From assembly GCA_021791845.1 (NCBI GenBank), contig JAJYVT010000006.1:1-64000 (forward strand): 64,000 bases of DNA, given 5' to 3'. This stretch comes from Actinomycetes bacterium. GTDB lineage: Bacteria > Actinomycetota > Acidimicrobiia > Acidimicrobiales > RAAP-2. Below, piece by piece: positions 1 to 64,000 of this stretch; position 1 is the stretch's first letter, and the number at the start of each line of letters is the position of its first letter. The notes below the pieces were generated by a model. It made no database searches and had not been told where the DNA came from. It was given only the letters and a program-made list of their open reading frames with translations. The position numbers and the translations under genes were made by a program.

Positions 1-605
1 GGCTGGAGGACCTGCGGGCGGTCGTGATCGGCATCGGGGCCGCCGGGACGGCCATCTGCAAGATCCTCCTCGACTCGGGGGTGGAGGACCTCGTGGCCGT
101 CGACCGGCACGGGCCGCTCGACCCGGCGGACCGGGACCTCCCGCCGCACCAGCGCGAGGTGGTGGCGCGCTCCAGGGCCCGGCCTGTCTCGAGCCTGGAG
201 GAGGCGCTCGCCGGCGCCGACGTGGTGGTCGCCGTCAGCCGCCGGGGCGCCTTCGAGCCCGAGGTGCTCACCAAGATGGCGCCCACCCCGATCGTCTTCG
301 CCCTGGCCAACCCCGAGCCCGAGGTGTACCTGGACGAGATCCCTCCCGGCGCCCTGCTGGCGACCGGCCGCTCGGACCTGCCCAACCAGGTCAACAACGC
401 GCTGTGCTTCCCCGGCATCTTCCGCGGCGCGCTGGACGCCCGGGCCAGCCGGATCACCCGCCGCATGCAGGTGGCGGCGGCCCACGCCATCGCCGAGGCG
501 GTGACCGACGCCGAGCGGGCGATCGGGGTGATCGTCCCCTCGCTGTTCCACGCCGACGTCCACGCCAAGGTGGCGGCGGCGGTGGAGGCCGTGGCTGGAG
601 CGTGA
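1..605 (+). CDS. NAD(P)-dependent malic enzyme, C-terminal part (gene runs in from the left edge)
   Basis: Malic enzyme oxidatively decarboxylates malate to pyruvate in the cytoplasm. Only the last ~200 codons are present, and the reading frame is open from base 3. The nucleotide-binding glycine motif GIGAAGTA lies at the left edge. The family's C-terminal signatures follow: FALANPEPEV, then ATGRSDLPNQVNNALCFPGIF, then a helical tail rich in Ala and Arg. These match the short bacterial NAD malic enzymes (SfcA/YtsJ type). The N-terminal catalytic Tyr/Lys domain is outside the window, so cofactor preference cannot be judged. The gene ends with TGA at 603-605, and a probable promoter for the next gene starts about 45 bases later. 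Confidence 0.9.
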   Translation, partial: LEDLRAVVIGIGAAGTAICKILLDSGVEDLVAVDRHGPLDPADRDLPPHQREVVARSRARPVSSLEEALAGADVVVAVSRRGAFEPEVLTKMAPTPIVFALANPEPEVYLDEIPPGALLATGRSDLPNQVNNALCFPGIFRGALDARASRITRRMQVAAAHAIAEAVTDAERAIGVIVPSLFHADVHAKVAAAVEAVAGA

Positions 606-650
606 GCGCCCGACCCGGGGTCGGTCACCCCGGGGCGGAGCTCGTCGTCG

Positions 651-656
651 TAAGGT
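651..656 (+). promoter_or_regulatory. -10 element (TAAGGT) for a leaderless transcript
   Basis: TAAGGT fits the actinobacterial TAnnnT -10 pattern. Its first base lies 14 bases before the GTG at 665, so transcription would begin almost at the start codon. This spacing is the main reason for choosing GTG 665 as the start of the next gene. No clear -35 is seen. Confidence 0.4.
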
Positions 657-664
657 GGCCGGAC

Positions 665-2821
665 GTGGCCAAGCAGGGGAGGCACCGGCATCCGGGGCGC
701 CACGGGCGCCAGACGGGCGGCAGGGTGACGCCCCGGGGGACGCCGTCGCCCGGTCCCGGTCCCGGCCCCGGTCACGGTCCCGGCCCGGGGCCCGCAAGCG
801 GCTACCGGCCTCGAAGTGAGCCGGACCGCAGCGAGCCCGACATCCTGCGCGGCGTCCGGGCAAGGCTCGCCACGGGGGAGCCGCTCGACCTGCTCGCCGA
901 GGTCTCCTCGCTGGTGTCGGCGGTCGACCCCCGGAGCCAGGCACCGTTCGCCCGAGCCCGCACCGAGCGGGCCGGCCGTGGTGGGGCGGCGGGGGGGCAG
1001 CCGCCCGGGCGGCGGACACACCGGGGTCCCCGCCACGACGCCGCAGGCTCGGAGGCGGGGCTGCCGTCGCTCGACGAGCTGGTCCGGTCCTTCGTCGACG
1101 TGGACCGGTTCGAGACGACGGCGCTCCTGGCCGCCATCGCGGTCATGGCCCCCGACGAGCTCGTCCGGGCCCGCGCCCGTCGGGAGGTCGCCGTCCGTGC
1201 CCACGCGCTGCCGCCCTGGCTGGCCGGGCTCGGCGCGGCCCGCGCCGGGCGGACCATGGAGATGGTCCACGTGCTGGGGGACGGCGACGACCTCCTGGTG
1301 GAGCTGGAGCTGCCCGGCACCGCCCGGGGGCCCGCCCGCGCCGACCGCGTACCGCCGCAGGTCTTCACGGTGGTCGTGTACGTCGACCACAACCTCGGCA
1401 CGGTCGTGAAGGACGCCTTCCCCGTGCCCGGGCCGATCGACGACCTGGTGGCGGTGATGCAGGCCCACGCCGAGACAAGGGCCGACACGACGTGGCGCAC
1501 GCTGGACCCGGCCGACGCCCGGGCCCGCATCATCGAAGCCGTCGACCGCGGGGCGCTGGTCCACCCCCCGTTCGAGGGCGACGCATGGCCGGCCTGCCGC
1601 CCGCTGGTCGAGTGGGCGCTGCGTCTGCTGCCACCCGGCGGGCGGGGCTACGAGCGGCCGGAATGGAGCGAGGAGTCGAAGGAGGCCCTGGCCGAGGCGT
1701 TCTTCGCCTCGCCCATGGCGGCAGAGCTGCACAGCCGGTCCGGCCGCGAGCTGCTCGACCCGATCCTGCGGTTCGCCATCAATGACGGCGCCGGGGACCC
1801 GTTGCGCTGGAGCCCGGTGTCGGTGGAGATCCTGCTCACCGACTGGGTCCCGAGGAAGATCGCCGCGCCCCCCGCCTTCCTCAGGGCGCTGCCCGACGTG
1901 CTGCGCGCCTTCATCGCCTACGCCCACGCCCAGCGTGGCATCCGGCGGGCGCTGACGGCCGAGACCCTCGAGGCCGTCGACCGCTGCCAGCCCGAGTACG
2001 AGCGGGCGATCGCCACGCCGCGGCAGGACGGCCCCCGCGCCCTTTTGGCCGCGATCGAGGCGCTCGACCCACGCCGGCCGTGGGAGCTTCCCGGGTGGTC
2101 CGAGGACAGCCACGGCCTGACAACCCTGGAGGACGGGACAGCCCTGGAGGACGGGACAGGCGAGGAGGACGGGACAGCCCTGGAGGGCGGGACAGCCCTG
2201 GAGGGCGGGACAGGCGAGGAGGACGGTCCGGACCTCTTCGAGCTGATGCTCGGGTTCCTGCGGGCGGAGGTCGGCGGCGCCGAGGCGCTGGACGCGCTCG
2301 ACGCCCGGCCACTTCCCGACGAGCCGTTCGCCTGGGAGGACGTCCCCGTCGACGTCGCTCCCAAGGTGGCCGACGTGCTGGCGGCGTGCGACCGGTGCTG
2401 CGACCACCTGCTGGACGCCGAGTACCGGACGGCCTGCCGGCGCTACCTCGCCCGGTTGGCGACCGCCGCGCCCGGCGCGTTCGGCCGGCGCGGGCGGGCC
2501 GACACCACGGCGGCGGCGATCTGCTGGACCGTCGGCAAGGCGAACGACCTCTTCTCGCGTCACCCGGGCGGTCTGCGCGTGAAGGACCTGACGGCCCATT
2601 TCGGCGTCGCGCAGGGGAGCGTCTCGAGGCGGGCCGCCACCTTGCTGCAGGAGGCGGGCATCCAGCCCGGCCAGGGCACCCTGGCGTGGGACGTCACCCT
2701 GGGCGACGCCGCCCTGCTCGTCTCGGGGCACCGCCGCCGGATCGTCCGGCGACGCGACGCCCTGCGACGCCTCCTGGGCGACACGACGCCCGGCGCCTCC
2801 GGGGACCGGATCGGGGACTGA
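665..2821 (+). CDS. Unrecognised 718-residue protein with C-terminal helix-turn-helix (possibly DUF6398)
   Basis: Function is unknown. The GTG start at 665 is preferred because it follows a -10 box at leaderless distance; GTG 725 is an alternative. The first ~80 residues are a Pro/Gly/Arg-rich low-complexity stretch. A mostly helical, acidic central region follows. A linker near residues 487-522 is encoded by six copies of an 18-bp repeat and reads as LEDGTA/GEEDGT units. The C-terminal ~130 residues contain a conserved-looking helix (LLDAEYRTACRRYLARL). After it comes a winged-helix-like segment (VKDLTAHFGVAQGSVSRRAATL) that looks like a DNA-binding helix-turn-helix. The C-terminal part resembles the DUF6398 domain as I remember it, which I could not check. 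It stands alone between malic enzyme and ileS. It could be a regulator with a large sensor region. Confidence 0.6.
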   Translation: MAKQGRHRHPGRHGRQTGGRVTPRGTPSPGPGPGPGHGPGPGPASGYRPRSEPDRSEPDILRGVRARLATGEPLDLLAEVSSLVSAVDPRSQAPFARARTERAGRGGAAGGQPPGRRTHRGPRHDAAGSEAGLPSLDELVRSFVDVDRFETTALLAAIAVMAPDELVRARARREVAVRAHALPPWLAGLGAARAGRTMEMVHVLGDGDDLLVELELPGTARGPARADRVPPQVFTVVVYVDHNLGTVVKDAFPVPGPIDDLVAVMQAHAETRADTTWRTLDPADARARIIEAVDRGALVHPPFEGDAWPACRPLVEWALRLLPPGGRGYERPEWSEESKEALAEAFFASPMAAELHSRSGRELLDPILRFAINDGAGDPLRWSPVSVEILLTDWVPRKIAAPPAFLRALPDVLRAFIAYAHAQRGIRRALTAETLEAVDRCQPEYERAIATPRQDGPRALLAAIEALDPRRPWELPGWSEDSHGLTTLEDGTALEDGTGEEDGTALEGGTALEGGTGEEDGPDLFELMLGFLRAEVGGAEALDALDARPLPDEPFAWEDVPVDVAPKVADVLAACDRCCDHLLDAEYRTACRRYLARLATAAPGAFGRRGRADTTAAAICWTVGKANDLFSRHPGGLRVKDLTAHFGVAQGSVSRRAATLLQEAGIQPGQGTLAWDVTLGDAALLVSGHRRRIVRRRDALRRLLGDTTPGASGDRIGD
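2123..2230 (+). repeat. 18-bp tandem repeat, six units, inside the coding region
   Basis: Six in-frame 18-bp units run from 2123 to 2230; a typical unit is GCCCTGGAGGACGGGACA. They encode an acidic Leu/Glu-Asp-Gly-Thr linker. The unit length is a multiple of three, so copy-number change would lengthen or shorten the linker without a frameshift. Confidence 0.9.
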
Positions 2822-2875
2822 ACGTCGGGCACTGAGCTTCGGGTACCGAGCTTCGGGCACTGAGCTTCGGGCACT
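2820..2875. repeat. 14-bp tandem repeat, four units, at the 3' end of the unknown gene
   Basis: Four units of the pattern GAGCTTCGGGCACT run from 2820 to 2875; the first and second units diverge slightly. The array begins inside the stop codon of the upstream gene and ends 60 bases before ileS. It may form part of the ileS leader or a transcription end point. Confidence 0.85.
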
Positions 2876-2935
2876 GAACGCAGCGCATTAGGCTCTACCG
2901 ACCACCCGGAGACCGAGAGCCGAGCCCCACCCCCC

Positions 2936-5900
2936 GTGTTCCGCCACCTGCCACCCGACGTCGACTTCGTGACCCTCGAGGACGAGGAGCTCGCCCGCTG
3001 GCGCGAGCGGGACGTCTTCCACCGCTCGGTGGAGCGCCGGGCCGGGGCGGAGGAGTGGGTCTTCTACGAAGGGCCGCCCACCGCCAACGGGAAGCCGGGG
3101 CTCCACCACGTCTGGGCCCGGGTCTACAAGGACCTCTTCTGCCGCTACCGCACCATGCGCGGCTACCGGGTGCAGCGGCGGGCCGGATGGGACACCCACG
3201 GCCTGCCGGTCGAGGTGGAGGTGGAGAAGCGCCTCGGGGTGAACGGCAAGCGCCAGATCGAAGAGGAGGTCGGGATCGCCGAGTTCGTCCGGCTGTGCCG
3301 GGAGTCGGTCCAGGGCTACGTGGCCGACTGGGAGGCCCTCACCGAGCGCATCGGCTACTGGCTCGACACCGACCACGCCTACTGGACCTTCGACCCGAGC
3401 TACGTGCAGTCCGTCTGGTGGCTGCTGAAGCAGCTGTTCGACGCCGGCCTCCTCTACGAGGACCTGAAGGTCGTGCCCTACTGCCCCCGTTGCGGGACCG
3501 CCCTCTCCAGCCACGAGCTGGGCCAGCCCGAGGTCTACACCGAGGAGGAGGACGAGTCGGCCTACGTGAAGCTGGCCGTGGTGGACGCCGACCCGGCGGT
3601 GGTGGGCGACGCCCGGTGGCTGCTCGTGTGGACGACCACGCCGTGGACGCTCCTCTCCAACACCGGCGTCGCCGCCCATCCCGACCTCGCCTACGTGGTG
3701 GTGGACGGGATGGTCGTGGCCGAGGCGCTTGCCGACGAGGCGCTGGGGGAGGGTGCGGCGGCCCGCGCCACCCACCGCCTGGTCGGTCGGGACCTGAAGG
3801 ACCTGCGCTACCGGCGACCCTTCGACGTGGTCCCCGTCCCCGCCGGCGAGGACGCCTCGCGGGGGTGGCGGGTGGTGCTGGCCGACTTCGTCACCACCGA
3901 CGAGGGGACCGGGCTCGTCCACCTGGCGCCCGCCTTCGGCGAGATCGACCGCCAGGTGGGCCGGGCCGAGGGGCTGCCCACGCTCAACCCGGTCGGCCCC
4001 GACGGCCGGTTCACCTCCGACGGCGGGTTCGTCGCCGGCCAGGCGGTGCGGGACGCCAACGGCGTGGTCAACGACCGCCTGGAGGAGGCCGGCCTCCTCT
4101 TCAAGCGCCACCACTACCGCCACACGTACCCGCACTGCTGGCGCTGCGGGACGGCCCTCATCTACTGGGGGAAGCCCAGTTGGTACGTGGCCACCTCGGA
4201 GCGCAAGCGAGACCTGATCGCCGCCAACCACACGGTGGCGTGGCATCCGCCCTACATCCGCGATGGCCGCTTCGGCGAGTGGCTGGAGAACAACGTGGAC
4301 TGGGCGCTCTCGCGCGACCGCTACTGGGGGACGCCGCTCCCAATCTGGCGGTGCGAGGACGGCCACGTCCTGTGCGTCGGCTCGCTGCAGGAGCTCTCGG
4401 AGCTGGCCGGGCGGGACGTCACCGGCGTCGACCCGCACCGCCCCGCCATCGACGAGGTGGCGTTCCCCTGTCCCGAGTGCGCGGCCGTGGCCGGGGCGCA
4501 GGTGGCGGCGGGGTCGGCCACCGGGTACGTGGAATCGGAGCTGCCCATCGCCACCGCCCGGCGCATCGAGCCGGTGATCGACGCCTGGTTCGACTCGGGT
4601 TCGATGCCGGCGGCCCAGGTCGGCTACCCGCACGCCGCCGGCTCCAAGGACGCCTTCCGGTTCCCGGCCGACTTCGTGGCCGAGGCCATCGACCAGACGC
4701 GGGGCTGGTTCTACTCCCTCCTCGCCGTGAACACCCTCGACTTCGGGAAGGCCCCCTACCGCCACGTGATGGTGCTCGGGCACCTGGTGGACGCCGACGG
4801 CCGGAAGATGTCCAAGTCCAAGGGCAACGTGGTCGACCCCTGGGACCTCGTGCGCTCGCGCGGCGCCGACCCGCTGCGGTGGTGGATGTTCTCGCAGGGA
4901 TCGCCGTGGACGCCCACCCGGGTGAGCGTGGGAGCCGTCGACACCTCGATGCGGGGCACCCTGCTCACGCTGTGGAACACCGTCGGCTTCTTCACCACGT
5001 ACGCCTCCCTCAACGGCTTCGACCCGGCCGACCCGGCCGTGCCGGCACCGCACGAGCGGCCCGTGCTCGACCGCTGGCTCCGGTCCCGGCTTGCCACGAC
5101 GGTGCAGGCGGTCACCGACGGCCTCGACGCCTACGAGCCGCTCGAGGCGGCCGCCGCCCTCGGGCAGCTGGTGGACGACCTGTCGAACTGGTACGTGCGG
5201 CGGAGCCGCCGGCGGTTCTGGCGGACCGACCCCGACACCCCGCCCTCCGACGCGCTGGCCGCCCAGGCCACCTTGCACGAGGCGCTCGCGGCGGTCGTCC
5301 TCCTCTTGGCGCCGTTCTGCCCGTTCGTGAGCGAGCGGCTGTGGCGCGCCCTCGGGGGGGAGACGGAGGCGGCGGGGGGCGTGGACTCGGTGCACCTGTG
5401 CACATGGCCGCGCCCGGACCCCGACGCGCTCGACCAGCCGCTCGAGGAGCAGATGGCCCTGGCGCGGCGGCTTGCATCCCTCGGGCGGGCCGCCCGGAGC
5501 GAGGCGGGCGTGCGGGTCCGCCAGCCGCTGGCCCGGGCTCTCGTCTTCCTCGCCCCCGGCTCGCCGACGATCCTCTCCGACATGGTGGCCGACGAGCTGA
5601 ACGTGGACGAGGTGGTGGTGGCGGCGGAGCTGGGCGACGTCCTCACCCTGGAGCTCGTGCCCAACTTCCGGGCGCTCGGGCCCCGGCTGGGCGAGGCGGT
5701 GAAGCGGGTGCGGCCCGCCCTGGCATCGCTGGACGCGGCGCGCGCCGCCGGCACGCTCGAGTCCGGCGGCACCGTCACCGTGACCCTCGACGACGTCCCG
5801 GTCGAGCTCGGCCCCGAGGAGGTCGAGGTCCGCGTCCGGGGTCAGGCCGGGTTCGCCGTCTCCCGCGAGGGCGGCGCCGTGGTGGCCCTCGACCTCGCCC

Positions 5901-6229
5901 TCACCGACGACCTGCGTCGCCGCGGGCTGCTGCGCGAGGTCGTGCGCCAGCTCCAGGACCTGCGCCGCGCCCGGGGCCTGGCGGTGTCCGACCGGATCCG
6001 GCTGTGGCTGACCGGCGTGCCGGCCGAGCTCTTCGACGCCGTCGCCCGCGAGGTGCTTGCGGTGTCGGTGGAGGTCGGCCCCGGCCCCGGGGAGGGAGCG
6101 CCGCTGGACCTCGCCGGCGCCGAGGAGCCGGCCACCGGCGCCGCCGATGCCGGCGCTCGCGGTGCAGGAGCCGCCGGCGGCGCACCGGGCGCCGACGCCG
6201 TGCCGGCCGCCTGGCTCGAGCGGGCCTGA
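2936..6229 (+). CDS. ileS: Isoleucyl-tRNA synthetase
   Basis: This cytoplasmic class I synthetase charges tRNA-Ile with isoleucine. It is 1097 residues from GTG 2936. The HIGH-type motif is PGLHH at residues 54-58. The KMSKS loop is intact at 624-628, inside DGRKMSKSKGNVVDP. The editing domain carries the WTTTPWTLLSN signature of the CP1 domain. A CPRCG and a CWRCG pair may hold zinc. The length, the PGLHH motif and an extended C-terminus without the usual Cys-rich finger suggest the type 2 (eukaryote-like) IleRS, a group often insensitive to mupirocin; this is inferred from family knowledge. The last ~40 residues are a low-complexity Ala/Gly tail. Upstream TAGGCT (2885-2890) could be a -10 box. 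Confidence 0.97.
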   Translation: MFRHLPPDVDFVTLEDEELARWRERDVFHRSVERRAGAEEWVFYEGPPTANGKPGLHHVWARVYKDLFCRYRTMRGYRVQRRAGWDTHGLPVEVEVEKRLGVNGKRQIEEEVGIAEFVRLCRESVQGYVADWEALTERIGYWLDTDHAYWTFDPSYVQSVWWLLKQLFDAGLLYEDLKVVPYCPRCGTALSSHELGQPEVYTEEEDESAYVKLAVVDADPAVVGDARWLLVWTTTPWTLLSNTGVAAHPDLAYVVVDGMVVAEALADEALGEGAAARATHRLVGRDLKDLRYRRPFDVVPVPAGEDASRGWRVVLADFVTTDEGTGLVHLAPAFGEIDRQVGRAEGLPTLNPVGPDGRFTSDGGFVAGQAVRDANGVVNDRLEEAGLLFKRHHYRHTYPHCWRCGTALIYWGKPSWYVATSERKRDLIAANHTVAWHPPYIRDGRFGEWLENNVDWALSRDRYWGTPLPIWRCEDGHVLCVGSLQELSELAGRDVTGVDPHRPAIDEVAFPCPECAAVAGAQVAAGSATGYVESELPIATARRIEPVIDAWFDSGSMPAAQVGYPHAAGSKDAFRFPADFVAEAIDQTRGWFYSLLAVNTLDFGKAPYRHVMVLGHLVDADGRKMSKSKGNVVDPWDLVRSRGADPLRWWMFSQGSPWTPTRVSVGAVDTSMRGTLLTLWNTVGFFTTYASLNGFDPADPAVPAPHERPVLDRWLRSRLATTVQAVTDGLDAYEPLEAAAALGQLVDDLSNWYVRRSRRRFWRTDPDTPPSDALAAQATLHEALAAVVLLLAPFCPFVSERLWRALGGETEAAGGVDSVHLCTWPRPDPDALDQPLEEQMALARRLASLGRAARSEAGVRVRQPLARALVFLAPGSPTILSDMVADELNVDEVVVAAELGDVLTLELVPNFRALGPRLGEAVKRVRPALASLDAARAAGTLESGGTVTVTLDDVPVELGPEEVEVRVRGQAGFAVSREGGAVVALDLALTDDLRRRGLLREVVRQLQDLRRARGLAVSDRIRLWLTGVPAELFDAVAREVLAVSVEVGPGPGEGAPLDLAGAEEPATGAADAGARGAGAAGGAPGADAVPAAWLERA

Positions 6230-6259
6230 GGGCCAGCGGCACCGCCGGCGGCGCCCCGT

Positions 6260-6275
6260 CGTCGCAAGCGCGACG
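6260..6275 (+). terminator. Small hairpin after ileS
   Basis: CGTCGC and GCGACG form a 6-bp stem with a four-base AAGC loop, 30 bases after the ileS stop codon. There is no T-tract. It could help end the ileS transcript, but it is weak. Confidence 0.3.
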
Positions 6276-6340
6276 GGAGCGGGGGGCTTCCGCCCGGCAG
6301 CGCTCGGTTGCCGCATTCGGCATGCGCCGACGTCCAAAAT

Positions 6341-6357
6341 TTCGTTTGCATAACGAA
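6341..6357. promoter_or_regulatory. Inverted repeat TTCGTT-N5-AACGAA upstream of the protease
   Basis: Two perfect 6-bp arms, TTCGTT and AACGAA, flank TGCAT. The site is in an AT-richer island (about 6335-6375) within very GC-rich DNA, 65 bases before the protease start. It looks like a repressor or activator site for the secreted protease. The binding protein is unknown. Confidence 0.45.
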
Positions 6358-6421
6358 GCCGAAGCTTCTAAGGTCCGACCCAACTGGAGGTGGCCGTCCG
6401 GCCACCGTCAAGGGGGTGGGT

Positions 6422-8599
6422 ATGAAACTCAACGCTCGGTGGGCGTTTCGTGCCGCGGTGCTGGCCGGCGCAGTAGCCGTCGGCGCCCCGATGCTGATCG
6501 TGTCGGGGCAAGCGGCGGCAGCCGGGCCGGGGCCGAACACACGGGTCCCCGTCACAGGCGGCGTGCAAGCGCCGGCCGTGCACGGTGCCCAACCGTCCGG
6601 CCCGGCCACACCGTACACATCGCTGGCCCTGTCCTTCGTCTTGAAGCCACAGAACTCCCAGCAGCTCTTTGCCGAGGCCCAGAACGGGATCGGAGGCAAC
6701 TTCGCGTCGGTTCAGCAGTTCGCGCGTGAGTACGGGGCAAACCCCCAGTACGTGCAGGCACTCGAGCAGTACCTGTCGCAATACGGGATCAAGGACTTCA
6801 CCCTGTACGCAAATGGGTTGGACCTGAAGGCAGTGGGGACCACCGCAGAGGTGGACAAGGCGTTCACAGTGCAAGAGCAGCAGTACCAGGTCCCGGGGGT
6901 TCCGGGGAAGCACGGCATGCAGGGCGTGCCGCCCCAGCACATCTACGCCCCGGGACATCATCCCATGATGCCGCAGCGCCTGGCGCAGACAATCGTGGCC
7001 ATTCTCGGCCTCACGAACTACGCGCCGTGGGTCACCCAGACGGCGCATGCGACAACCAAGCCGATCACGTCCAGCTCGACACCCTGTGTTGCGCTGACCG
7101 GGTTGCCGAACGCTTGCAACACGCCGCAGAGCTTCGCCTCCAACTACGAGCTGACAGGCCTCTACCGGCGTGGTGCGGAAGGACAGGGGCAGACGATCGG
7201 CATCGTGACGCTGGCCGCGCTCGACCCCACAGCGCCCCAGCACTTCTGGTCCACAGTGCTGCACTTGCCGCCGAGCGGCCGGACGGTGACGGTCGACACA
7301 GTCGACGGTGGCCCTGGTAAGCCGTCAACAGCGGCCGGCACGGGTGAGACCGACCTGGACACCGAGCAGTCCGGCGCCCTTGCCCCGGACGCCAACGTGG
7401 TCGTCTACCAAGCGCCCAACACCACAGCAGGCTTCGTGGACGCCTTCATGACGGCCGCCAGCCAGAACGTGGCCGGCTCCGTGTCGGCCAGCTGGGGCGA
7501 GGCCGAGGCCCTGATCGAGGCGTACGGGGCGTCGGGCTTCATCTCCTCCGGCTACCAGGCGTCGTTCGACGAGGTGTTCGCCGAGATGGCCCTCCAGGGG
7601 CAGTCGACCTTCGTCGCCTCCGGCGACTCGGCCGCCTATGCCGACAACCGCACAACCGGCGGCCAGTGGACCACACTGGGGGTCGGGGCACCGGCGAGCA
7701 GCCCATACACCACGGCTGCCGGCGGCACCACCTTGCCCTGGGCGGGCAAGGCCACCTTCACATTCGGCACGCCCACCGCACCGTTCCCCCTCACCGGGTC
7801 GGCCACGGTGACCGCCCAGCGAGCGTGGGGATGGGACTACCTCGCCAAGGCCCTGCACGCGACAAACCCGACAATTGCCTTCGCCACATTCGCCCCCGGC
7901 TTCATCCTCGGGAGCACCGGCGGGTACAGCACGCTCGAGCCGATGCCGGGCTACCAGCGGGGCGTGCCGGGTGTCCAGCGGTACAGCGACGTGCAGTACT
8001 TCATGCCGACGGCAACCAAGACAGTCGCTACAACCACATACGGCCACAAGTACAAACTGAAGGGCTTCAAGGTCGTGACCACAGTGTCGGTCACACCGAC
8101 ACCTGCGGTGGCTCCGGGCACGAGCAGCGGTGGACGGGCCGTCCCTGACGTCTCGGCCGACGCCGACCCGTTCACGGGCTACCTGCTCTACAACCCCAGC
8201 GCCACAACAGGGAAGCCGCTGCAGGGAGGTTGGGGAGGCACGAGCTTCGTGGCGCCTCAGCTGAACGGCTCCGACGCGGTGATCGAATCTGCGGCCGGGC
8301 ATCGGATCGGGTTCTGGAACCCGTCGATCTATCGGTTCGCCACCGGGCGCAATTCACCGTTCACGCCGCTGAACCAGCCCGGGACGACAAACGACAACTG
8401 GTTCTACACGGGCACGCCGGGCACGGTGTACAACCCGGCCACCGGGCTCGGGATCCCGAACCTGACCGCGCTGGCGGCCGACTTCGGCGGTCCGGGCGGA
8501 CCCGGTGGGCCGGGCGGACCCGGTGGGCCGGGCGGACCCGGCGGTCCGGGCGGACCCGGCGGTCCGGGCGGACCCGGTGGGGGGCATCACCGGCGTTAG
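6422..8599 (+). CDS. Secreted S53 family acid serine-carboxyl peptidase (pro-kumamolisin type) with Gly-Gly-Pro tail
   Basis: An exported endopeptidase of the sedolisin/kumamolisin family, enzymes that work at acidic pH. The product is 725 residues from ATG 6422, which follows a GGGGGTGGG ribosome site. A signal peptide (basic start, hydrophobic run, Ala-Ala-Ala-Gly end) covers about residues 1-36. The activation prodomain follows to about residue 190. The catalytic domain shows Glu309 and Asp313 in GETDLD, Asp402 in ASGDSA, and the nucleophile Ser608 in GGTSFVAP, so all four family catalytic residues appear present. Two cysteines (TPCVAL and NACNT) may pair. The final 38 residues carry ten GGP triplets, one GGG and HHRR. 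ACA is unusually common as the Thr codon. It stands alone, with an inverted repeat upstream and a strong hairpin downstream. Confidence 0.93.
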   Translation: MKLNARWAFRAAVLAGAVAVGAPMLIVSGQAAAAGPGPNTRVPVTGGVQAPAVHGAQPSGPATPYTSLALSFVLKPQNSQQLFAEAQNGIGGNFASVQQFAREYGANPQYVQALEQYLSQYGIKDFTLYANGLDLKAVGTTAEVDKAFTVQEQQYQVPGVPGKHGMQGVPPQHIYAPGHHPMMPQRLAQTIVAILGLTNYAPWVTQTAHATTKPITSSSTPCVALTGLPNACNTPQSFASNYELTGLYRRGAEGQGQTIGIVTLAALDPTAPQHFWSTVLHLPPSGRTVTVDTVDGGPGKPSTAAGTGETDLDTEQSGALAPDANVVVYQAPNTTAGFVDAFMTAASQNVAGSVSASWGEAEALIEAYGASGFISSGYQASFDEVFAEMALQGQSTFVASGDSAAYADNRTTGGQWTTLGVGAPASSPYTTAAGGTTLPWAGKATFTFGTPTAPFPLTGSATVTAQRAWGWDYLAKALHATNPTIAFATFAPGFILGSTGGYSTLEPMPGYQRGVPGVQRYSDVQYFMPTATKTVATTTYGHKYKLKGFKVVTTVSVTPTPAVAPGTSSGGRAVPDVSADADPFTGYLLYNPSATTGKPLQGGWGGTSFVAPQLNGSDAVIESAAGHRIGFWNPSIYRFATGRNSPFTPLNQPGTTNDNWFYTGTPGTVYNPATGLGIPNLTALAADFGGPGGPGGPGGPGGPGGPGGPGGPGGPGGPGGGHHRR
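8486..8584 (+). repeat. Gly-Gly-Pro coding repeat (9-bp and 18-bp periodicity)
   Basis: Ninety-nine bases encode ten GGP triplets and one GGG. At DNA level, units such as GGCGGACCC, GGTGGGCCG and GGCGGTCCG alternate, giving 9-bp and 18-bp periods. It is a collagen-like but not collagen-phase (GGP rather than GPP) extension of the protease. Confidence 0.9.
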
Positions 8600-8659
8600 C
8601 AGCTCGAACGGGAGGGCCGCAGCCGCCACGTGCGGGGGCGGCCGACCGGCCGGACGGAC

Positions 8660-8695
8660 GGCACGCGGCCGGCGCCTTCGGGCGCCGGCCGTGCC
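8660..8695 (+). terminator. Strong hairpin with TTCG loop after the protease
   Basis: A 10-bp inner stem (GGCCGGCGCC with GGCGCCGGCC) is closed by a TTCG tetraloop. It is extended by five more pairs (GGCAC with GTGCC) beyond a two-base bulge. It lies 61 bases after the protease stop codon. No T-tract follows, which is usual for terminators in high-GC actinobacteria. Confidence 0.6.
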
Positions 8696-8784
8696 GCGTC
8701 CGAGCCCCGGACCGTGCAGTCGGGGACCGTGCGGCCTGGGGCGGCCCGACCCGGGACCGCGCAGCCCAGACCGTGTAGAACCGG

Positions 8785-9997
8785 ATGGTGGACACCGTGA
8801 CAGGGTCGTTCGACCCCTCGCCCGACTTCCTGCGAGGCTCCAAGGCCGGGCGGGTTCAAGTGGCACCACGTGGGGCCGGACGTGATCCCCGCCGGGATCG
8901 CCGAGACGGACTTCGGCCCCTGCCCGGCGGTGACGGAGGCGGTGCACGGCATGCTCGAGCGGGGGGACCTCGGCTACCCCGACTGGCCGGTGGAGCCGCT
9001 GGCCGAGGCGTTCTGCGGGCGGATGGGGAGCCGGCACGGCTGGCATCCCGACGTCGCCCACGTCCGCCATGTGTGCGACCTGATCCAGGCGTTCCAGGTG
9101 GTGGTCGAGCTCGCCTGCCCCCCCGGTGGCGCGGTGGCGCTGCACGTCCCGAACTACCCGCCGTTCCTGCGGAGCCTCCACGCGACGGGACGGCGCGCCG
9201 TCGGATGCCCCCTCGTCCCCGCTGATCCCGACCGCGCCGGTGGGAGCGGTGGCGCTCGTGGGTGGGTGTTCGACGCCGAACGGCTGGAGGAGGCGGTGGC
9301 GAAGACCGGCGCGTCGGTGCTGCTCGTGGTCAACCCCCACAACCCGACGGGCCGCGTCTTGTCTCGCGAGGAGCTCACCTCGCTGGCCGAGATCGCCTCC
9401 CGCCACGACATGGTGGTGGTGAGCGACGAGCTCCACGCCGAGCTGCTGCACGGGAGCGCACGCCACGTCCCCTTCGCTTCCCTCGGCGACGAGGTGGCGG
9501 CGCGCACGGTGACCATCACGTCCGCCACCAAGTCCTTCAACCTGGGCGGGTTGCGCACCGCGGTCGCGCACGTCGGGGACGCCCGTGTGCGCAGCGCTTG
9601 GGACCGCTTGCCGCCGGAGTACTTCGGGTCCTTGAACGTGGTGGGGGTGGAGGCCACGCTCGCCGCCTGGCGGGAGGGTGACACCTGGCTCGCGGCCACG
9701 TGCCGCCACCTGACGGCGATGCGCGACCACCTGGTGGCGCGGGTGGAGGCGCTCCCCGGCGTCGCGTTACGCCCGCCCGAGGCCACCTACCTCGCCTGGC
9801 TCGACTGCCGGGGCACGGGGCTTGGCGACGATCCGGCCAGGTTCTTCCTCGAGGAGGCCCGGGTGGAGCTCGTGCCCGGTTCCGAATTCGGCGCGGGCGG
9901 CGCCGGGCACGCCAGTCTGAACTTCGGCACGGGCGTGCGGATCCTCGACGAGATCGTGGACCGGTTGGCGGCCAGCCTGGCGCCACGTCAGGGATAG
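8785..9997 (+). pseudogene. PatB/MalY-like PLP C-S lyase or aminotransferase with one apparent frameshift near its start
   Basis: Class I/II PLP enzyme of the MalY/PatB branch (cystathionine beta-lyase type). From residue GPDVIPAGIAETDF onward it is intact in one frame (8870-9997), with the PLP lysine in TSATKSFNLGG and the NPHNPTGR motif. The usual family N-terminus is split. MVDTVTGSFDPSPDFLRGSKAG reads from ATG 8785 in another frame, and FKWHHVGPDV resumes upstream of 8870. Removing one G from the run at 8848-8854 joins them as KAGRFKWHHV, the expected sequence. Without this, the only start in the long frame is GTG 8870, which would cut off the conserved FKW motif. It is either a sequencing or assembly insertion or a recent inactivating mutation. 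A -10-like TAGAAC lies at 8776-8781. Confidence 0.75.
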
Positions 9998-10008
9998 GAC
10001 CCCCCGGG

Positions 10009-10560
10009 TCAGGCGCTCCGGAGCTTCCGCAGCGCCGACTCGAGCGCCCCCCGCTCGCCGTCGCTGAGCGGCTCGAGCAGGTGCTGCTCCAGCACGGCGC
10101 GGTGCGACGCGGTCGCCTCGTCCACCTTGGCCACGCCGGCCGGGGTCAGACGGACATAGACGCTGCGGCGATCGGTCGGGCAGTTCGAGCGCTCGGCGTA
10201 GCCGGACTCAACCAGCCGGTCCACGAGCCGGGTGATGCCGCCGGACGTGAGCGAGACCTCGGCCGCCAGCCGGGTCATGGTGGTGAAGCCGCCGGGGGAC
10301 CGACGCAACCGGATCATGGCGTCGTACCAGCTCAGGGGGAGTCCGCACGCCTCCTCCATCTGGGCGCCGAGCACCCGCGTGATCCGGGCGTGGACCTCCA
10401 CCAGCAGGCCCATCAGGGTGATGGCGTACTCGTCCGCCGGGTCGAGCGGCGGCAGGGGAGGGGCGGCGCCCCCGTGCGCTCCGCCATCGGCGGCGCGGGG
10501 GGCGTCCGGCGCGGGAGCGTCCACGACCGACCGCCCCGGGTCCACTGCCTCCGTTGCCAT
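10009..10560 (-). CDS. MarR family transcriptional regulator
   Basis: A 183-residue winged-helix regulator, dimeric in its family, that usually represses nearby genes until it binds a small aromatic or phenolic ligand. After a ~35-residue Ala/Pro-rich leader, the protein follows the MarR pattern. It has a helical start (LMGLLVEVHARITRVL), the recognition segment TRLAAEVSLTSGGITRLVDRLVESGYAER, the wing (DRRSVYVRLTPAG) and a C-terminal dimer helix. The start at ATG 10560 lies two bases from the predicted transcription start, so the message is probably leaderless. It is divergent from the YceI gene. Palindromes between the two genes suggest that it controls both. It converges on the preceding lyase gene, and a short GACCC/GGGTC hairpin (9998-10010) sits between the two stops. 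Confidence 0.92.
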   Translation of the reverse strand: MATEAVDPGRSVVDAPAPDAPRAADGGAHGGAAPPLPPLDPADEYAITLMGLLVEVHARITRVLGAQMEEACGLPLSWYDAMIRLRRSPGGFTTMTRLAAEVSLTSGGITRLVDRLVESGYAERSNCPTDRRSVYVRLTPAGVAKVDEATASHRAVLEQHLLEPLSDGERGALESALRKLRSA

Positions 10561-10568
10561 GGGTGCAT

Positions 10569-10587
10569 TCTATACTCCTCTAGAGGA
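10569..10587 (-). promoter_or_regulatory. marR promoter (-10 TATAGA) with palindrome TCCTCTAGAGGA
   Basis: On the minus strand, TATAGA (10574 down to 10569) is a good -10 box lying 14 bases before the ATG at 10560. Directly upstream, a perfect 12-bp palindrome (10576-10587) would fall in the spacer. This is a position where a bound regulator would block its own promoter. Confidence 0.5.
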
Positions 10588-10594
10588 TCAGATG

Positions 10595-10624
10595 TTGACA
10601 AGTATCTGACTAAGCAGATAGAGT
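10595..10624 (+). promoter_or_regulatory. yceI promoter with operator TATCTG-N6-CAGATA
   Basis: TTGACA at 10595-10600 and TAGAGT at 10619-10624, 18 bases apart, form a promoter reading toward the YceI gene. A perfect inverted repeat, TATCTG-ACTAAG-CAGATA (10603-10620), fills the spacer and touches the -10 box. This is the classical place for a repressor, and the divergent MarR protein is the obvious candidate. Confidence 0.6.
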
Positions 10625-10750
10625 GTGTCATCCGGCTCCCGAGGGTCGCCGGGCCAGGCGAAAGCCGACCGGCAGCCCTGCTGCAGCGCAGCCGGCAGAG
10701 AACACCGCGGAGAGAACCCGCAGACAAGGCAGAGAGAAAAGAGAAGAGCA

Positions 10751-11320
10751 ATGGTCACGTCCCAGCAGAGCACGGCGGTCAAACTCCCGACCCCCGGCAC
10801 CTACACCATCGACCCGGCCCACTCCGAGGTCGGCTTCGTCGCCCGCCACCTGATCGGCTCGAAGGTCCGCGGGCGGTTCACCGCCTTTGACGGCACGATC
10901 GTCATCGCCGACCCGGTCGAGCAGTCCTCGGTCGAGGCCAAGGCCGAGACGGCGAGCATCGAGACCGGCGTCCAGATGCGCGACGACCACCTGCGCACCA
11001 ACGACTTCCTGGACGCGCCCACGTTCCCCACCCTGTCGATCAAGAGCACGGGCCTCGCTCGGGTCAGCGACACCGAGTGGAACCTCACGGCCGACCTCAC
11101 CATCCGTGGCGTGACCAAGTCGGTCACCTTTGACGTCGAGTACCACGGCGCCGGTCCGGGGATGCAGCCCGGCTCCGAGGTTCTCGCCCTGTCGGCCTCG
11201 ACCGAGGTCGACCGGCGCGACTTCGGGGTGGCCTTCAGCGGCGTGCTGGAGGGCGGGGCGATCGTGGTCGGGAACAAGGTCACGATCGAGCTCGAGGTCG
11301 AGGCCGGGCGCCAGGAGTAG
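10751..11320 (+). CDS. YceI-like lipid- or isoprenoid-binding protein
   Basis: A 189-residue protein of the YceI family, an extended beta-barrel (lipocalin-like fold) that holds long amphiphilic or polyisoprenoid molecules. It starts at ATG 10751. Family landmarks include the N-terminal YTIDPAHSEVGFVARHL, the central MRDDHLRTNDFLDAPTFPT, then LTIRGVTKSVTFDVE and the C-terminal strand VTIELEVEA. No signal peptide is seen, so it should be cytoplasmic, unlike E. coli YceI. A 126-base leader separates it from the promoter region shared with marR. A very stable hairpin follows 34 bases after the stop. The marR-yceI pairing is common in actinobacteria, and the biological role remains unclear. Confidence 0.93.
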   Translation: MVTSQQSTAVKLPTPGTYTIDPAHSEVGFVARHLIGSKVRGRFTAFDGTIVIADPVEQSSVEAKAETASIETGVQMRDDHLRTNDFLDAPTFPTLSIKSTGLARVSDTEWNLTADLTIRGVTKSVTFDVEYHGAGPGMQPGSEVLALSASTEVDRRDFGVAFSGVLEGGAIVVGNKVTIELEVEAGRQE

Positions 11321-11353
11321 TCGCCGGCCCGATCTGATGTCGGTCGTGTGCAC

Positions 11354-11384
11354 GGTGCGGCGATCCCGTCGGGGTCGCCGCACC
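11354..11384 (+). terminator. Strong terminator hairpin after yceI
   Basis: GGTGCGGCGA pairs perfectly with TCGCCGCACC. The stem continues through a T-G wobble and CCC/GGG to a three-base GTC loop, giving about 14 pairs. It begins 34 bases after the yceI stop codon and lacks a T-tract. Confidence 0.65.
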
Positions 11385-11496
11385 CTCGCGCTCGCAGCGC
11401 GCCCTCGGCGCCGGCCACCCCGCCAGGAACCCCGCCGGGTGGTCCGCCCATCGCGGCCTCGGTGTGCCGCGGTGCCGCGGTGCGGGCCGGCGCACC

Positions 11497-12841
<1,345 letters not shown>

Positions 12842-12850
12842 GGTGGCGCC

Positions 12851-12961
12851 ATGGCGAAGCACAAGCTCGTGACGCGCGTGGCGGCCGCGCTCGGCATCGT
12901 GGGCACGATGGCCAGCGTGTGGTGGTTCGCGCTGAAACCCCGGCGCAAGAAGGGGCGCTGA
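12851..12961 (+). CDS. 36-residue single-pass membrane peptide, function unknown
   Basis: ATG 12851 to TGA 12961 encodes a short protein with a basic N-terminus (MAKHKLVTRV) and one hydrophobic segment (about residues 10-27, AAALGIVGTMASVWWFAL). Its strongly basic tail is PRRKKGR. By the positive-inside rule both ends are charged, so topology is uncertain. It has a TAGGGT box at leaderless distance. The last ten codons (ALKPRRKKGR and stop) are made by the first unit and start of the second unit of a 26-bp repeat. No family is recognised. It could be a membrane-anchored regulator or toxin-like peptide, but nothing shows this directly. Confidence 0.5.
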   Translation: MAKHKLVTRVAAALGIVGTMASVWWFALKPRRKKGR

Positions 12962-13032
12962 AACCCCGGCGCAAGAAGGGGCGCTGAAACCCCGGCGCAA
13001 AGAGGCGCGCTGAAACCCCGGCGCAAGAAGGG
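12929..13032. repeat. 26-bp tandem repeat, four units
   Basis: Four head-to-tail 26-bp units run from 12929 to 13032, without spacers. They start GCGCTGAAACCCCGGCGCAA. Units 1, 2 and 4 are identical and unit 3 has a few changes. Unit 1 supplies the C-terminus of the small membrane peptide, and the rest lies downstream of its stop. Since 26 is not a multiple of three, each copy would shift frame if read through. Confidence 0.95.
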
Positions 13033-13336
13033 CTCAGACGCTCAGGCAGGGGACAGCGGTGGTGGAGTGGCTGCTCCTCGAGGGGGCTTCATGGACGCCC
13101 GCCGCCGGCTGCTCTCCGCCGCGCACCGTCGACGCTTCGCCAAGAAGGAGATGGCCTTCCATCGCGGTGATCCGCCCACGCTGTGGAGCGGTCTGGTTCC
13201 CGGGACAGTGGTGGCGCTCACCCAGGGGGCGCCGGGCTACCTGGGTGAGCGACCCGACCGTCCGGCCGCTGTTCGCCGATCAGCCCTACTCGGGGGAACG
13301 GGGGGGGCCTTCGAACGAGCGACGTCCCGCCTGGCG
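13033..13336. other. Gene-poor stretch with a possible relic
   Basis: About 300 bases between the repeat and the stop codon of the minus-strand solute-binding protein. Apart from a possible Crp-like fragment (separate entry) I see no intact gene, hairpin of note or RNA gene here. Confidence 0.5.
13067..13250 (+). pseudogene. Possible relic of a Crp/Fnr-type cyclic-nucleotide-binding domain
   Basis: One frame reads MDARRRLLSAAHRRRFAKKE followed by MAFHRGDPPT. This resembles the beginning of a Crp/Fnr effector domain, where an Arg-rich helix is followed by (G/K)E-x-(V/L)-F-x-x-GDP. The similarity ends there. The rest of the domain and the DNA-binding domain are missing, and no later frame restores them. 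It would be a decayed fragment at the edge of the catabolic island. A chance match in Arg-rich coding-like sequence is a real alternative. Confidence 0.25.
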
Positions 13337-15166
13337 TCACTTCGTGAAGTACCACTGTGTCGGATAGATGTACAGGTACGGTGTCAAGGGCTCCACGCCG
13401 TGAAGGTTGGACTTGTAGGCGACCACCCGGTAGGCGGGGACGGGCAGGAAGATCTGGAACTGCTCCTTGGCCATGAAGTTCTCCCAGGCCTTGATGGCTG
13501 CGACCGGGTCGGAGCTCGTGGTGGTGGCCTTGATGAGCGCGTCGTTCTGCGAATTGCAGAGCGCCATGTAGTTGGACGTCGCCCCGCAGTAGAAGTTCTC
13601 TGTGCCGATGGGGACGTTGGTCGGCCATCCCCACGGCCACTGCCCTGTGATCCACAGTTCCATGTCGTAGTTGCACCGAGAGGCCGTCGCCGAACAGCTG
13701 GCAGCGTCGGAGACCAGGCCGGAGGCGGTGACCAGCTTGGTCCTCAGGTTGACGCCGACCGTGCTGAACTGGGAGATGAGGTACTGGAGGATCTCGTACT
13801 CCGAGTTGTTCGACTGGGTGCCGACGATCTTGAAGCTGAGCTTGGCCCCCTTCTTGATGCCCTTTCCGCAGTCGGAGGGGCCCGTGCCCGGCCGCGTGCA
13901 GGTTGAGGTGCCGTTGGGCACCACGTGCCAACCGTGCGAGGTCAGCAACTGTTTCGCCGCCGAGACGCTGTAGGGGTACGGGACCTTCTTGTCGAGCGCC
14001 GTGACGTACTCCCCGCGCTGGTTGGGGTTGGGGACAGGGCTGGCGGCGTAGGAGGCCCTCCCGTGGTAGATCTTTGTCACGATCTGCTTCATGTCGATCA
14101 GGTGCGTGAGGGCCTGGCGGAAGTAGAGCTGGTCGAAGATCGGCGTGGACGCGTCGTGCTTGGCGTAGTTCAGGATCAGGCCCCCGTAGGCCGCCTGGAC
14201 CCATGTCGCGATCTTGTACCCCTTGGCCTTGAGGGCGGGGATGGCCTTGAGCGATGTCAGGGGCACGAACCCCACGTCGAGGGACCCGCTCTCGAGGGCG
14301 TCGAGCTCGGCAACTGTGCTCGTGTACGGGAGCTCGGTGAACGTCGCCAGCTTGTGCGCCTGCGGCCATGGGAACTTCGGATTGGGGACGAAGGACATCC
14401 GGCCGTCGGTCGAGTCGAACGAACTGACCTGCCACGCGCCGTCCACGACCTTCCAGAGCGGGTCGGTCGCAAGGTTCGTGGCCTGCTTCGCCTGTGTCTG
14501 CAGGAACTTGTAGACCGCCTTGGCGCCGCTGGGCGTCATGTCGTAGTTGCCGACGGGCCCGGTCGCCGACGTCCTGTCCCATGCGTGCTGCGGGATGGGG
14601 GTGATGTTGGTCAGCACGTTCCCGAGCAACCACAGCGAGCTGTACTTGGCGTCGAACACGATCTGGAACTTCGTCGGCGACAGGTAATTGACCTGCTTGA
14701 CGTTTGTGGGGAACTCGCCCGGAACGTGCGCGGCGTATGTTGTCTTGTTCTCCTGGAGGAGGTTCATCCAGAACTGGATGTCGCGCGTGGTGACCGGTTG
14801 CCCGTCCGACCAGTACCTCGGCTTGAGGGTGATTGTCACGACCGTGTCCCCGGCGGAGTTCGTGGAGAAGGTGGGCGGTGTGGCGAGCGAGCGGGAGGCG
14901 TTGAACTGCGTCTTGCCGTCCTTCCCCCACAGGTAGAGGGGTGGCCACATGAGGTACGAGGCCCACGGCACATAGGCCACTGTCCAGTTGGACGCGATGA
15001 ACATCGGGAAGAAGTAGGTCGGCGGCTCGCCCACGAGCTCGGCGAACGTGGCGTTGCCCGTTGTCGCCGCCGCAGCCGTCGACACGCCCACAAGACCGGA
15101 CGCAGCCAGGGCGACCGTGAGTGCGGCGGCCATGGTGGCGAGCACCCGACGAATGAATGGCTTCAC
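13337..15166 (-). CDS. Peptide/nickel-type ABC transporter solute-binding protein (SBP_bac_5), orphan copy
   Basis: A 609-residue exported binding protein that delivers a ligand to a DppBC-type permease. The signal peptide spans about residues 1-33 and ends ...STAAAATTG. There is no lipobox Cys, so it is not a classical lipoprotein. The body has family-5 features (YWSDGQPVTTRDIQFWMNLL, QALTHLIDMKQIV). Two close Cys pairs (STCTRPGTGPSDCGKG and FYCGATSNYMALC) probably form disulfides. It is a close paralogue, residue by residue along its length, of the binding protein at 31002-32840. No permease or ATPase lies next to it. It is the last gene of the minus-strand operon behind the SDR, so it probably feeds this pathway's substrate to the transporter encoded at 26.7-30.9 kb. 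Thr codon ACA is frequent. Confidence 0.9.
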   Translation of the reverse strand: MKPFIRRVLATMAAALTVALAASGLVGVSTAAAATTGNATFAELVGEPPTYFFPMFIASNWTVAYVPWASYLMWPPLYLWGKDGKTQFNASRSLATPPTFSTNSAGDTVVTITLKPRYWSDGQPVTTRDIQFWMNLLQENKTTYAAHVPGEFPTNVKQVNYLSPTKFQIVFDAKYSSLWLLGNVLTNITPIPQHAWDRTSATGPVGNYDMTPSGAKAVYKFLQTQAKQATNLATDPLWKVVDGAWQVSSFDSTDGRMSFVPNPKFPWPQAHKLATFTELPYTSTVAELDALESGSLDVGFVPLTSLKAIPALKAKGYKIATWVQAAYGGLILNYAKHDASTPIFDQLYFRQALTHLIDMKQIVTKIYHGRASYAASPVPNPNQRGEYVTALDKKVPYPYSVSAAKQLLTSHGWHVVPNGTSTCTRPGTGPSDCGKGIKKGAKLSFKIVGTQSNNSEYEILQYLISQFSTVGVNLRTKLVTASGLVSDAASCSATASRCNYDMELWITGQWPWGWPTNVPIGTENFYCGATSNYMALCNSQNDALIKATTTSSDPVAAIKAWENFMAKEQFQIFLPVPAYRVVAYKSNLHGVEPLTPYLYIYPTQWYFTK

Positions 15167-15258
15167 TTCCGAACCCCCCTAGGATCGTGCGGATCAACCT
15201 ACCGCTTGCTGCTCACTGACCGGCGTCGGTGCTCTGCCTGTGATCCACGACGCCATTG

Positions 15259-16050
15259 CTATACGTCCCATCCGGCGTCCACGGGAATATCGTGGCCGGT
15301 GATGTTGCGGGCCCCGTCGGAGACGAGGAAACGGACCGCAGCGGCAACGTCCTGCTCCTCGACGAAGCGCCCCAGGGCGGTCTGCGACGCGAAGTCGGCG
15401 TACACGTCCTCGGGGGTCCGTCCCGAGACCTCCGCCTTGCGCCGGACGATGCGCTCCATGCGCTGTCCGTTCGTGACGTTCGGGCAGACGTCGTTGACCG
15501 TGATGTTGTGTGGGCCGAGCTCGAGCGCCAGCGTGCGGGTGAGCCCGCGCACGGCCCACTTGGACGCCGAGTAGCCGCTCCGGTTCCGATAGCCGCGTAA
15601 CCCGGACGTCCCGGCGATGTTCACGATGGAGCCCCCGCCGGCGGTCTTCAGGTGAGGGATCGCGTGCTTACAGGGAAGGAACGTGCCGAGGACGTTGAGT
15701 GAGAGGATGCCCACGAACTCGTCCACAGGGTACTGCTCGGCCGGCGTCTCGATCGGGCCGGTTCCTCCGGCCGTGTTCACGAGGATGTCGATGCGACCGA
15801 ACCGGTCGACGGTAGCCGCCACCATGCGTGCGACGTCGTCCTCCACCGTGACGTCACAGCGGTAGGGAAGCGTCGTTCTCCCGCCGTGGCGCTCGTCGAG
15901 CTGCGACGCGTGCGAGTCCAGAGTCTTGGCGTCGCGTCCGATGATCGCCAGATCGGCGCCGTCTGCGGCGAAGATGTCGGCGACAGCTGCGCCGATCCCC
16001 TTTGCGCCGCCGGTGATGACCGCCACCTTTCCCGTCAAGGTGTCATGCAC
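15259..16050 (-). CDS. Short-chain dehydrogenase/reductase (SDR)
   Basis: NAD(P)-dependent oxidoreductase of 263 residues, cytoplasmic. It starts at GTG 16050, giving VHDTLTGKVAVITGGAKGIG; this start overlaps the IclR stop codon by 8 bases and implies translational coupling. The Rossmann motif is TGGAKGIGAA and the structural motif is VNTAGG. The catalytic Ser lies in SIVNIAGTSG, and the YxxxK pair is in GYSASKWAVRG. The C-terminus (ITGHDIPVDAGWDV) is typical of classical SDRs acting on secondary alcohols or 3-oxoacyl compounds. The substrate cannot be inferred. In this operon it would oxidise or reduce an intermediate made by the aminotransferase or tautomerase. Confidence 0.93.
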   Translation of the reverse strand: MHDTLTGKVAVITGGAKGIGAAVADIFAADGADLAIIGRDAKTLDSHASQLDERHGGRTTLPYRCDVTVEDDVARMVAATVDRFGRIDILVNTAGGTGPIETPAEQYPVDEFVGILSLNVLGTFLPCKHAIPHLKTAGGGSIVNIAGTSGLRGYRNRSGYSASKWAVRGLTRTLALELGPHNITVNDVCPNVTNGQRMERIVRRKAEVSGRTPEDVYADFASQTALGRFVEEQDVAAAVRFLVSDGARNITGHDIPVDAGWDV

Positions 16051-16924
16051 TTGCCGCCTCCTGTGTGAGCTCGGCCGCTTCGAAGACGAGCGAGAGCCGG
16101 GGTACCTCGTAGGCAAGCTTCTGTGCGATCTCCGCAGCCGCAGCGTGCGTGCGCCGGACCGAACGGCGGACGACGTCCCCGCTCAGGCGCACGCTCGGTC
16201 CCGCCACGCCGACGGCGCAGACCACGTCCGTCCCCGAGAGGATCGGCACCGCGACTCCCCACGCTCCGACATTGGTCTCTTCCAGAGAAGTGGCGAACCC
16301 GCGACGTCGGATGAGATCGAGGTCGGCACGCAGTCTGCGCTTGTCGGTAAGGGTCGACTGGCAGAGCCTGGCGAGGCGCCCCGAGATGACCCGCTCCGCC
16401 TCCTCCTCCGGCATGAAGGCCAGCAGCGCCTTCTGCGAAGCTCCGGCGTGCAGGGGGACGAGACGTCCCGGCTCGACCGACAGGCGGAGAGGCTGCGGGC
16501 TCTCGACTCGCTCGAGGCAGACGGACGCCGACCGGTCCGGGCTGACGCCCGTGAGCAAGGCGGTCTCGCCCAGCTCTCGGGAGAGATGCCGAACGGGCTC
16601 GAGCGCGACAGTCCGGAGATCGGCGACCGCCCTGGCCCGTGAGCCGAGGAGCACGGCCGAGGGACCCAAGCGGAAGCGCTTGGTCTGACGGTCCTGCGTG
16701 ACGTAACCGAGCTGGCGAAGCGCCATGAGCAGGCGGTGCACGGTGGGGACGGGGAGGTCCACGGCGCGAGCCAGCTCGCTCGCGCCCCATTCGGACCGTG
16801 TCTCGTCGAAGGCCTCGAGGACGGCGAAGGTTCGCTCGAGCACCTGGAGAACGGGACGTCCCGTGTCGGGCGCCGGGCCCGGGGGGTCGGGCTGGCGCGT
16901 CGACGGGTCGACGAGGCTCGTCAT
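16043..16924 (-). CDS. IclR family transcriptional regulator
   Basis: A 293-residue one-component regulator, presumably of this catabolic island. The N-terminal winged helix reads VLQVLERTFAVLEAFDE ... GASELARAVDLPVPTVHRLLMALRQLGYVTQD (residues ~25-90). The C-terminal effector domain (residues ~110-280) has the usual helices and ends in EIAQKLAYEVPRLSL. IclR proteins bind a pathway metabolite and control a divergent promoter pair. Here the 115-bp gap between the two operons (18426-18540) holds candidate palindromes. The ATG overlaps the stop of the upstream aminotransferase gene (ATGA), so the regulator is co-transcribed with the enzymes. Internal placement of the regulator suggests autoregulation. 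Confidence 0.94.
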   Translation of the reverse strand: MTSLVDPSTRQPDPPGPAPDTGRPVLQVLERTFAVLEAFDETRSEWGASELARAVDLPVPTVHRLLMALRQLGYVTQDRQTKRFRLGPSAVLLGSRARAVADLRTVALEPVRHLSRELGETALLTGVSPDRSASVCLERVESPQPLRLSVEPGRLVPLHAGASQKALLAFMPEEEAERVISGRLARLCQSTLTDKRRLRADLDLIRRRGFATSLEETNVGAWGVAVPILSGTDVVCAVGVAGPSVRLSGDVVRRSVRRTHAAAAEIAQKLAYEVPRLSLVFEAAELTQEAASA

Positions 16925-18228
16925 CCCGGCGTCCCTGCAGCCAGGACCACCCGGTCGGCCACGTCCAACCCGGCGTCGAGCGCGCTGAAGATGACGTCGA
17001 GCTCCGTGTCGCTGACGATCAGCGGCGGTGCAACGAACAGCGACGTCTGCTCCCCGCTGGTGGCCACCAGCGCGCCGGCGCCGAGTGCAGCCGCCGCCAC
17101 ACGGCTCGCGAGGGGCTCGGGCTCCTGGCCGCGCCACGACCGCCAGTCCGGGCCGTGCAACTCCACCGTCCAATGCAAACCGCGACCGTCGACTCGGGCG
17201 ACACTGGGGTGGTCGGTGGCGAGCGTCGTGAACCGCTTGCACAGGACGGGGTCCAGCTGCCGGGCCCGTTCCACCAAGCCCTCCCGACCCGACACGCGCA
17301 GATGGGCGCGCAGCGACGCCATCGCCACCGGATGGGCCCGGAAGGTGGAGTAGCTCTGCCAGCTGGTGCCTTCGATCCGCTCGAGCACCTGGCGCGAGAG
17401 GACGACGGCGCCGGCGGCAGCCCCACCCGCGGTCATGCACTTGCCGAGCGTGACGAAGTCCGGCCTGGCTGCTGCTTGCTGGAACTGGAACCACCCGCCG
17501 ACGCGCCCGAAGCCGGTGACCGTCTCGTCGGCGATCCACAGCACGTCGTGCTGATGCGCGATGTCGGCCACGGCATCCTGGAATTGCGGGACGTGGTAGG
17601 TGCCGCCTTGGCTGTAGTCGAGGATGACTGCTGCCGCGTCGGCCAGGATCCGGTCGCTCTCGGCGTGCCACCGCTCGTCGAGCGGAGCGCCCGGATCGCC
17701 GTTCACGCGGGACCCGAGGGGGCAGGAGAGCGTGCGGACCTCGGCGAGATGCGGTGGGGAGGCCACGCCTGCAGCGGAGGACAGTCCCCCGTGCCACTGG
17801 GGCTGGACCGTCATCTCCCGCGCCAATCCGACGCCGCCGTGGTACGCACGCTCCCGGGTGACCAGGGGCGCCCGGCCGGTCAGTGCCTGGCAGAGGGCCA
17901 ATGCCGCGTCGTTTGCCTCTCCTGCACTGATGAAGAATCGCACCGCTCCGACCCAGTCCTCCCCAGCAAAAGCGGTGCCCAGGAGCTCGTCCGCCGCCAG
18001 GCCACGCGCCGGCCATGTCCATCCCTCGTTGACCACGGGCGCCCCGGCGGCGTCCTTGATGGCCTCGATGATCTCGGGGTGCCCGTGCCCCAGGGGCGCG
18101 GCGGTGTTGCTCGCGTCGAGGACCCTGCGGCCGTCGGCGAGCTCGAACCACGCGCCCGATCCTCCGACGATCGTCGGGACGGCGGCCGCGCCCGAGGTGA
18201 GGCTGGTGGAGAGGAGATGGCTCGGCAC
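16921..18228 (-). CDS. Class-III PLP aminotransferase (glutamate-1-semialdehyde aminomutase-like)
   Basis: A 435-residue fold-type I PLP enzyme, cytoplasmic. The start is probably GTG 18228; a TTG overlapping the tautomerase stop is also possible. The PLP lysine is Lys263 in FVTLGKCMTAGG, and the cofactor-phosphate and ring motifs include DETVTGFGRVGG. The middle (SAGEANDAAL, RAYHGGVG) resembles the GSA-aminotransferase branch rather than ornithine or acetylornithine enzymes. As it sits between a tautomerase and an IclR regulator, it more likely transaminates a catabolic amino or oxo intermediate than makes 5-aminolevulinate. The usual GSA partner genes are absent. The gene is linked to IclR by an ATGA overlap. 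Confidence 0.9.
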   Translation of the reverse strand: MPSHLLSTSLTSGAAAVPTIVGGSGAWFELADGRRVLDASNTAAPLGHGHPEIIEAIKDAAGAPVVNEGWTWPARGLAADELLGTAFAGEDWVGAVRFFISAGEANDAALALCQALTGRAPLVTRERAYHGGVGLAREMTVQPQWHGGLSSAAGVASPPHLAEVRTLSCPLGSRVNGDPGAPLDERWHAESDRILADAAAVILDYSQGGTYHVPQFQDAVADIAHQHDVLWIADETVTGFGRVGGWFQFQQAAARPDFVTLGKCMTAGGAAAGAVVLSRQVLERIEGTSWQSYSTFRAHPVAMASLRAHLRVSGREGLVERARQLDPVLCKRFTTLATDHPSVARVDGRGLHWTVELHGPDWRSWRGQEPEPLASRVAAAALGAGALVATSGEQTSLFVAPPLIVSDTELDVIFSALDAGLDVADRVVLAAGTPG

Positions 18229-18236
18229 GGTGCCGC

Positions 18237-18425
18237 TCAACCGAGAGGCTGGCCACCCACGCCGAAGCGGGACGCGGGGACTCCGTCGACGACGACCCAG
18301 ATCTGCGACCGCGCCTCTTCTCCGAAGACCGAGCACGCCGCGTTCGTGAGCGCGGTGATGAGCGCCTTTGCAGCCTCCGGGTTCTCGAACCGCTTGTCGA
18401 CGGCCTTCACCTCGATGTAGGGCAT
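18237..18425 (-). CDS. 4-oxalocrotonate tautomerase family protein
   Basis: A 62-residue protein, exactly the length of classical 4-OT subunits, which assemble into hexamers and shift keto/enol double bonds using the N-terminal proline. It begins MPYIEVKAVDKRFENPEAA, with catalytic Pro2 exposed after Met removal. The family's Arg11-equivalent position carries Lys/Arg residues, and a later basic residue lies in GEEARSQIWVVVDGV. It is the first gene of the minus-strand operon, nine bases before the aminotransferase start. A tautomerase points to degradation through a dienol or oxo-enoate intermediate, as in aromatic or heteroaromatic ring cleavage. Confidence 0.9.
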   Translation of the reverse strand: MPYIEVKAVDKRFENPEAAKALITALTNAACSVFGEEARSQIWVVVDGVPASRFGVGGQPLG

Positions 18426-18457
18426 GTGCGACCTCTCTTGAGAAGCGTTGTCATGCA

Positions 18458-18467
18458 TGTTATAACA
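18458..18467. promoter_or_regulatory. Palindrome TGTTATAACA in the divergent promoter region
   Basis: A perfect 10-bp palindrome lies 33 bases upstream of the tautomerase start, in the AT-richest part of the 115-bp divergent region. Its core also contains TATAAC, a possible minus- or plus-strand -10 element. It is a candidate operator for the operon-encoded IclR protein. Confidence 0.45.
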
Positions 18468-18481
18468 GGCCATCTCGACTG

Positions 18482-18498
18482 GCGAAAGCGAATTTCGC
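18482..18498. promoter_or_regulatory. Inverted repeat GCGAAA-N5-TTTCGC upstream of the DUF6282 gene
   Basis: Perfect 6-bp arms flank GCGAA, about 43 bases before the ATG at 18541. Together with the TGTTATAACA palindrome it gives each divergent operon its own candidate site. The downstream gene has a strong GGAGGGG ribosome site at 18531-18537. Confidence 0.4.
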
Positions 18499-18540
18499 TG
18501 AGTGAGAAGCGGACGAACGCCGATTCGGCTGGAGGGGACT

Positions 18541-19509
18541 ATGGAGCGGCCCGACCTCGCACTCCTGCGTGGTGCCATCGACATGCACGCGCACACTTCG
18601 CCTGCGCTCTTCAAGCGCCACATCGATGACGCTGCCCTGGCCGAGAGCGCCTCCGACTACGGGATGCGCGGCTTCGTCCTGAAGGACCACGACTCTTCGA
18701 CCACGGGCCGGGCTTACTACGTGAACCGGATGTACCCCGGCGTCCAGTCGATCGGCGCGGTGGTGCTGAACCGGTCGGTCGGCGGCTTGAACCCCTATGT
18801 CGCTGAGGCGGCGATCCAGTACGGGGCGAGGGTCGTGTGGATGCCCTCCAACCACTCCAAGCACCACGCCGAGTACTTCGCAATGCCCGACTACCCGCAA
18901 TTCGGCCGGCTGCAGAAGCAGCTTCCAGGAGAGGGTGTCACCGTGTTCGAGGAGGATGGCCGCACCCTGAAACCGGAAGCCCGCACCATCTGCGAGATCG
19001 TCGCCGAGAACGACGTCGCACTGGCGACGGGCCATCTCTCGCTGGCCGAGATCACTGCACTCCACCACGCGGCGCGCGAGGCAGGCGTGACTCGCTTCAT
19101 CGTCACCCACGCCAACTGGTCGCTCTGCAAGCTGGACCTCGAAGTCCAGAAACGGCTCATCGCCGACGGTGCCACCATCGAGTACGTCGCCTCCTCCTGC
19201 GTCTCGCCGATCTTCTGGGAGCAGCAGCCGGAGGAGCTCGCCCGGTGGATCGTCGAGCTGAAGGGTGAGCACCTCGTGCTCGGCTCCGATCTCGGCCAGT
19301 ACGCCGGCCCCCCGCACCCCGAGGGGCTGCGGATGCTCCTCGCCGCCCTCCTCGAGCTCGACGTGCCCTACGAGTACCTGGAGAAGATGACGACCCACAA
19401 CTGCGAGCAGGTCCTGGGCCTCGAGCCCAACTGGTCGCCGGTCGCGCCCGCCGCTGTGACCCCTCCGTCCCCGGCGGGGCCGGAGGGCTCCGCATCTCCT
19501 CGGGGATGA
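18541..19509 (+). CDS. DUF6282 family protein (amidohydrolase-like metal-dependent hydrolase)
   Basis: A 322-residue cytoplasmic protein with an amidohydrolase-superfamily look. Metal-ligand candidates are the HxH near the N-terminus (IDMHAHTSP), the Lys in VLKDHDSS, His in VTHANWS and Asp in GSDLGQYAGP. GAVVLNRSVGGLNPYV and VVWMPSNHSKHH are typical of DUF6282. The family has no settled function, and related folds hydrolyse C-N bonds of amides or cyclic ureides. The last ~25 residues are a Pro/Ala-rich tail that may be disordered. It is the first gene of the plus-strand catabolic operon, 9 bases before the FAD subunit of the molybdenum hydroxylase. It may open or deaminate a ring produced or consumed by that enzyme. 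Confidence 0.85.
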   Translation: MERPDLALLRGAIDMHAHTSPALFKRHIDDAALAESASDYGMRGFVLKDHDSSTTGRAYYVNRMYPGVQSIGAVVLNRSVGGLNPYVAEAAIQYGARVVWMPSNHSKHHAEYFAMPDYPQFGRLQKQLPGEGVTVFEEDGRTLKPEARTICEIVAENDVALATGHLSLAEITALHHAAREAGVTRFIVTHANWSLCKLDLEVQKRLIADGATIEYVASSCVSPIFWEQQPEELARWIVELKGEHLVLGSDLGQYAGPPHPEGLRMLLAALLELDVPYEYLEKMTTHNCEQVLGLEPNWSPVAPAAVTPPSPAGPEGSASPRG

Positions 19510-19518
19510 CGACCGGTC

Positions 19519-20376
19519 ATGTTCGTCAAGCCGTTCCGCTACGTCCGAGTCCACGATGTCGCCGAGGCGTGCGACCTACTCCGTGACGAGGAGGAGGCGA
19601 AGGTCCTGGCGGGAGGCCAGAGCCTTCTCCCGCTGATCAACGCCGGCCTCTTCGAGCCCGGCCTGCTCGTTGACATCGCCCACGTCCCAGCCATGCAGGG
19701 CGTGGCGCGAAGCGACGGGTACCTCGAGGTCGGCGCACTCGCCTGCCACGCCGAGCTGGCGTCGAACGCCGAGGTACGCGCCGGCCAGCCACTGCTCGCA
19801 CGCGCCGCCAGCCACGTGGGCAACCCGCGCATCCGCAACCGCGGCACGATCGGGGGTTCCCTCGCGCATGCAGACCCGGCAGCCGAGTTGCCGCTCGCCC
19901 TGACCGCGCTCGGCGCCACGGTCGTCGCGACCGACGGTCGCACCGTGCGCGAGATCAAGGCCGACGAGTTCGCACTGTCCTACCTGTCCACCCAGCTTCG
20001 GGCCGACGAGCTGGTCGCCCATCTCCGTGTGCCCTTGCTGGGACCGGGCTGGGGATGGAGCTTCACCGAGCTCTCGAGGCGGAGCGGGGACTTCGCCATC
20101 GTCGCGGTCGCCGTCCTCCTTCGTTGCGCCGATGGCCACGTCCTCGAGGCCCGGGTGGCCGCCGCCGGTGTCGGCGAACGGCCGGTCCGGCTGGGCGGTG
20201 TGGAGGCGGCGCTCTCGGGGGCGACGCGCCTGGAGCTCCCGGAACGTCTGGGGCCGGTCCGGGAGGTGGACCCGGCCTCCGACGCGGTGGCGTCGGCCGA
20301 GTACCGGCGTGGCCTCCTCGCCACGCTCGTCCGGCGGGGTGTCGACGAGGCCTTCGCCCGATCGGAGGAACCATGA
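19519..20376 (+). CDS. Molybdenum hydroxylase, FAD-binding (medium) subunit
   Basis: A 285-residue FAD subunit of the xanthine dehydrogenase / CO dehydrogenase superfamily. It passes electrons from the iron-sulfur subunit to an acceptor. The FAD-binding loops are VLAGGQSLLP (residues ~30-40) and the diagnostic NRGTIGGSLAHADPAAE (~110-126). The C-terminal CO_deh_flav_C domain follows from about residue 175. It starts at ATG 19519 and its stop overlaps the next gene as ATGA. Gene order is medium-small-large, as in coxMSL, but sequence features of the large subunit argue against CO as substrate. Confidence 0.95.
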   Translation: MFVKPFRYVRVHDVAEACDLLRDEEEAKVLAGGQSLLPLINAGLFEPGLLVDIAHVPAMQGVARSDGYLEVGALACHAELASNAEVRAGQPLLARAASHVGNPRIRNRGTIGGSLAHADPAAELPLALTALGATVVATDGRTVREIKADEFALSYLSTQLRADELVAHLRVPLLGPGWGWSFTELSRRSGDFAIVAVAVLLRCADGHVLEARVAAAGVGERPVRLGGVEAALSGATRLELPERLGPVREVDPASDAVASAEYRRGLLATLVRRGVDEAFARSEEP

Positions 20377-20864
20377 CCGACGAGCTTGTGCTCACCCTCA
20401 CCGTGAACGGGCGCCCGGTCACCGCCCGCGGAGGTGCACACCTGACGTTGCTGCGGTGGCTGCGAGACGTGGTCCACGTGACCGACCCCAAGTACGGGTG
20501 TGGCGAGGGGATCTGCGGGGCCTGCACGGTGCTCGTGGACGGTGAACCCGTCTCGAGCTGCATCCTCCTCGCGGCGCAGGTCACAGGGTCCTCGGTGGTC
20601 ACCGCGTCAGGGCTCTCGAATGAGGACGGGAGCCCCTCCCTGCTGCAGCGCGCCTTCCACGCGCACCACGCTGCGCAGTGCGGCTTCTGCACGCCGGGCA
20701 TGATCGTCGCCGCCGCTGCACTCCTGGCTGAAGGGGGGAACCGCTCGCGCACGGAGCTCCGGGAGGCGCTGCACGGGAACCTCTGCCGTTGCACCGGCTA
20801 CGGGCCGATCCTCGACGCCATCGAGGCGGCGTACGCGGAAGGGGGCGAGGCCGGTGTCGGCTGA
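20373..20864 (+). CDS. Molybdenum hydroxylase, [2Fe-2S] (small) subunit
   Basis: A 163-residue electron-transfer subunit with two [2Fe-2S] clusters. The plant-ferredoxin-type cluster uses Cys43, Cys48, Cys51 and Cys63 (CGEGICGAC...C). The second, helical-domain cluster uses Cys103, Cys106, Cys138 and Cys140 (CGFC ... CRC). All eight ligands are present and correctly spaced. The start (ATG 20373) overlaps the medium-subunit stop by four bases, and its own end overlaps the large-subunit start by 11 bases. The three chains are thus made in a fixed ratio. Confidence 0.97.
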   Translation: MTDELVLTLTVNGRPVTARGGAHLTLLRWLRDVVHVTDPKYGCGEGICGACTVLVDGEPVSSCILLAAQVTGSSVVTASGLSNEDGSPSLLQRAFHAHHAAQCGFCTPGMIVAAAALLAEGGNRSRTELREALHGNLCRCTGYGPILDAIEAAYAEGGEAGVG

Positions 20865-23205
20865 GGGTTTCGATCGGTCAGAGGTGCGGACGTCGAAGCT
20901 CGACGAGCTGCGTGTCGTCCATCAACCGCTCCCCCGGCAGGACCAGTTGGAGAAGATCCTCGGGACGACCCGCTATGCCGGGGACTTCTCGCAGCCCGGC
21001 ATGCTGCACGCGCGCCTGGTACGGGCCCAGGTGCCTTCGGCCCGTATCGTGCGGCGCGACGTCTCCGCAGCCCGCGCCGTGCCCGGAGTCGTCGACGTGC
21101 TGTTGGGTGAGGATGTGCCGCACAACACCATTTGGGTGGACGTCCCGGGGCAAGCGGTGCAGGTGGCTGCGCTGCGAGCCAGCATGGAGGTCCTCGCCAC
21201 CGAGCGCGTCCGGTTCCACGGAGAGCCGGTCGCCCTCGTGGTGGCAGAGAGCGAGGACGTCCTGGCCAAGGCGTGCCAGCTCGTGGACGTCGAGACCGAG
21301 CCACTGCCGGTGCTCACGACGCCCGAGGAGGCGCTCGCGGAGGGAGCTCCGGCCATCCATCCCGGCGGGAACCTCCTGGCGGAGTGGCAGATCGACACCG
21401 GCGGAGTTGACGCCGCGTTCGCCGGCGCGGACTTGGTGGTCGAGGGCGAGTACCGCACGCAGCTCGTCGACCACGCCTATCTCGAGCCGGAGGCGGGCGT
21501 CGCGTGGAACGACGAGGGTGTGCTCACCATCCGGGTCGCGACGCAGGTCATCGAGCACTATCGGGACGTCGCTCGCATCCTCGGCCTTCCCGAGTCCAAG
21601 GTCCGCGTCGTCGCGCCGTACGTCGGAGGCGGGTTCGGCGGGAAGGAGGACATGACGGTGGAGCCGTACGTCGCCCTGGCGTGCTGGCGCACGGGCCGCC
21701 CGGTCCGCATGCAGTGGACGCGCGACGAGTCACTGCTCGCACGGGCGAAGCGGCACCCGATGCAGATGGCCTACCGGACGGCGGCGCGCCGGGACGGCAC
21801 GATCGTCGGTCACGAGATCGAGATCCTCGCGGACGGCGGTGCGTACGCCTACCTGTCGGCCCTCGTCCTCCTGTACTCCTCCGTTCACGCCTGTGGTCCG
21901 TACCGAAGCGGCGCAGTCCGGTTGCGGGCCCGTTGCGCCTACACGAACAATCCGCCCACGTCCGCCTTCCGAGGGTTCGGCGGGATGCAGGTCGTGTTCG
22001 CGTACGAGTCGCAGGTGAACCGCCTCGCCGCCCGGCTCGGTCTCCCCCCGGAAGTGGTCCGCAAGCGCAATGCCCTCAGCCGGGGCGACGTCCTCCCGAT
22101 CGGCCAGCGGGTGGAGACCGAGGTGCTCCTCCCGGAGACGATCGACGCCGTGCTCGAGCGCGTCGGGCCGAAGCCCGAGCCTTCGGGACCCCGCATGGCG
22201 GTCGGACGAGGCATGGCGTCCAACATGCAGTCCTACGGACGCCTCGTCTGGCTCAACGACTCGGCGGCGGCGTGGGTCGGGTTCCAGGTGGACGGGTCCG
22301 TGACCGTCCGCTGCGGCGTACCGGACATCGGCGGCGGCCAGGCATCCTCGCTCGCCCAGATCGCCGCCGAGGTGCTCGGGACTTCCCTCGGGGACGTGGC
22401 GGTCCACTTCGGAGACTCCTCCCTGACGCCGCTGGCTGGAACGACGACCGCCACCCGCCAGCTCCTCATGTCGGGCAACGCCGTGTACGTGGCCAGCATG
22501 ATGGTGAGAGGGCAACTGTACGGCGTGGTCTCGGAGGAGCTGGGCGATCCCGTCGAGTCGTTGCGGCTCGAGGGAGCGGAGGTCGTCGGCCCCTCCGGGT
22601 CCGTCGCCCTGGTCGACGCGCTGGCCGCATGTCGGCGGCGCAGCGTCCCCACCGAGGCCATCGGCACGTTCTTCGGGCCGCATGGCACGGCGGTCGACAC
22701 CCGCCTCGCCACCGACCGCGTGTTCCCGGACTTCACCTTCGGCACGCATCTTTGCGACGTGGAGGTCGATCTCGACACCGGCACGGTCAGATTGCTGCGG
22801 TACGTGGCGGCCCACGACGTCGGTCGTGCCATCAACCCGCTGTCGGTCGAAGGCCAGATCAGCGGTGGCGCCGTCCAGGGGATCGGCATGGCCCTGCTCG
22901 AGGAGGTCCAGGTCGAAGAGGGCGTGAACCTGACGGGCGGCCTGTTCCAGTACCTCATCCCGACCTTCACCGATGTGCCCGACGTCGAGACCATCGTCCT
23001 CGAGTCCGGAGAGGGGCTCGGGCCCTTCGGGGCCAGGGGCATCGGAGAACCGCCCATCGGGCCTCCGTCGGCCGCGATCGCGAGCGCGGTTGCCGACGCG
23101 GTCGGGGAGTGGCCGTCCCGGCTGCCCCTCACGCCGGAGCGGGTGCTGGACCTCATCGTCGCCGACGCGGCCGCCGACGCCGTCGCCGACGAGACGAGCT
23201 CGTGA
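20854..23205 (+). CDS. Molybdenum hydroxylase, molybdopterin-binding (large) subunit
   Basis: A 783-residue catalytic subunit that would hydroxylate a C-H bond of a heteroaromatic, purine-like or aldehyde substrate using water. The N-terminal a/b-hammerhead domain begins about residue 35 (ILGTTRYAGDF). The molybdopterin motifs are VGGGFGGKED and SAFRGFGGMQ. The catalytic Glu is Glu732 in GARGIGEPP. The CO dehydrogenase active-site loop (AYxCSFR) is absent; the site reads like xanthine, nicotinate or aldehyde-type hydroxylases. Substrate is therefore open. No XdhC/CoxF-type sulfuration or cofactor-insertion gene is in the window. It starts at GTG 20854, inside the small-subunit gene. Confidence 0.94.
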   Translation: MSAEGFDRSEVRTSKLDELRVVHQPLPRQDQLEKILGTTRYAGDFSQPGMLHARLVRAQVPSARIVRRDVSAARAVPGVVDVLLGEDVPHNTIWVDVPGQAVQVAALRASMEVLATERVRFHGEPVALVVAESEDVLAKACQLVDVETEPLPVLTTPEEALAEGAPAIHPGGNLLAEWQIDTGGVDAAFAGADLVVEGEYRTQLVDHAYLEPEAGVAWNDEGVLTIRVATQVIEHYRDVARILGLPESKVRVVAPYVGGGFGGKEDMTVEPYVALACWRTGRPVRMQWTRDESLLARAKRHPMQMAYRTAARRDGTIVGHEIEILADGGAYAYLSALVLLYSSVHACGPYRSGAVRLRARCAYTNNPPTSAFRGFGGMQVVFAYESQVNRLAARLGLPPEVVRKRNALSRGDVLPIGQRVETEVLLPETIDAVLERVGPKPEPSGPRMAVGRGMASNMQSYGRLVWLNDSAAAWVGFQVDGSVTVRCGVPDIGGGQASSLAQIAAEVLGTSLGDVAVHFGDSSLTPLAGTTTATRQLLMSGNAVYVASMMVRGQLYGVVSEELGDPVESLRLEGAEVVGPSGSVALVDALAACRRRSVPTEAIGTFFGPHGTAVDTRLATDRVFPDFTFGTHLCDVEVDLDTGTVRLLRYVAAHDVGRAINPLSVEGQISGGAVQGIGMALLEEVQVEEGVNLTGGLFQYLIPTFTDVPDVETIVLESGEGLGPFGARGIGEPPIGPPSAAIASAVADAVGEWPSRLPLTPERVLDLIVADAAADAVADETSS

Positions 23206-25361
23206 CCGGCGACGGGGGTGCGACGCGGGCGGCGGAGCCGCCGCCTCGCCACTCGTGGCCACCGGCCGGCACGGTGCACGACCGGCGGTTCGACGTGCTG
23301 TTCGAGCCGGTCCGGCTCGGCCCTGTCCAGACCAAGAACCGGTTCGTCCAGGTGCCGCACTGCAACGGGATGGGCTACCGCGACCCCACCGCCCAGGCGC
23401 AGATGCGACGGATCAAGGCTGAGGGCGGTTGGTCGGTGATCTGCACCGAGCAGGTCGAGATCCACCCGACGTCGGACATCACGCCGTTCATCGAGCTGCG
23501 ACTGTGGGACGACGGGGACATCCCCGCACTGGCACGCATCGCAGAGGCCATCCACGACGGCGGCGCCCTCGCCGCCATCGAGCTTGCGCACAACGGCATG
23601 AACGCCCCGAACTTGACCTCCCGGGAAGCCCCGCTGGGGCCGCACCACCTCCCGGTGACGACCTGGGCGAACGACCCGGTGCAGGCGCGCATGATGTCGA
23701 AGTCCGACATCGCGGAGCTGCGAGGGTGGCACCGGGCGGCCGTCCGGCGGGCGATTCGTGCCGGCTACGACGTCGTCTACGTGTATGCCGGCCACACCCT
23801 GAGCGTGTTGCACCACTTCCTCTCGCCCCGCTTCAACCACCGGTCGGACGAGTACGGGGGGTCCAGCGAGAACCGCTCACGGCTGTTGGCCGAGATCCTG
23901 GCAGACACCCGTGAGGAGTGTGAGGGCAGGGCTGCGGTGGTCTGCCGCCTCACCGTGGCCGACGACCGGGAGGGGGGCATCGGTCGCGGCGACACGGAGG
24001 ACGCGGTGGCGCGCCTCGACCACCTGACCGACGCCTGGGACTTCGTCCTCGGGACCTGGGAGTCGGACTCGACGACCTCCCGCTTCAGTGCCGAGAACGA
24101 GCGGGAGCCGCTGATTGCCGGGCTGAAGGCGCTCTCGGCGAAGCCGGTCATCGGCGTGGGCCGGTTCACGTCCCCGGACACCATGGTGGCGCAGGTGCGC
24201 TCCGGGGTGCTCGACCTCATCGGCGCGGCACGCCCGTCGATCGCCGACCCGTTCCTCCCGTGGAAGATCGAGCACGGGCTGGTCGACGACATCCGTGAAT
24301 GCATCGGATGCAACATCTGCGTGTCGGGCGACATGACGATGTCGCCGATCCGCTGCACGCAGAACCCGTCGATGGGGGAGGAGTGGCGGCGCGGGTGGCA
24401 CCCCGAACGGATCCGGCCGAAGACGTCGGACGCCTCGGTGCTGGTGGTCGGGGCCGGGCCGGCCGGGCTCGAGGCGGCGAGCTCCCTCGGGCGGCGGGGG
24501 TACCGGGTCGTGCTCGCGGAGGCCGGACGCACCCTGGGCGGCCGTGTCGCCCGGGAGGCGATGCTTCCCTCGCTGGCGACCTGGCGCCGAGTGGTGGACC
24601 ACCGGCTGTTCCGCATCTCGGGCTACCCGCACGTGGAGGTCTACCGGGAGAGCGAGATCGAACCGGACGACGTCCTCGGTGCGGACGTGACCGATGTGGT
24701 GGTGGCGACGGGCGCCACGTGGCGCGCCGACGGCGTGGGTCGTTGGCACGCTGCTCCGGTGCCCATCGACCCCGGGGCGGTCGTACTGACGCCCGACGAC
24801 CTGTTCGGGCCAGCGGTCGACCACCTTGGCCGAGAGCGCCGCATCGTGGTCTTCGACGACGACCACTACTACCTGGGCGGTGTCGTCGCGGAGCTCCTGG
24901 CGGGGCGGGGTCATCGCGTGCGCCTCGTCACGCCGGCGCCGCTCGCCTCGGCCTGGACCGCGCACACCCTCGAGATCGACGCCATCCAGCGCCGGCTCCT
25001 CCTCGCGGGCGTGGACGTGGCGCCGAGCCGTGCCGTCGTCGCGGTGGGCGCGGGTGCCGTCAGGACGTGCTGCGTGTTCACCGGCCGTGAGCAGACAGAG
25101 GAGGCGGATGCCGTCGTGCTGGTGACGGCCCGGCTCCCTGTGGACGGCCTCGTTGCAGGTCTCGAGGCGCGTCGCTCCGAATGGAGCGGGCACGGCATTC
25201 GGTCCGTGCGCTGCATCGGGGACGCGTGGGCCCCGGGGACGATCGCCGCCGCGGTGTGGGCCGGTCGCCGCTACGCCGAGGAGTTCGACGAGCAACCGTC
25301 GGATGCCGAGCCGTTCCGGCGCGAGTACACGGCGCTGGCCCCCTACAGTCGGGTCCCATGA
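23202..25361 (+). CDS. Trimethylamine-dehydrogenase-like FMN / 4Fe-4S / FAD-domain oxidoreductase
   Basis: A 719-residue cytoplasmic flavoprotein, close to the length of trimethylamine dehydrogenase (~730). Residues ~30-360 form an old-yellow-enzyme TIM barrel (FEPVRLGPVQTKNRFVQVPH; SPRFNHRSDEYGGSSENR). The iron-sulfur ligands are Cys367, Cys370, Cys373 and Cys385 in CIGCNIC...RC. A dinucleotide-binding domain starts near residue 414 (VLVVGAGPAGLEAASSLG). The family includes amine dehydrogenases and 2,4-dienoyl-CoA-type reductases. The tyrosine-rich YVYAGH segment resembles the amine-dehydrogenase side, so oxidative N-dealkylation or C=C reduction are both possible. The GTG start overlaps the large-subunit stop, and its stop overlaps the next gene as ATGA. 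Confidence 0.9.
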   Translation: MTGDGGATRAAEPPPRHSWPPAGTVHDRRFDVLFEPVRLGPVQTKNRFVQVPHCNGMGYRDPTAQAQMRRIKAEGGWSVICTEQVEIHPTSDITPFIELRLWDDGDIPALARIAEAIHDGGALAAIELAHNGMNAPNLTSREAPLGPHHLPVTTWANDPVQARMMSKSDIAELRGWHRAAVRRAIRAGYDVVYVYAGHTLSVLHHFLSPRFNHRSDEYGGSSENRSRLLAEILADTREECEGRAAVVCRLTVADDREGGIGRGDTEDAVARLDHLTDAWDFVLGTWESDSTTSRFSAENEREPLIAGLKALSAKPVIGVGRFTSPDTMVAQVRSGVLDLIGAARPSIADPFLPWKIEHGLVDDIRECIGCNICVSGDMTMSPIRCTQNPSMGEEWRRGWHPERIRPKTSDASVLVVGAGPAGLEAASSLGRRGYRVVLAEAGRTLGGRVAREAMLPSLATWRRVVDHRLFRISGYPHVEVYRESEIEPDDVLGADVTDVVVATGATWRADGVGRWHAAPVPIDPGAVVLTPDDLFGPAVDHLGRERRIVVFDDDHYYLGGVVAELLAGRGHRVRLVTPAPLASAWTAHTLEIDAIQRRLLLAGVDVAPSRAVVAVGAGAVRTCCVFTGREQTEEADAVVLVTARLPVDGLVAGLEARRSEWSGHGIRSVRCIGDAWAPGTIAAAVWAGRRYAEEFDEQPSDAEPFRREYTALAPYSRVP

Positions 25362-26608
25362 TCCAGACAAGCCCCATGCCGCGCGCCCTCGACACGGACA
25401 GGGTCCGGGCGCAGTTCCCGGCGCTCCGCGCCACACGGCCGGCGCCCGAGCAGCCGCTCTTCCTCGATGCTCCCGGCGGGACGCAGGTGCCCGAGCGGGT
25501 CGTGGCGGCCATGGCGGCCTACCTGGTCGAGTCCAACTCCAACACAGGCGGCGCCTTCGAGCTCAGCCGGCGCACCGACGCACTGATCGCCGAGGCGCGC
25601 CGGTACGGCGGCGCCTTCACCGGGGGCGACCCGGACGGGGTCGCGTTCGGCCAGAACATGACCACGCTCAATTTCAACCTCGTCCGGGCGGTGGGGCGCA
25701 TGATGCGGGCGGGCGACGAGATCCTCACCACCGCCTTGGACCACGACGCCAACATCTCCCCATGGCTGCTGATGGCGGAGGACCGGGGGCTGGTCGTGCG
25801 GGAGGTCGGCCTGACTCCCGACCTGGACATCGACCTCGAGGACCTGCGATCGAAGCTCAGCGACCGCACCCGTGTCGTGGCGTTCTGCCTCGCGTCGAAC
25901 GCCGTCGGCACGGTCACGCCGGCCGAGGAGATCGTGGCGCTGGCGCACGACGCCGGTGCGCTGGCGTGGGGCGACGCGGTGGCGTACGCACCCCATCGCC
26001 GCATCGACGTGGGCGCGCTCGGCGTCGACGTGCTGCTCTGCTCGCCGTACAAGTTCTTCGGGCCCCACCTCGGGATGGCCTGGGTGCGCCCGGACCTCGC
26101 CCGCGACCTGCCGGCCGAGCGCGTCCGCCCGGCAGCCGAGGTGCCGCCGGGCCACCGCTTCGAGACGGGCACCTTGAGCCACGAGGCCCTCGCCGGGTTT
26201 GTCGCCGCGGTGGACTACCTCGCGTCCCTGGGGTCGGGCGACACCCTGGCGTCGCAACTGGACACGGCGTACGACCTGATCCGCCGGCACGAGTCCGAGC
26301 TCGCTGCGGCCTTCGGGACGAGGGTCGGGGAGCTCGAGGGAGTGCGCATGGTCGGTCGGTCCGGCGGCGACCCCGCCCGGGTGCCGACCTTCGGCCTGGT
26401 CCCCGAGCGGGCCACGCCCCGGCAGCTGGCCGAGGCGTTGGACGATGCGGGGATCTATGCCTGGGACGGCAACTTCTTCGCCAAGCGGGTCATCGAGACG
26501 CTCGGGCTGGACCTCGAGGAGGGCGTCCTCCGGATCGGGTTCGCCCACTACAACGTGCTCCACGAGACGGACCGGCTGTTCGAGGCGCTCGAGCGCGCGT
26601 TGAAGTGA
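25358..26608 (+). CDS. Class-V PLP-dependent enzyme (cysteine-desulfurase-like, VC1184 subfamily)
   Basis: A 416-residue fold-type I PLP enzyme starting at ATG 25358. The beginning FLDAPGGTQVP and SNSNTGGAFELSRRTD are hallmarks of the subfamily I know as VC1184/TIGR01976. The PLP lysine lies in CSPYKFFGPHLG. Substrate-facing residues near the C-terminus include AWDGNFFAKR and LRIGFAHYNVLHE. The IscS-type mobile Cys loop is not evident, so true desulfurase activity is doubtful; lyase, deaminase or aminotransferase activity is as likely. As the last gene of the plus-strand catabolic operon it would handle the C-N or C-S bond of a late intermediate. It converges on the transporter operon. Confidence 0.88.
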   Translation: MIQTSPMPRALDTDRVRAQFPALRATRPAPEQPLFLDAPGGTQVPERVVAAMAAYLVESNSNTGGAFELSRRTDALIAEARRYGGAFTGGDPDGVAFGQNMTTLNFNLVRAVGRMMRAGDEILTTALDHDANISPWLLMAEDRGLVVREVGLTPDLDIDLEDLRSKLSDRTRVVAFCLASNAVGTVTPAEEIVALAHDAGALAWGDAVAYAPHRRIDVGALGVDVLLCSPYKFFGPHLGMAWVRPDLARDLPAERVRPAAEVPPGHRFETGTLSHEALAGFVAAVDYLASLGSGDTLASQLDTAYDLIRRHESELAAAFGTRVGELEGVRMVGRSGGDPARVPTFGLVPERATPRQLAEALDDAGIYAWDGNFFAKRVIETLGLDLEEGVLRIGFAHYNVLHETDRLFEALERALK

Positions 26609-26687
26609 GCGCCGGGCATCGCACGGGCTCGCTCGGCCGCCGGCCGGCGACCATGGCGATGGGCTGACGGCGCCGGTCGGCGCGTCA

Positions 26688-26743
26688 GGCCGGCGCCGTC
26701 GGGCCGGCGCCGTCGGGCCGGCGCCGTCAGGCCGGCGCGTCGG
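26688..26743. repeat. 14-bp tandem repeat, four units, between convergent operons
   Basis: Four units of GGCCGGCGCCGTCG (the last one altered) run from 26688 to 26743. GGCCGGCGCC is self-complementary, so the array can fold on either strand. It overlaps the stop codon of the double ATPase gene and encodes its final residues. It may act as a two-way transcription end. Confidence 0.85.
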
Positions 26744-28904
26744 TCGAGCTGACGGCGTCGCCGGCGATGCTCGACGGCGCGCCGGCACCGTGACCGCTCG
26801 CCTGCGCGTCGACGGCGAGCGGCTCGGCCAGCGGGAAGTGGCAGGCGGCCAGGTGCCCCAGGTGCCCGAAGGGCCGCAACGGTGGCTCCTCGGCTGCGCA
26901 GATCTCCTGGGCCAGCGCGCACCGGGTCCGGAACCGGCACCCCGAGGGTGGGTTGGCCGGGGAGGGCAGCTCGCCCCGGACCTTTGCCGTCCTTGTCCCG
27001 CGCCTCGAGGGATCGGGCGTCGGGATGGCCTCGAGGAGACCGGCGGTGTACGGGTGGGCCGTGTGCTCGTAGACGTCGGACACCGGCCCGACCTCGACCA
27101 GCTTGCCGAGGTACATGACGCCCACCCGATCGGCCAGGTAGCGCACGACGGACAGGTCGTGGGAGATGAGCACGTAGCTCAGCTCCCGCTCGGTCTGCAG
27201 CCGCAGCATGAGGTTGAGGATCTGGGACTGGATCGAGACGTCCAGCGCCGACACGGGCTCGTCGGCGACAACGAGCCGCGGCTCGACGGTGAGGGCGCGC
27301 GCCAGCCCGATGCGCTGGCGTTGGCCCCCGGAGAACTCGTGCGGGTAGCGCTCGAGGGCCCGTCGTGGCAGGCCGACCTCGTCGAGGAGGTGGCGGATCA
27401 GGGCTGTGCGCTGCTTGCGGTCGCCGATCCGCTGGGCGTTGAGCGGTTCGCGCAGGATCGACGCCACCCGCATCCGGGGGTCGAGCGAGGCGTAGGGGTC
27501 CTGGAACATGAGCTGGACGTCCTTGCGGTGCCGCTTGAGGGCGGCTCCCCGGAAGGTGGCGGCGACGCCGTCGAAGGTCACCGTTCCCGAGTCGGGCTCG
27601 GTCAGGCCGACCATGAGCCGGCCCAACGTCGTCTTGCCGCAGCCCGACTCGCCGACGAGGCCGAAGGTCTCCCCGACGCCGATCGAGAGCGAGACGTCCG
27701 AGACGGCCTTGACCGAGCCGACGGTGCGGCGCAGCAGCCCCTTGTGGATCGGGAACTCCTTGACGATGTGCTCGAGGCGGAGGAGCACGCGCTCGCCGGG
27801 AGGCTCGGAGGCATCTGCGCCGCCGGCCGCCGTGGCCGCCGCCCTCGAGGTGCTCGAGGCGCTGTCCCCACCGCGCCGGGATTCGCTGCGCACGAGGTCG
27901 ATGCCGACGCCGAGCAGGTGTGCTGCCCGCCGCCCGTCGACGGGGAAGTGGCAGGCGAACCGGTGCCCGCCGGCGTCGGTCACGAGCTCGGGCGCCTCCT
28001 CCACGCACCGATCCTGCGCGTAGCGGCACCGGGCTGCGAAGCGGCAGCCCGTGGGCGGCCGGGTGAGGTCGGGCGGGGCGCCGGGGATGCTGTAGAGCGC
28101 CTTCGAGCGGTCGGACTCGAGCCCGGGGATCGACTCGAGGAGCGCCTGGGTGTAGGGGTGGCGCATCTCGGTGAAGATCGTCTGCACGTCGCCGGTCTCG
28201 ACGAGCTGCCCGGCGTACATGACCGCCACCCGGTCGGCCCGGTCGGCGATCACGCCCATGTCGTGGGTGATGAGCAGGAGGCCCATGTCGAAGCGGCCAC
28301 GCAAGTCGTCCAGGAGGGCGAGGATCTGGTCCTGGATCGTGACGTCGAGGGCCGTGGTCGGCTCGTCGGCGATCAGGAGCTTGGGGGAGCAGGCGAGCGC
28401 CATGGCGATCATGGCGCGCTGTCGCAATCCCCCCGAGAGCTCGTGGGGGTGGCTGCGGAGGCGTTCGGCAGGGCGCGGCATCCCGACGAGCCCGAGCACC
28501 TCCTCGGCCCGGGCCATCGCCTCGTCCCGTGAGACCCCCTTGTGCGCCCGCACGGGCTCGGCGATCTGGGCCCCGAGGGTCATCAGCGGGTTGAGCGAGG
28601 TCATCGGGTCCTGGAACACCATCCCGACATCGCTGCCCCGGACCTGGCGCATCTGCTTCTCGGACAGCGAGGTGACGTCGGTGCCGGCGATGGTGATCGA
28701 GCCCCCGGCGATGCGCGCTCCCGGCGGCAGGAGACGCATCACCGACATCGCCACCATGGTCTTGCCCGAGCCGGACTCGCCGACCACCCCGACGGTCTCG
28801 CCGGGGCGGACGCTGAGCGAGACGCCGCCTACGGCGTGCACGGTGCCGCTGCGGACCGGGATCTCCACCCGGAGGTCCTCGATCCGGAGGAGCTCATCGG
28901 TCAC
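26727..28904 (-). CDS. Fused double ATPase of a peptide/nickel-type ABC transporter (DppD-DppF in one chain)
   Basis: A 725-residue cytoplasmic ATPase that powers the DppBC-type permease. Half one (to ~residue 320) has Walker A GESGSGKT, signature LSGGLRQR, Walker B LLIADEP, and the C-terminal oligo_HPY Cys motif (CRFAARCRYAQDRC). An Ala/Ser-rich linker follows. Half two has Walker A GESGCGKT, signature FSGGQRQR, Walker B LVVADEP and a second Cys motif (CRFRTRCALAQEIC). Both sites look active. The GTG start at 28904 is chosen because AAGGAGGG (28918-28911) lies six bases upstream. A TTG at 28958 that overlaps the permease stop would give a longer form without such a site. Confidence 0.95.
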   Translation of the reverse strand: MTDELLRIEDLRVEIPVRSGTVHAVGGVSLSVRPGETVGVVGESGSGKTMVAMSVMRLLPPGARIAGGSITIAGTDVTSLSEKQMRQVRGSDVGMVFQDPMTSLNPLMTLGAQIAEPVRAHKGVSRDEAMARAEEVLGLVGMPRPAERLRSHPHELSGGLRQRAMIAMALACSPKLLIADEPTTALDVTIQDQILALLDDLRGRFDMGLLLITHDMGVIADRADRVAVMYAGQLVETGDVQTIFTEMRHPYTQALLESIPGLESDRSKALYSIPGAPPDLTRPPTGCRFAARCRYAQDRCVEEAPELVTDAGGHRFACHFPVDGRRAAHLLGVGIDLVRSESRRGGDSASSTSRAAATAAGGADASEPPGERVLLRLEHIVKEFPIHKGLLRRTVGSVKAVSDVSLSIGVGETFGLVGESGCGKTTLGRLMVGLTEPDSGTVTFDGVAATFRGAALKRHRKDVQLMFQDPYASLDPRMRVASILREPLNAQRIGDRKQRTALIRHLLDEVGLPRRALERYPHEFSGGQRQRIGLARALTVEPRLVVADEPVSALDVSIQSQILNLMLRLQTERELSYVLISHDLSVVRYLADRVGVMYLGKLVEVGPVSDVYEHTAHPYTAGLLEAIPTPDPSRRGTRTAKVRGELPSPANPPSGCRFRTRCALAQEICAAEEPPLRPFGHLGHLAACHFPLAEPLAVDAQASGHGAGAPSSIAGDAVSSTDAPA

Positions 28905-28910
28905 GAGACG

Positions 28911-28918
28911 CCCTCCTT
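28911..28918 (-). promoter_or_regulatory. Ribosome-binding site deciding the double-ATPase start
   Basis: AAGGAGGG on the minus strand, six bases before GTG 28904. It is the clearest Shine-Dalgarno match in the operon and favours this start over the TTG at 28958. Confidence 0.7.
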
Positions 28919-28954
28919 CGGTGCGGCGGGCCTTGTCGGCGTCGTGCGGCCCCG

Positions 28955-29938
28955 TCAATGTCGCTGCAGCCTGACGTCGAGCGCATCACGGAGCGCGTCC
29001 CCTACGAAGTTGAACGCCAGCACCACGATCACGATGGCCACTCCGGCCGGGTAGATCAGCCACCAGTAACCGTCGTAGATGTAGTTGAGGCCGTTGTTCA
29101 GCATGGCCCCCCAACTCGTGGCCGGCGGCGGTGGCCCGAGCCCCAGGTAGCTGAGGGCGGCCAGGAGCAGGATGGCATTGGCGACCTGCAGCGTCGTCTG
29201 GACCACGATCGTCCCCATCACATTCGGGATGATGTGGCGGACGATGATCTTGCCCCGTGTCACCCCCGCGCCGCGGGCCGCCTCGACGTACTCGCGCGTG
29301 CGGACCGAGAGGGACTCGCCACGGACCAGGCGAGCCGTGGGCAGCCAGGAGACGATCGCCACCACGACGATGAACATGAACGTCGTGGGGGAGAAGATCG
29401 TCGCCATCAGCAGCATCAGGAGCAGCGGGGGGATAGCGTAGATCGAGTCCACGATCCGCATCATCAGCGAGTCCGCCCACCGCCCGAAGAAGCCGGAGAC
29501 GGCCCCCCAGGCCGCGCCGAACAGGCTCGAGAGCAGGGCGGCGCCGAGGCCGACCTCCAAGGAGACCTGGCCCCCCACCATCAGCCGGCCCAGGACGTCG
29601 TAGCCGACGTTTGTGGTGCCCAGCGGATGGGCGCTGCTCGGCGCCAGGTTGGCTGTGAGCAGCGCCGTGTGCACCTGTGTGGTGTGGTAGATGACCGGGC
29701 CGAGGTAGCAGAAGAGGACCATCAGCACGATCGTCACCAGGCCGACGATGGCCAGGCGGTTCTCGGCGAAGATCGAGACGAAGAGCCGGAGCATGCTCGC
29801 CGACGAGGTGACCTCGCCGCCTTCCGCCATCGCTGTCCCGGCGAGCGGTGCCTGGACGCGGGGAGCCTCGGCGACGGTGGTCGCGACAGGCCCGGTAGCC
29901 ACGGCGCCGGGTGTCGGCCCCCGCTCGGTGTCAGACAT
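28955..29938 (-). CDS. Peptide/nickel-type ABC transporter permease (DppC family)
   Basis: A 327-residue inner-membrane permease. After a ~50-residue cytoplasmic N-terminus come six predicted membrane segments. The first is LAIVGLVTIVLMVLFCYLG. A long external loop (HTTQVHT...GTTNVGYD) separates segments one and two. The ATPase-contact EAA loop is EYVEAARGAGVTRGKIIVRHIIPN. The C-terminus ends FVGDALRDALDVRLQRH. Its ATG overlaps the DppB stop by eight bases. Confidence 0.95.
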   Translation of the reverse strand: MSDTERGPTPGAVATGPVATTVAEAPRVQAPLAGTAMAEGGEVTSSASMLRLFVSIFAENRLAIVGLVTIVLMVLFCYLGPVIYHTTQVHTALLTANLAPSSAHPLGTTNVGYDVLGRLMVGGQVSLEVGLGAALLSSLFGAAWGAVSGFFGRWADSLMMRIVDSIYAIPPLLLMLLMATIFSPTTFMFIVVVAIVSWLPTARLVRGESLSVRTREYVEAARGAGVTRGKIIVRHIIPNVMGTIVVQTTLQVANAILLLAALSYLGLGPPPPATSWGAMLNNGLNYIYDGYWWLIYPAGVAIVIVVLAFNFVGDALRDALDVRLQRH

Positions 29939-30878
29939 AGCGCACCCGGGGGTCGATGGCGGCGTAGAGCAGGTCGGCGAGGAGGCTGCCGACCACGGTG
30001 GCGACGCCGACGACCACCGTCACCCCCATCATCAAGGGGTAATCCTGCTTCAGGGCGGCGTTCCAGAACAAGAGCCCCATGCCCGGATAGTTGAACACGG
30101 CCTCGATGACGATGGCTCCCGACAGCACGATCGGCAGTGTCAAGCCGATCAAGGTGATGATGGGGGTGACCGAGTTGGGCAGCAGGTGGCGGAAGATCAC
30201 CCGGCCCGTCGAGATGCCTTTGGCCCGGGCGGTCCGCATGTAGTCCTGCACCAGGTTCTCGATCGCCGACGAGCGCATGAACCGGCTGAACTGGGCGAAG
30301 TTGACGAGAGCGAGGGTCACGACCGGGAGCACCAGGGCGCGGGGGTCGGTGAAGATCGCCCCCACCGTCGCCCCTTGCGGCGCCTCCGCCGGGAGCACGT
30401 GCAGGCCCACGGCGAAGGCCAGGATCAGGAGCATCCCGGCCCAGAAGTTGGGCATGGCGTAGCCGGCGAAGGCGAACGCGGTGACCGCATGATCGCCGAA
30501 CTTGTTCCGCCGGACGGCCTGGTAGAGCCCGAGCGGCACCCCGACGACCAGCGAGAGCGCGTACGCGAGACCGACCAGCACCGCCGTCTTCGGCAGGTTG
30601 GTCTCCAAGAGCGAGAGCACCGTCTGGTTGTACTTGTACGAGTACCCGAGGTTGCCGTGCAGCAGGTGCCAGATGTAGAGGCCGTACTGCACGGGGATCG
30701 CCCGGTTGTACCCGTTGGCGACGTTGAAGTTGTGGATCTCCGCCTTGGTGGCCCGGGCGCCGAGCGCGGCGCGGGCCGGGCCGCCGGGGAGCAGGTGGAT
30801 CAGCAGGAAGACGACCAGGGTCACGCCGATGACGACGATGAGGGCCTGGATGAGCCGGCGCACGATGTAGGCGAGCAT
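29931..30878 (-). CDS. Peptide/nickel-type ABC transporter permease (DppB family)
   Basis: A 315-residue inner-membrane permease beginning with the DppB signature MLAYIVRRLIQALIVVIGVTLVVF. It has a large external loop after the first membrane segment (GGPARAALGARATKAEIHNFN...). Five further hydrophobic segments and the EAA loop (DYMRTARAKGISTGRVIFRHLLPN) follow. A purine-rich AGGAGG-like site precedes the ATG. It lies 124 bases after the binding-protein gene, with a long hairpin between, and overlaps DppC. Confidence 0.95.
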   Translation of the reverse strand: MLAYIVRRLIQALIVVIGVTLVVFLLIHLLPGGPARAALGARATKAEIHNFNVANGYNRAIPVQYGLYIWHLLHGNLGYSYKYNQTVLSLLETNLPKTAVLVGLAYALSLVVGVPLGLYQAVRRNKFGDHAVTAFAFAGYAMPNFWAGMLLILAFAVGLHVLPAEAPQGATVGAIFTDPRALVLPVVTLALVNFAQFSRFMRSSAIENLVQDYMRTARAKGISTGRVIFRHLLPNSVTPIITLIGLTLPIVLSGAIVIEAVFNYPGMGLLFWNAALKQDYPLMMGVTVVVGVATVVGSLLADLLYAAIDPRVRYV

Positions 30879-30935
30879 CGTTTCCCACTGCCTCCTAGCG
30901 CACCGACCGTAGCCGGTGCCGCCGGCCGGGGTCGG

Positions 30936-30969
30936 CCACTGCCGAGCGGATCCGCTCGCTCGGCAGTGG
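30936..30969 (-). promoter_or_regulatory. 13-bp stem-loop between the binding-protein and permease genes
   Basis: CCACTGCCGAGCG pairs perfectly with CGCTCGGCAGTGG around an 8-base loop. Flanking GTCGGCC/GGCCGGCCGAC can extend the stem. It starts about 33 bases after the binding-protein stop codon. Such hairpins commonly protect or partly terminate the upstream message, so that more binding protein is made than permease. There is no T-tract. Confidence 0.6.
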
Positions 30970-31001
30970 GCCGGCCGACGACCTGCTGACGTGGGTGCCG
31001 A

Positions 31002-32840
31002 TCACTTCGAGAAGTACCAGTCCTCGGGGTAGATCTGCAGGTACGGGTCCAGCGGCGTCACGCCGTGGAGGTTCCCCTTGTAGGCGACAACCCGGTAGGC
31101 CGGCTCGGGCATGTAGATCTGGATCTGCGCCTTGACCATGTAGTTCTCCCACTTCTTGAGCGAAGCGATCGGGTTGGCGCTGCTGTGGTTGGCGTTGATC
31201 ATGGCGTCCATCTTCGGTGTGCAGTAGCTGCCGTAGTTCGACGTTGCGCCGCAGTAGAAGGTGTTACCGCCCGTCTCGACATAGGGCGTCCACCCGAGCG
31301 GCCACTCGCCCATCCACAGCTCCATGTCCCAACTGCACGTCTTTGCCTGGCCGGCGCACTGGGCCGCGAGGCTCGGCAGGTTCGCCTCGGGGACGAGCTT
31401 CACCTTCATGTTCGCCCCGACGCTGCCGAACTGCGAGACGATGTACTGGAGCAACGCGTACTGTGTGGTCGACGACTGGGTGCCGACGATGCGGAAGTCG
31501 AGCTTGGCCCCCTTCTTGATCCCCTTCCCGCACTGGGTCGGGCCCGTCCCTGGCTTTGTGCACGTCGACGTGCCGTTGGGCACGACGTGCCACCCGTGCT
31601 TGGTGAGGAGCTTCGTCGCCGCCGAGACGCTATAGGGGTACGGGTCCTTCTTGTCCAGCGCCGTCACGTTCGACCCGAGGCCGTTGGGGTTGGAGATCGG
31701 GCTCGGGGCGTAGGACGCATGCCCGTGGTAGATCTTCTGGATGATCGACTTGAAGTCGATCAGGTGGGTCAGCGCCTGTCGGACGTAGAGCTGCGAGAGG
31801 ATCGGCGTGGCCGCGTCGTTCTTGGCGTAGTTCAGGATCAGGCCGCCGAACGCCGCCTGGGTCCAGTAGGCGATCTTGTAGCCCTCCGACTTGAGGTGGG
31901 GGATCACCTTCAGCGATGTGAAGGGGACGAACCCCACGCTGAGCTGTCCCGTCTCGAGCGCGTTGACCTCAGCCGTTGTGCTGGTGAAGGGGACCTCGGT
32001 GAACGAGGACAACTTCTGGGACTGCGGCCAGGGGTACTTGGGGTTGGGCGCCATCGACATCTGGCCGTTGGTGGAGTCGTACGTCTTCACTTGCCATGCG
32101 CCGTCCACCACCTTCCACAGCGGGTTGGTCGCCAGTGTCGACGCCTTCTTGGCCTCACCCTGCAGGAACTTGTAGACCGCCTTCGCACCCTTCGGTGTCA
32201 TGTCGTAGTTGCCGATGGCACCGGTGGCCGACGTCTTGTCCCACGCATGCTGGGGGATCGGCGTGATCTGGGTGAGCTCGTTGCCCAGCAGCCAGTATGT
32301 GCTGTACTTCTTGTCGAAGACGATCTGGAACTTTGTCGTCGACGTGTAGTTGATCTGCTTCACGTTGTCGGGGAAGGACCCCGGGACGTACGCCGCAAAT
32401 GTTGTCTTGTTCGCCTCGAGCAGGTTCATCCAGAACTGGACGTCCCGCGTGGTCACCGGCTGGCCGTCCGACCATGTGCGCTTCTTCAGCGTGATTGTGA
32501 CGACCGTCTGCCCTGTGGCGTTCGTCGAGAAGACCGGAGGGTCGGCCAGGGCATTTGTCGGGTTGAACTTCGTCTGGCCGTTCTTGCCCCATCGGTAGAG
32601 GGGGGGCCACATGAGGTAGGACACCCAGGGCACGTAGGCGGTTGTCCAGAAGGACGCCGTGTACATCGGGAAGAAGTAGGTGGGCGGCTCGCCGACGATC
32701 TCGGCGAACGTGGCGCCGTTGCCGCCTGACGCCCGCTCGTGCGCTCCAGCCGGTCCGACCGCGACGAGCCCGGTGGCCAGCGTTCCCACCGTCAGGATCG
32801 TGGCCAACGCCGCGACCACGCGCGAGGTGCGCCCCCCCAT
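31002..32840 (-). CDS. Peptide/nickel-type ABC transporter solute-binding protein (SBP_bac_5)
   Basis: A 612-residue exported binding protein and first gene of the transporter operon. ATG 32840 is chosen because AGGAGG lies seven bases upstream and because it gives a normal signal peptide (RTSRVVAALATILTVGTLAT..., cleavage after about residue 34). No lipobox Cys is present. Domain features match the copy at 13337-15166, including TWSDGQPVTTRDVQFWMNLL, QALTHLIDFKSII and both Cys pairs (STCTKPGTGPTQCGKG; FYCGATSNYGSYC). The two proteins align almost without gaps, so a duplication is clear. Ligand is unknown; the family also carries non-peptide solutes. ACA Thr codons are frequent. Confidence 0.93.
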   Translation of the reverse strand: MGGRTSRVVAALATILTVGTLATGLVAVGPAGAHERASGGNGATFAEIVGEPPTYFFPMYTASFWTTAYVPWVSYLMWPPLYRWGKNGQTKFNPTNALADPPVFSTNATGQTVVTITLKKRTWSDGQPVTTRDVQFWMNLLEANKTTFAAYVPGSFPDNVKQINYTSTTKFQIVFDKKYSTYWLLGNELTQITPIPQHAWDKTSATGAIGNYDMTPKGAKAVYKFLQGEAKKASTLATNPLWKVVDGAWQVKTYDSTNGQMSMAPNPKYPWPQSQKLSSFTEVPFTSTTAEVNALETGQLSVGFVPFTSLKVIPHLKSEGYKIAYWTQAAFGGLILNYAKNDAATPILSQLYVRQALTHLIDFKSIIQKIYHGHASYAPSPISNPNGLGSNVTALDKKDPYPYSVSAATKLLTKHGWHVVPNGTSTCTKPGTGPTQCGKGIKKGAKLDFRIVGTQSSTTQYALLQYIVSQFGSVGANMKVKLVPEANLPSLAAQCAGQAKTCSWDMELWMGEWPLGWTPYVETGGNTFYCGATSNYGSYCTPKMDAMINANHSSANPIASLKKWENYMVKAQIQIYMPEPAYRVVAYKGNLHGVTPLDPYLQIYPEDWYFSK

Positions 32841-33230
32841 GCCATACCTCCTCGGATCCATCACCTTGCAGCGTGCGTCACGAAAGTCCACTCCGGGCCC
32901 CCGCGAAGACGCATTCCGGCGTTTCGGTGGCGTGGAGGGGTTGTTCCCCATCGCCATCGGAGCCTTTCGCTGCGATTTGCGTAGCGGCAGTATTGCAGTA
33001 CGGCGAACGACACGCAAGGCGCGTTTGGCAGCCGGGTTCCCGGCGCCGAGCGGGTCACGGTCGGCGGGCGGTACGGTCTCCGGGGCCCACACACCTGACC
33101 TTCTGCGGTTGCCGGGGCTCGACGCCCGTGTCGGGCCCCTCGTTCCAGCGCTACGGCACCGCCACCATCGTGACGGCCGCCGCGCGGGACGCCGCCGTTC
33201 CCTTCTTTGCCGCCCGCGAGGGGGCGGCGG
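32841..33230. other. 390-base intergenic region upstream of the transporter operon
   Basis: No gene is supported here. It is somewhat richer in A and T around 32930-33010. There is a near-palindrome GTATTGCAGTAC (32990-33001, 10 of 12 symmetrical, TGCA centre) about 150 bases before the binding-protein start. The transporter promoter is probably in this part. The right half (33100-33230) carries codon-like, Ala-rich sequence with no convincing start or family match. Confidence 0.45.
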
Positions 33231-34031
33231 TCACACTGCCGGGCCCGCCGCTCCCGGCGCCCGGTCCTCCGCCGCTCCCACGATCGCCGGCAGGGAGGTT
33301 GTGATCGGCTCGCGGACGACGGCGTCGGCCAGCTCGTCGAAGGGCGTCGGCTCGGCGTTCACGATCACGACGGCGGCGCCGTGGGACGCCGCCAGGGGGA
33401 CCAGTCCGGCAGCGGGGTGGACGGCGAGGGTGGTCCCGACCGCCAGGAGGAGGTCGCAGGCTCGGGCGCCTGCCTCGGCTCGGGCCAGGTCCTCGGGCAC
33501 GAGCGACTGGCCGAAGCTGATCGTCGCCGACTTGAGGATCCCGCCGCAGTCCAGACAGGCCGGGTCGGCCTCGCCGGCTGCCACCCGCTCCAGGGTGGGT
33601 CCGGCCGGCGAGCGCCGGCCGCAGGCCATGCACACCACGTCCCGGATCGTCCCGTGGATCTCCACCACCCGGGCGGGATCGTTGCCGGCCCGCTGGTGGA
33701 GCCCGTCGGTGTTCTGGGTGACGAGGAGGTGCAACTGCCCCCGGCGCTCCAGGGCGGCCACGGCCCGGTGCCCCGGTCCGGGCTCGGCCGTCCACGCCGG
33801 GGAGCGGAGCCGGCCCTGCCACGCCCGCTCCCGCACCGAGCGGTCGCCCATGTAGGCGTCCAGGGTGGACAGGCGCTCGGCGGTGGGGTCCTTGGTCCAC
33901 ATTCCCTGGGGACCCCGGAAGTCGGGAATCCCCGAGCCGGTGGAGATCCCGGCGCCGGTGAGGGCCACCACCCGCTTGGCCGACGCGACGAGCAGCCTGG
34001 CTTCGGCAGTGGGGTCGGGCGCCCGGTCCAT
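33231..34031 (-). CDS. Sir2 family NAD-dependent protein deacylase
   Basis: A 266-residue sirtuin that removes acetyl or other acyl groups from protein lysines using NAD. The NAD site shows ALTGAGISTGSGIPDFRG (residues ~24-41). The catalytic region has TQNTDGLHQRAG, where most sirtuins have Ile rather than Thr in QNIDGLH, and the general-base His lies in VEIHGT. The zinc Cys pairs are CMACGRR and CLDCGG. GTTLAVHPAAGL and VNAEPTPFD complete the fold. It starts at ATG 34031, divergent from the aldehyde dehydrogenase 40 bases away, and may share its promoter region. Confidence 0.95.
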   Translation of the reverse strand: MDRAPDPTAEARLLVASAKRVVALTGAGISTGSGIPDFRGPQGMWTKDPTAERLSTLDAYMGDRSVRERAWQGRLRSPAWTAEPGPGHRAVAALERRGQLHLLVTQNTDGLHQRAGNDPARVVEIHGTIRDVVCMACGRRSPAGPTLERVAAGEADPACLDCGGILKSATISFGQSLVPEDLARAEAGARACDLLLAVGTTLAVHPAAGLVPLAASHGAAVVIVNAEPTPFDELADAVVREPITTSLPAIVGAAEDRAPGAAGPAV

Positions 34032-34071
34032 CGGTGGCGCAGGCTACCGGCGCGCACGCGAGAATCTCCCC

Positions 34072-35430
34072 ATGGCATTTGCGACCACGAACCCGGCCAC
34101 CGGCGAGGTGGAGAAGTCCTTCGACGCCCATACCCCCGAGGAGGTGGAGACCCGGCTCGCCCGGGCTCACGCCGCCTTCGGGACCATGCGCTCCATGAGC
34201 TTCGGCGAGCGGGCACGGCTCATGCACTCGGCCGCCGACCTGCTGGACGCCGAGAACCCCGACATCGCCCGGATCCTCACGACCGAGATGGGCAAGACCT
34301 TTGCCGCCGCCAAAGCCGAGGTGAGCAAGTGCGCGCTCGGCCTGCGGTGGTTCGCCGACCACGCCGCCGAGCTCCTGACCGACGAGCGCATCGACGACCA
34401 CAGCTTCGTCCGCTACGACCCGCTCGGCCCGGTGCTGGCGGTGATGCCGTGGAACTTCCCGCTCTGGCAGGTGATGCGCTTCGCCGGCCCGGGCCTCATG
34501 GCCGGGAACGTCGGCGTGCTGAAGCACGCCGCCAACGTCCCCCAGACCGCCGTCTACATCGAGGAGCTGTTCCGGCGGGCCGGCTACCCCGATGGCGCCT
34601 TCAGCACGCTGCTCGTCGCGTCCACGGACGTGGCCGCCATCGTGGAGGACGAGCGGATCGCCGCGGTGACCCTCACCGGGAGCGAGCGGGCGGGGGCGGC
34701 GGTCGCCGAGGTGGCCGGAAGGGTGCTGAAGAAGTGCGTGCTCGAGCTGGGCGGCTCCGACCCGTTCGTGGTCATGGCCTCGGCCGATCTGGAGCGCTCC
34801 GCCCAGGTGGCCGTCACCGCCCGGGTGCAGAACAACGGCCAGTCCTGCATCGCGGCCAAGCGCTTCATCGTGGAGGCCTCGGCCTACGACGAGTGGTGCG
34901 ACCGGTTTGTGGCCGGCATGGCGGCCCTGACCGTCGGGGACCCGATGGACCCGGGGACCGACGTGGGCCCCCTCGTGTCGCAGACCCAGCGGGACGAGAT
35001 CGCGGCGCAGGTGGAGGACGCCAGGGCGAAGGGGGCCACCGTGGCCTGCGGCGGTGCCGCGCCCGACCGCCCGGGCTGGTACTACGAGCCGACCGTTCTC
35101 TTGGACGTGACGACCGAGATGCGGGTGCTGCAGGAGGAGGTCTTCGGACCGGTCGCGACGGTGGAGAAGGCGGCCGACGTGGAGGACGCCATCCGCATCG
35201 CCAACCGCACGCAGTACGGGCTCGGGTCGAGCGTGTGGACCACCGACGCCGAGGAGCGCGACCGGCTGGTTGCCGGTATCCAGGCCGGGCAGGTCTTCGT
35301 CAACGCCATGGTCGCGTCGTCGCCCGAGCTGCCGTTCGGCGGCATCAAGCGCTCCGGCTACGGCCGCGAGCTGAGCGGGCTCGGCATCAAGGAGTTCTGC
35401 AACGCCAAGGCGGTGCGGCAGGGTGCCTGA
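34072..35430 (+). CDS. NAD(P)-dependent aldehyde dehydrogenase, succinate-semialdehyde dehydrogenase type
   Basis: A 452-residue cytoplasmic dehydrogenase. It has the short ALDH form typical of the Sad/YneI branch of succinate-semialdehyde dehydrogenases (about 455-460). The active-site Cys259 lies in [12 protein letters not shown]. The general base Glu lies in [10 protein letters not shown], the NAD site in [10 protein letters not shown] and [12 protein letters not shown], and the C-terminal motif is [23 protein letters not shown] box 12 bases before the ATG could give a leaderless message. The stop overlaps the next start by eight bases, so it shares a message with the cysteine desulfurase, mnmA and ligA genes. 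Exact substrate is an inference from length and motifs. Confidence 0.9.
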
Positions 35431-36673
35431 CGGCGAGGCGACGGCCGCCGCCCTCGTCCCCGGCGCCGCCCCCGTCCCCGGCAGCGGCCCGGGCGCTCGG
35501 TCGCCGGAGCCGCCGCTCACCTACCTGGACCACGCCGCCTCCACCCCGATGCGGCCGGAGGTGGTGGAGGCCATGGCACCGTTCGCGGCGCACGTCTTCG
35601 GCCACCCGTCGGGCAGCCACCGCCAGGCTCGTGCCGCCCGGGCCGCGCTGGAGGAGGCGCGGGACCAGGTGGCCCAGGTGCTCGGGTGCGCGCCGGCCGA
35701 GGTGGTGTTCACCGCTGGAGGCACCGAGGCCGACAACCTGGCCGTCCTCGGCGCGCTGGGGGCGGCGGCGCTCGAGCGTCCCGGTCGGCCGACGGTGGTG
35801 GTGAGCTCGGCGGTGGAGCACGCCGCCGTCCTGGCCTCGTGCCGTGCCGCCGCCGCGCGGCTCCCCGGGGTCGAGCACCAGGAGGTGGGGGTCGACTCCC
35901 GCGGCGTGCTCCACCTGGACCAGCTGGCCGACGCCCTGGACGAGGACGTGGCCCTCGTGACCGTGATGCTTGCCAACAACGAGGTGGGGACCGTCCAGCC
36001 GCTGTCCGACGTCGTGGCCGAGGTCGCTCGCAGGGCCCCGGGCGCCTTTGTCCACACCGACGCCGTCCAGGCCGCGCCGTGGCTCGACCTGGCCGAGGCG
36101 GCCGCCGGCGCGGCGCTGGTGTCGGTCTCGGCCCACAAGCTGGGCGGCCCCAAAGGGGCGGGCGCCCTGGTCGTGCGGAAGGGCACCCCGCTCCTTCCGC
36201 TCATGGTGGGGGGTGGTCAGGAGCGCGAGCGCCGGGCGGGCACGCACGACGTGGCCGGCGCCGTCGGCCTGGCCGCCGCCCTGGCGGCCTCGGCCGCCGA
36301 GCGGGAGGAGGAGTCGGTTCGGGTGGCGGCCCTGCGGGACCGCCTTGCCGACGGCATCCAGGCAGCCGTGCCCGCCGTGGTCGAGGCCGCCGACCGCAAG
36401 GACGTCCTGCCCGGGCACTGCCTGCTGTGCTTCTCGGGCGTGGACCGGGAGGAGCTGGTGCTCCTCCTCGACCAGGCGGGGGTGTGCGTCTCGGGAGGGG
36501 CCGCCTGCGCCAGCGGGGCGCTCGAGCCGAGCCACGTGCTGGCGGCCATGGGGGTGCCGGACGCCGATGCGCGGGGTGCCATCCGGTTCAGCCTGGGGCA
36601 CACGTCGTCGTCGGCGGACGTCGAGCGGGCGCTGGCCGTGGTCCCCGAGGCCGTGGCCCGGCTCCGCGGCTGA
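35423..36673 (+). CDS. Cysteine desulfurase (IscS/NifS family)
   Basis: A 416-residue PLP enzyme that takes sulfur from cysteine and passes the persulfide to acceptors. Next to mnmA, the likely acceptor is the tRNA 2-thiouridine pathway. From GTG 35423, a ~28-residue Ala/Pro-rich leader precedes the family start TYLDHAASTPMRPEV. The PLP lysine is Lys239 in SAHKLGGPKGAG, and the catalytic Cys is Cys362 in SGGAACASG. TEADNLA and the His in SSAVEHAA are conserved. The start overlaps the aldehyde dehydrogenase stop, and mnmA follows after about 75 bases. Confidence 0.95.
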   Translation: MPDGEATAAALVPGAAPVPGSGPGARSPEPPLTYLDHAASTPMRPEVVEAMAPFAAHVFGHPSGSHRQARAARAALEEARDQVAQVLGCAPAEVVFTAGGTEADNLAVLGALGAAALERPGRPTVVVSSAVEHAAVLASCRAAAARLPGVEHQEVGVDSRGVLHLDQLADALDEDVALVTVMLANNEVGTVQPLSDVVAEVARRAPGAFVHTDAVQAAPWLDLAEAAAGAALVSVSAHKLGGPKGAGALVVRKGTPLLPLMVGGGQERERRAGTHDVAGAVGLAAALAASAAEREEESVRVAALRDRLADGIQAAVPAVVEAADRKDVLPGHCLLCFSGVDREELVLLLDQAGVCVSGGAACASGALEPSHVLAAMGVPDADARGAIRFSLGHTSSSADVERALAVVPEAVARLRG

Positions 36674-36747
36674 CGGGCGGAGGAGAGGGACCGCATGCGC
36701 GCAGGACCAGCATCGTCGGACGGGCCGCGGACGGGGCCGGCCTGACC

Positions 36748-39974
<3,227 letters not shown>

Positions 39975-40008
39975 CGCCCGAGGGTGCCCGGGCCGGCGAC
40001 GCCCGGCC

Positions 40009-40048
40009 GGGGCGGCCGGTCGCGGGGCGGCCGGTCGCGGGGCGGCGG
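40009..40048. repeat. 15-bp tandem repeat, about 2.7 units, after ligA
   Basis: GGGGCGGCCGGTCGC occurs twice, followed by a partial third copy, 34 bases after the ligA stop codon. GGCCGGCGAC-type sequence precedes it. It may form structured RNA that ends the ligA message. Confidence 0.8.
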
Positions 40049-40083
40049 AAGGGTGTGTCCCGCTCCTCCGGCCGGTCCACCGG

Positions 40084-40089
40084 TAACCT
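40084..40089 (+). promoter_or_regulatory. -10 element TAACCT for the kinase gene
   Basis: TAACCT fits TAnnnT. The ATG at 40101 lies 17 bases after its first base, so the message would have a leader of only about five bases. Confidence 0.4.
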
Positions 40090-40100
40090 GTGAAGAAATC

Positions 40101-42062
40101 ATGTCAATCGTCTCCGAACCACTCGGCCGGGTGCTTGGGAACCGGTACCGGGTCCTGACGACGCTCGGTACCGGCGCATCGGCCCATGTCTTCCTGGCGG
40201 AGGACATGGTCCTCCAGCGGCGCGTGGCCGTGAAGGTCCTGCAGCCGGCGCTCGTCCAGGACGAGGCCTTCCTCCGCCGCTTCCGGGCCGAGGCCCGGTC
40301 GGTCGCCTCGCTCAACCATCCCCACGTGCTGCGGGTCTTCGACTGGGGCGAGGACGACGACGGGCCCTACCTGGTGCTCGAGTACCTCGAGGGTGGCAGC
40401 CTCTTCGACATGCTGGCGCTCGGTCGCCGTCTGACGCCGCCCCAGGCAGCGCGGGTGGGGGCACAGGCAGCAGAGGGCCTGGCCTACGCCCATGCCCGCG
40501 GCCTCGTGCACCGGGACGTGAAGCCGGCGAACATCCTCTTCGACGAAGAGGGACGGGTGCGGGTGGCCGACTTCGGGGTGGCCCGGGCACTGGCCAGCGC
40601 CGCCGCCACCGAGCCGATCGGCACGGTGGTGGGCACCGCCCGCTACGTCTCCCCCGAGCAGGCCCAGGGCGGGTCGCTCGACGGGCGCTCCGACGTCTAC
40701 TCCCTCGCCCTGGTGCTCTACGAGGCCGTGACGGGCTCGCCGCCGTTCAAGGGCGAGACGCCCATCGCCATGCTGAACGCCCGGATCGGCGCCACCCTTC
40801 CGGCGGCGACGGCGTTGGGACCCCTGCGCGAGGTGCTCACCGAGGCCGCCGCCCCGGAGCCGGGGGACCGCCCCGACGCCGCCGCGCTGGCCCGCAGCCT
40901 GGAACGGATGGCCGACGACCTGGCGCCGGCCGCTGCGCTGCCGCTGGTCCGCCGCCCCGAGGTGACGCACGCACCGGGCGGCTCCTTTGGCCCCCTTCCC
41001 CTCGACGCGCCGGCGGACGCCACGATCGCCGGCGGCCTGACGGTGGGCGAGGTGTACGGGGCGTACACCGGCGAGCCCACGGCCGGGCTGCAGCTGATCC
41101 CGGGGGAGGCGACGACGCACGCCCCCCCCGCCCGTCGTCGCCCCGCCGCCGACGCCAAGCCCCGGCGCTGGCCGTGGGCGGTGGCCGTCCTGGTGCTCGT
41201 GGCGCTGCTGGCTGCGGCGGGCGGGATCTACGCCTACAGGACGAAGCTGTTCACGCCGAGCCACCGGCTGCCCGCGCTGGTGGGCAAGAGCCTGGCCGCG
41301 GCCCGCTCGCAGCTGCGGACCGACCACTTCAAGCTGGTGGTGGAGCCTGCCGTCCAGTCGATCCACGTGCCGGCCGGGGCGGTGGTGAGCCAACAACCCG
41401 CCCGGGGCACCCTCTTGAAGGAGGGGAGCACGGTCACGGTCGTCCCCTCCAAGGGCCTGCCCATCGAGAACGTGCCGTCCCTGTCGGGAGAGATCGACTG
41501 CGTGGTCGCCCGGCAGCTCCTCGCCGAGGCACACTTCAAGGCCCAGTGCCCCGCCCTGTCGGCCTACACAAAGACCGTCCCCCAGGGCGACGTCATCAAC
41601 TGGTCGTACCACGGGCAGCTGGACCCCACCACCGCCCCGTACGGCTCCACCATCGCCGTCGCCATCTCCGAGGGGAAGCCGCCGGTGGCCATCCCGTCGT
41701 TCGCCGGCTACACGTGGACACAGGCCAGCGCCACCCTGACCTCGGACGGGCTCAGCCCCAAGGAGGTCAAGGTCTTCTCCACAACAGTGCCCGCGGGCGA
41801 GGTCATCTCCACCACACCGGCGACGGGGGTCCTGGTCCCGGCGGACTCCACCGTCACGGTGACCGTCTCCAAGGGGCCCCAGACGGTCAAGGTCCCGAAC
41901 CTCGTCACAGACACAGTGCAGAAGGCCACCGTGGCGCTCCAGAAGGTGGGGCTGGTCGTGGGCCAGGTCTACGGCCCGGGTACAGGCAAGGTCTTCACCA
42001 CCGTCCCGTTGGCTGGCCAGCGGGCCAAGGTGGGGACAGCGGTCACGCTCTACACCCAGTAG
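40101..42062 (+). CDS. PknB-like Ser/Thr protein kinase with extracellular PASTA domains
   Basis: A 653-residue membrane kinase that in actinobacteria senses cell-wall fragments and phosphorylates division and wall-synthesis proteins. The kinase domain (residues ~15-275) has the glycine loop GTGASAHVFLAED, Lys45 in VAVKVL, catalytic Asp139 in HRDVKPANIL, DFG, and the activation segment GTVVGTARYVSPEQA. A Pro/Ala-rich juxtamembrane linker follows. One membrane helix spans ~357-379 (WPWAVAVLVLVALLAAAGG). Four PASTA repeats run from ~390 to the end (for example LPALVGKSLAAARSQL and VPNLVTDTVQKATVAL). ACA Thr codons appear only in the extracellular half. The usual pbpA, rodA and phosphatase genes are not adjacent. 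Confidence 0.96.
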   Translation: MSIVSEPLGRVLGNRYRVLTTLGTGASAHVFLAEDMVLQRRVAVKVLQPALVQDEAFLRRFRAEARSVASLNHPHVLRVFDWGEDDDGPYLVLEYLEGGSLFDMLALGRRLTPPQAARVGAQAAEGLAYAHARGLVHRDVKPANILFDEEGRVRVADFGVARALASAAATEPIGTVVGTARYVSPEQAQGGSLDGRSDVYSLALVLYEAVTGSPPFKGETPIAMLNARIGATLPAATALGPLREVLTEAAAPEPGDRPDAAALARSLERMADDLAPAAALPLVRRPEVTHAPGGSFGPLPLDAPADATIAGGLTVGEVYGAYTGEPTAGLQLIPGEATTHAPPARRRPAADAKPRRWPWAVAVLVLVALLAAAGGIYAYRTKLFTPSHRLPALVGKSLAAARSQLRTDHFKLVVEPAVQSIHVPAGAVVSQQPARGTLLKEGSTVTVVPSKGLPIENVPSLSGEIDCVVARQLLAEAHFKAQCPALSAYTKTVPQGDVINWSYHGQLDPTTAPYGSTIAVAISEGKPPVAIPSFAGYTWTQASATLTSDGLSPKEVKVFSTTVPAGEVISTTPATGVLVPADSTVTVTVSKGPQTVKVPNLVTDTVQKATVALQKVGLVVGQVYGPGTGKVFTTVPLAGQRAKVGTAVTLYTQ

Positions 42063-42082
42063 GCGGAGCCGGGCGGCCGCCC

Positions 42083-42718
42083 TCAGCGCGAAGGAGCCGG
42101 CAGTAGCCCGCGCTCGATGCCGACGGTCACCGCCGCCGTGCGGTCGCCCACCCCGAGCTTGGCGAAGACGTGCAGCAGGTGCGTCTTCACCGTGGCCTCC
42201 CCGACGAAGAGCGCGGTCCCGATCTCGGCGTTGGAGAGGCCCTTGGCCACGTGGGCGAGAACCTCGAGCTCCCGTGGCGTGAGCTCGCTGTCCCGGTTGC
42301 GCACCCGGCGCAGGAGCCGGGCGGCGACGGGCGGCGCGAGCACGGTCTCGCCCCGGGCTGCCTGGCGCACCGCCTGCACCAGCTGGTCGCGAGGGGTGTC
42401 CTTCAGCAGGTAGCCCGTGGCGCCGGCTTCCACCGCTCGCACGATGTCGGCGTCGGTGTCGTAGGTGGTGAGCACGAGGACCCGCGCTTCCGGCAGTCGG
42501 CGTGCCAGCTCGCCGGTGGCGCCGGCGCCGTCGAGCACCGGCATGCGGAGGTCCATCAGCACGACATCGGGCGCCAGCTCCTCCGCCAGCGCCAGCGCCT
42601 CGCGCCCGTCGCCCGCCTCGCCCACCACGGTGATGTCCTCTTCGGGGGCGAGCAGGCCGGCGAGGCCCGAGCGGACCACCGGGTGGTCGTCGACGATGAG
42701 GACCCGCACCACGGTCAC
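42083..42718 (-). CDS. NarL/LuxR family response regulator
   Basis: A 211-residue response regulator paired with the adjacent histidine kinase. The receiver domain begins VRVLIVDDHPVVRSGL. The phospho-acceptor Asp is in DVVLMDLRMP, and the conserved Thr and Lys are in VLTTYD and YLLKDTP. The C-terminal LuxR helix-turn-helix is LTPRELEVLAHVAKGLSNAEIGTALFVGEATVKTHL. Several GTG codons (42718, 42712, 42709) could start it; I use the first. It lies ten bases after the kinase stop. Confidence 0.95.
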   Translation of the reverse strand: MTVVRVLIVDDHPVVRSGLAGLLAPEEDITVVGEAGDGREALALAEELAPDVVLMDLRMPVLDGAGATGELARRLPEARVLVLTTYDTDADIVRAVEAGATGYLLKDTPRDQLVQAVRQAARGETVLAPPVAARLLRRVRNRDSELTPRELEVLAHVAKGLSNAEIGTALFVGEATVKTHLLHVFAKLGVGDRTAAVTVGIERGLLPAPSR

Positions 42719-42728
42719 GACCGTCCCG

Positions 42729-43958
42729 TCACACGCCGACCGTGACGCGCACCGTCGTCCCGTCCGACCCCGACTCCACCGTGGCCGTGCCGCCGACGTC
42801 CTGCGCCCGAGCCCGCATCCCGGGCAGGCCGTAGCCGGCGGAGGGCACGTTCGAGTCGAAGCCGTGCCCGTCGTCGACCACCTCCAGCGTGGCGTCCGAC
42901 GCGCCGAGGACCAGCCGGACGCACACCGAGGTCGCCTTGGCATGGCGGCGCACATTGGCGAGGGCTTCCTGTGCCGCCCGCAGCAGCGCGACGTCGGCAC
43001 CGGCCGAGCGGCGGCCCCCCGGGCTCCCCTGCGTCTCGAACGACACCGGGACGCCGGTCTCGGCCGCGAACCGCTCCGTGAGCCGGGCGAGCGCCCCTTC
43101 CAGGGTCCGGCCCTCGAGGCCCGGCGGTTGCATGCTGGCGACGAGGCTGCGAGCCTCGGCGAGGCCCTCCCGGGCGGCGCCGTCGATCTGTGCCAGGCGC
43201 GAAGTCGCGGCCTCGGGGTCGCCGGCTGCGAGCGCAGCCTGGGCCGCCTGGGTGAGCATGACCACGCTGGTGAAGTCCTGGGCGAGCGTGTCGTGGATCT
43301 CCCGCGCCAGCCGCTCGCGCTCGACGGCGACGTCGGCGGCCCGTTGGGCGTCGTCCCGCTGGTCGCGCGCCGCCCGGAGCTCCTCGATCAGCTGGGCGCG
43401 CTGCGCGCCCTCGCGCACGAGGCCCGTGATGAAGGCGCCGATGCCGATGGCGACCACGGCGCCGGCCACCGAGCCGATCCCCCGGATCTCGAGGGCGCGG
43501 GGGCTCCAGCCCTCGTGGGCGAGCAGCACGGTGGTGTACAGCGCCGTGAGGACGATCGTGGCCACGATGGCGTTGCGGAGGCGGAGGCCGAGGAAGGTCT
43601 GCGGGAAGACCATGAACAACAGGACGAGGGTGTTCGGGTCCTGCCAGGCCAGCACGCCCACGACGGCGTAGGCGAGCGCCAGGTAGGCGATGTCGGGCAG
43701 CTCCGTGGACCGCCAACGGGAGCCGGCGGGGCGGGCGGAGGCTGCGGGGCCGGCGGCGCCGAGCCCGTGGTAGGTGATCGTGTACGCCGCCGAGAGGAGC
43801 GCGAGGAGGGCGAGCCCCCAGGCGAACCCGTCGACGACGAGAAAGACGCCGGCGACGACGACGACGGCCGCGAACAGGCCGTGCCATGCCCAGCGGGTGC
43901 GGGCGAAGAAGTCGCCGGGGATCCCCGGAACGGTCGTGGTGGCTGTGGTTCCGCCCAT
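42729..43958 (-). CDS. DesK-type sensor histidine kinase
   Basis: A 409-residue membrane sensor. Residues ~20-185 contain about five to six hydrophobic segments with short loops and no large external domain, suggesting it senses the membrane or something within it. A coiled-coil-like Arg/Glu/Gln-rich helix follows (RAQLIEELRAARDQRDDAQRA). The HisKA_3 motif is EREREIHDTLAQDF-like, with the phospho-His in REIHDTLAQDF. The HATPase domain has the N-box EALANVRRHAKAT and the G motif DDGHGFD, then GYGLPGMRARAQDVGG. In the DesK family such kinases commonly control the ABC exporter encoded beside them, which here lies immediately upstream on the same strand. Confidence 0.94.
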   Translation of the reverse strand: MGGTTATTTVPGIPGDFFARTRWAWHGLFAAVVVVAGVFLVVDGFAWGLALLALLSAAYTITYHGLGAAGPAASARPAGSRWRSTELPDIAYLALAYAVVGVLAWQDPNTLVLLFMVFPQTFLGLRLRNAIVATIVLTALYTTVLLAHEGWSPRALEIRGIGSVAGAVVAIGIGAFITGLVREGAQRAQLIEELRAARDQRDDAQRAADVAVERERLAREIHDTLAQDFTSVVMLTQAAQAALAAGDPEAATSRLAQIDGAAREGLAEARSLVASMQPPGLEGRTLEGALARLTERFAAETGVPVSFETQGSPGGRRSAGADVALLRAAQEALANVRRHAKATSVCVRLVLGASDATLEVVDDGHGFDSNVPSAGYGLPGMRARAQDVGGTATVESGSDGTTVRVTVGV

Positions 43959-43982
43959 CGCCTTATCGTCCCACCTCCGGTG

Positions 43983-44834
43983 CTACGCCCGCTCCTCGTT
44001 GAACCACTTGAAGCGTCGCGCCGCTACCACGAACCCCGCGATCGCCCACGCCGCCAGCACGACCGCGATCGTGCCGTGCTGCCACCCGTGACCGCCGGGC
44101 TCGTACCGGGCGAACCGGGAAGGCAGGAACACGCTGCGCATTCCGAGGGCGAGCCAGCGCAGCGGGAAGACCGAGCCCACGTCGCGCATCCAGGCCGGGA
44201 GCTTGTCGTACTGGAAGAAGACCCCGGAGACGAACTGCAGGACCACCACGATGGGAGAGACGATGGCGGCGGCGCCTTCGCTGCGCCGGAGCACGCTGGA
44301 GAGCGCCAGCCCGCACAGGCTCGTCGCGCTCAAGCCGAGGAGGCTCACCCACAGCAGGGTGAGCCACTGTCCGGCACTGCTCGGCGGGTGGAGGTCGGCG
44401 AGCAGGCTGCCGAGCCCCATCAGAAGGGCGACCTGCACCACGTACACCACGATCACCGAGCCCACCTTGCCGACGAAGTAGGCCGCTGGTGGCATCGGCG
44501 TGCCGCGCAGCCGCTTCAAGCTCCGGCTGTCGCGTTCGAGCGGGACGGCGATGGCCAGGTTCTGGAACCCGGAGTAGAAGGCGCCGGACGCGATCATCCC
44601 GGCGGCGAAGTACTCGGTGAAGGTGACGCCAGGCGCGACGTCGCCGTTGAAGACGCTACCGAAGATGAGGAGCAGGATCAGCGGGAACAGGACCGTGAAC
44701 ATCAGGGCCGTTGGGCTGCGGACGAGCTCCTTCAGCTCGATGGCGACACGGCTCGCGCCAATGGCCGCCGTCCGCCGCCACCGGGGAGCGACGCTGGGCG
44801 CGCCGGCGGCCGGGGTGAGCGACATCGAGGTCAT
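43983..44834 (-). CDS. ABC-2 type exporter permease
   Basis: A 283-residue inner-membrane protein with about six membrane segments. Examples are PTALMFTVLFPLILLLIFGSVF and YFVGKVGSVIVVYVVQVALLMGLGS. The family feature of an external loop after segment one (FNGDVAPGVTFTEYFAAGMI) and the short cytoplasmic LERDSRSLKRLRGTPM loop are present. It resembles DrrB/NodJ-type exporters of drugs, lipids or polysaccharides. Its ATG overlaps the ATPase stop (ATGA). Confidence 0.93.
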   Translation of the reverse strand: MTSMSLTPAAGAPSVAPRWRRTAAIGASRVAIELKELVRSPTALMFTVLFPLILLLIFGSVFNGDVAPGVTFTEYFAAGMIASGAFYSGFQNLAIAVPLERDSRSLKRLRGTPMPPAAYFVGKVGSVIVVYVVQVALLMGLGSLLADLHPPSSAGQWLTLLWVSLLGLSATSLCGLALSSVLRRSEGAAAIVSPIVVVLQFVSGVFFQYDKLPAWMRDVGSVFPLRWLALGMRSVFLPSRFARYEPGGHGWQHGTIAVVLAAWAIAGFVVAARRFKWFNEERA

Positions 44835-45682
44835 GCGGCGGTCCCCGCGGCGGTGAGGAGCCGGAGGTAGGCGTCCTCGAGCGTCCGGGGCTGGACGCCC
44901 AGCTCGGGCACCTCGCCACCGAAGCGGGTGGCGAGGGACGTGACCAGCTGCGTCGGGGCGGTCGTCTCCTCGACGCGGCGGGTGCCGTCGGGTTCCCGCC
45001 ACGACACCACGGCCGGTCCGGCCCGCAGCGACGCCGGCGTCCCGGTTGCCGCCACCGTGCCCGAGACGATCACGGTGACCCGGTCGGCCAGGCGCTCGGC
45101 CTCGTCGAGGTAGTGGGTGGTGAGGAGGATGGTCGTCCCGTCCCGGCGGAGGCGGGCGATCAGGTCCCAGAACAGCCGCCGGGCCTCGGGGTCGAAGCCG
45201 GTGGTGGGCTCGTCGAGGAACAGGAGCTCCGGGCGGCCGACGATCCCCAGGGCGACGTCGAGCCTGCGCCGTTGGCCGCCCGACAGCGACACGACGCGCG
45301 CACGGCGCTTTTCCGTGAGCCCGACGGCGTCGATCACCTCGTCGGGGCGGCGCGGGGCGGGGTAGTAGCCGGCGAAGTGGCGGACGACCTCGCCCACCGT
45401 GAGGAGGCCCTGGTCGGTGGCGTCCTGCAGGACGATGCCGATCCGCGCCCGCCACGACTCCGCCGCCCGGGCAGGGTCTTCCCCCAGCACGAGGACCTGA
45501 CCGCTGGTCCGGGGGCGGTAGCCCTCGAGGATCTCCACCGTGGTGGTCTTGCCGGCGCCGTTCGGCCCGAGGAGGGCGACGCACTCGCCGACGTCCACCC
45601 GCAGGTCCACGCCCGAGAGCGCCCAACCCTTGCCGTAGCGCTTCGTGAGCCCGCTCACCTCCACGGCCGCACGCGTCGCCAT
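44831..45682 (-). CDS. ABC exporter ATPase (DrrA/CcmA-like)
   Basis: A 283-residue cytoplasmic ATPase that energises the ABC-2 permease. It has Walker A GPNGAGKTTT, a Q-loop in GIVLQDATDQGLL, the signature SLSGGQRRRLD, Walker B LLFLDEPTTGFD and the switch His in LLTTHYLDEAERLADR. The C-terminal extension (LGVQPRTLEDAYLRL) is typical of exporter ATPases. ATG 45682 is taken as start. It is the first gene of a four-gene operon (ATPase, permease, sensor kinase, regulator). Confidence 0.95.
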   Translation of the reverse strand: MATRAAVEVSGLTKRYGKGWALSGVDLRVDVGECVALLGPNGAGKTTTVEILEGYRPRTSGQVLVLGEDPARAAESWRARIGIVLQDATDQGLLTVGEVVRHFAGYYPAPRRPDEVIDAVGLTEKRRARVVSLSGGQRRRLDVALGIVGRPELLFLDEPTTGFDPEARRLFWDLIARLRRDGTTILLTTHYLDEAERLADRVTVIVSGTVAATGTPASLRAGPAVVSWREPDGTRRVEETTAPTQLVTSLATRFGGEVPELGVQPRTLEDAYLRLLTAAGTAA

Positions 45683-45735
45683 GGACGCATCGTGACGGGC
45701 GGCCGGGCCAGGGGCAACCGTCGGGGGGTCGATCT

Positions 45736-45761
45736 CTCCCTCCACCGGTCGGTGGAGGGAG
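45736..45761. promoter_or_regulatory. 11-bp hairpin in the divergent region between exporter and threonine deaminase
   Basis: CTCCCTCCACC pairs with GGTGGAGGGAG around GGTC. The perfect inverted repeat lies about 54 bases upstream of the exporter ATPase and about 100 bases upstream of the threonine ammonia-lyase start. It is a candidate operator, for example for the adjacent LuxR regulator, or an RNA hairpin. Confidence 0.4.
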
Positions 45762-45864
45762 GAGGTGGACCGGTCGCGCGCTCATGGTGTATCTGTGGTG
45801 CTCCCATGAGGACTCCGGGCCACCCGGCCGGGGACGAGCGCCGGTCGCCCCGGCGCATCGGCCC

Positions 45865-47154
45865 GTGACATCACCCATCGGCCTCGAGGCGATCGAGCGG
45901 GCCCGCCCCCCCGTCGACGCGATCGCGAGCCGGACGCCGGTCTTCAACTCGCGCCTGTTGTCGGCGCGCACGGGGACGACGGTGGTGATGAAGGCGGAGA
46001 ACCTTCAGCGAACGGGCTCGTTCAAGGTGCGCGGGGTCGCGTCGAAGCTCGCCTCGCTGGGTGACGCCGCCCCGGTGGGCATCGTCGCGGCTTCGGCGGG
46101 CAACCACGCCCAGGCGGTCGCCTACGGTGCGAGCCAGTCGGGGATCCCGTGCCACATCTTCATGCCGAGCGACGCCCCGGTCGCCAAGGTGAACGCGACG
46201 GAGTCCTACGGGGCGACGACCGAGCTCGGTGGCGACTCGGTCGACGACTGCCTCGCCGCGGCGGAGGCGCGTGTCGCCGCGACCGGTGAGGTCCTCGTCC
46301 ACCCCTTCGACGACCTGGCGGTGATCGCCGGGCAGGGAACGTTGGGCCTCGAGCTCGTCGAGCAGGTCCCGGACCTGTCGCTCGTCGTCGTCCCGCTCGG
46401 AGGAGGGGGGCTTGCGTCGGGCATCGCGATCGCGCTCAAGGCCCGCGTGCCCGAGGCCAGGGTCGTGGCCGTGCAGGCTGCCGTGTGCGCGCCCTTTGCT
46501 GCCGCGCTGGGGGTGGGACGCCCGGTCGCAGAGGGAGCGCCGAACTCGCTCGCCGACGGCATCGCGGTGAAGCGGCCTGGCGCCATCACCTTCCCGATCG
46601 TGCAGGCGCTGGTCGACGACGTCGTGACGGTCGAGGAGGACACGATCGCAGAGGCCATGGTCCTCCTCTTGGAGCGGGGCAAGCTGGTGGTCGAGGGCGC
46701 CGGTGCGGTCGGCGTGGCGGCGTTGCTCTCCGGCGTCGTCGAGGCGCCGTCCCGTGGAGCGACCGCGCTCGTGCTCTCAGGCGGCAACGTGGACACCAAC
46801 GTGCTGGCCATCGCCATCCGCCGCCACGAGACGAACGTTGGGCGCCGGCTCGCGCTCTTCGCCCGGATCTCGGACCGCCCGGGGCACCTCGCGCGGCTCC
46901 TCGCCGTCATCGGCGCCGCGGGCGGCAACCTGATCGACGTCGGCCACCTGCGCGAGGGCTACAACCTGCACGTGCGGGAGACCGGCGTGCAGCTGATCAT
47001 CGAGACCCGTGGCGCCGAGCATGCACAGAGGGTGCTCGACGCGGTGCATCGCGAGGGGTACGACGTCCGGCTCCTGGAGGAGCCCGGGAGGGGCGCCGTG
47101 GCCGGCGAACCAGCCGGACGGCACCCGGACAGAGCTGACCCGGGGCGAGATTGA
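45865..47154 (+). CDS. Threonine ammonia-lyase with C-terminal ACT-like domain
   Basis: A 429-residue PLP enzyme (fold type II) that deaminates threonine to 2-oxobutanoate for isoleucine synthesis or catabolism. GTG 45865 is used because conserved sequence starts at SPIGLEAIERARPPVDAI; upstream in-frame codons are not family-like. The PLP lysine is in RTGSFKVRGV, the SAGNHAQAVAYGA substrate loop and the glycine-rich PLP-phosphate loop PLGGGGLASG are intact. The C-terminal ~85 residues (LFARISDRPGHLARLLAVIG) form an ACT domain of the TdcB/IlvA short type, implying amino-acid feedback. Confidence 0.95.
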   Translation: MTSPIGLEAIERARPPVDAIASRTPVFNSRLLSARTGTTVVMKAENLQRTGSFKVRGVASKLASLGDAAPVGIVAASAGNHAQAVAYGASQSGIPCHIFMPSDAPVAKVNATESYGATTELGGDSVDDCLAAAEARVAATGEVLVHPFDDLAVIAGQGTLGLELVEQVPDLSLVVVPLGGGGLASGIAIALKARVPEARVVAVQAAVCAPFAAALGVGRPVAEGAPNSLADGIAVKRPGAITFPIVQALVDDVVTVEEDTIAEAMVLLLERGKLVVEGAGAVGVAALLSGVVEAPSRGATALVLSGGNVDTNVLAIAIRRHETNVGRRLALFARISDRPGHLARLLAVIGAAGGNLIDVGHLREGYNLHVRETGVQLIIETRGAEHAQRVLDAVHREGYDVRLLEEPGRGAVAGEPAGRHPDRADPGRD

Positions 47155-47155
47155 C

Positions 47156-47191
47156 GGGGCCGGCAGTGGGGCCGGCAGTGGGGCCGGCGGC
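47156..47191. repeat. 12-bp tandem repeat, three units, between convergent genes
   Basis: GGGGCCGGCAGT occurs twice and a variant, GGGGCCGGCGGC, once. The array starts two bases after the threonine ammonia-lyase stop codon and ends just before the stop of the convergent ATPase gene. Confidence 0.85.
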
Positions 47192-47196
47192 GGGGG

Positions 47197-48333
47197 CTAC
47201 CCCTCGAGGAGCCAGCGGCGGAGGAAGGGGTCGGCCACGTCCCACACCCGCTCCCGTCTCGCCACGAGCTCCCTCCCGTCGAGGGCGTGGAGCGCGGTGG
47301 TGACCGCGTTGGCGTTGGCCACGCCCACCGCGTCGAGGAACGCCTTGGCATAGACCGACGCCGTGGGCCGCCGTGCCAGCTCCTTCAGGATCCGCTGTTG
47401 GGCGGGCGCCGCCGCCATCGCCTCGAACTGCTGGGCGAAGGTGCTCGCCTGGCGCTCCACCACCGTCCACAGACCGGTGTCGACGTGGGCGTCGGTCAGC
47501 TCCTCGGCGGGACCGGCTGCCTCCAGCGTGGCCAGGGCGAGTTGCTGGACGAAGTTGGGGACTGCGTCCGCCAGCCGGTAGATGCGCCTGGCGGTGGGAG
47601 CCCCCAGCCGCTTGCGGGCGCTGCGGGCCCGGCGCCGCAGGTAGGCGACCATGGGCTCTTCGGGTACGACGTCGAGGACCAGCCGCTCGCCCATCCCGTG
47701 GAGAGGCGCACCGGAGCCCTTCGTCAGCTGCTCCATCACCGCCAGGTGCGATCCGGCGAAGACGATGCTCACGCCTGACGCACCGTCGGCGACGGCCTTG
47801 AACGCTCCGCCCACGCCCGTGCGGCCGATGGTGGCCGCCACCTGGAACTCGTCCAGCACCAGCACGGCGGGGCGACGCTCGGCGGCATGGCGCAGGATCC
47901 CCAGGGCGTCGGCCACCACGTCGAGCCACCGCCCCGCCGCCAGCGAGGGGTCCAGCGACACGCTCACCGATCCGTCGCTGCCGAGGGAGACCGTCGGGTT
48001 GACCCTGACCTGTCGCAGGACCGCCTCGAGCGAATGGCGGGCGCGCCCGGCCGGACCGAGCACGCCGCGAACCGCCGCCTGGAGGATGGTCGCCGCCAGC
48101 TCCATCTCGGTCGTCGCGAGCAGGAGGTTGGCATGGGCGGTCCGCCCGCCCGCCGACTCCACTCGCGCCGCCGCCCGGCGGATCAAGGAGGTCTTGCCGT
48201 AGCGGCGCGGCGAGAGCACGAAGACGTGGATCCCGGCCTCCATGCGGTCGACGACGACGCCGAGCTCGCGCTCGCGGTCGCAGAACCACGGCGGCTCGAC
48301 CGGGGCGCCGAAGCGGTAGGGCGGCCGTTCCAC
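47197..48333 (-). CDS. Archaeal-type AAA ATPase (ATPase_2, PF01637-like)
   Basis: A 378-residue cytoplasmic ATPase of the STAND/archaeal ATPase group, whose members are often single copies of unknown role. The Walker A is SPRRYGKTSLI (near residue 42), Walker B is PAVLVLDEFQ (near residue 150), and the sensor-1-like segment is VSIVFAGSHLAVM. A lid domain follows, and the C-terminal ~65 residues form a winged-helix-like unit (QQRILKELARRPTASVYAKAF...VADPFLRRWLLEG). GTG 48333 follows a TATTAT box at leaderless distance. It is divergent from sbcCD. A link to DNA repair is only suggested by position. Confidence 0.88.
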   Translation of the reverse strand: MERPPYRFGAPVEPPWFCDRERELGVVVDRMEAGIHVFVLSPRRYGKTSLIRRAAARVESAGGRTAHANLLLATTEMELAATILQAAVRGVLGPAGRARHSLEAVLRQVRVNPTVSLGSDGSVSVSLDPSLAAGRWLDVVADALGILRHAAERRPAVLVLDEFQVAATIGRTGVGGAFKAVADGASGVSIVFAGSHLAVMEQLTKGSGAPLHGMGERLVLDVVPEEPMVAYLRRRARSARKRLGAPTARRIYRLADAVPNFVQQLALATLEAAGPAEELTDAHVDTGLWTVVERQASTFAQQFEAMAAAPAQQRILKELARRPTASVYAKAFLDAVGVANANAVTTALHALDGRELVARRERVWDVADPFLRRWLLEG

Positions 48334-48337
48334 CGAT

Positions 48338-48350
48338 TGCTATAATAGCA
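48338..48350 (-). promoter_or_regulatory. Promoter of the AAA ATPase with inverted repeat TGCTAT-A-ATAGCA
   Basis: A 13-bp inverted repeat with perfect 6-bp arms holds a -10 box on each strand (TATTAT minus, TATAAT plus at 48341-48346). On the minus strand the -10 is 14 bases before GTG 48333, implying a leaderless message. On the plus strand the TATAAT could serve sbcD. This is the strongest -10 match in the window. Confidence 0.5.
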
Positions 48351-48370
48351 GTCGCTGGAGCGTCCACCGC

Positions 48371-48424
48371 GGCCCCGGCGGCCCCGGCGGCCCCGGCGGC
48401 CCCGGCGGCCCCGGCGGCCCCGGC
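48371..48424. repeat. 9-bp tandem repeat, six perfect units, upstream of sbcD
   Basis: GGCCCCGGC is repeated six times without change, from 48371 to 48424. It lies between the plus-strand TATAAT and the sbcD start. All bases are G or C, and the unit is nearly self-complementary. Confidence 0.95.
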
Positions 48425-48481
48425 GGCATCCGCGGCGGTGTCACACCCCTGCGCGATGGTGGTCGCCGTGGGGAAGCGCCC

Positions 48482-49669
48482 GTGAAGATCGTCCACACCA
48501 GCGACTGGCACATCGGCCGTCGGTTCGAGCGGGAGCCGCTCGACGCCGACCAGCGCGCCTTCCTGACCTGGCTCGCGGCGCAGGTGGGGGAGCTCGGAGT
48601 CGACCTCGTCGTCGTGGCCGGCGACGTCTACGACCGGGCCCTCCCGGCCGAGGAAGCCGTGGCCGTGCTGGACGAGGGCCTGGACGCGCTCCGCAACGCG
48701 GGAGCCACCGTGGCGGTGATCTCGGGCAATCACGACAGCGCCCGGCGCCTCGGGTTCGGGGCCCGGCGACAGGCCAAGGGCGGCGTCCACGTGTTCGCCG
48801 ACGTGCTCGCCCCGCCGGAGCCGTGGCTGTTCGAGGCCGATGGCGAGGCGGTGGCGGTGGTGGCCGTCCCCTACCTCGACCCGCTGACGGCGGCTGCCCC
48901 GCGCAGCGGCCCCGACGGCGCTCCCCGGGCACGCACGCACGAGCACGTCCTGGCCGACGCGCTCTCCCACGGGCGGGCGGCGCTCGAACGGTTGAAGGGT
49001 GTGCCCAGCCTGGCCGTCGCCCATGCCACCGTCACCGGGGCGCTCCGGTCGGACTCGGAGAAGGTGCTGGCCATCGGGGGTGCCGACGCCGTCTCGTTCG
49101 AGTGCTTCGACGGCTTCGACGCCGTGCTCCTCGGCCACCTGCACCGGCCCCAGACGGTCGGATCCAACGGCAGGGTCGCCTACTCCGGCTCGCCGCTTCC
49201 GTACTCGTTCAGCGAGGCGCACCCCAAGTCGGTGCGGCTGCTCGAGGTGGTCGACGGTACGGTCACGACGGCGGGTGAGCTCGCGGTCCCGGTCGGGCGG
49301 CCGGTCGTCACCCTCGAAGGGACGCTGGACACGCTGCTCTCCGACGCGTCCTTCGACCGGTACGCCGAGCACTGGGTGGCGGCCCGCCTCACCGACACGA
49401 CCACGCAGGTCCAGCCGATGGAGCGGCTCCGCCGGCGGTTCCCCCACGCCGTGAACCTGTCGTACGCCGCGCCGGTGTGGGCCGGGCGCGCCGGTGCGGG
49501 CGGGGTGGCGCGGGCCCTTGGGGCGGGAGGTGCGCCGGACGCGGCGCGGTCGACCGCGGACGTGGTGCTCGCCTTCCTCGCCGAGCTGTCCGGCCGCGAC
49601 GCCGAGGGGTGGGAGCGCGAGCTGGCTCTCAAAGCCGTGGCCGCGGCGCAAGAGGCGGGAGCGGAATGA
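48482..49669 (+). CDS. sbcD: Exonuclease SbcCD, D subunit (Mre11-like nuclease)
   Basis: A 395-residue Mn-dependent nuclease that works with SbcC to cut hairpins and process DNA ends. GTG 48482 gives the family start VKIVHTSDWHIGRRF. Metallophosphoesterase motifs are all visible: SDWHIG, VVAGDVYDR, SGNHDS, the His in AVAHATV and LLGHLHRPQ. The C-terminal capping region and helices reach the end (ERELALKAVAAAQEA). sbcC follows after 16 bases. Confidence 0.96.
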   Translation: MKIVHTSDWHIGRRFEREPLDADQRAFLTWLAAQVGELGVDLVVVAGDVYDRALPAEEAVAVLDEGLDALRNAGATVAVISGNHDSARRLGFGARRQAKGGVHVFADVLAPPEPWLFEADGEAVAVVAVPYLDPLTAAAPRSGPDGAPRARTHEHVLADALSHGRAALERLKGVPSLAVAHATVTGALRSDSEKVLAIGGADAVSFECFDGFDAVLLGHLHRPQTVGSNGRVAYSGSPLPYSFSEAHPKSVRLLEVVDGTVTTAGELAVPVGRPVVTLEGTLDTLLSDASFDRYAEHWVAARLTDTTTQVQPMERLRRRFPHAVNLSYAAPVWAGRAGAGGVARALGAGGAPDAARSTADVVLAFLAELSGRDAEGWERELALKAVAAAQEAGAE

Positions 49670-49685
49670 CGAAGCGGGTCGCCCG

Positions 49686-52600
49686 ATGAAGCCGGTGCGG
49701 CTCAGCCTCCAGGCGTTCGGCTCGTACGCAGGCGCGATGACGGTCGACTTCGCCCGCCTGGCGCGGCACGGCATCTTCGCCATCAGCGGACCGACCGGTG
49801 CGGGCAAGTCGACGATCTTCGACGCCCTCGTCTACGCCCTCTACGACGACCTGCCCGGGTTCCGGGTGGACGGCAACGTCCGGAGCCAGTACGCCCCCGA
49901 CGACGTGGAGACCCGGGTCCGCCTGGAGCTCGAGGTGCGGGGGGAGCGTTGGGCGGTGGAACGGACGCCCACCCAGCTCGTGCGTCGCCGCCGTGGACAG
50001 GGTGACCCCATCGAGCGGAAGTCGACGGTCGTCCTCGAACGTCTGGACGCCGACGGCAGGCCGGTCCCAGGGAGCGGCGTGAGCCGGAAGTCGGCGGTGG
50101 CCGACCGGGTGGAGACGCTCGTCGGACTGAGCAAGTCGCAGTTCGAGCAGGTGGTGCTCATACCCCAAGGCCGCTTCGAGGAGGTGCTCAAGGCGGATAC
50201 CAAGGCGCGTGCCATCCTGCTGCGCCGGCTCTTCCCCGTCGAGGTCTACGGGCGGGTCACCGCGGCCATGAAGGCCATGGCCGACGAGCGCCACCAGGCG
50301 TTCGCCGACGCCACGCGGGCGTTCGACGCGGTGGTCGAGCACTTGCGGTCGGCCTTGGTGGCGGCACTCGAAGCAGCAGGGGCGCCGGTCGACGACGAGC
50401 TCGTCGTGACCGGGGGGTTGGACGTGGAGCGGCTCGGCACCTACCTGGCGACCCTGTCGTCGGCCCGCCTGGGTCTCGGGCGTTCGGTCGCGTCCGCGCT
50501 CTCGCACCACGAAGGCGCCGCGCGGACGCTGGAAGAAGCGCGTTCGATCGCCGGGCGCTGGGACCGCTGGCAGGCGGACGTCGCCAGGGCGGCGACGTTC
50601 GCCCGCGAGGAGGTGGCGGACGCCGTCGAGGCGGCGGCCCTCGCGCGTGCACGGCGCGTGGCCGATCTCGACGGCGCGCTCCGGGCGTGGGAGCAGGCGG
50701 CGGCCACGATCGTGCGCGTCGAGCCCGAGCACGACAACGTGCGGAACCGGCTTCTCGCCACGTGCGCCGAGCTCGGCCATCGCCTCGACGGCGTCGCGCT
50801 CGACGACGCCGGCACGGTGGCCCGCACCGCCGAGCGGGTGCGCCACGAGTCGGACGTCCTACGCGCCGAGGCGGCCCGGTTCGAGGAGCTGGCCCAGCAA
50901 CGACGTTCGCTCGACGATCGCGCGTCCGGGCTGGCGGGGCGCCGTGAGGCGGTGGAGCGGCGGACGGCCGAGCTCGAGGCCGAGCACCGGTCGCTCGAGC
51001 AGCATGGAGCAGAGGAGCACGTGCTGGCCGAGAGCGCCGCCGGCCTCGCCGCTGTCATCGCCGCCACGGAGGCGTTGCAGGCAGAGCGCGCCGCCGCCCT
51101 CCGCCGGGCGGCCGCCGAGGGTGCGCTGGAAACGTCGGCGCTCGCCCGGGCTGACCGAGCGGCCGCCGCCGCCGCCGCCGAGAGACGACTGGAGGAGGTG
51201 CGGGCGGTCTGGCGCGACGGACTGGCCGCACGGCTGGCGGCGCTCCTCGTGGACGGCGATCCGTGCCCGACGTGCGGCGCGCTCGACCATCCGAGCCCTG
51301 CCCGCCGGCCGCTCGAGGCTCCGGACGACGATGCCCTGGCAGCGGAGGAGCTTGCGAACGACGAGGCGCAGCGTGCGCTCCGGGACGCAGAGCGGTGCCA
51401 CGCCGCCGCGCGCGGGGCGCTCGACGCGCTCTCCGACGGCCGGCCGCTCGACGTCGTGGAGCGGGAGCTGATCGCCACGGAGGAGGCGCGCCTGCAGTGC
51501 CAAGCGGCGGCGGAGCGGTTGGTCGCGCTGCGTGACGACCTGGCACGGCGTCGGACGTCGCTCGAGCGCTCCCGCACCGTGCTGGACGCCGACGCCCGCC
51601 GGCTCGAGGTCGACGCCGCCCGGCTCGACGCCGAGGAGGCTGCGCACGCCAAGGCGCGCGCCGAGTACGAGGTGCGCCACGGCGGCATGCTGTCCCCAGC
51701 CGGTCGGGCAGCCGGGCTGCATGCCGTGGGCGAGGACCTGGACCGGCTGGCGGACCTGCTCGGCCACCTGGAGCGGGCCCGCGCCTCGGAACGTCAATGC
51801 CGTGGGTTGCTGGGACCGCTGCTGGACGAGCTGGGGCAGTCGGACCCCGCAGCGCTCGCGGCATGGCGCATCGATCCCGCCGAGCGTGCCGAGCGCGCCG
51901 CAGCGCTGGAGAAGCGGGAGGACGCCCGCGCCGAGGTGCGGCGCCGGATCGCCGAGTACGAGTCCGCGGGCGGCCCGTCTGCACGGCCGGATCTGGCGAC
52001 GCTCGAGGAGGTGGCACGTTCGGCGCGAGCGCGGCACCTGGACCTCGTCGGCCGTCAGGCGATCATGGAGGAGAACGCCGGGTTCTTCGCTGCCGGCCCG
52101 TCGATGGTGGAGACGGCGGCCAAGGAGGTGGCCGCCGCCCGGCGCGCGCTGGAGCAGGCTCGCACGATGGCCGACCGATGTGCCGGTGCGGGAGGCGGGG
52201 CCAGCCCGGCCCGGCTCTCGCTGGAGAACTGGGTCCTGTCGGACTACCTGCGCCAGGTGCTGGCGCAGGCGAACGAGCGCCTCGGGTCGATGACGGAGGG
52301 CCGGTTCGCCTTGCAGCTGAGCGAAGGGGTCACCGACGGTCGCAAGGCCTGGGGCCTCGACCTGTCCGCCTTCGACGCCTACACCGGCCAGGTGCGGCCC
52401 GCGACCACCTTGTCGGGGGGCGAGACCTTCATGGCGGCGCTCGCCCTGGCGCTCGGTCTCGCCGACGTCGTGAGCGGCGGTTCCAACCGCGAGATGGGTG
52501 CGTTGTTCGTGGACGAGGGGTTCGGGTCGCTCGATCCGCAGTCGCTGGAGTCGGTGGTGGAGGTGCTGCGCTCGTTGGAGGACGGTGGCCGGCTCGTCGG

Positions 52601-52706
52601 CGTCGTGAGCCACGTAGACACCGTGCACCAGGCGTTGCCGAGCGGGATCACCGTGAGGACGACGCCGTGCGGATCGGTGGCGGAGGTGCACTACCCGCCA
52701 GAGTGA
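49686..52706 (+). CDS. sbcC: Exonuclease SbcCD, C subunit (Rad50-like ATPase)
   Basis: A 1006-residue SMC-like ATPase. The N-terminal half-site has Walker A GPTGAGKST (residues 35-43) and the family motif QFEQVVLIPQGRFEEVLKA. Long coiled coils rich in Ala, Arg and Glu run from ~190 to 800. They are interrupted by the zinc hook CPTC at residues 527-530, which joins two molecules. The C-terminal half-site has the signature TLSGGETFMAALALALGLAD and Walker B ALFVDEGFGSLD. The arrangement is complete. ATG 49686 lies inside the usual sbcD-sbcC spacing. Confidence 0.96.
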   Translation: MKPVRLSLQAFGSYAGAMTVDFARLARHGIFAISGPTGAGKSTIFDALVYALYDDLPGFRVDGNVRSQYAPDDVETRVRLELEVRGERWAVERTPTQLVRRRRGQGDPIERKSTVVLERLDADGRPVPGSGVSRKSAVADRVETLVGLSKSQFEQVVLIPQGRFEEVLKADTKARAILLRRLFPVEVYGRVTAAMKAMADERHQAFADATRAFDAVVEHLRSALVAALEAAGAPVDDELVVTGGLDVERLGTYLATLSSARLGLGRSVASALSHHEGAARTLEEARSIAGRWDRWQADVARAATFAREEVADAVEAAALARARRVADLDGALRAWEQAAATIVRVEPEHDNVRNRLLATCAELGHRLDGVALDDAGTVARTAERVRHESDVLRAEAARFEELAQQRRSLDDRASGLAGRREAVERRTAELEAEHRSLEQHGAEEHVLAESAAGLAAVIAATEALQAERAAALRRAAAEGALETSALARADRAAAAAAAERRLEEVRAVWRDGLAARLAALLVDGDPCPTCGALDHPSPARRPLEAPDDDALAAEELANDEAQRALRDAERCHAAARGALDALSDGRPLDVVERELIATEEARLQCQAAAERLVALRDDLARRRTSLERSRTVLDADARRLEVDAARLDAEEAAHAKARAEYEVRHGGMLSPAGRAAGLHAVGEDLDRLADLLGHLERARASERQCRGLLGPLLDELGQSDPAALAAWRIDPAERAERAAALEKREDARAEVRRRIAEYESAGGPSARPDLATLEEVARSARARHLDLVGRQAIMEENAGFFAAGPSMVETAAKEVAAARRALEQARTMADRCAGAGGGASPARLSLENWVLSDYLRQVLAQANERLGSMTEGRFALQLSEGVTDGRKAWGLDLSAFDAYTGQVRPATTLSGGETFMAALALALGLADVVSGGSNREMGALFVDEGFGSLDPQSLESVVEVLRSLEDGGRLVGVVSHVDTVHQALPSGITVRTTPCGSVAEVHYPPE

Positions 52707-52794
52707 CCGTGGGGTACGGGAGCATCCACCTCTGCCGCAGGCGCGACCCTCGGAGCGCGTGCAGACCGCTGGAGACGGTAGAACGGCACGCACC

Positions 52795-54048
52795 ATGCAG
52801 GTGCAGCTGTCCGGCGCCAGGCCGCGGGCCGACCTCCTGGAGCTTCCGTGGGATCGGCCGCTGCTCCAGTGGGAGGACCCGCGCTTGGTCCGAATGGTGC
52901 GGGGCCCGGCGCGCCACGTCGTCCGGTTCGTGGAGCTGGGTGTCCACGTGCTCGCGGTGAAGGAGACGGACGACACGCACGCCCGCCACGAGTACCAGAT
53001 GCTGCGCGTGATCGCCGAGGCCGAGCTCCCCGCGGTCCAAGCCGTGGGCATCGTGACCGGGCGAACGACCCCCGACGGTGAACCGCTTGGCGGCGCCGTC
53101 ATCACCCGGTACCTCGACTTCGCCCTTCCCTACACCTATCTTTTGGCTCGCGAGCACGGTCTCGAGCATCAGCGACGGCTCATCGACGCCGCCGCGGTGC
53201 TGCTCGTCCGGCTCCACCTCGACGGGATCTGGTGGGGTGACTGTTCCCTGGCCAACATGCTGTTCCGTCGAGATGCCGGCGCGCTGGCGGCCTACCTGGT
53301 GGACGCCGAGACCGCCGAGCACCGCCAGCCGCTCCCCGAGCGGCTCCGGACCGCCGACACCGAGATCGCCATGGAGAACGTGGCCGGCGGCGTCGCAGAT
53401 CTCGTGGCCGCCGGACGCCTCCCGGGCACGACGGACCCCACCGCCTTTGCCGCCCGCCTCGAGCGCCGCTACTACCAGCTGTGGGACGAGCTCACGGTGG
53501 AAGAGGAGCACGCCGCCAACGAGCTGTGGCGCCTCGACGAGCGGGTGGAGCGGCTCAACCGGTTGGGCTTCGACGTGGGCGAGCTGGAGATCCGCGCCGT
53601 GGACGTCGCCCAGCGGATCCGTCTCCGTCCCTCGGTGGTGGAAGAGGGCCACCACTCCCGCAAGCTGAAGCGGCTCACCGGGATCGACGTGCAGGAGAAC
53701 CAGGCGCGGCGCCTGCTGAACGACCTGAACGCGGTGCGCGCCCGTCAGGAGCACCAGGTGGGTCGACCGCTCTCCGAGGGCGAGGCCGCCCATCGATGGC
53801 TCACGCAGTGCTTCGAGCCGTTCGTCGCCGCCATCCCCGCCGACCTGCGCGGCCGCCTCGAGCCGGCCGAGGCCTACCACCAGTACCTCGATCATCGCTG
53901 GTACCTGAGCGAGCGCGCCGGAACGGACGTGCCCGCCGATCGCGCCGTCGCCTCCTTCGTCGACGATGTGCTGCGCAACCGTCCCGACGAGCGGGTCGTC
54001 CTCCCCACGGGAGAGGTCGAGGCGGTCCGACGAGCGGCGGGCTCGTAG
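52795..54048 (+). CDS. DUF4032 protein with lipopolysaccharide-kinase-like fold
   Basis: A 417-residue cytoplasmic protein of unknown substrate. The N-terminal half resembles Kdo/WaaP-type small-molecule kinases. It has an ATP-site Lys in HVLAVKETDD, a hinge region near VITRYLDFALPY, the catalytic loop WWGDCSLANMLF (Asp and Asn) and a metal Asp in AYLVDAETAE. The C-terminal half (from ~residue 205) is the DUF4032 helical domain (ELTVEEEHAANELWRLDERVERLNRLGFD...). It follows sbcC by 88 bases on the same strand and could be in the same message. The family is widespread in actinobacteria without a proven role. Confidence 0.88.
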   Translation: MQVQLSGARPRADLLELPWDRPLLQWEDPRLVRMVRGPARHVVRFVELGVHVLAVKETDDTHARHEYQMLRVIAEAELPAVQAVGIVTGRTTPDGEPLGGAVITRYLDFALPYTYLLAREHGLEHQRRLIDAAAVLLVRLHLDGIWWGDCSLANMLFRRDAGALAAYLVDAETAEHRQPLPERLRTADTEIAMENVAGGVADLVAAGRLPGTTDPTAFAARLERRYYQLWDELTVEEEHAANELWRLDERVERLNRLGFDVGELEIRAVDVAQRIRLRPSVVEEGHHSRKLKRLTGIDVQENQARRLLNDLNAVRARQEHQVGRPLSEGEAAHRWLTQCFEPFVAAIPADLRGRLEPAEAYHQYLDHRWYLSERAGTDVPADRAVASFVDDVLRNRPDERVVLPTGEVEAVRRAAGS

Positions 54049-54254
54049 AGCGCTTCCATCCAACGTCGATTGCAACGGGTCATGTCCTCTGCAACAGAAG
54101 CTGCAGACATGACGAGCCCAAAAGATGGCCGCCAACGGTAGAAGTCGCGCCCGGGTGGGTACACCCCCTGTGTGACAAGGGAGGGTCCGATGCATCGGTT
54201 CCGGTTCCGTCGCGCCGGCGGTGTTCATCGAGCTGACGCGGTCGCGTCACGTTC
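54049..54254. other. Intergenic region upstream of the alpha-glucoside operon
   Basis: This is the left part of a 335-base gap. It has no supported gene. It carries CATGTC...GACATG arms (54081-54111) that could form a weak hairpin after the DUF4032 gene. TGCAAC also occurs at 54071-54076 and 54090-54095. The same hexamer recurs inverted at 54285-54290 and direct at 54335-54340 around the promoter described next, which could mark regulator half-sites. Confidence 0.4.
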
Positions 54255-54283
54255 TTGACACACACCTAGGCTCGACGCATATT
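54255..54283 (+). promoter_or_regulatory. Promoter of the alpha-glucoside transport operon
   Basis: TTGACA (54255-54260) is followed after 17 bases by CATATT (54278-54283), a good consensus-like pair. Transcription would begin near 54290, leaving a leader of about 90 bases before the ATG at 54384. An inverted TGCAAC hexamer directly follows the -10, where a LacI-type repressor could act. Confidence 0.6.
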
Positions 54284-54383
54284 CGTTGCACCGGGATGCC
54301 AAATAGTTCCGGTTCACCCAAGGGGGTCGCCGACTGCAACACCCGACCGACCGTCTCAACCGACAAGCGAGGGTAATGACTTC

Positions 54384-55751
54384 ATGACGCGTATCTCGAC
54401 ACTGTTCCGCCGGACCAAGACCACCCGCCGTTCACCCTCCGCTGCCGTCGGCCTGGCGGCGGCGATGGCGGCGTCCTTGTGCTGCGTCGGCGTGGCCGGC
54501 ACGGCCGGTGCGGCGGCCGCGCACAAGGTCGCCAAGGCGCCGGGCAACGCCACCAAGGGGACGATCACGTGGTGGGCGAACCCGATCACGACAGGCACGC
54601 CCGATCCGCGCAAGGTGCTCCTGAAGGCGTTCGAGAGGAAGTACCCGCACATCCACGTCAAGATGGAGTCGGCACCGACGGACACGACAACGGACCGCGC
54701 CACCCTCACCACCCAGATCGGCGGCGGCGCGGGGCCGACAGTGTACATGGGCACAGTGACGTGGCCTGCGCAATTCGGGGCGCACGAATTCGCCGTGCCG
54801 CTCTCCAAGTACGAGCCCAAGAGCTACTTCAAGACGTTCGCCAAGGGCCTGGTGACAGGGGCCACGTACAAGGGGAAGGTGCTCGCCGCGCCCTTCTACA
54901 CGACACAGGGGCTCCTCTACTACCGCAAGGACCTGCTGGCTGCCGATCACCTGCCGGTGCCCAAGACCTGGTCGCAGCTGGCGAGCGAGTCCAAGGAGAT
55001 GCAGGCCAAGGGGCAGGTGAAGTACGGGTTCGTGTTCCAGGCGGCCGACTATGAGGGCGCCACCTGCGACTTCATGGAGTACCTGGCCGACGCCGGCGGC
55101 AAGGTGACCAACAAGAAGTACACGAAGTCCGAGCTCGCCTCCGGGAAGGCCGCGGTCAAGGCGCTCACAACGATGGACTCGTTCGTCAAGGACGGCATCA
55201 GCCCTCAGGCCGAGTCCACGTACAAGGAGGCCACATCCATGGCCGCCTTCAAGAGCGGCACAGCGGCCTTCCTTCGCAATTGGCCCTACGCCTACAACAC
55301 ATCGCAGGGCACAGGGTCCAAAGTCGTGGGCAAGGTGGGTGTCGCCCCGCTCCCGACGTTCTCCAAGGCCAAGTACCCGGGCTATTCGGTGATCGGCGGG
55401 TGGGACCTGTTCGTCAACCCCCACTCGAAGAACATCGCCGCCGACCTGACCTTCATCAAGTTCATGACCAGCCCGGCTGCGCAGAAGACGCTGGCGACCA
55501 CATTCTCGGAGATCCCGACCCTCACCAAGGTCCAGAAGACAAAGACGGTGAAGTCGAAGAACCCGGTGCTGGCCGTCGTGTCCAAGACGAAGCTGATCAC
55601 CCGCCCCGCGGGCACGCCGAACTACGCCGCGGTGAGCAAGGCCCTCTACCAGAACGTCAGTGCGGCCATGGCGGGCCAGGAGTCGACCAAGACAGCTATC
55701 TCGAAGGCGAGCACAGGCGTCAATTCGGCGCTGTCGAGCTCCGGGTTGTAG
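54384..55751 (+). CDS. Sugar ABC transporter solute-binding protein (SBP_bac_1)
   Basis: A 455-residue exported binding protein, probably for an alpha-glucoside given the linked glucosidase. A long basic signal peptide (residues ~1-45, with LAAAMAASLCCVGVAGTAGAAAA) contains two cysteines. GVAGTAG does not form a lipobox with them, so lipid anchoring is unlikely but not excluded. The mature part begins TITWWANPITTGTPDPRKV. It shows the usual family-1 features (LLYYRKDLL, PKTWSQLASESKEMQA, IGGWDLFVNPHSKN, AQKTLATTFSEIP). The mature protein is rich in Lys and in ACA Thr codons. First gene of the operon. Confidence 0.93.
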   Translation: MTRISTLFRRTKTTRRSPSAAVGLAAAMAASLCCVGVAGTAGAAAAHKVAKAPGNATKGTITWWANPITTGTPDPRKVLLKAFERKYPHIHVKMESAPTDTTTDRATLTTQIGGGAGPTVYMGTVTWPAQFGAHEFAVPLSKYEPKSYFKTFAKGLVTGATYKGKVLAAPFYTTQGLLYYRKDLLAADHLPVPKTWSQLASESKEMQAKGQVKYGFVFQAADYEGATCDFMEYLADAGGKVTNKKYTKSELASGKAAVKALTTMDSFVKDGISPQAESTYKEATSMAAFKSGTAAFLRNWPYAYNTSQGTGSKVVGKVGVAPLPTFSKAKYPGYSVIGGWDLFVNPHSKNIAADLTFIKFMTSPAAQKTLATTFSEIPTLTKVQKTKTVKSKNPVLAVVSKTKLITRPAGTPNYAAVSKALYQNVSAAMAGQESTKTAISKASTGVNSALSSSGL

Positions 55752-55760
55752 TCCCAAACC

Positions 55761-55813
55761 GATGGCGGCGGGCGGCGGGTCTGACGAACGGCGTCGGGCC
55801 CGCTGCCGCCGTC
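55761..55813 (+). promoter_or_regulatory. Imperfect GC hairpin between binding-protein and permease genes
   Basis: GATGGCGGCGGGCGGCGGG pairs imperfectly with CCCGCTGCCGCCGTC across about 20 bases, starting nine bases after the binding-protein stop. As in the peptide transporter operon, it probably keeps binding-protein message in excess over permease message. Confidence 0.5.
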
Positions 55814-55922
55814 TTGCACGTGGAGTGCCGGCGGACCCGTGGCATCGTGACGTCTGCTCGGCCGACGGAGCGCCCGGTGCGATGAGGCCGGCCGAGGTGG
55901 CTGGCCTCGGGGAGGAGTCGGT

Positions 55923-56894
55923 ATGGCCGTGACGAGCATCCCGCCGGTCAGCACACCGGGGCCGGGTGCTGCACCGCCGCGAGCGTCCCAGTTCGCCGGC
56001 CGGCCCGACGCCTTCCGCCGACGCCTCGGCCGGCTCGGGTGGGCGTTCTCCGCGCCCGCCCTCGCCGTGGTCGCCGTCGTCACCATCTTCCCCATCATCT
56101 TCTCGGTGGTGATGAGCCTGGAGCACGTGAACGAGACGGCGGCTGGGTTCAGCTTCAACGGGTTCACGTGGAGCAACTACTCGCTCGTCCTGGGGAGCTC
56201 CGTCTGGCAGTACGCGCTGGTGTTCACCCTCGTCTACACGGCGATCACCGTGACCCTCGAGCTCGCCATCGGCACGTGCATCGCGCTCGTGCTCGAGCGG
56301 CTGGTGCGCGGACGTGGGATGATGATGGCGCTGCTCCTCATCCCGTGGTCGCTCATCACGGTGATCTCGGCCGAGCTCTGGTACTACATCTACGACCCGA
56401 CCTACGGCATCGCCGACCGGTTCCTCCAAGCCGTCGGTGCGGGCCATCCGACCATCCTCGGGACCCAGGTACCCGCGATCGCCGCCATGATGGTGGCCGA
56501 CGTGTGGAAGACGACGCCGTTCGTCGCCATCATCGTGCTGGCCGGCCTGGTCATGCTCCCCCAGGAGATCTACGAGGCGGCCGAGGTGGACGGCGCCGGC
56601 AGCTGGACGACCTTCTGGCGCGTGACCTTCCCGCTCCTGCGGCCGACGATCGCCTTGGCGGTGCTCTTCCGCATCCTCCAGGCATTCGGGCTCTTCGACC
56701 TGCCCTACGTGCTCACCGGAGGCGGTCCCGGCCACTCGACCACGCCGCTCGCCATCCTGAGCTACCAGACGATGTTCACAAACTATTCGTTCGGGCCGGG
56801 CGCGGCCATCGCCACCAGCACCGCGCTGCTCGTCGTGCTGGGGTGCCTGGTCTTCCTCAAAGTGTTCCGGTCCCAGGTGGGGGAGGAGTCCTGA
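55923..56894 (+). CDS. Sugar ABC transporter permease (MalF/UgpA family)
   Basis: A 323-residue inner-membrane permease with six predicted membrane segments after a ~40-residue cytoplasmic start. The first is WAFSAPALAVVAVVTIFPIIFSVV. The ATPase-contact EAA loop is EIYEAAEVDGAGSWTTFWRVTFPLL. The stop overlaps the start of the next permease (TGATG). Confidence 0.95.
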   Translation: MAVTSIPPVSTPGPGAAPPRASQFAGRPDAFRRRLGRLGWAFSAPALAVVAVVTIFPIIFSVVMSLEHVNETAAGFSFNGFTWSNYSLVLGSSVWQYALVFTLVYTAITVTLELAIGTCIALVLERLVRGRGMMMALLLIPWSLITVISAELWYYIYDPTYGIADRFLQAVGAGHPTILGTQVPAIAAMMVADVWKTTPFVAIIVLAGLVMLPQEIYEAAEVDGAGSWTTFWRVTFPLLRPTIALAVLFRILQAFGLFDLPYVLTGGGPGHSTTPLAILSYQTMFTNYSFGPGAAIATSTALLVVLGCLVFLKVFRSQVGEES

Positions 56895-57742
56895 TGCGCA
56901 CGAAGCGGCGGATGGGGTGGCACCGGTACGTCAACCTGATGACGGTGGCCACCACCCTCACGGTGATCTTCGTGGTCCTGCCGATCCTCTGGATGATCGT
57001 GAGCAGTTTCAAGGGCCCAGGCTCGATCAACACCGACGCCGTCCTGCCGCATCCCTGGAGTGCCGCCAACTACGAGGCGGCGTTCTCCGCCCAATCGCAG
57101 GACCCGTTCTATCGCTACATCCTCAACTCGCTGCTGGTGACGGTCTGCTCCACCGCGCTGGTGCTCGGTATCGGGACGTTGGCCGGGTACGGGTTGGGCC
57201 GGATGCCGATGCGGGGGAAGTTGCCGATCATGGTGTCGCTCCTCATGATCTCGGTCTTCCCCGCCATCGCCGTCATCGCGCCGTTGTTCCTCATCTTGCG
57301 CGAGATCGGGTGGCTCAACAGCTACCAGGACCTGATCCTGCCCTACACGGCCTTCAACCTCCCGTTCGCCATCTGGATCCTGCGCAACTACTTCCTCGGG
57401 ATCCCCAAGGAGATGGAGGAGACCGGTCGGATCGACGGCGCCTCGCCGTTGCGGACGGTCTGGTCGATCGTGCTTCCGCAGGCGAAGCCCGGGCTGTTCA
57501 CGGCCGGCATCTTCACCTTCACCGCCTGTTGGACCGAGTTCCTCATGTCGCTCTCGTTCAACACCACAAACACGTACAAGACGATCCCCGTGGGGCTCGC
57601 CACGGTGGGCTCCCTGTACGCCACCCCCTTCGGGCAGATCTTTGCCGTCAGCTGCGTGGCGTCGGTGCCGATCGCCGTGCTCGTGCTCGTCTTCCGCAAG
57701 TCCGTCGTCTCGGGCCTCACCTCGGGGGCCGTCAAGGGATGA
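56894..57742 (+). CDS. Sugar ABC transporter permease (MalG/UgpE family)
   Basis: A 282-residue inner-membrane permease, partner of the preceding gene. Six hydrophobic segments are visible, the first LMTVATTLTVIFVVLPILWMIV. The EAA loop is EMEETGRIDGASPLRTVWSIVLPQ. The family motif LPFAIWILRNYF is present. The start overlaps the upstream stop, and its own stop overlaps the glucosidase start (ATGA). Confidence 0.95.
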   Translation: MRTKRRMGWHRYVNLMTVATTLTVIFVVLPILWMIVSSFKGPGSINTDAVLPHPWSAANYEAAFSAQSQDPFYRYILNSLLVTVCSTALVLGIGTLAGYGLGRMPMRGKLPIMVSLLMISVFPAIAVIAPLFLILREIGWLNSYQDLILPYTAFNLPFAIWILRNYFLGIPKEMEETGRIDGASPLRTVWSIVLPQAKPGLFTAGIFTFTACWTEFLMSLSFNTTNTYKTIPVGLATVGSLYATPFGQIFAVSCVASVPIAVLVLVFRKSVVSGLTSGAVKG

Positions 57743-59325
57743 GCCGCCGCTGGTGGGAGGGGGCCACCCTCTACCAGGTGTACGTCCGCTCCTGGCTCGA
57801 TGCCGACGGCGACGGGTCCGGGGACCTTGCCGGGGTGCGACGGCGTCTCGACCACCTGGTCGACCTCGGGGTCGACGCCGTGTGGCTGTCGCCGACCATG
57901 CCCTCGCCCGACACCGACTGGGGCTACGACGTGTCGGACTACTACGGTGTCCATCCCGCCCTGGGGACGGCCACCGAGCTCTCCGGGCTGGTGGCCGACG
58001 CCGGCGAGCGCGGGTTGCGGGTCCTGCTCGACCTCGTGCCCAACCACACGAGCGATCGGCATCCATGGTTCCTCGACGCCTGCCGCGGGAGGGACGCGGC
58101 TCGCCGGGACTGGTACGTGTGGGCCGACCCCGCGCCCCGCGGCGGCCCGCCCAACAACTGGCTGGACGCCACCGGTGCTCCCGCCTGGACCCTCGACGAG
58201 AAGAGCGGGCAGTACTACCTCCACAACTTCCTTCCCAGCCAGCCCGACCTCAATTGGTGGAACCCCGAGGTGCGGGAGGAGTTCGCGCGGGTCCTGCGGC
58301 ACTGGTTCGATCGCGGCGTGGCCGGGTTCCGGATCGACGTCGCCCACGCCCTGTACCACGACCGCAACCTGCGCGACGACCCGCCCTCCGACGTCGGGCC
58401 GGGGTCCCGGTTCGGCCTTGCGCCGGTGCACAGCATGAACCAGCCCGAGGCCCACCAGGTGTACCGCGAGTGGCGGAAGCTGGCCGAGGACTACGACCCG
58501 CCGCGGCTCTTGCTGGGGGAGACGTGGGTGCTCGACGTCGAGCGCATGGCGGCCTTCTACGGGCAGGACGACGAGCTCCAGCTGGCCTTCAACTTCCCCT
58601 TCCTGTTCGCTCCCCTGGACGCTGGCGCGCTGTCCGGGGTGGTGGGGGACACGGTCGCCGCGCTGGGCGACGGCAGCTGTCCGGTGTGGGCCGGCTCCAA
58701 CCACGACGTCTCCCGGTTCCCCACCCGCTGGGCCGGTGGCGACGCCGAACGGGCGCGCCTGGCCCTCGTGCTCTTGTGCACCCTGCCGGGGGCGACGGTG
58801 CTCTACCAGGGAGACGAGCTCGGGCTCACCGACGTGCCCGTGGACCCCGGCGCCCAGCGGGACCGGATGAGCCGGGCGCCGGCCGGGCAGTTCACGCGCG
58901 ACTGGGCCCGCACCCCGATGCCGTGGACCACGGCGCCGCACGCCGGCTTCTGCCCGGACACGGTCGAGCCGTGGCTGCCGCTCGGCGACCGGAGAGGGTC
59001 GAGCGTGGCCGAGGAGGAGGCGGACGACCGCTCCGTGCTGTGGCTCACCCGCCGCCTCGCAGGGCTCCGCCGCCGCGCCTTCGGCGGCACCGTCGGGGGG
59101 TACGAGGCGCTGTCGCTCGACGGTGCGTGCTGGGTGTACCGCAGCGGGCCGCTGGTGGTGGCCGCCAACCTCGGCGACGGCGACGCCGTGACGGACGTCC
59201 CGGTCGCAGACGGCGTGGTCGCACTCTCCAGCCGGCGGGACGGAAGGACGGGCCCCGCATGGGCGCCGGGACGCGACCTGGTGCTCGGCCCGTGGGAGGC
59301 CGTCGTGATCGAGACGAAGCGTTGA
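57739..59325 (+). CDS. GH13 alpha-glucosidase (oligo-1,6-glucosidase / AglA type)
   Basis: A 528-residue cytoplasmic glycoside hydrolase that would cut imported alpha-glucosides to glucose. It starts WWEGATLYQVYVRSWLDADGDGSGDLAGV, typical of the subfamily. The nucleophile is Asp200 in GFRIDVAHAL, the acid/base Glu261 in LLGETWVLD, and the transition-state stabiliser Asp323 in SNHDVSR. DLVPNHTS is the first conserved GH13 region. No signal peptide is seen, so the sugar must be imported intact. It sits between the second permease and the ATPase, fully integrated in the operon. Confidence 0.94.
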   Translation: MSRRWWEGATLYQVYVRSWLDADGDGSGDLAGVRRRLDHLVDLGVDAVWLSPTMPSPDTDWGYDVSDYYGVHPALGTATELSGLVADAGERGLRVLLDLVPNHTSDRHPWFLDACRGRDAARRDWYVWADPAPRGGPPNNWLDATGAPAWTLDEKSGQYYLHNFLPSQPDLNWWNPEVREEFARVLRHWFDRGVAGFRIDVAHALYHDRNLRDDPPSDVGPGSRFGLAPVHSMNQPEAHQVYREWRKLAEDYDPPRLLLGETWVLDVERMAAFYGQDDELQLAFNFPFLFAPLDAGALSGVVGDTVAALGDGSCPVWAGSNHDVSRFPTRWAGGDAERARLALVLLCTLPGATVLYQGDELGLTDVPVDPGAQRDRMSRAPAGQFTRDWARTPMPWTTAPHAGFCPDTVEPWLPLGDRRGSSVAEEEADDRSVLWLTRRLAGLRRRAFGGTVGGYEALSLDGACWVYRSGPLVVAANLGDGDAVTDVPVADGVVALSSRRDGRTGPAWAPGRDLVLGPWEAVVIETKR

Positions 59326-59337
59326 AGGGGGAACCAG

Positions 59338-60492
59338 GTGGCTGACGTCGCGCTGGAGAAGGTCATCAAGGTGTACCCCAATGGGTTCACGGCGGTGCAC
59401 GAGTTCGACCTGTCGATCGCCGACGGCGAGTTCATGGTGCTCGTGGGTCCGTCCGGCTGCGGCAAGACGACGCTGCTCCGCATGGTCGCCGGTTTGGAGG
59501 ACATCACCGGCGGCGTGCTGCGGATCGGCGGCACCGTCGTCAACGACCTGAGCCCCAAGGAACGGGACATCGCCATGGTGTTCCAGAACTACGCCCTCTA
59601 TCCGCACATGACGGTGGGCGAGAACATCGGCTTCGCCCTGAAGCTGCGCAAGATGCCGAAGGCCGAGATCGACCGCAAGGTGCGGGAGGCGGCGCAGGTG
59701 CTCGGGCTCACCGAATGGATCGACCGCAAGCCGGCACAGCTGTCGGGCGGTCAGCGGCAGCGGGTGGCCATGGGACGGGCGATCGTGCGGGAGCCGTCGG
59801 TGTTCTTGATGGACGAGCCGCTGTCGAACCTGGACGCCAAGCTTCGCGTCCAGATGCGGGCGGAGGTGAGCCGAATCCAGCGCGGCCTGGGTGTGGCGAC
59901 CGTCTACGTCACCCACGACCAGACCGAGGCCATGACCATGGGTGACCGGGTGGCGGTGATCCGGGACGGCTACCTCCAGCAGTGCGACACCCCCCAGGCC
60001 CTCTACGACCACCCGCGGAACATGTTCGTGGCGGCGTTCATCGGCTCGCCGGCCATGAACCTCTACGAGGGCACCCTCGAGCAGGGCGCGTCGGCGGTCC
60101 GGATCGGGTCGCAGACCGTCGCGCTGACCGACCAGGTCCGCACCGCCCGCCCGGCGCTGGCCGGGTACGGCGGGCGCAGCCTGGTCGTGGGGATCCGGCC
60201 CGAGCACCTGCCGGCCGTCGACGGCCAGGACGGCCCGGAGCTCCACGGCGACGTGGACCTGGTCGAGGCCCTGGGCAGCGAGCAGCTGGTGCACTTCACC
60301 CTCGACGCCCGGCGCGTGCTGGCCGAGGGAGCCCACGAGGACGACGCCGAGCAGCTGCTGAAGCACGGCGAGGGGGTGGCCCGGGTCGATCCCCGGTCCG
60401 CCGTGAAGCCGGGCGAGACGGCGCGCTTCTCGGTCGACGTCGACCGGATGCAGTTCTTCGACGCCGCGTCGGGGGAGGCGATCACCGGCTGA
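59338..60492 (+). CDS. Sugar ABC transporter ATPase (MsmK/UgpC type)
   Basis: A 384-residue cytoplasmic ATPase for the sugar permeases. It has Walker A GPSGCGKTT, a Q-loop in MVFQNYALYPHM, the signature QLSGGQRQRV, Walker B VFLMDEPLSNLDAKLR and the His-loop THDQTEAMTMGDR. The C-terminal ~130 residues form the regulatory TOBE/OB region (VVGIRPEHLPAV). GTG 59338 follows an AAGGGGG ribosome site by about seven bases. Such ATPases often serve several sugar importers, though here the gene is within one operon. Confidence 0.96.
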   Translation: MADVALEKVIKVYPNGFTAVHEFDLSIADGEFMVLVGPSGCGKTTLLRMVAGLEDITGGVLRIGGTVVNDLSPKERDIAMVFQNYALYPHMTVGENIGFALKLRKMPKAEIDRKVREAAQVLGLTEWIDRKPAQLSGGQRQRVAMGRAIVREPSVFLMDEPLSNLDAKLRVQMRAEVSRIQRGLGVATVYVTHDQTEAMTMGDRVAVIRDGYLQQCDTPQALYDHPRNMFVAAFIGSPAMNLYEGTLEQGASAVRIGSQTVALTDQVRTARPALAGYGGRSLVVGIRPEHLPAVDGQDGPELHGDVDLVEALGSEQLVHFTLDARRVLAEGAHEDDAEQLLKHGEGVARVDPRSAVKPGETARFSVDVDRMQFFDAASGEAITG

Positions 60493-60503
60493 GCGTGTCC
60501 GGC

Positions 60504-61439
60504 CTACGCCGGCATCGGCGGCTCCGGGCCGTGGCCCGGGGCCAGCGCCGCCCGCCGCCCGCCGCTCCAGGCGTTGCCGGCGTTGGCCGCCACCACGAGC
60601 ACGAGGGCGACCAGTTCGAGGACCGAGAGGTGCTGGCCGACGATGGCGAACCCGGCCAGCGCGGCGACGGCAGGCGAGATCGAGACCAGGATCCCGAACG
60701 TCCGGGGTGTGACCCTCCGGAGCGCCGCCATCTCGCAGGAGTAGGGGAGGGCGGAGGACAGCACGGCCACGCTGATCCCCACGCCGACCACGGCCGGGTG
60801 GAGCAACCGTCCCCCGGCGCCCGCGATCCCGAACGGGAGGATCACGACGGCCGCCACCGCCATGGCGCCGGCCAACCCCGAGGTGCCGGGAAAGCGCCGG
60901 CCGGTCTCCTTGTTGGCCAGGATGTAGGCCGCCCAGAACCCGCCGGCGAGCAGGGCGAGGCCGACACCGGCCACGTCGAGGTGGTGGACGGTGCCGAGCA
61001 GGCTGCCTCCGGCGAGGAGCACCACGCCGGCGCCGGCCAGGAGCGCCCACAGGGCGTCCGCCCAGCGCCGGGAGGAGGCGATCGACAGGGCGAGCGGGCC
61101 GGAGAACTCGAGGGTGACGGCCACGCCCAGCGGCACCCGGTCGATGGCCTCGTAGAAGCTGAAGTTCATGCCGGCCAGTGCCAGCCCGAAGGTGACCATG
61201 GTCAGCAGGTTCCGGCGGTCCCCCAGTCGGCGCAGGTCGGCGCGTCCGGGGCGGACGGCGAGGAGCAGGGCCACCGTGGCGAACACCAGTCGCAGGGTGA
61301 CGGCACCGGCCGGCCCCACCTTGGCGAACAGCGTGGTGGCGATGGCGCCCCCGGACTGGCTGGACAGGGCGCTCAGCGCCACCAGGGCGGGAGCGGGGAC
61401 CCGGCGCACGAGCGCCGTGCGGTCGGCGAGGCGGGTCAC
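60504..61439 (-). CDS. EamA family (drug/metabolite) transporter, RhtA-like
   Basis: A 311-residue inner-membrane protein with about ten hydrophobic segments arranged as two five-helix repeats. VSISPAVAALAGFAIVGQHLSVLELVALVLVVAANAG in the second half is split by short charged turns. The pattern SQSGGAIATTLFAKVGPAGAVTLRLVFA near the start and the EMAALRRVTPRTFGIL region match the RhtA threonine/homoserine exporter branch. The substrate remains a guess. The gene converges on the sugar ATPase gene with only 11 bases between. Confidence 0.9.
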   Translation of the reverse strand: MTRLADRTALVRRVPAPALVALSALSSQSGGAIATTLFAKVGPAGAVTLRLVFATVALLLAVRPGRADLRRLGDRRNLLTMVTFGLALAGMNFSFYEAIDRVPLGVAVTLEFSGPLALSIASSRRWADALWALLAGAGVVLLAGGSLLGTVHHLDVAGVGLALLAGGFWAAYILANKETGRRFPGTSGLAGAMAVAAVVILPFGIAGAGGRLLHPAVVGVGISVAVLSSALPYSCEMAALRRVTPRTFGILVSISPAVAALAGFAIVGQHLSVLELVALVLVVAANAGNAWSGGRRAALAPGHGPEPPMPA

Positions 61440-61603
61440 CGGGGGCCGCCGCCGCGGGGGGCCGTCCCAGGCTGGTGGCGGACGAGGGGGACGAGTGGGG
61501 AGGGCACGGTTCGGACCGGAGCGCGTCGGACCAGGTGGAGACGCCGAATCCGGTTGCCCGCTACCCTAACGGCACGGATCGACCGGATACGGAGGACTCG
61601 GGC

Positions 61604-62503
61604 ATGGGTGCACTGGACGGGCGGGTGGCGATCATCACCGGTGCCGGGCGGGGCATCGGCCGTGAGCACGCACTGCTGTTCGCTGCCGAAGGCGCCAAGG
61701 TGGTGGTCAACGACCTCGGGGCCGCGCTCGACGGCTCGGGCGACGACCGCACGCCGGCCGAGCAGGTGGTCGACGAGATCCGCGCCGCCGGCGGGGAGGC
61801 CGTCGCCAACAGCGACGACGTGGCCGACTGGGACGGCGGGAAGCGGCTGGTCGAGGCGGCCGTCGAGGCCTTCGGGGACCTCCACGTCCTCGTCAACAAC
61901 GCCGGGATCCTGCGGGACCGGGTCATCGTGAACATGACCGAGGAGGACTGGGACAGCGTCATCCACGTCCACCTGAAGGGCCACTTCGTGCCCACCCGCC
62001 ACGCCGCCGCCTACTGGCGCGAGCGCAGCAAGGCGGGGGAGGAGGTCCGGGCCTCGATCGTGAACACCTCCTCCACCTCGGGGCTCCTCGGGAACCCGGG
62101 CCAGGCCAACTACGGCGCCGCCAAGGCCGGCATCGCCGCCTTCACCGTCATCGCCGCCCAGGAGCTCGGCCGCTACGGCGTCCGGGTGAACGCCATCGCA
62201 CCCGCCGCCCGGACCCGCATGACCGAGACGACGCCGGGCCTGTCGGACATCGTGAAGGCGCCGGGGGACCAGGCCCAGTTCGACGTCTGGGACCCGGCCA
62301 ACGTCTCGCCGCTCGTCGCCTACCTCGCCACGGACGGATGCGACCTCTCCGGCCGGGTCTTCTTCGTCCAGGGGGGCACCGTCCGCAACTTCTCGAACTG
62401 GACCATGACCGAGACGATCGACCGCCCGGCCCGCTGGACCGTGGCGGAGCTGGCGGAGGCGATGGGCGCCCTCGACGGGCAAGCCCGAGGAGGGCAGGCC
62501 TGA
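61604..62503 (+). CDS. SDR family 3-hydroxyacyl-CoA dehydrogenase-like protein (MFE-2 type)
   Basis: A 299-residue NAD-dependent dehydrogenase, cytoplasmic. ATG 61604 follows GGAGG (61591-61595) and a TACCCT -10 box (61563-61568). It begins ALDGRVAIITGAGRGIGREHALLFAAEGAKVVVNDLGA, with the long insert (GSGDDRTPAEQVVDEI) characteristic of the dehydrogenase part of multifunctional enzyme 2 in peroxisomal-type beta-oxidation. NNAGILRDR, Ser in NTSSTSG and YGAAK are catalytic elements. Substrate is likely a (3R)-hydroxyacyl-CoA, by family. An SCP2 gene faces it. Confidence 0.9.
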   Translation: MGALDGRVAIITGAGRGIGREHALLFAAEGAKVVVNDLGAALDGSGDDRTPAEQVVDEIRAAGGEAVANSDDVADWDGGKRLVEAAVEAFGDLHVLVNNAGILRDRVIVNMTEEDWDSVIHVHLKGHFVPTRHAAAYWRERSKAGEEVRASIVNTSSTSGLLGNPGQANYGAAKAGIAAFTVIAAQELGRYGVRVNAIAPAARTRMTETTPGLSDIVKAPGDQAQFDVWDPANVSPLVAYLATDGCDLSGRVFFVQGGTVRNFSNWTMTETIDRPARWTVAELAEAMGALDGQARGGQA

Positions 62504-62530
62504 GCGGAGCAGGTTTGAGCGGAGCAGGCC
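62501..62530. repeat. 15-bp direct repeat, two units, between convergent genes
   Basis: TGAGCGGAGCAGGTT is followed at once by TGAGCGGAGCAGGCC. The first TGA is the stop codon of the SDR gene. It again marks a gene end with a short tandem duplication. Confidence 0.85.
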
Positions 62531-62548
62531 GGGGGCCGCGCAGGGCGC

Positions 62549-62953
62549 CTACTCGGTGATGCCCCGGAGGCGCTCGGCCATCTCGTCCGCCCGCTCCCCC
62601 TGGGGCATGGTCTGGATGGTCATCAGCTTCGCCATGTCGCCCTCGACGCGCACCTTCCCGGCCATGAACGCCTGCATCCCTGCCTGCGGGTTCCGGTCGA
62701 CCAGAATGGCCTTGGCCGTGAAGTAGTCGATGGTGACCGTGAGGTCGGCCTCGTCCACGTGGCCCTTGTCGATGACGAGGCTCCCGCCCGTCGTGTCCAG
62801 GTGGGCCCGCAGGTCGGCGTCGGCGAAGGGGATCTCGGTCACCACGAGGTTCATGCGCACGGGCTGGTCGAGCGTGGGCGTCCCGTCCTTGTACTCGGCC
62901 CGGATGGCGTGGGCCTCCTCGATCCACTCGTCGCTCAGGAATGGGTAGGGCAT
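62549..62953 (-). CDS. SCP2 sterol-carrier family protein
   Basis: A 134-residue small cytoplasmic protein with the SCP2 fold, a hydrophobic pocket for sterols or fatty acyl-CoA. Typical features are a central strand pair (GGSLVIDKGHVDEADLTVTIDYFTAKAIL) and the end of the fold, QAFMAGKVRVEGDMAKLMTI. It begins MPYPFLSDEWIEEAHAI. It converges on the MFE-2-like SDR; in eukaryotic MFE-2 these two domains occur in one chain. Confidence 0.92.
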   Translation of the reverse strand: MPYPFLSDEWIEEAHAIRAEYKDGTPTLDQPVRMNLVVTEIPFADADLRAHLDTTGGSLVIDKGHVDEADLTVTIDYFTAKAILVDRNPQAGMQAFMAGKVRVEGDMAKLMTIQTMPQGERADEMAERLRGITE

Positions 62954-63052
62954 CCAGCCGCTCCTTGGTCTGCCGTTCGGGACGTCGCCGTGAGGTTACG
63001 CGGCGGCGCCCGGCGCTGGTGCGCCAGGGTCCGGGCCCGCCGGCGTCGCCGA

Positions 63053-63058
63053 TAGAGT
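63053..63058 (+). promoter_or_regulatory. -10 element TAGAGT for the esterase gene
   Basis: TAGAGT lies 14 bases before GTG 63067, giving a leaderless or nearly leaderless message and supporting that start codon over ATG 63082. Confidence 0.4.
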
Positions 63059-63066
63059 GCCGGGGC

Positions 63067-63894
63067 GTGGCCCCGCTCTTCATGCCAGGTGCCGAGCCCT
63101 TCTCGGCCGACGGTGGACGCGCGGGCGCGCTGCTGCTGCACGGCTTCACCGGGAACCCCTCGGCGATGCGCCCGCTTGCGGCCAGGCTGGCGGCGGCGGG
63201 CCTCACGGTGTCGGCACCCGCCCTTCCGGGGCACGGCACCGCCGTCGAGGACATGCTCCCCCTCCACTGGGGGGACTGGCTGACGGCGGCGGTCGAGGCG
63301 TTCGGGGCGCTGGCCGGCAGGTGCGACCGGGTGGCGGTGGTCGGGCACTCGATGGGCGGGACGCTGGCCTGCGCACTGGCCGAGACCAGCCCCGACGTGG
63401 CCGGCATCGCCGTCGTCAACCCGCTGGTCGAGCCCCCGGCCGACGGCATGCGGTCCGGGATCCGCCAGCTCCTGGCCCAGGGGATCGAGGTCCTTCCCGG
63501 TGAAGGCCCCGACGTGGCCGACCCCTCGGTCTCGCCCCCGGCCTACGCCGGGACGCCGCTGGCACCGCTCCTGTCGCTGTTCGAGGGGGTGGAGGAGGTG
63601 GCGCTCCAGCTCGCGGCCATCCGCTGCCCCGTGCTCGTGCTCTCGAGCCGGGTCGACCACGTGGTGCCGACCTCCAACGGCGACCTGCTGATGGCGTCGG
63701 TCTCCGGGCCGGCCGAGCGGGTGTGGCTGGAGCGGAGCTACCACGCCGCCATGCTGGACTACGACCGTCCCGAGGTGGAGGCCCGGATCGCCGCCTTCGT
63801 CCAGGTGGTGACGGCGGGTGCCGGCGCCGGACCGGAAGAGGGCGGCGTCGCGCTGGGCGCCGGCCACACCGGGCGCCCCGGTGGTGCCCGATGA
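63067..63894 (+). CDS. Carboxylesterase of the alpha/beta hydrolase fold (Est30-like)
   Basis: A 275-residue cytoplasmic serine hydrolase. The oxyanion-hole motif LLLHGFTGNP lies near residue 25 and the nucleophile Ser in VVGHSMGGT near residue 98. The acid Asp is in LSSRVDHVVP and the His in RSYHAAMLDYD, so the triad is complete. A Gly-rich low-complexity tail ends the protein. Physiological ester is unknown. The stop overlaps gatC (ATGA). Confidence 0.93.
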   Translation: MAPLFMPGAEPFSADGGRAGALLLHGFTGNPSAMRPLAARLAAAGLTVSAPALPGHGTAVEDMLPLHWGDWLTAAVEAFGALAGRCDRVAVVGHSMGGTLACALAETSPDVAGIAVVNPLVEPPADGMRSGIRQLLAQGIEVLPGEGPDVADPSVSPPAYAGTPLAPLLSLFEGVEEVALQLAAIRCPVLVLSSRVDHVVPTSNGDLLMASVSGPAERVWLERSYHAAMLDYDRPEVEARIAAFVQVVTAGAGAGPEEGGVALGAGHTGRPGGAR

Positions 63895-64000
63895 CCACCC
63901 CGGCCGCCTTGGGCCGCGACGACGTGGCCCACGTGGCCGCCCTGGCACGGCTGGCGCTGACCGACGAGGAGCTGGACCGCTTCACCGGGCAGCTGGCGCG
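63891..64000 (+). CDS. gatC: Asp-tRNA(Asn)/Glu-tRNA(Gln) amidotransferase subunit C, N-terminal part
   Basis: The first ~36 codons of gatC, cut by the window end. GatC helps fold GatA in the GatCAB complex that converts misacylated Asp-tRNA(Asn) or Glu-tRNA(Gln). The visible residues (LGRDDVAHVAALARLALTD followed by EELDRFTGQL) are the conserved GatC start. ATG 63891 overlaps the esterase stop by four bases. gatA is expected just outside the window. Confidence 0.93.
   Translation, partial: MTTPAALGRDDVAHVAALARLALTDEELDRFTGQLA

What the first reader, a model, noticed from the sequence alone, without database searches (positions are those of the whole stretch)
40101..42062. ACA threonine codons confined to the extracellular half of the PASTA kinase
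Hand count: none of about 19 Thr codons in the cytoplasmic part (40101-41168) is ACA, but about 9 of 33 after the membrane helix are. The two halves share one gene, so overall base composition or expression level cannot easily explain the difference.
Basis: seen in the sequence. Interest (0 to 1): 0.6.

Follow-up and report, generated by a model that had tools for sequence, protein, structure and literature searches.

The report
ACA codon no longer ordinary threonine
In a small group of uncultured actinobacteria the DNA word ACA, which elsewhere means threonine, sits mainly in exported proteins and at positions where other bacteria carry aspartate rather than threonine, and its normal tRNA has been replaced by a different-looking one, which suggests that this word has changed its meaning.

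Summary
In the window gene ACA is 0 of 19 Thr-type codons in the cytoplasmic half and 9 of 33 outside. In 1.54 Mb of the same genome ACA is 3.6% of Thr-type codons in cytoplasmic segments and 17.9% in exported ones (z = 31; no comparable shift in any other codon). Orthologous kinases of 11 relatives (10 of the genus plus G019) show the same split; other genera do not. The premise that ACA is a threonine codon is what fails. Within the clade, ACA columns and ACC/ACG columns hardly overlap. Against 900 kb of E. coli, ACA sites fit Asp best (log-likelihood +43.8 over a nonspecific model; Thr +2.2; Asp wins 992 of 1000 gene bootstraps), while control codons return their standard meaning. At strongly conserved positions ACA faces Asp 10 times and Thr once, ACC/ACG 26 and 892 times. 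Paralogs inside the genome agree. The tRNA with anticodon UGU is of Arg type in exactly this clade, where sister genera have an ordinary tRNA-Thr. Best explanation: ACA has been reassigned to an aspartate-like meaning and is concentrated in exported proteins. The charging enzyme and the amino acid itself are unproven.

The parts
40101..42062 (+). PASTA Ser/Thr kinase gene (653 aa)
   Evidence: Pfam Pkinase 5.9e-48 and PASTA 6.3e-35; counts
40101..41168 (+). cytoplasmic part, 0 of 19 Thr-type codons are ACA
41169..41237 (+). membrane helix WPWAVAVLVLVALLAAAGGIYAY
   Evidence: hydropathy
41238..42059 (+). extracytoplasmic PASTA part, 9 of 33 Thr-type codons are ACA
41718..41720 (+). ACA codon aa 540; ACA in 12 of 12 clade orthologs; outgroups PGLQDAA (same family) / DDEDAD (other families)
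41781..41783 (+). ACA codon aa 561; ACA in 12 of 12 clade orthologs; same-family genera TATSTSA, other families DDDDDD
41814..41816 (+). ACA codon aa 572; ACA in 10 of 12 clade orthologs
41982..41984 (+). ACA codon aa 628; ACA in 11 of 12 clade orthologs; outgroups GATHSKS / KKESKR
41568..41570 (+). ACA codon aa 490 (Ser or ACA in the clade)
28955..29830 (-). OppC/DppC-type permease (BPD_transp_1, OppC_N), 4 ACA
29612..29614 (-). ACA at the conserved Asp of HPLGT[D]xxGxD in that permease (E. coli OppC: FGT[D]SSGRD)
6491..8599 (+). exported pro-kumamolisin-type protein, ACA 29 of 78 Thr-type codons
13337..15145 (-). exported SBP_bac_5 protein, ACA 16 of 60
31002..32840 (-). exported SBP_bac_5 protein, ACA 16 of 62
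54465..55751 (+). exported SBP_bac_1 protein, ACA 15 of 49

Best explanation
In genus g1 and the neighbouring genus of G019, ACA is no longer used as a synonymous threonine codon. It specifies a separate residue whose nearest standard equivalent is aspartate, a sense-codon reassignment Thr to Asp-like. Shown: the compartment skew; the near mutual exclusion of ACA and ACC/ACG columns; the Asp-like, Thr-avoiding placement of ACA against E. coli and against paralogs; and the replacement of the ordinary tRNA-Thr(UGU) by a highly conserved Arg-type tRNA(UGU) in the same clade. Inferred: that this new tRNA reads ACA and carries Asp or something Asp-like. Also inferred is the reason for the skew: the family had replaced many exported Asp by Thr or Ser (same-family outgroups have T/S at ACA columns, other families D), probably as an acid adaptation. 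Once ACA meant Asp, a single change ACG/ACC to ACA could put Asp back, so ACA accumulated mainly in exported proteins, while cytoplasmic proteins kept their GAC.
For: Skew. Kinase codon alignment: ACA/Thr counts per column 12/0, 12/0, 11/0, 9/0, 10/2 against 0/12, 0/11, 0/11, 0/10. Clade Thr by ACC/ACG/ACT is 10.0% against 10.3% in same-family outgroups, so ACA (3.6%) comes on top of the Thr budget. E. coli comparison: Asp +43.8, Glu +19.3, Asn +10.5, Thr +2.2 over nonspecific; 992/1000 bootstraps Asp; ACA share of ACN codons by E. coli residue D 19%, E 7%, N 7%, S 2%, T 0.6%; local identity >= 0.5: D 10, T 1 for ACA vs 26, 892 for ACC+ACG, Fisher 2e-14. Controls GCA, CCA, TCA, CAA, GGA, GAT, CGA return the standard meaning. 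Sites: EF-Tu 163/183/209, OppC GT[D], DppB GL[D]KP and R[D]YP, 2-hydroxyacid dehydrogenase RG.VV[D]E.AL, SecF GI[D]F.GG. L2 codon 114 is GAC in the closest relative with matching flanks. Paralogs in the same genome: ACA pairs with ACA 25%, Asp 17%, Thr 10%. tRNA.
Against: The clade tRNA(UGU) keeps G35, U36 and has U73 like this genome's tRNA-Thr GGU and CGU; nothing in it looks like a tRNA-Asp identity set, so ThrRS charging would be the naive guess. The assembly holding the window lacks any UGU tRNA (91% complete). ACA partners carry more T, S, N, R than Asp codons do, and a one-residue model fits worse than for control codons (background weight 0.45 against at most 0.25 for controls other than the very rare ACT). 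Within the clade's kinases ACA and GAC almost never alternate (0.3%). No ACA was found at Walker B, response-regulator, kinase, DEAD or AAA catalytic Asp in about 100 motif matches. Local neighbour composition of ACA resembles Thr/Ser, not Asp. No extra synthetase of PF00152, PF00587 or ArgRS type in the clade.
Confidence: 0.5

Rival explanations
1. ACA still means threonine, but is tolerated or selected only at special sites (exposed turns, helix N-caps, recently changed positions) and avoided at conserved threonines, for example because the new tRNA reads it slowly or inaccurately. Exported proteins, with more such sites, then carry more ACA.
For: tRNA features U73, G35, U36; local context of ACA is Thr/Ser-like; some columns mix ACA with ACG/ACC; same-family genera have T .27 and S .24 at ACA columns; EF-Tu 209 is ACG in G017.
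Against: Other rare codons show nothing like this avoidance. Ser-aligned and Ala-aligned sites, the natural ones for relaxed or N-cap threonine, have low ACA share (2.0%, 2.3%) while Asp-aligned have 19%. ACA is strictly conserved across 12 species at several columns.
Confidence: 0.28
2. ACA encodes a noncanonical residue, or is read ambiguously (part Asp, part Thr or other), carried by the new tRNA and useful outside the cell. Code-inference methods then pick the most similar standard residue.
For: ACA is best fitted by a mixture D .40 R .15 N .13 S .11 T .10; it pairs with itself far above its frequency; it hardly ever alternates with GAC in the kinase; it is concentrated in exported proteins, including the flagellar hook, which is not exported by Sec. 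PMC8629427 states that such a codon would be called nonspecific or as an amino acid used similarly elsewhere.
Against: No dedicated synthetase seen among three families searched. At L2 and EF-Tu relatives simply have GAC/GAT/GAG, which suits plain Asp.
Confidence: 0.14
3. Assembly, annotation or alignment artefact.
For: All clade genomes that could be named are metagenome-assembled; genes and topology were called with my own simple scripts; GAC to ACA needs three changes.
Against: The same ACA columns appear in independent assemblies; control codons behave normally.
Confidence: 0.05

Closest known systems
Bacterial sense-codon reassignments found by Codetta (AGG to Met, CGA/CGG changes; PMC8629427)
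   Same: A sense codon takes a new meaning in one clade, seen from aligned conserved residues, together with an altered tRNA
   Different: There arginine codons; here a threonine codon in a 73% GC genome, with a strong skew to exported proteins
CUG reassignment in yeasts, including ambiguous Ser/Leu decoding (described in PMC8629427)
   Same: One sense codon captured by a different tRNA; ambiguity possible
   Different: Eukaryotic, different codon and residues, no compartment skew that I know of
tRNA remolding (anticodon change in a tRNA-Arg yielding a UGU tRNA-Thr, known for E. coli; own knowledge)
   Same: Arg-type tRNA body with a UGU anticodon
   Different: There the decoding stays threonine; here protein comparison argues against threonine
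Codon-usage differences of secreted proteins or rare-codon clusters (e.g. PMC2833160, abstract)
   Same: Synonymous usage differs by protein destination
   Different: That work reports rare-codon clusters near gene ends; here one codon, about five-fold, along the whole exported part

Membership tests
sense codon reassignment | codon aligns with a different conserved residue than its standard one | tested here: met
   Asp best, Thr near zero; controls right
sense codon reassignment | one amino acid explains the codon as well as for ordinary codons | tested here: not met
   background weight 0.45, mixture needed
sense codon reassignment | changed cognate tRNA in the same clade | tested here: met
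   Arg-type UGU tRNA in 11 of 12 other genus members and in G019; ordinary tRNA-Thr(UGU) in seven sister genera G014, G015, G017, G018, G022-G024
sense codon reassignment | tRNA charged with the new amino acid | not testable with these tools
   no biochemistry; U73 and G35-U36 would suit ThrRS
sense codon reassignment | standard relatives read the codon normally | tested here: inconclusive
   outgroup ACA sites: T 3, D 0 of only 9
synonymous codon bias by compartment | codon interchanges with its synonyms at the same positions | tested here: not met
   ACA and ACC/ACG columns nearly exclusive; at E. coli Thr sites ACA 10 of 1570
expanded code with dedicated synthetase (Pyl-like) | extra synthetase gene in the clade | tested here: not met
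   PF00152, PF00587, PF00750 not expanded; other synthetase families not searched

The most novel reading that the evidence does not exclude
ACA in this clade encodes a residue outside the standard twenty, an aspartate-like residue delivered by the Arg-type UGU tRNA and used chiefly in proteins outside the cell, or is read as a mixture.
Probability: 0.12. Interest if true: 0.98.

Novelty: new variant of a known kind. Interest (0 to 1): 0.85.

Why it matters
The bacterial sense-codon changes reported in the large screen concern arginine codons (PMC8629427). A threonine codon with a changed meaning in a GC-rich bacterium would widen what codes can do, and its concentration in exported proteins would be the first link known to me between a codon change and the environment that a protein faces. 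It would also mean that protein sequences deposited for this clade are misread at many positions. Even if ACA proves to be threonine, a codon almost absent from conserved threonines and conserved for itself at exposed sites needs explaining.

Tried and rejected
Base composition, expression and gene age (the shift is inside one gene, ACA only). Codon context: the effect is present for every next base and nearly every neighbouring residue and at all gene positions. Thr density: ACA rises with local Thr number in both compartments, but the compartment gap stays at equal density. mRNA cleavage at ACA triplets (MazF-like avoidance): out-of-frame ACA in the second frame is common in both gene classes, so the triplet itself is not avoided. 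Sec-coupled translation: the flagellar hook protein is ACA-rich too. Asparagine: AAC columns behave differently and E. coli Asn sites do not dominate. Catalytic-motif test: no ACA at cytoplasmic catalytic Asp, inconclusive at the expected 1%. Dedicated synthetase: none found in three families.

Full report
What was claimed and what is there. The gene at 40101-42062 is a PASTA kinase (Pfam). Its Thr-type codons are 6 ACC, 13 ACG, 0 ACA before the membrane helix and 15 ACC, 9 ACG, 9 ACA after it. In this gene alone that is p = 0.018 for a codon chosen after looking, so it needed replication.

Replication in relatives. Full-length orthologs from ten other species of the genus and from G019 have 0-2 ACA inside and 8-17 outside; orthologs from other genera of the family and from other families do not show it. 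Named relatives are metagenome-assembled 'Actinomycetes bacterium' records; that their sites are acid mine waters is my reading of the isolate names, not shown here.

Replication in the genome. From 1.54 Mb of the assembly I called 1359 genes and predicted membrane segments with simple scripts. ACA is 3.6% of Thr-type codons in cytoplasmic and 17.9% in exported segments (z = 31); every other codon apart from the complementary fall of ACC has |z| of 4.9 or less. The list of ACA-rich genes is led by penicillin-binding proteins, solute-binding proteins, proteases and the flagellar hook protein. Sequence context, gene position and local threonine density do not remove the gap.

ACA is not interchangeable with ACC and ACG. 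In the codon alignment of twelve clade kinases several extracytoplasmic columns are ACA in 9-12 species with few or no ACC or ACG, while other Thr columns mix ACC and ACG freely and contain no ACA; a few columns are mixed. The clade's Thr content without ACA equals that of same-family outgroups; ACA comes on top, with fewer Asn, Ser, Gln and Ala.

What stands at ACA positions elsewhere. I aligned 389 genes of this genome to 900 kb of E. coli K-12, with ACA masked. Among 118 ACA positions E. coli has D 29, E 13, N 12, R 10, T 10, S 9. A model with Asp beats the nonspecific model by 43.8 log units, Thr by 2.2; Asp wins 992 of 1000 gene bootstraps. In the same test on a smaller set of 314 genes the well-sampled rare codons return their standard residue; only GTA (Ile/Val tie) and ACT (16 sites) do not. 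Where the surrounding alignment is at least half identical, ACA faces Asp 10 times and Thr once; ACC plus ACG face Asp 26 and Thr 892 times. Examples: EF-Tu residues 163, 183, 209, confirmed against five PDB EF-Tu sequences that have D or E there; the OppC-type permease in the window at 29612-29614; DppB; SecF; a 2-hydroxyacid dehydrogenase. Ribosomal protein L2 has ACA where G003 has GAC with matching flanking bases. In EF-Tu the relatives have GAC, GAT or GAG at these sites; one other genus has ACG at 209, so that site is not a strict Asp.

Same environment control. Adaptation of exported proteins to acid could turn Asp into Thr, which would mimic a changed code when E. coli is the yardstick. 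Paralogs within the genome avoid that problem: ACA pairs with ACA 25%, Asp 17%, Thr 10%, Ser 8% at well-aligned sites, where ACC pairs with Thr 44% and Asp 3%. Asp again fits best at high local identity; at lower identity Ser, Asp and Asn are close.

The tRNA. A tRNA with anticodon UGU was found by pattern in 36 of 41 genomes. Seven sister genera (G014, G015, G017, G018, G022-G024) carry an ordinary tRNA-Thr(UGU). The clade instead carries one 95-100% conserved sequence, GCGCCCGUAGCUCAGAACGGAUAGAGCACCGGACUUGUAAUCCGGAGGUCGCGGGUUCAAGUCCCGCCGGGCGUU, nearest to tRNA-Arg(CCG) among the tRNAs of this genome, with a G1-U72 pair and U73. The window's own assembly lacks it, as does G005 (58% complete). 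Its U73 and G35-U36 match the other tRNA-Thr, which is the main argument that it may still be charged with threonine. No extra synthetase was found in three families.

Reading. The placement of ACA speaks strongly against ordinary synonymous use. A changed meaning close to aspartate is the best single account, at about 0.5. The poor one-residue fit, the Thr-like tRNA details and the lack of ACA at catalytic Asp motifs leave room for threonine under unusual site selection (0.28) and for a noncanonical or ambiguous reading (0.14). The export skew would follow if the ancestor had lost exported Asp to Thr and Ser and regained it by ACC/ACG to ACA; this step is inference from the kinase columns.

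Known work. The large screen of bacterial codes reports reassigned arginine codons and does not mention threonine; it notes that a codon for a noncanonical residue would be scored as nonspecific or as a similar amino acid (PMC8629427). A literature search for a reassigned threonine codon found nothing in the held library.

Noticed in passing
L169 1398-1473 (-), own genome contig C48: A 76-nt tRNA with UAA anticodon and a short variable arm, unlike normal tRNA-Leu; TTA occurs only 12 times in 1.54 Mb.
   Followed up: partly
L220, about 1440-1560 and 1812-3029 (genome G031): A tRNA-like remnant with UGU loop that ARAGORN does not call, just upstream of an ORF resembling arginyl-tRNA synthetase.
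   Followed up: partly
L217, about 1452-1542 (genome G038): An unusual 90-nt tRNA-like gene containing TTGTAA; ARAGORN calls it tRNA-Leu(UAA).
   Followed up: no
L229 (genome G001): A second, 5'-truncated copy of the clade UGU tRNA 2.6 kb from the full one; I suspect an integrated element using the tRNA 3' end.
   Followed up: no
window 914-2821, codons 403-433: A six-residue tandem repeat (EDGxAL / EGGxGE) with ACA in every unit, in a protein without a predicted membrane segment.
   Followed up: no
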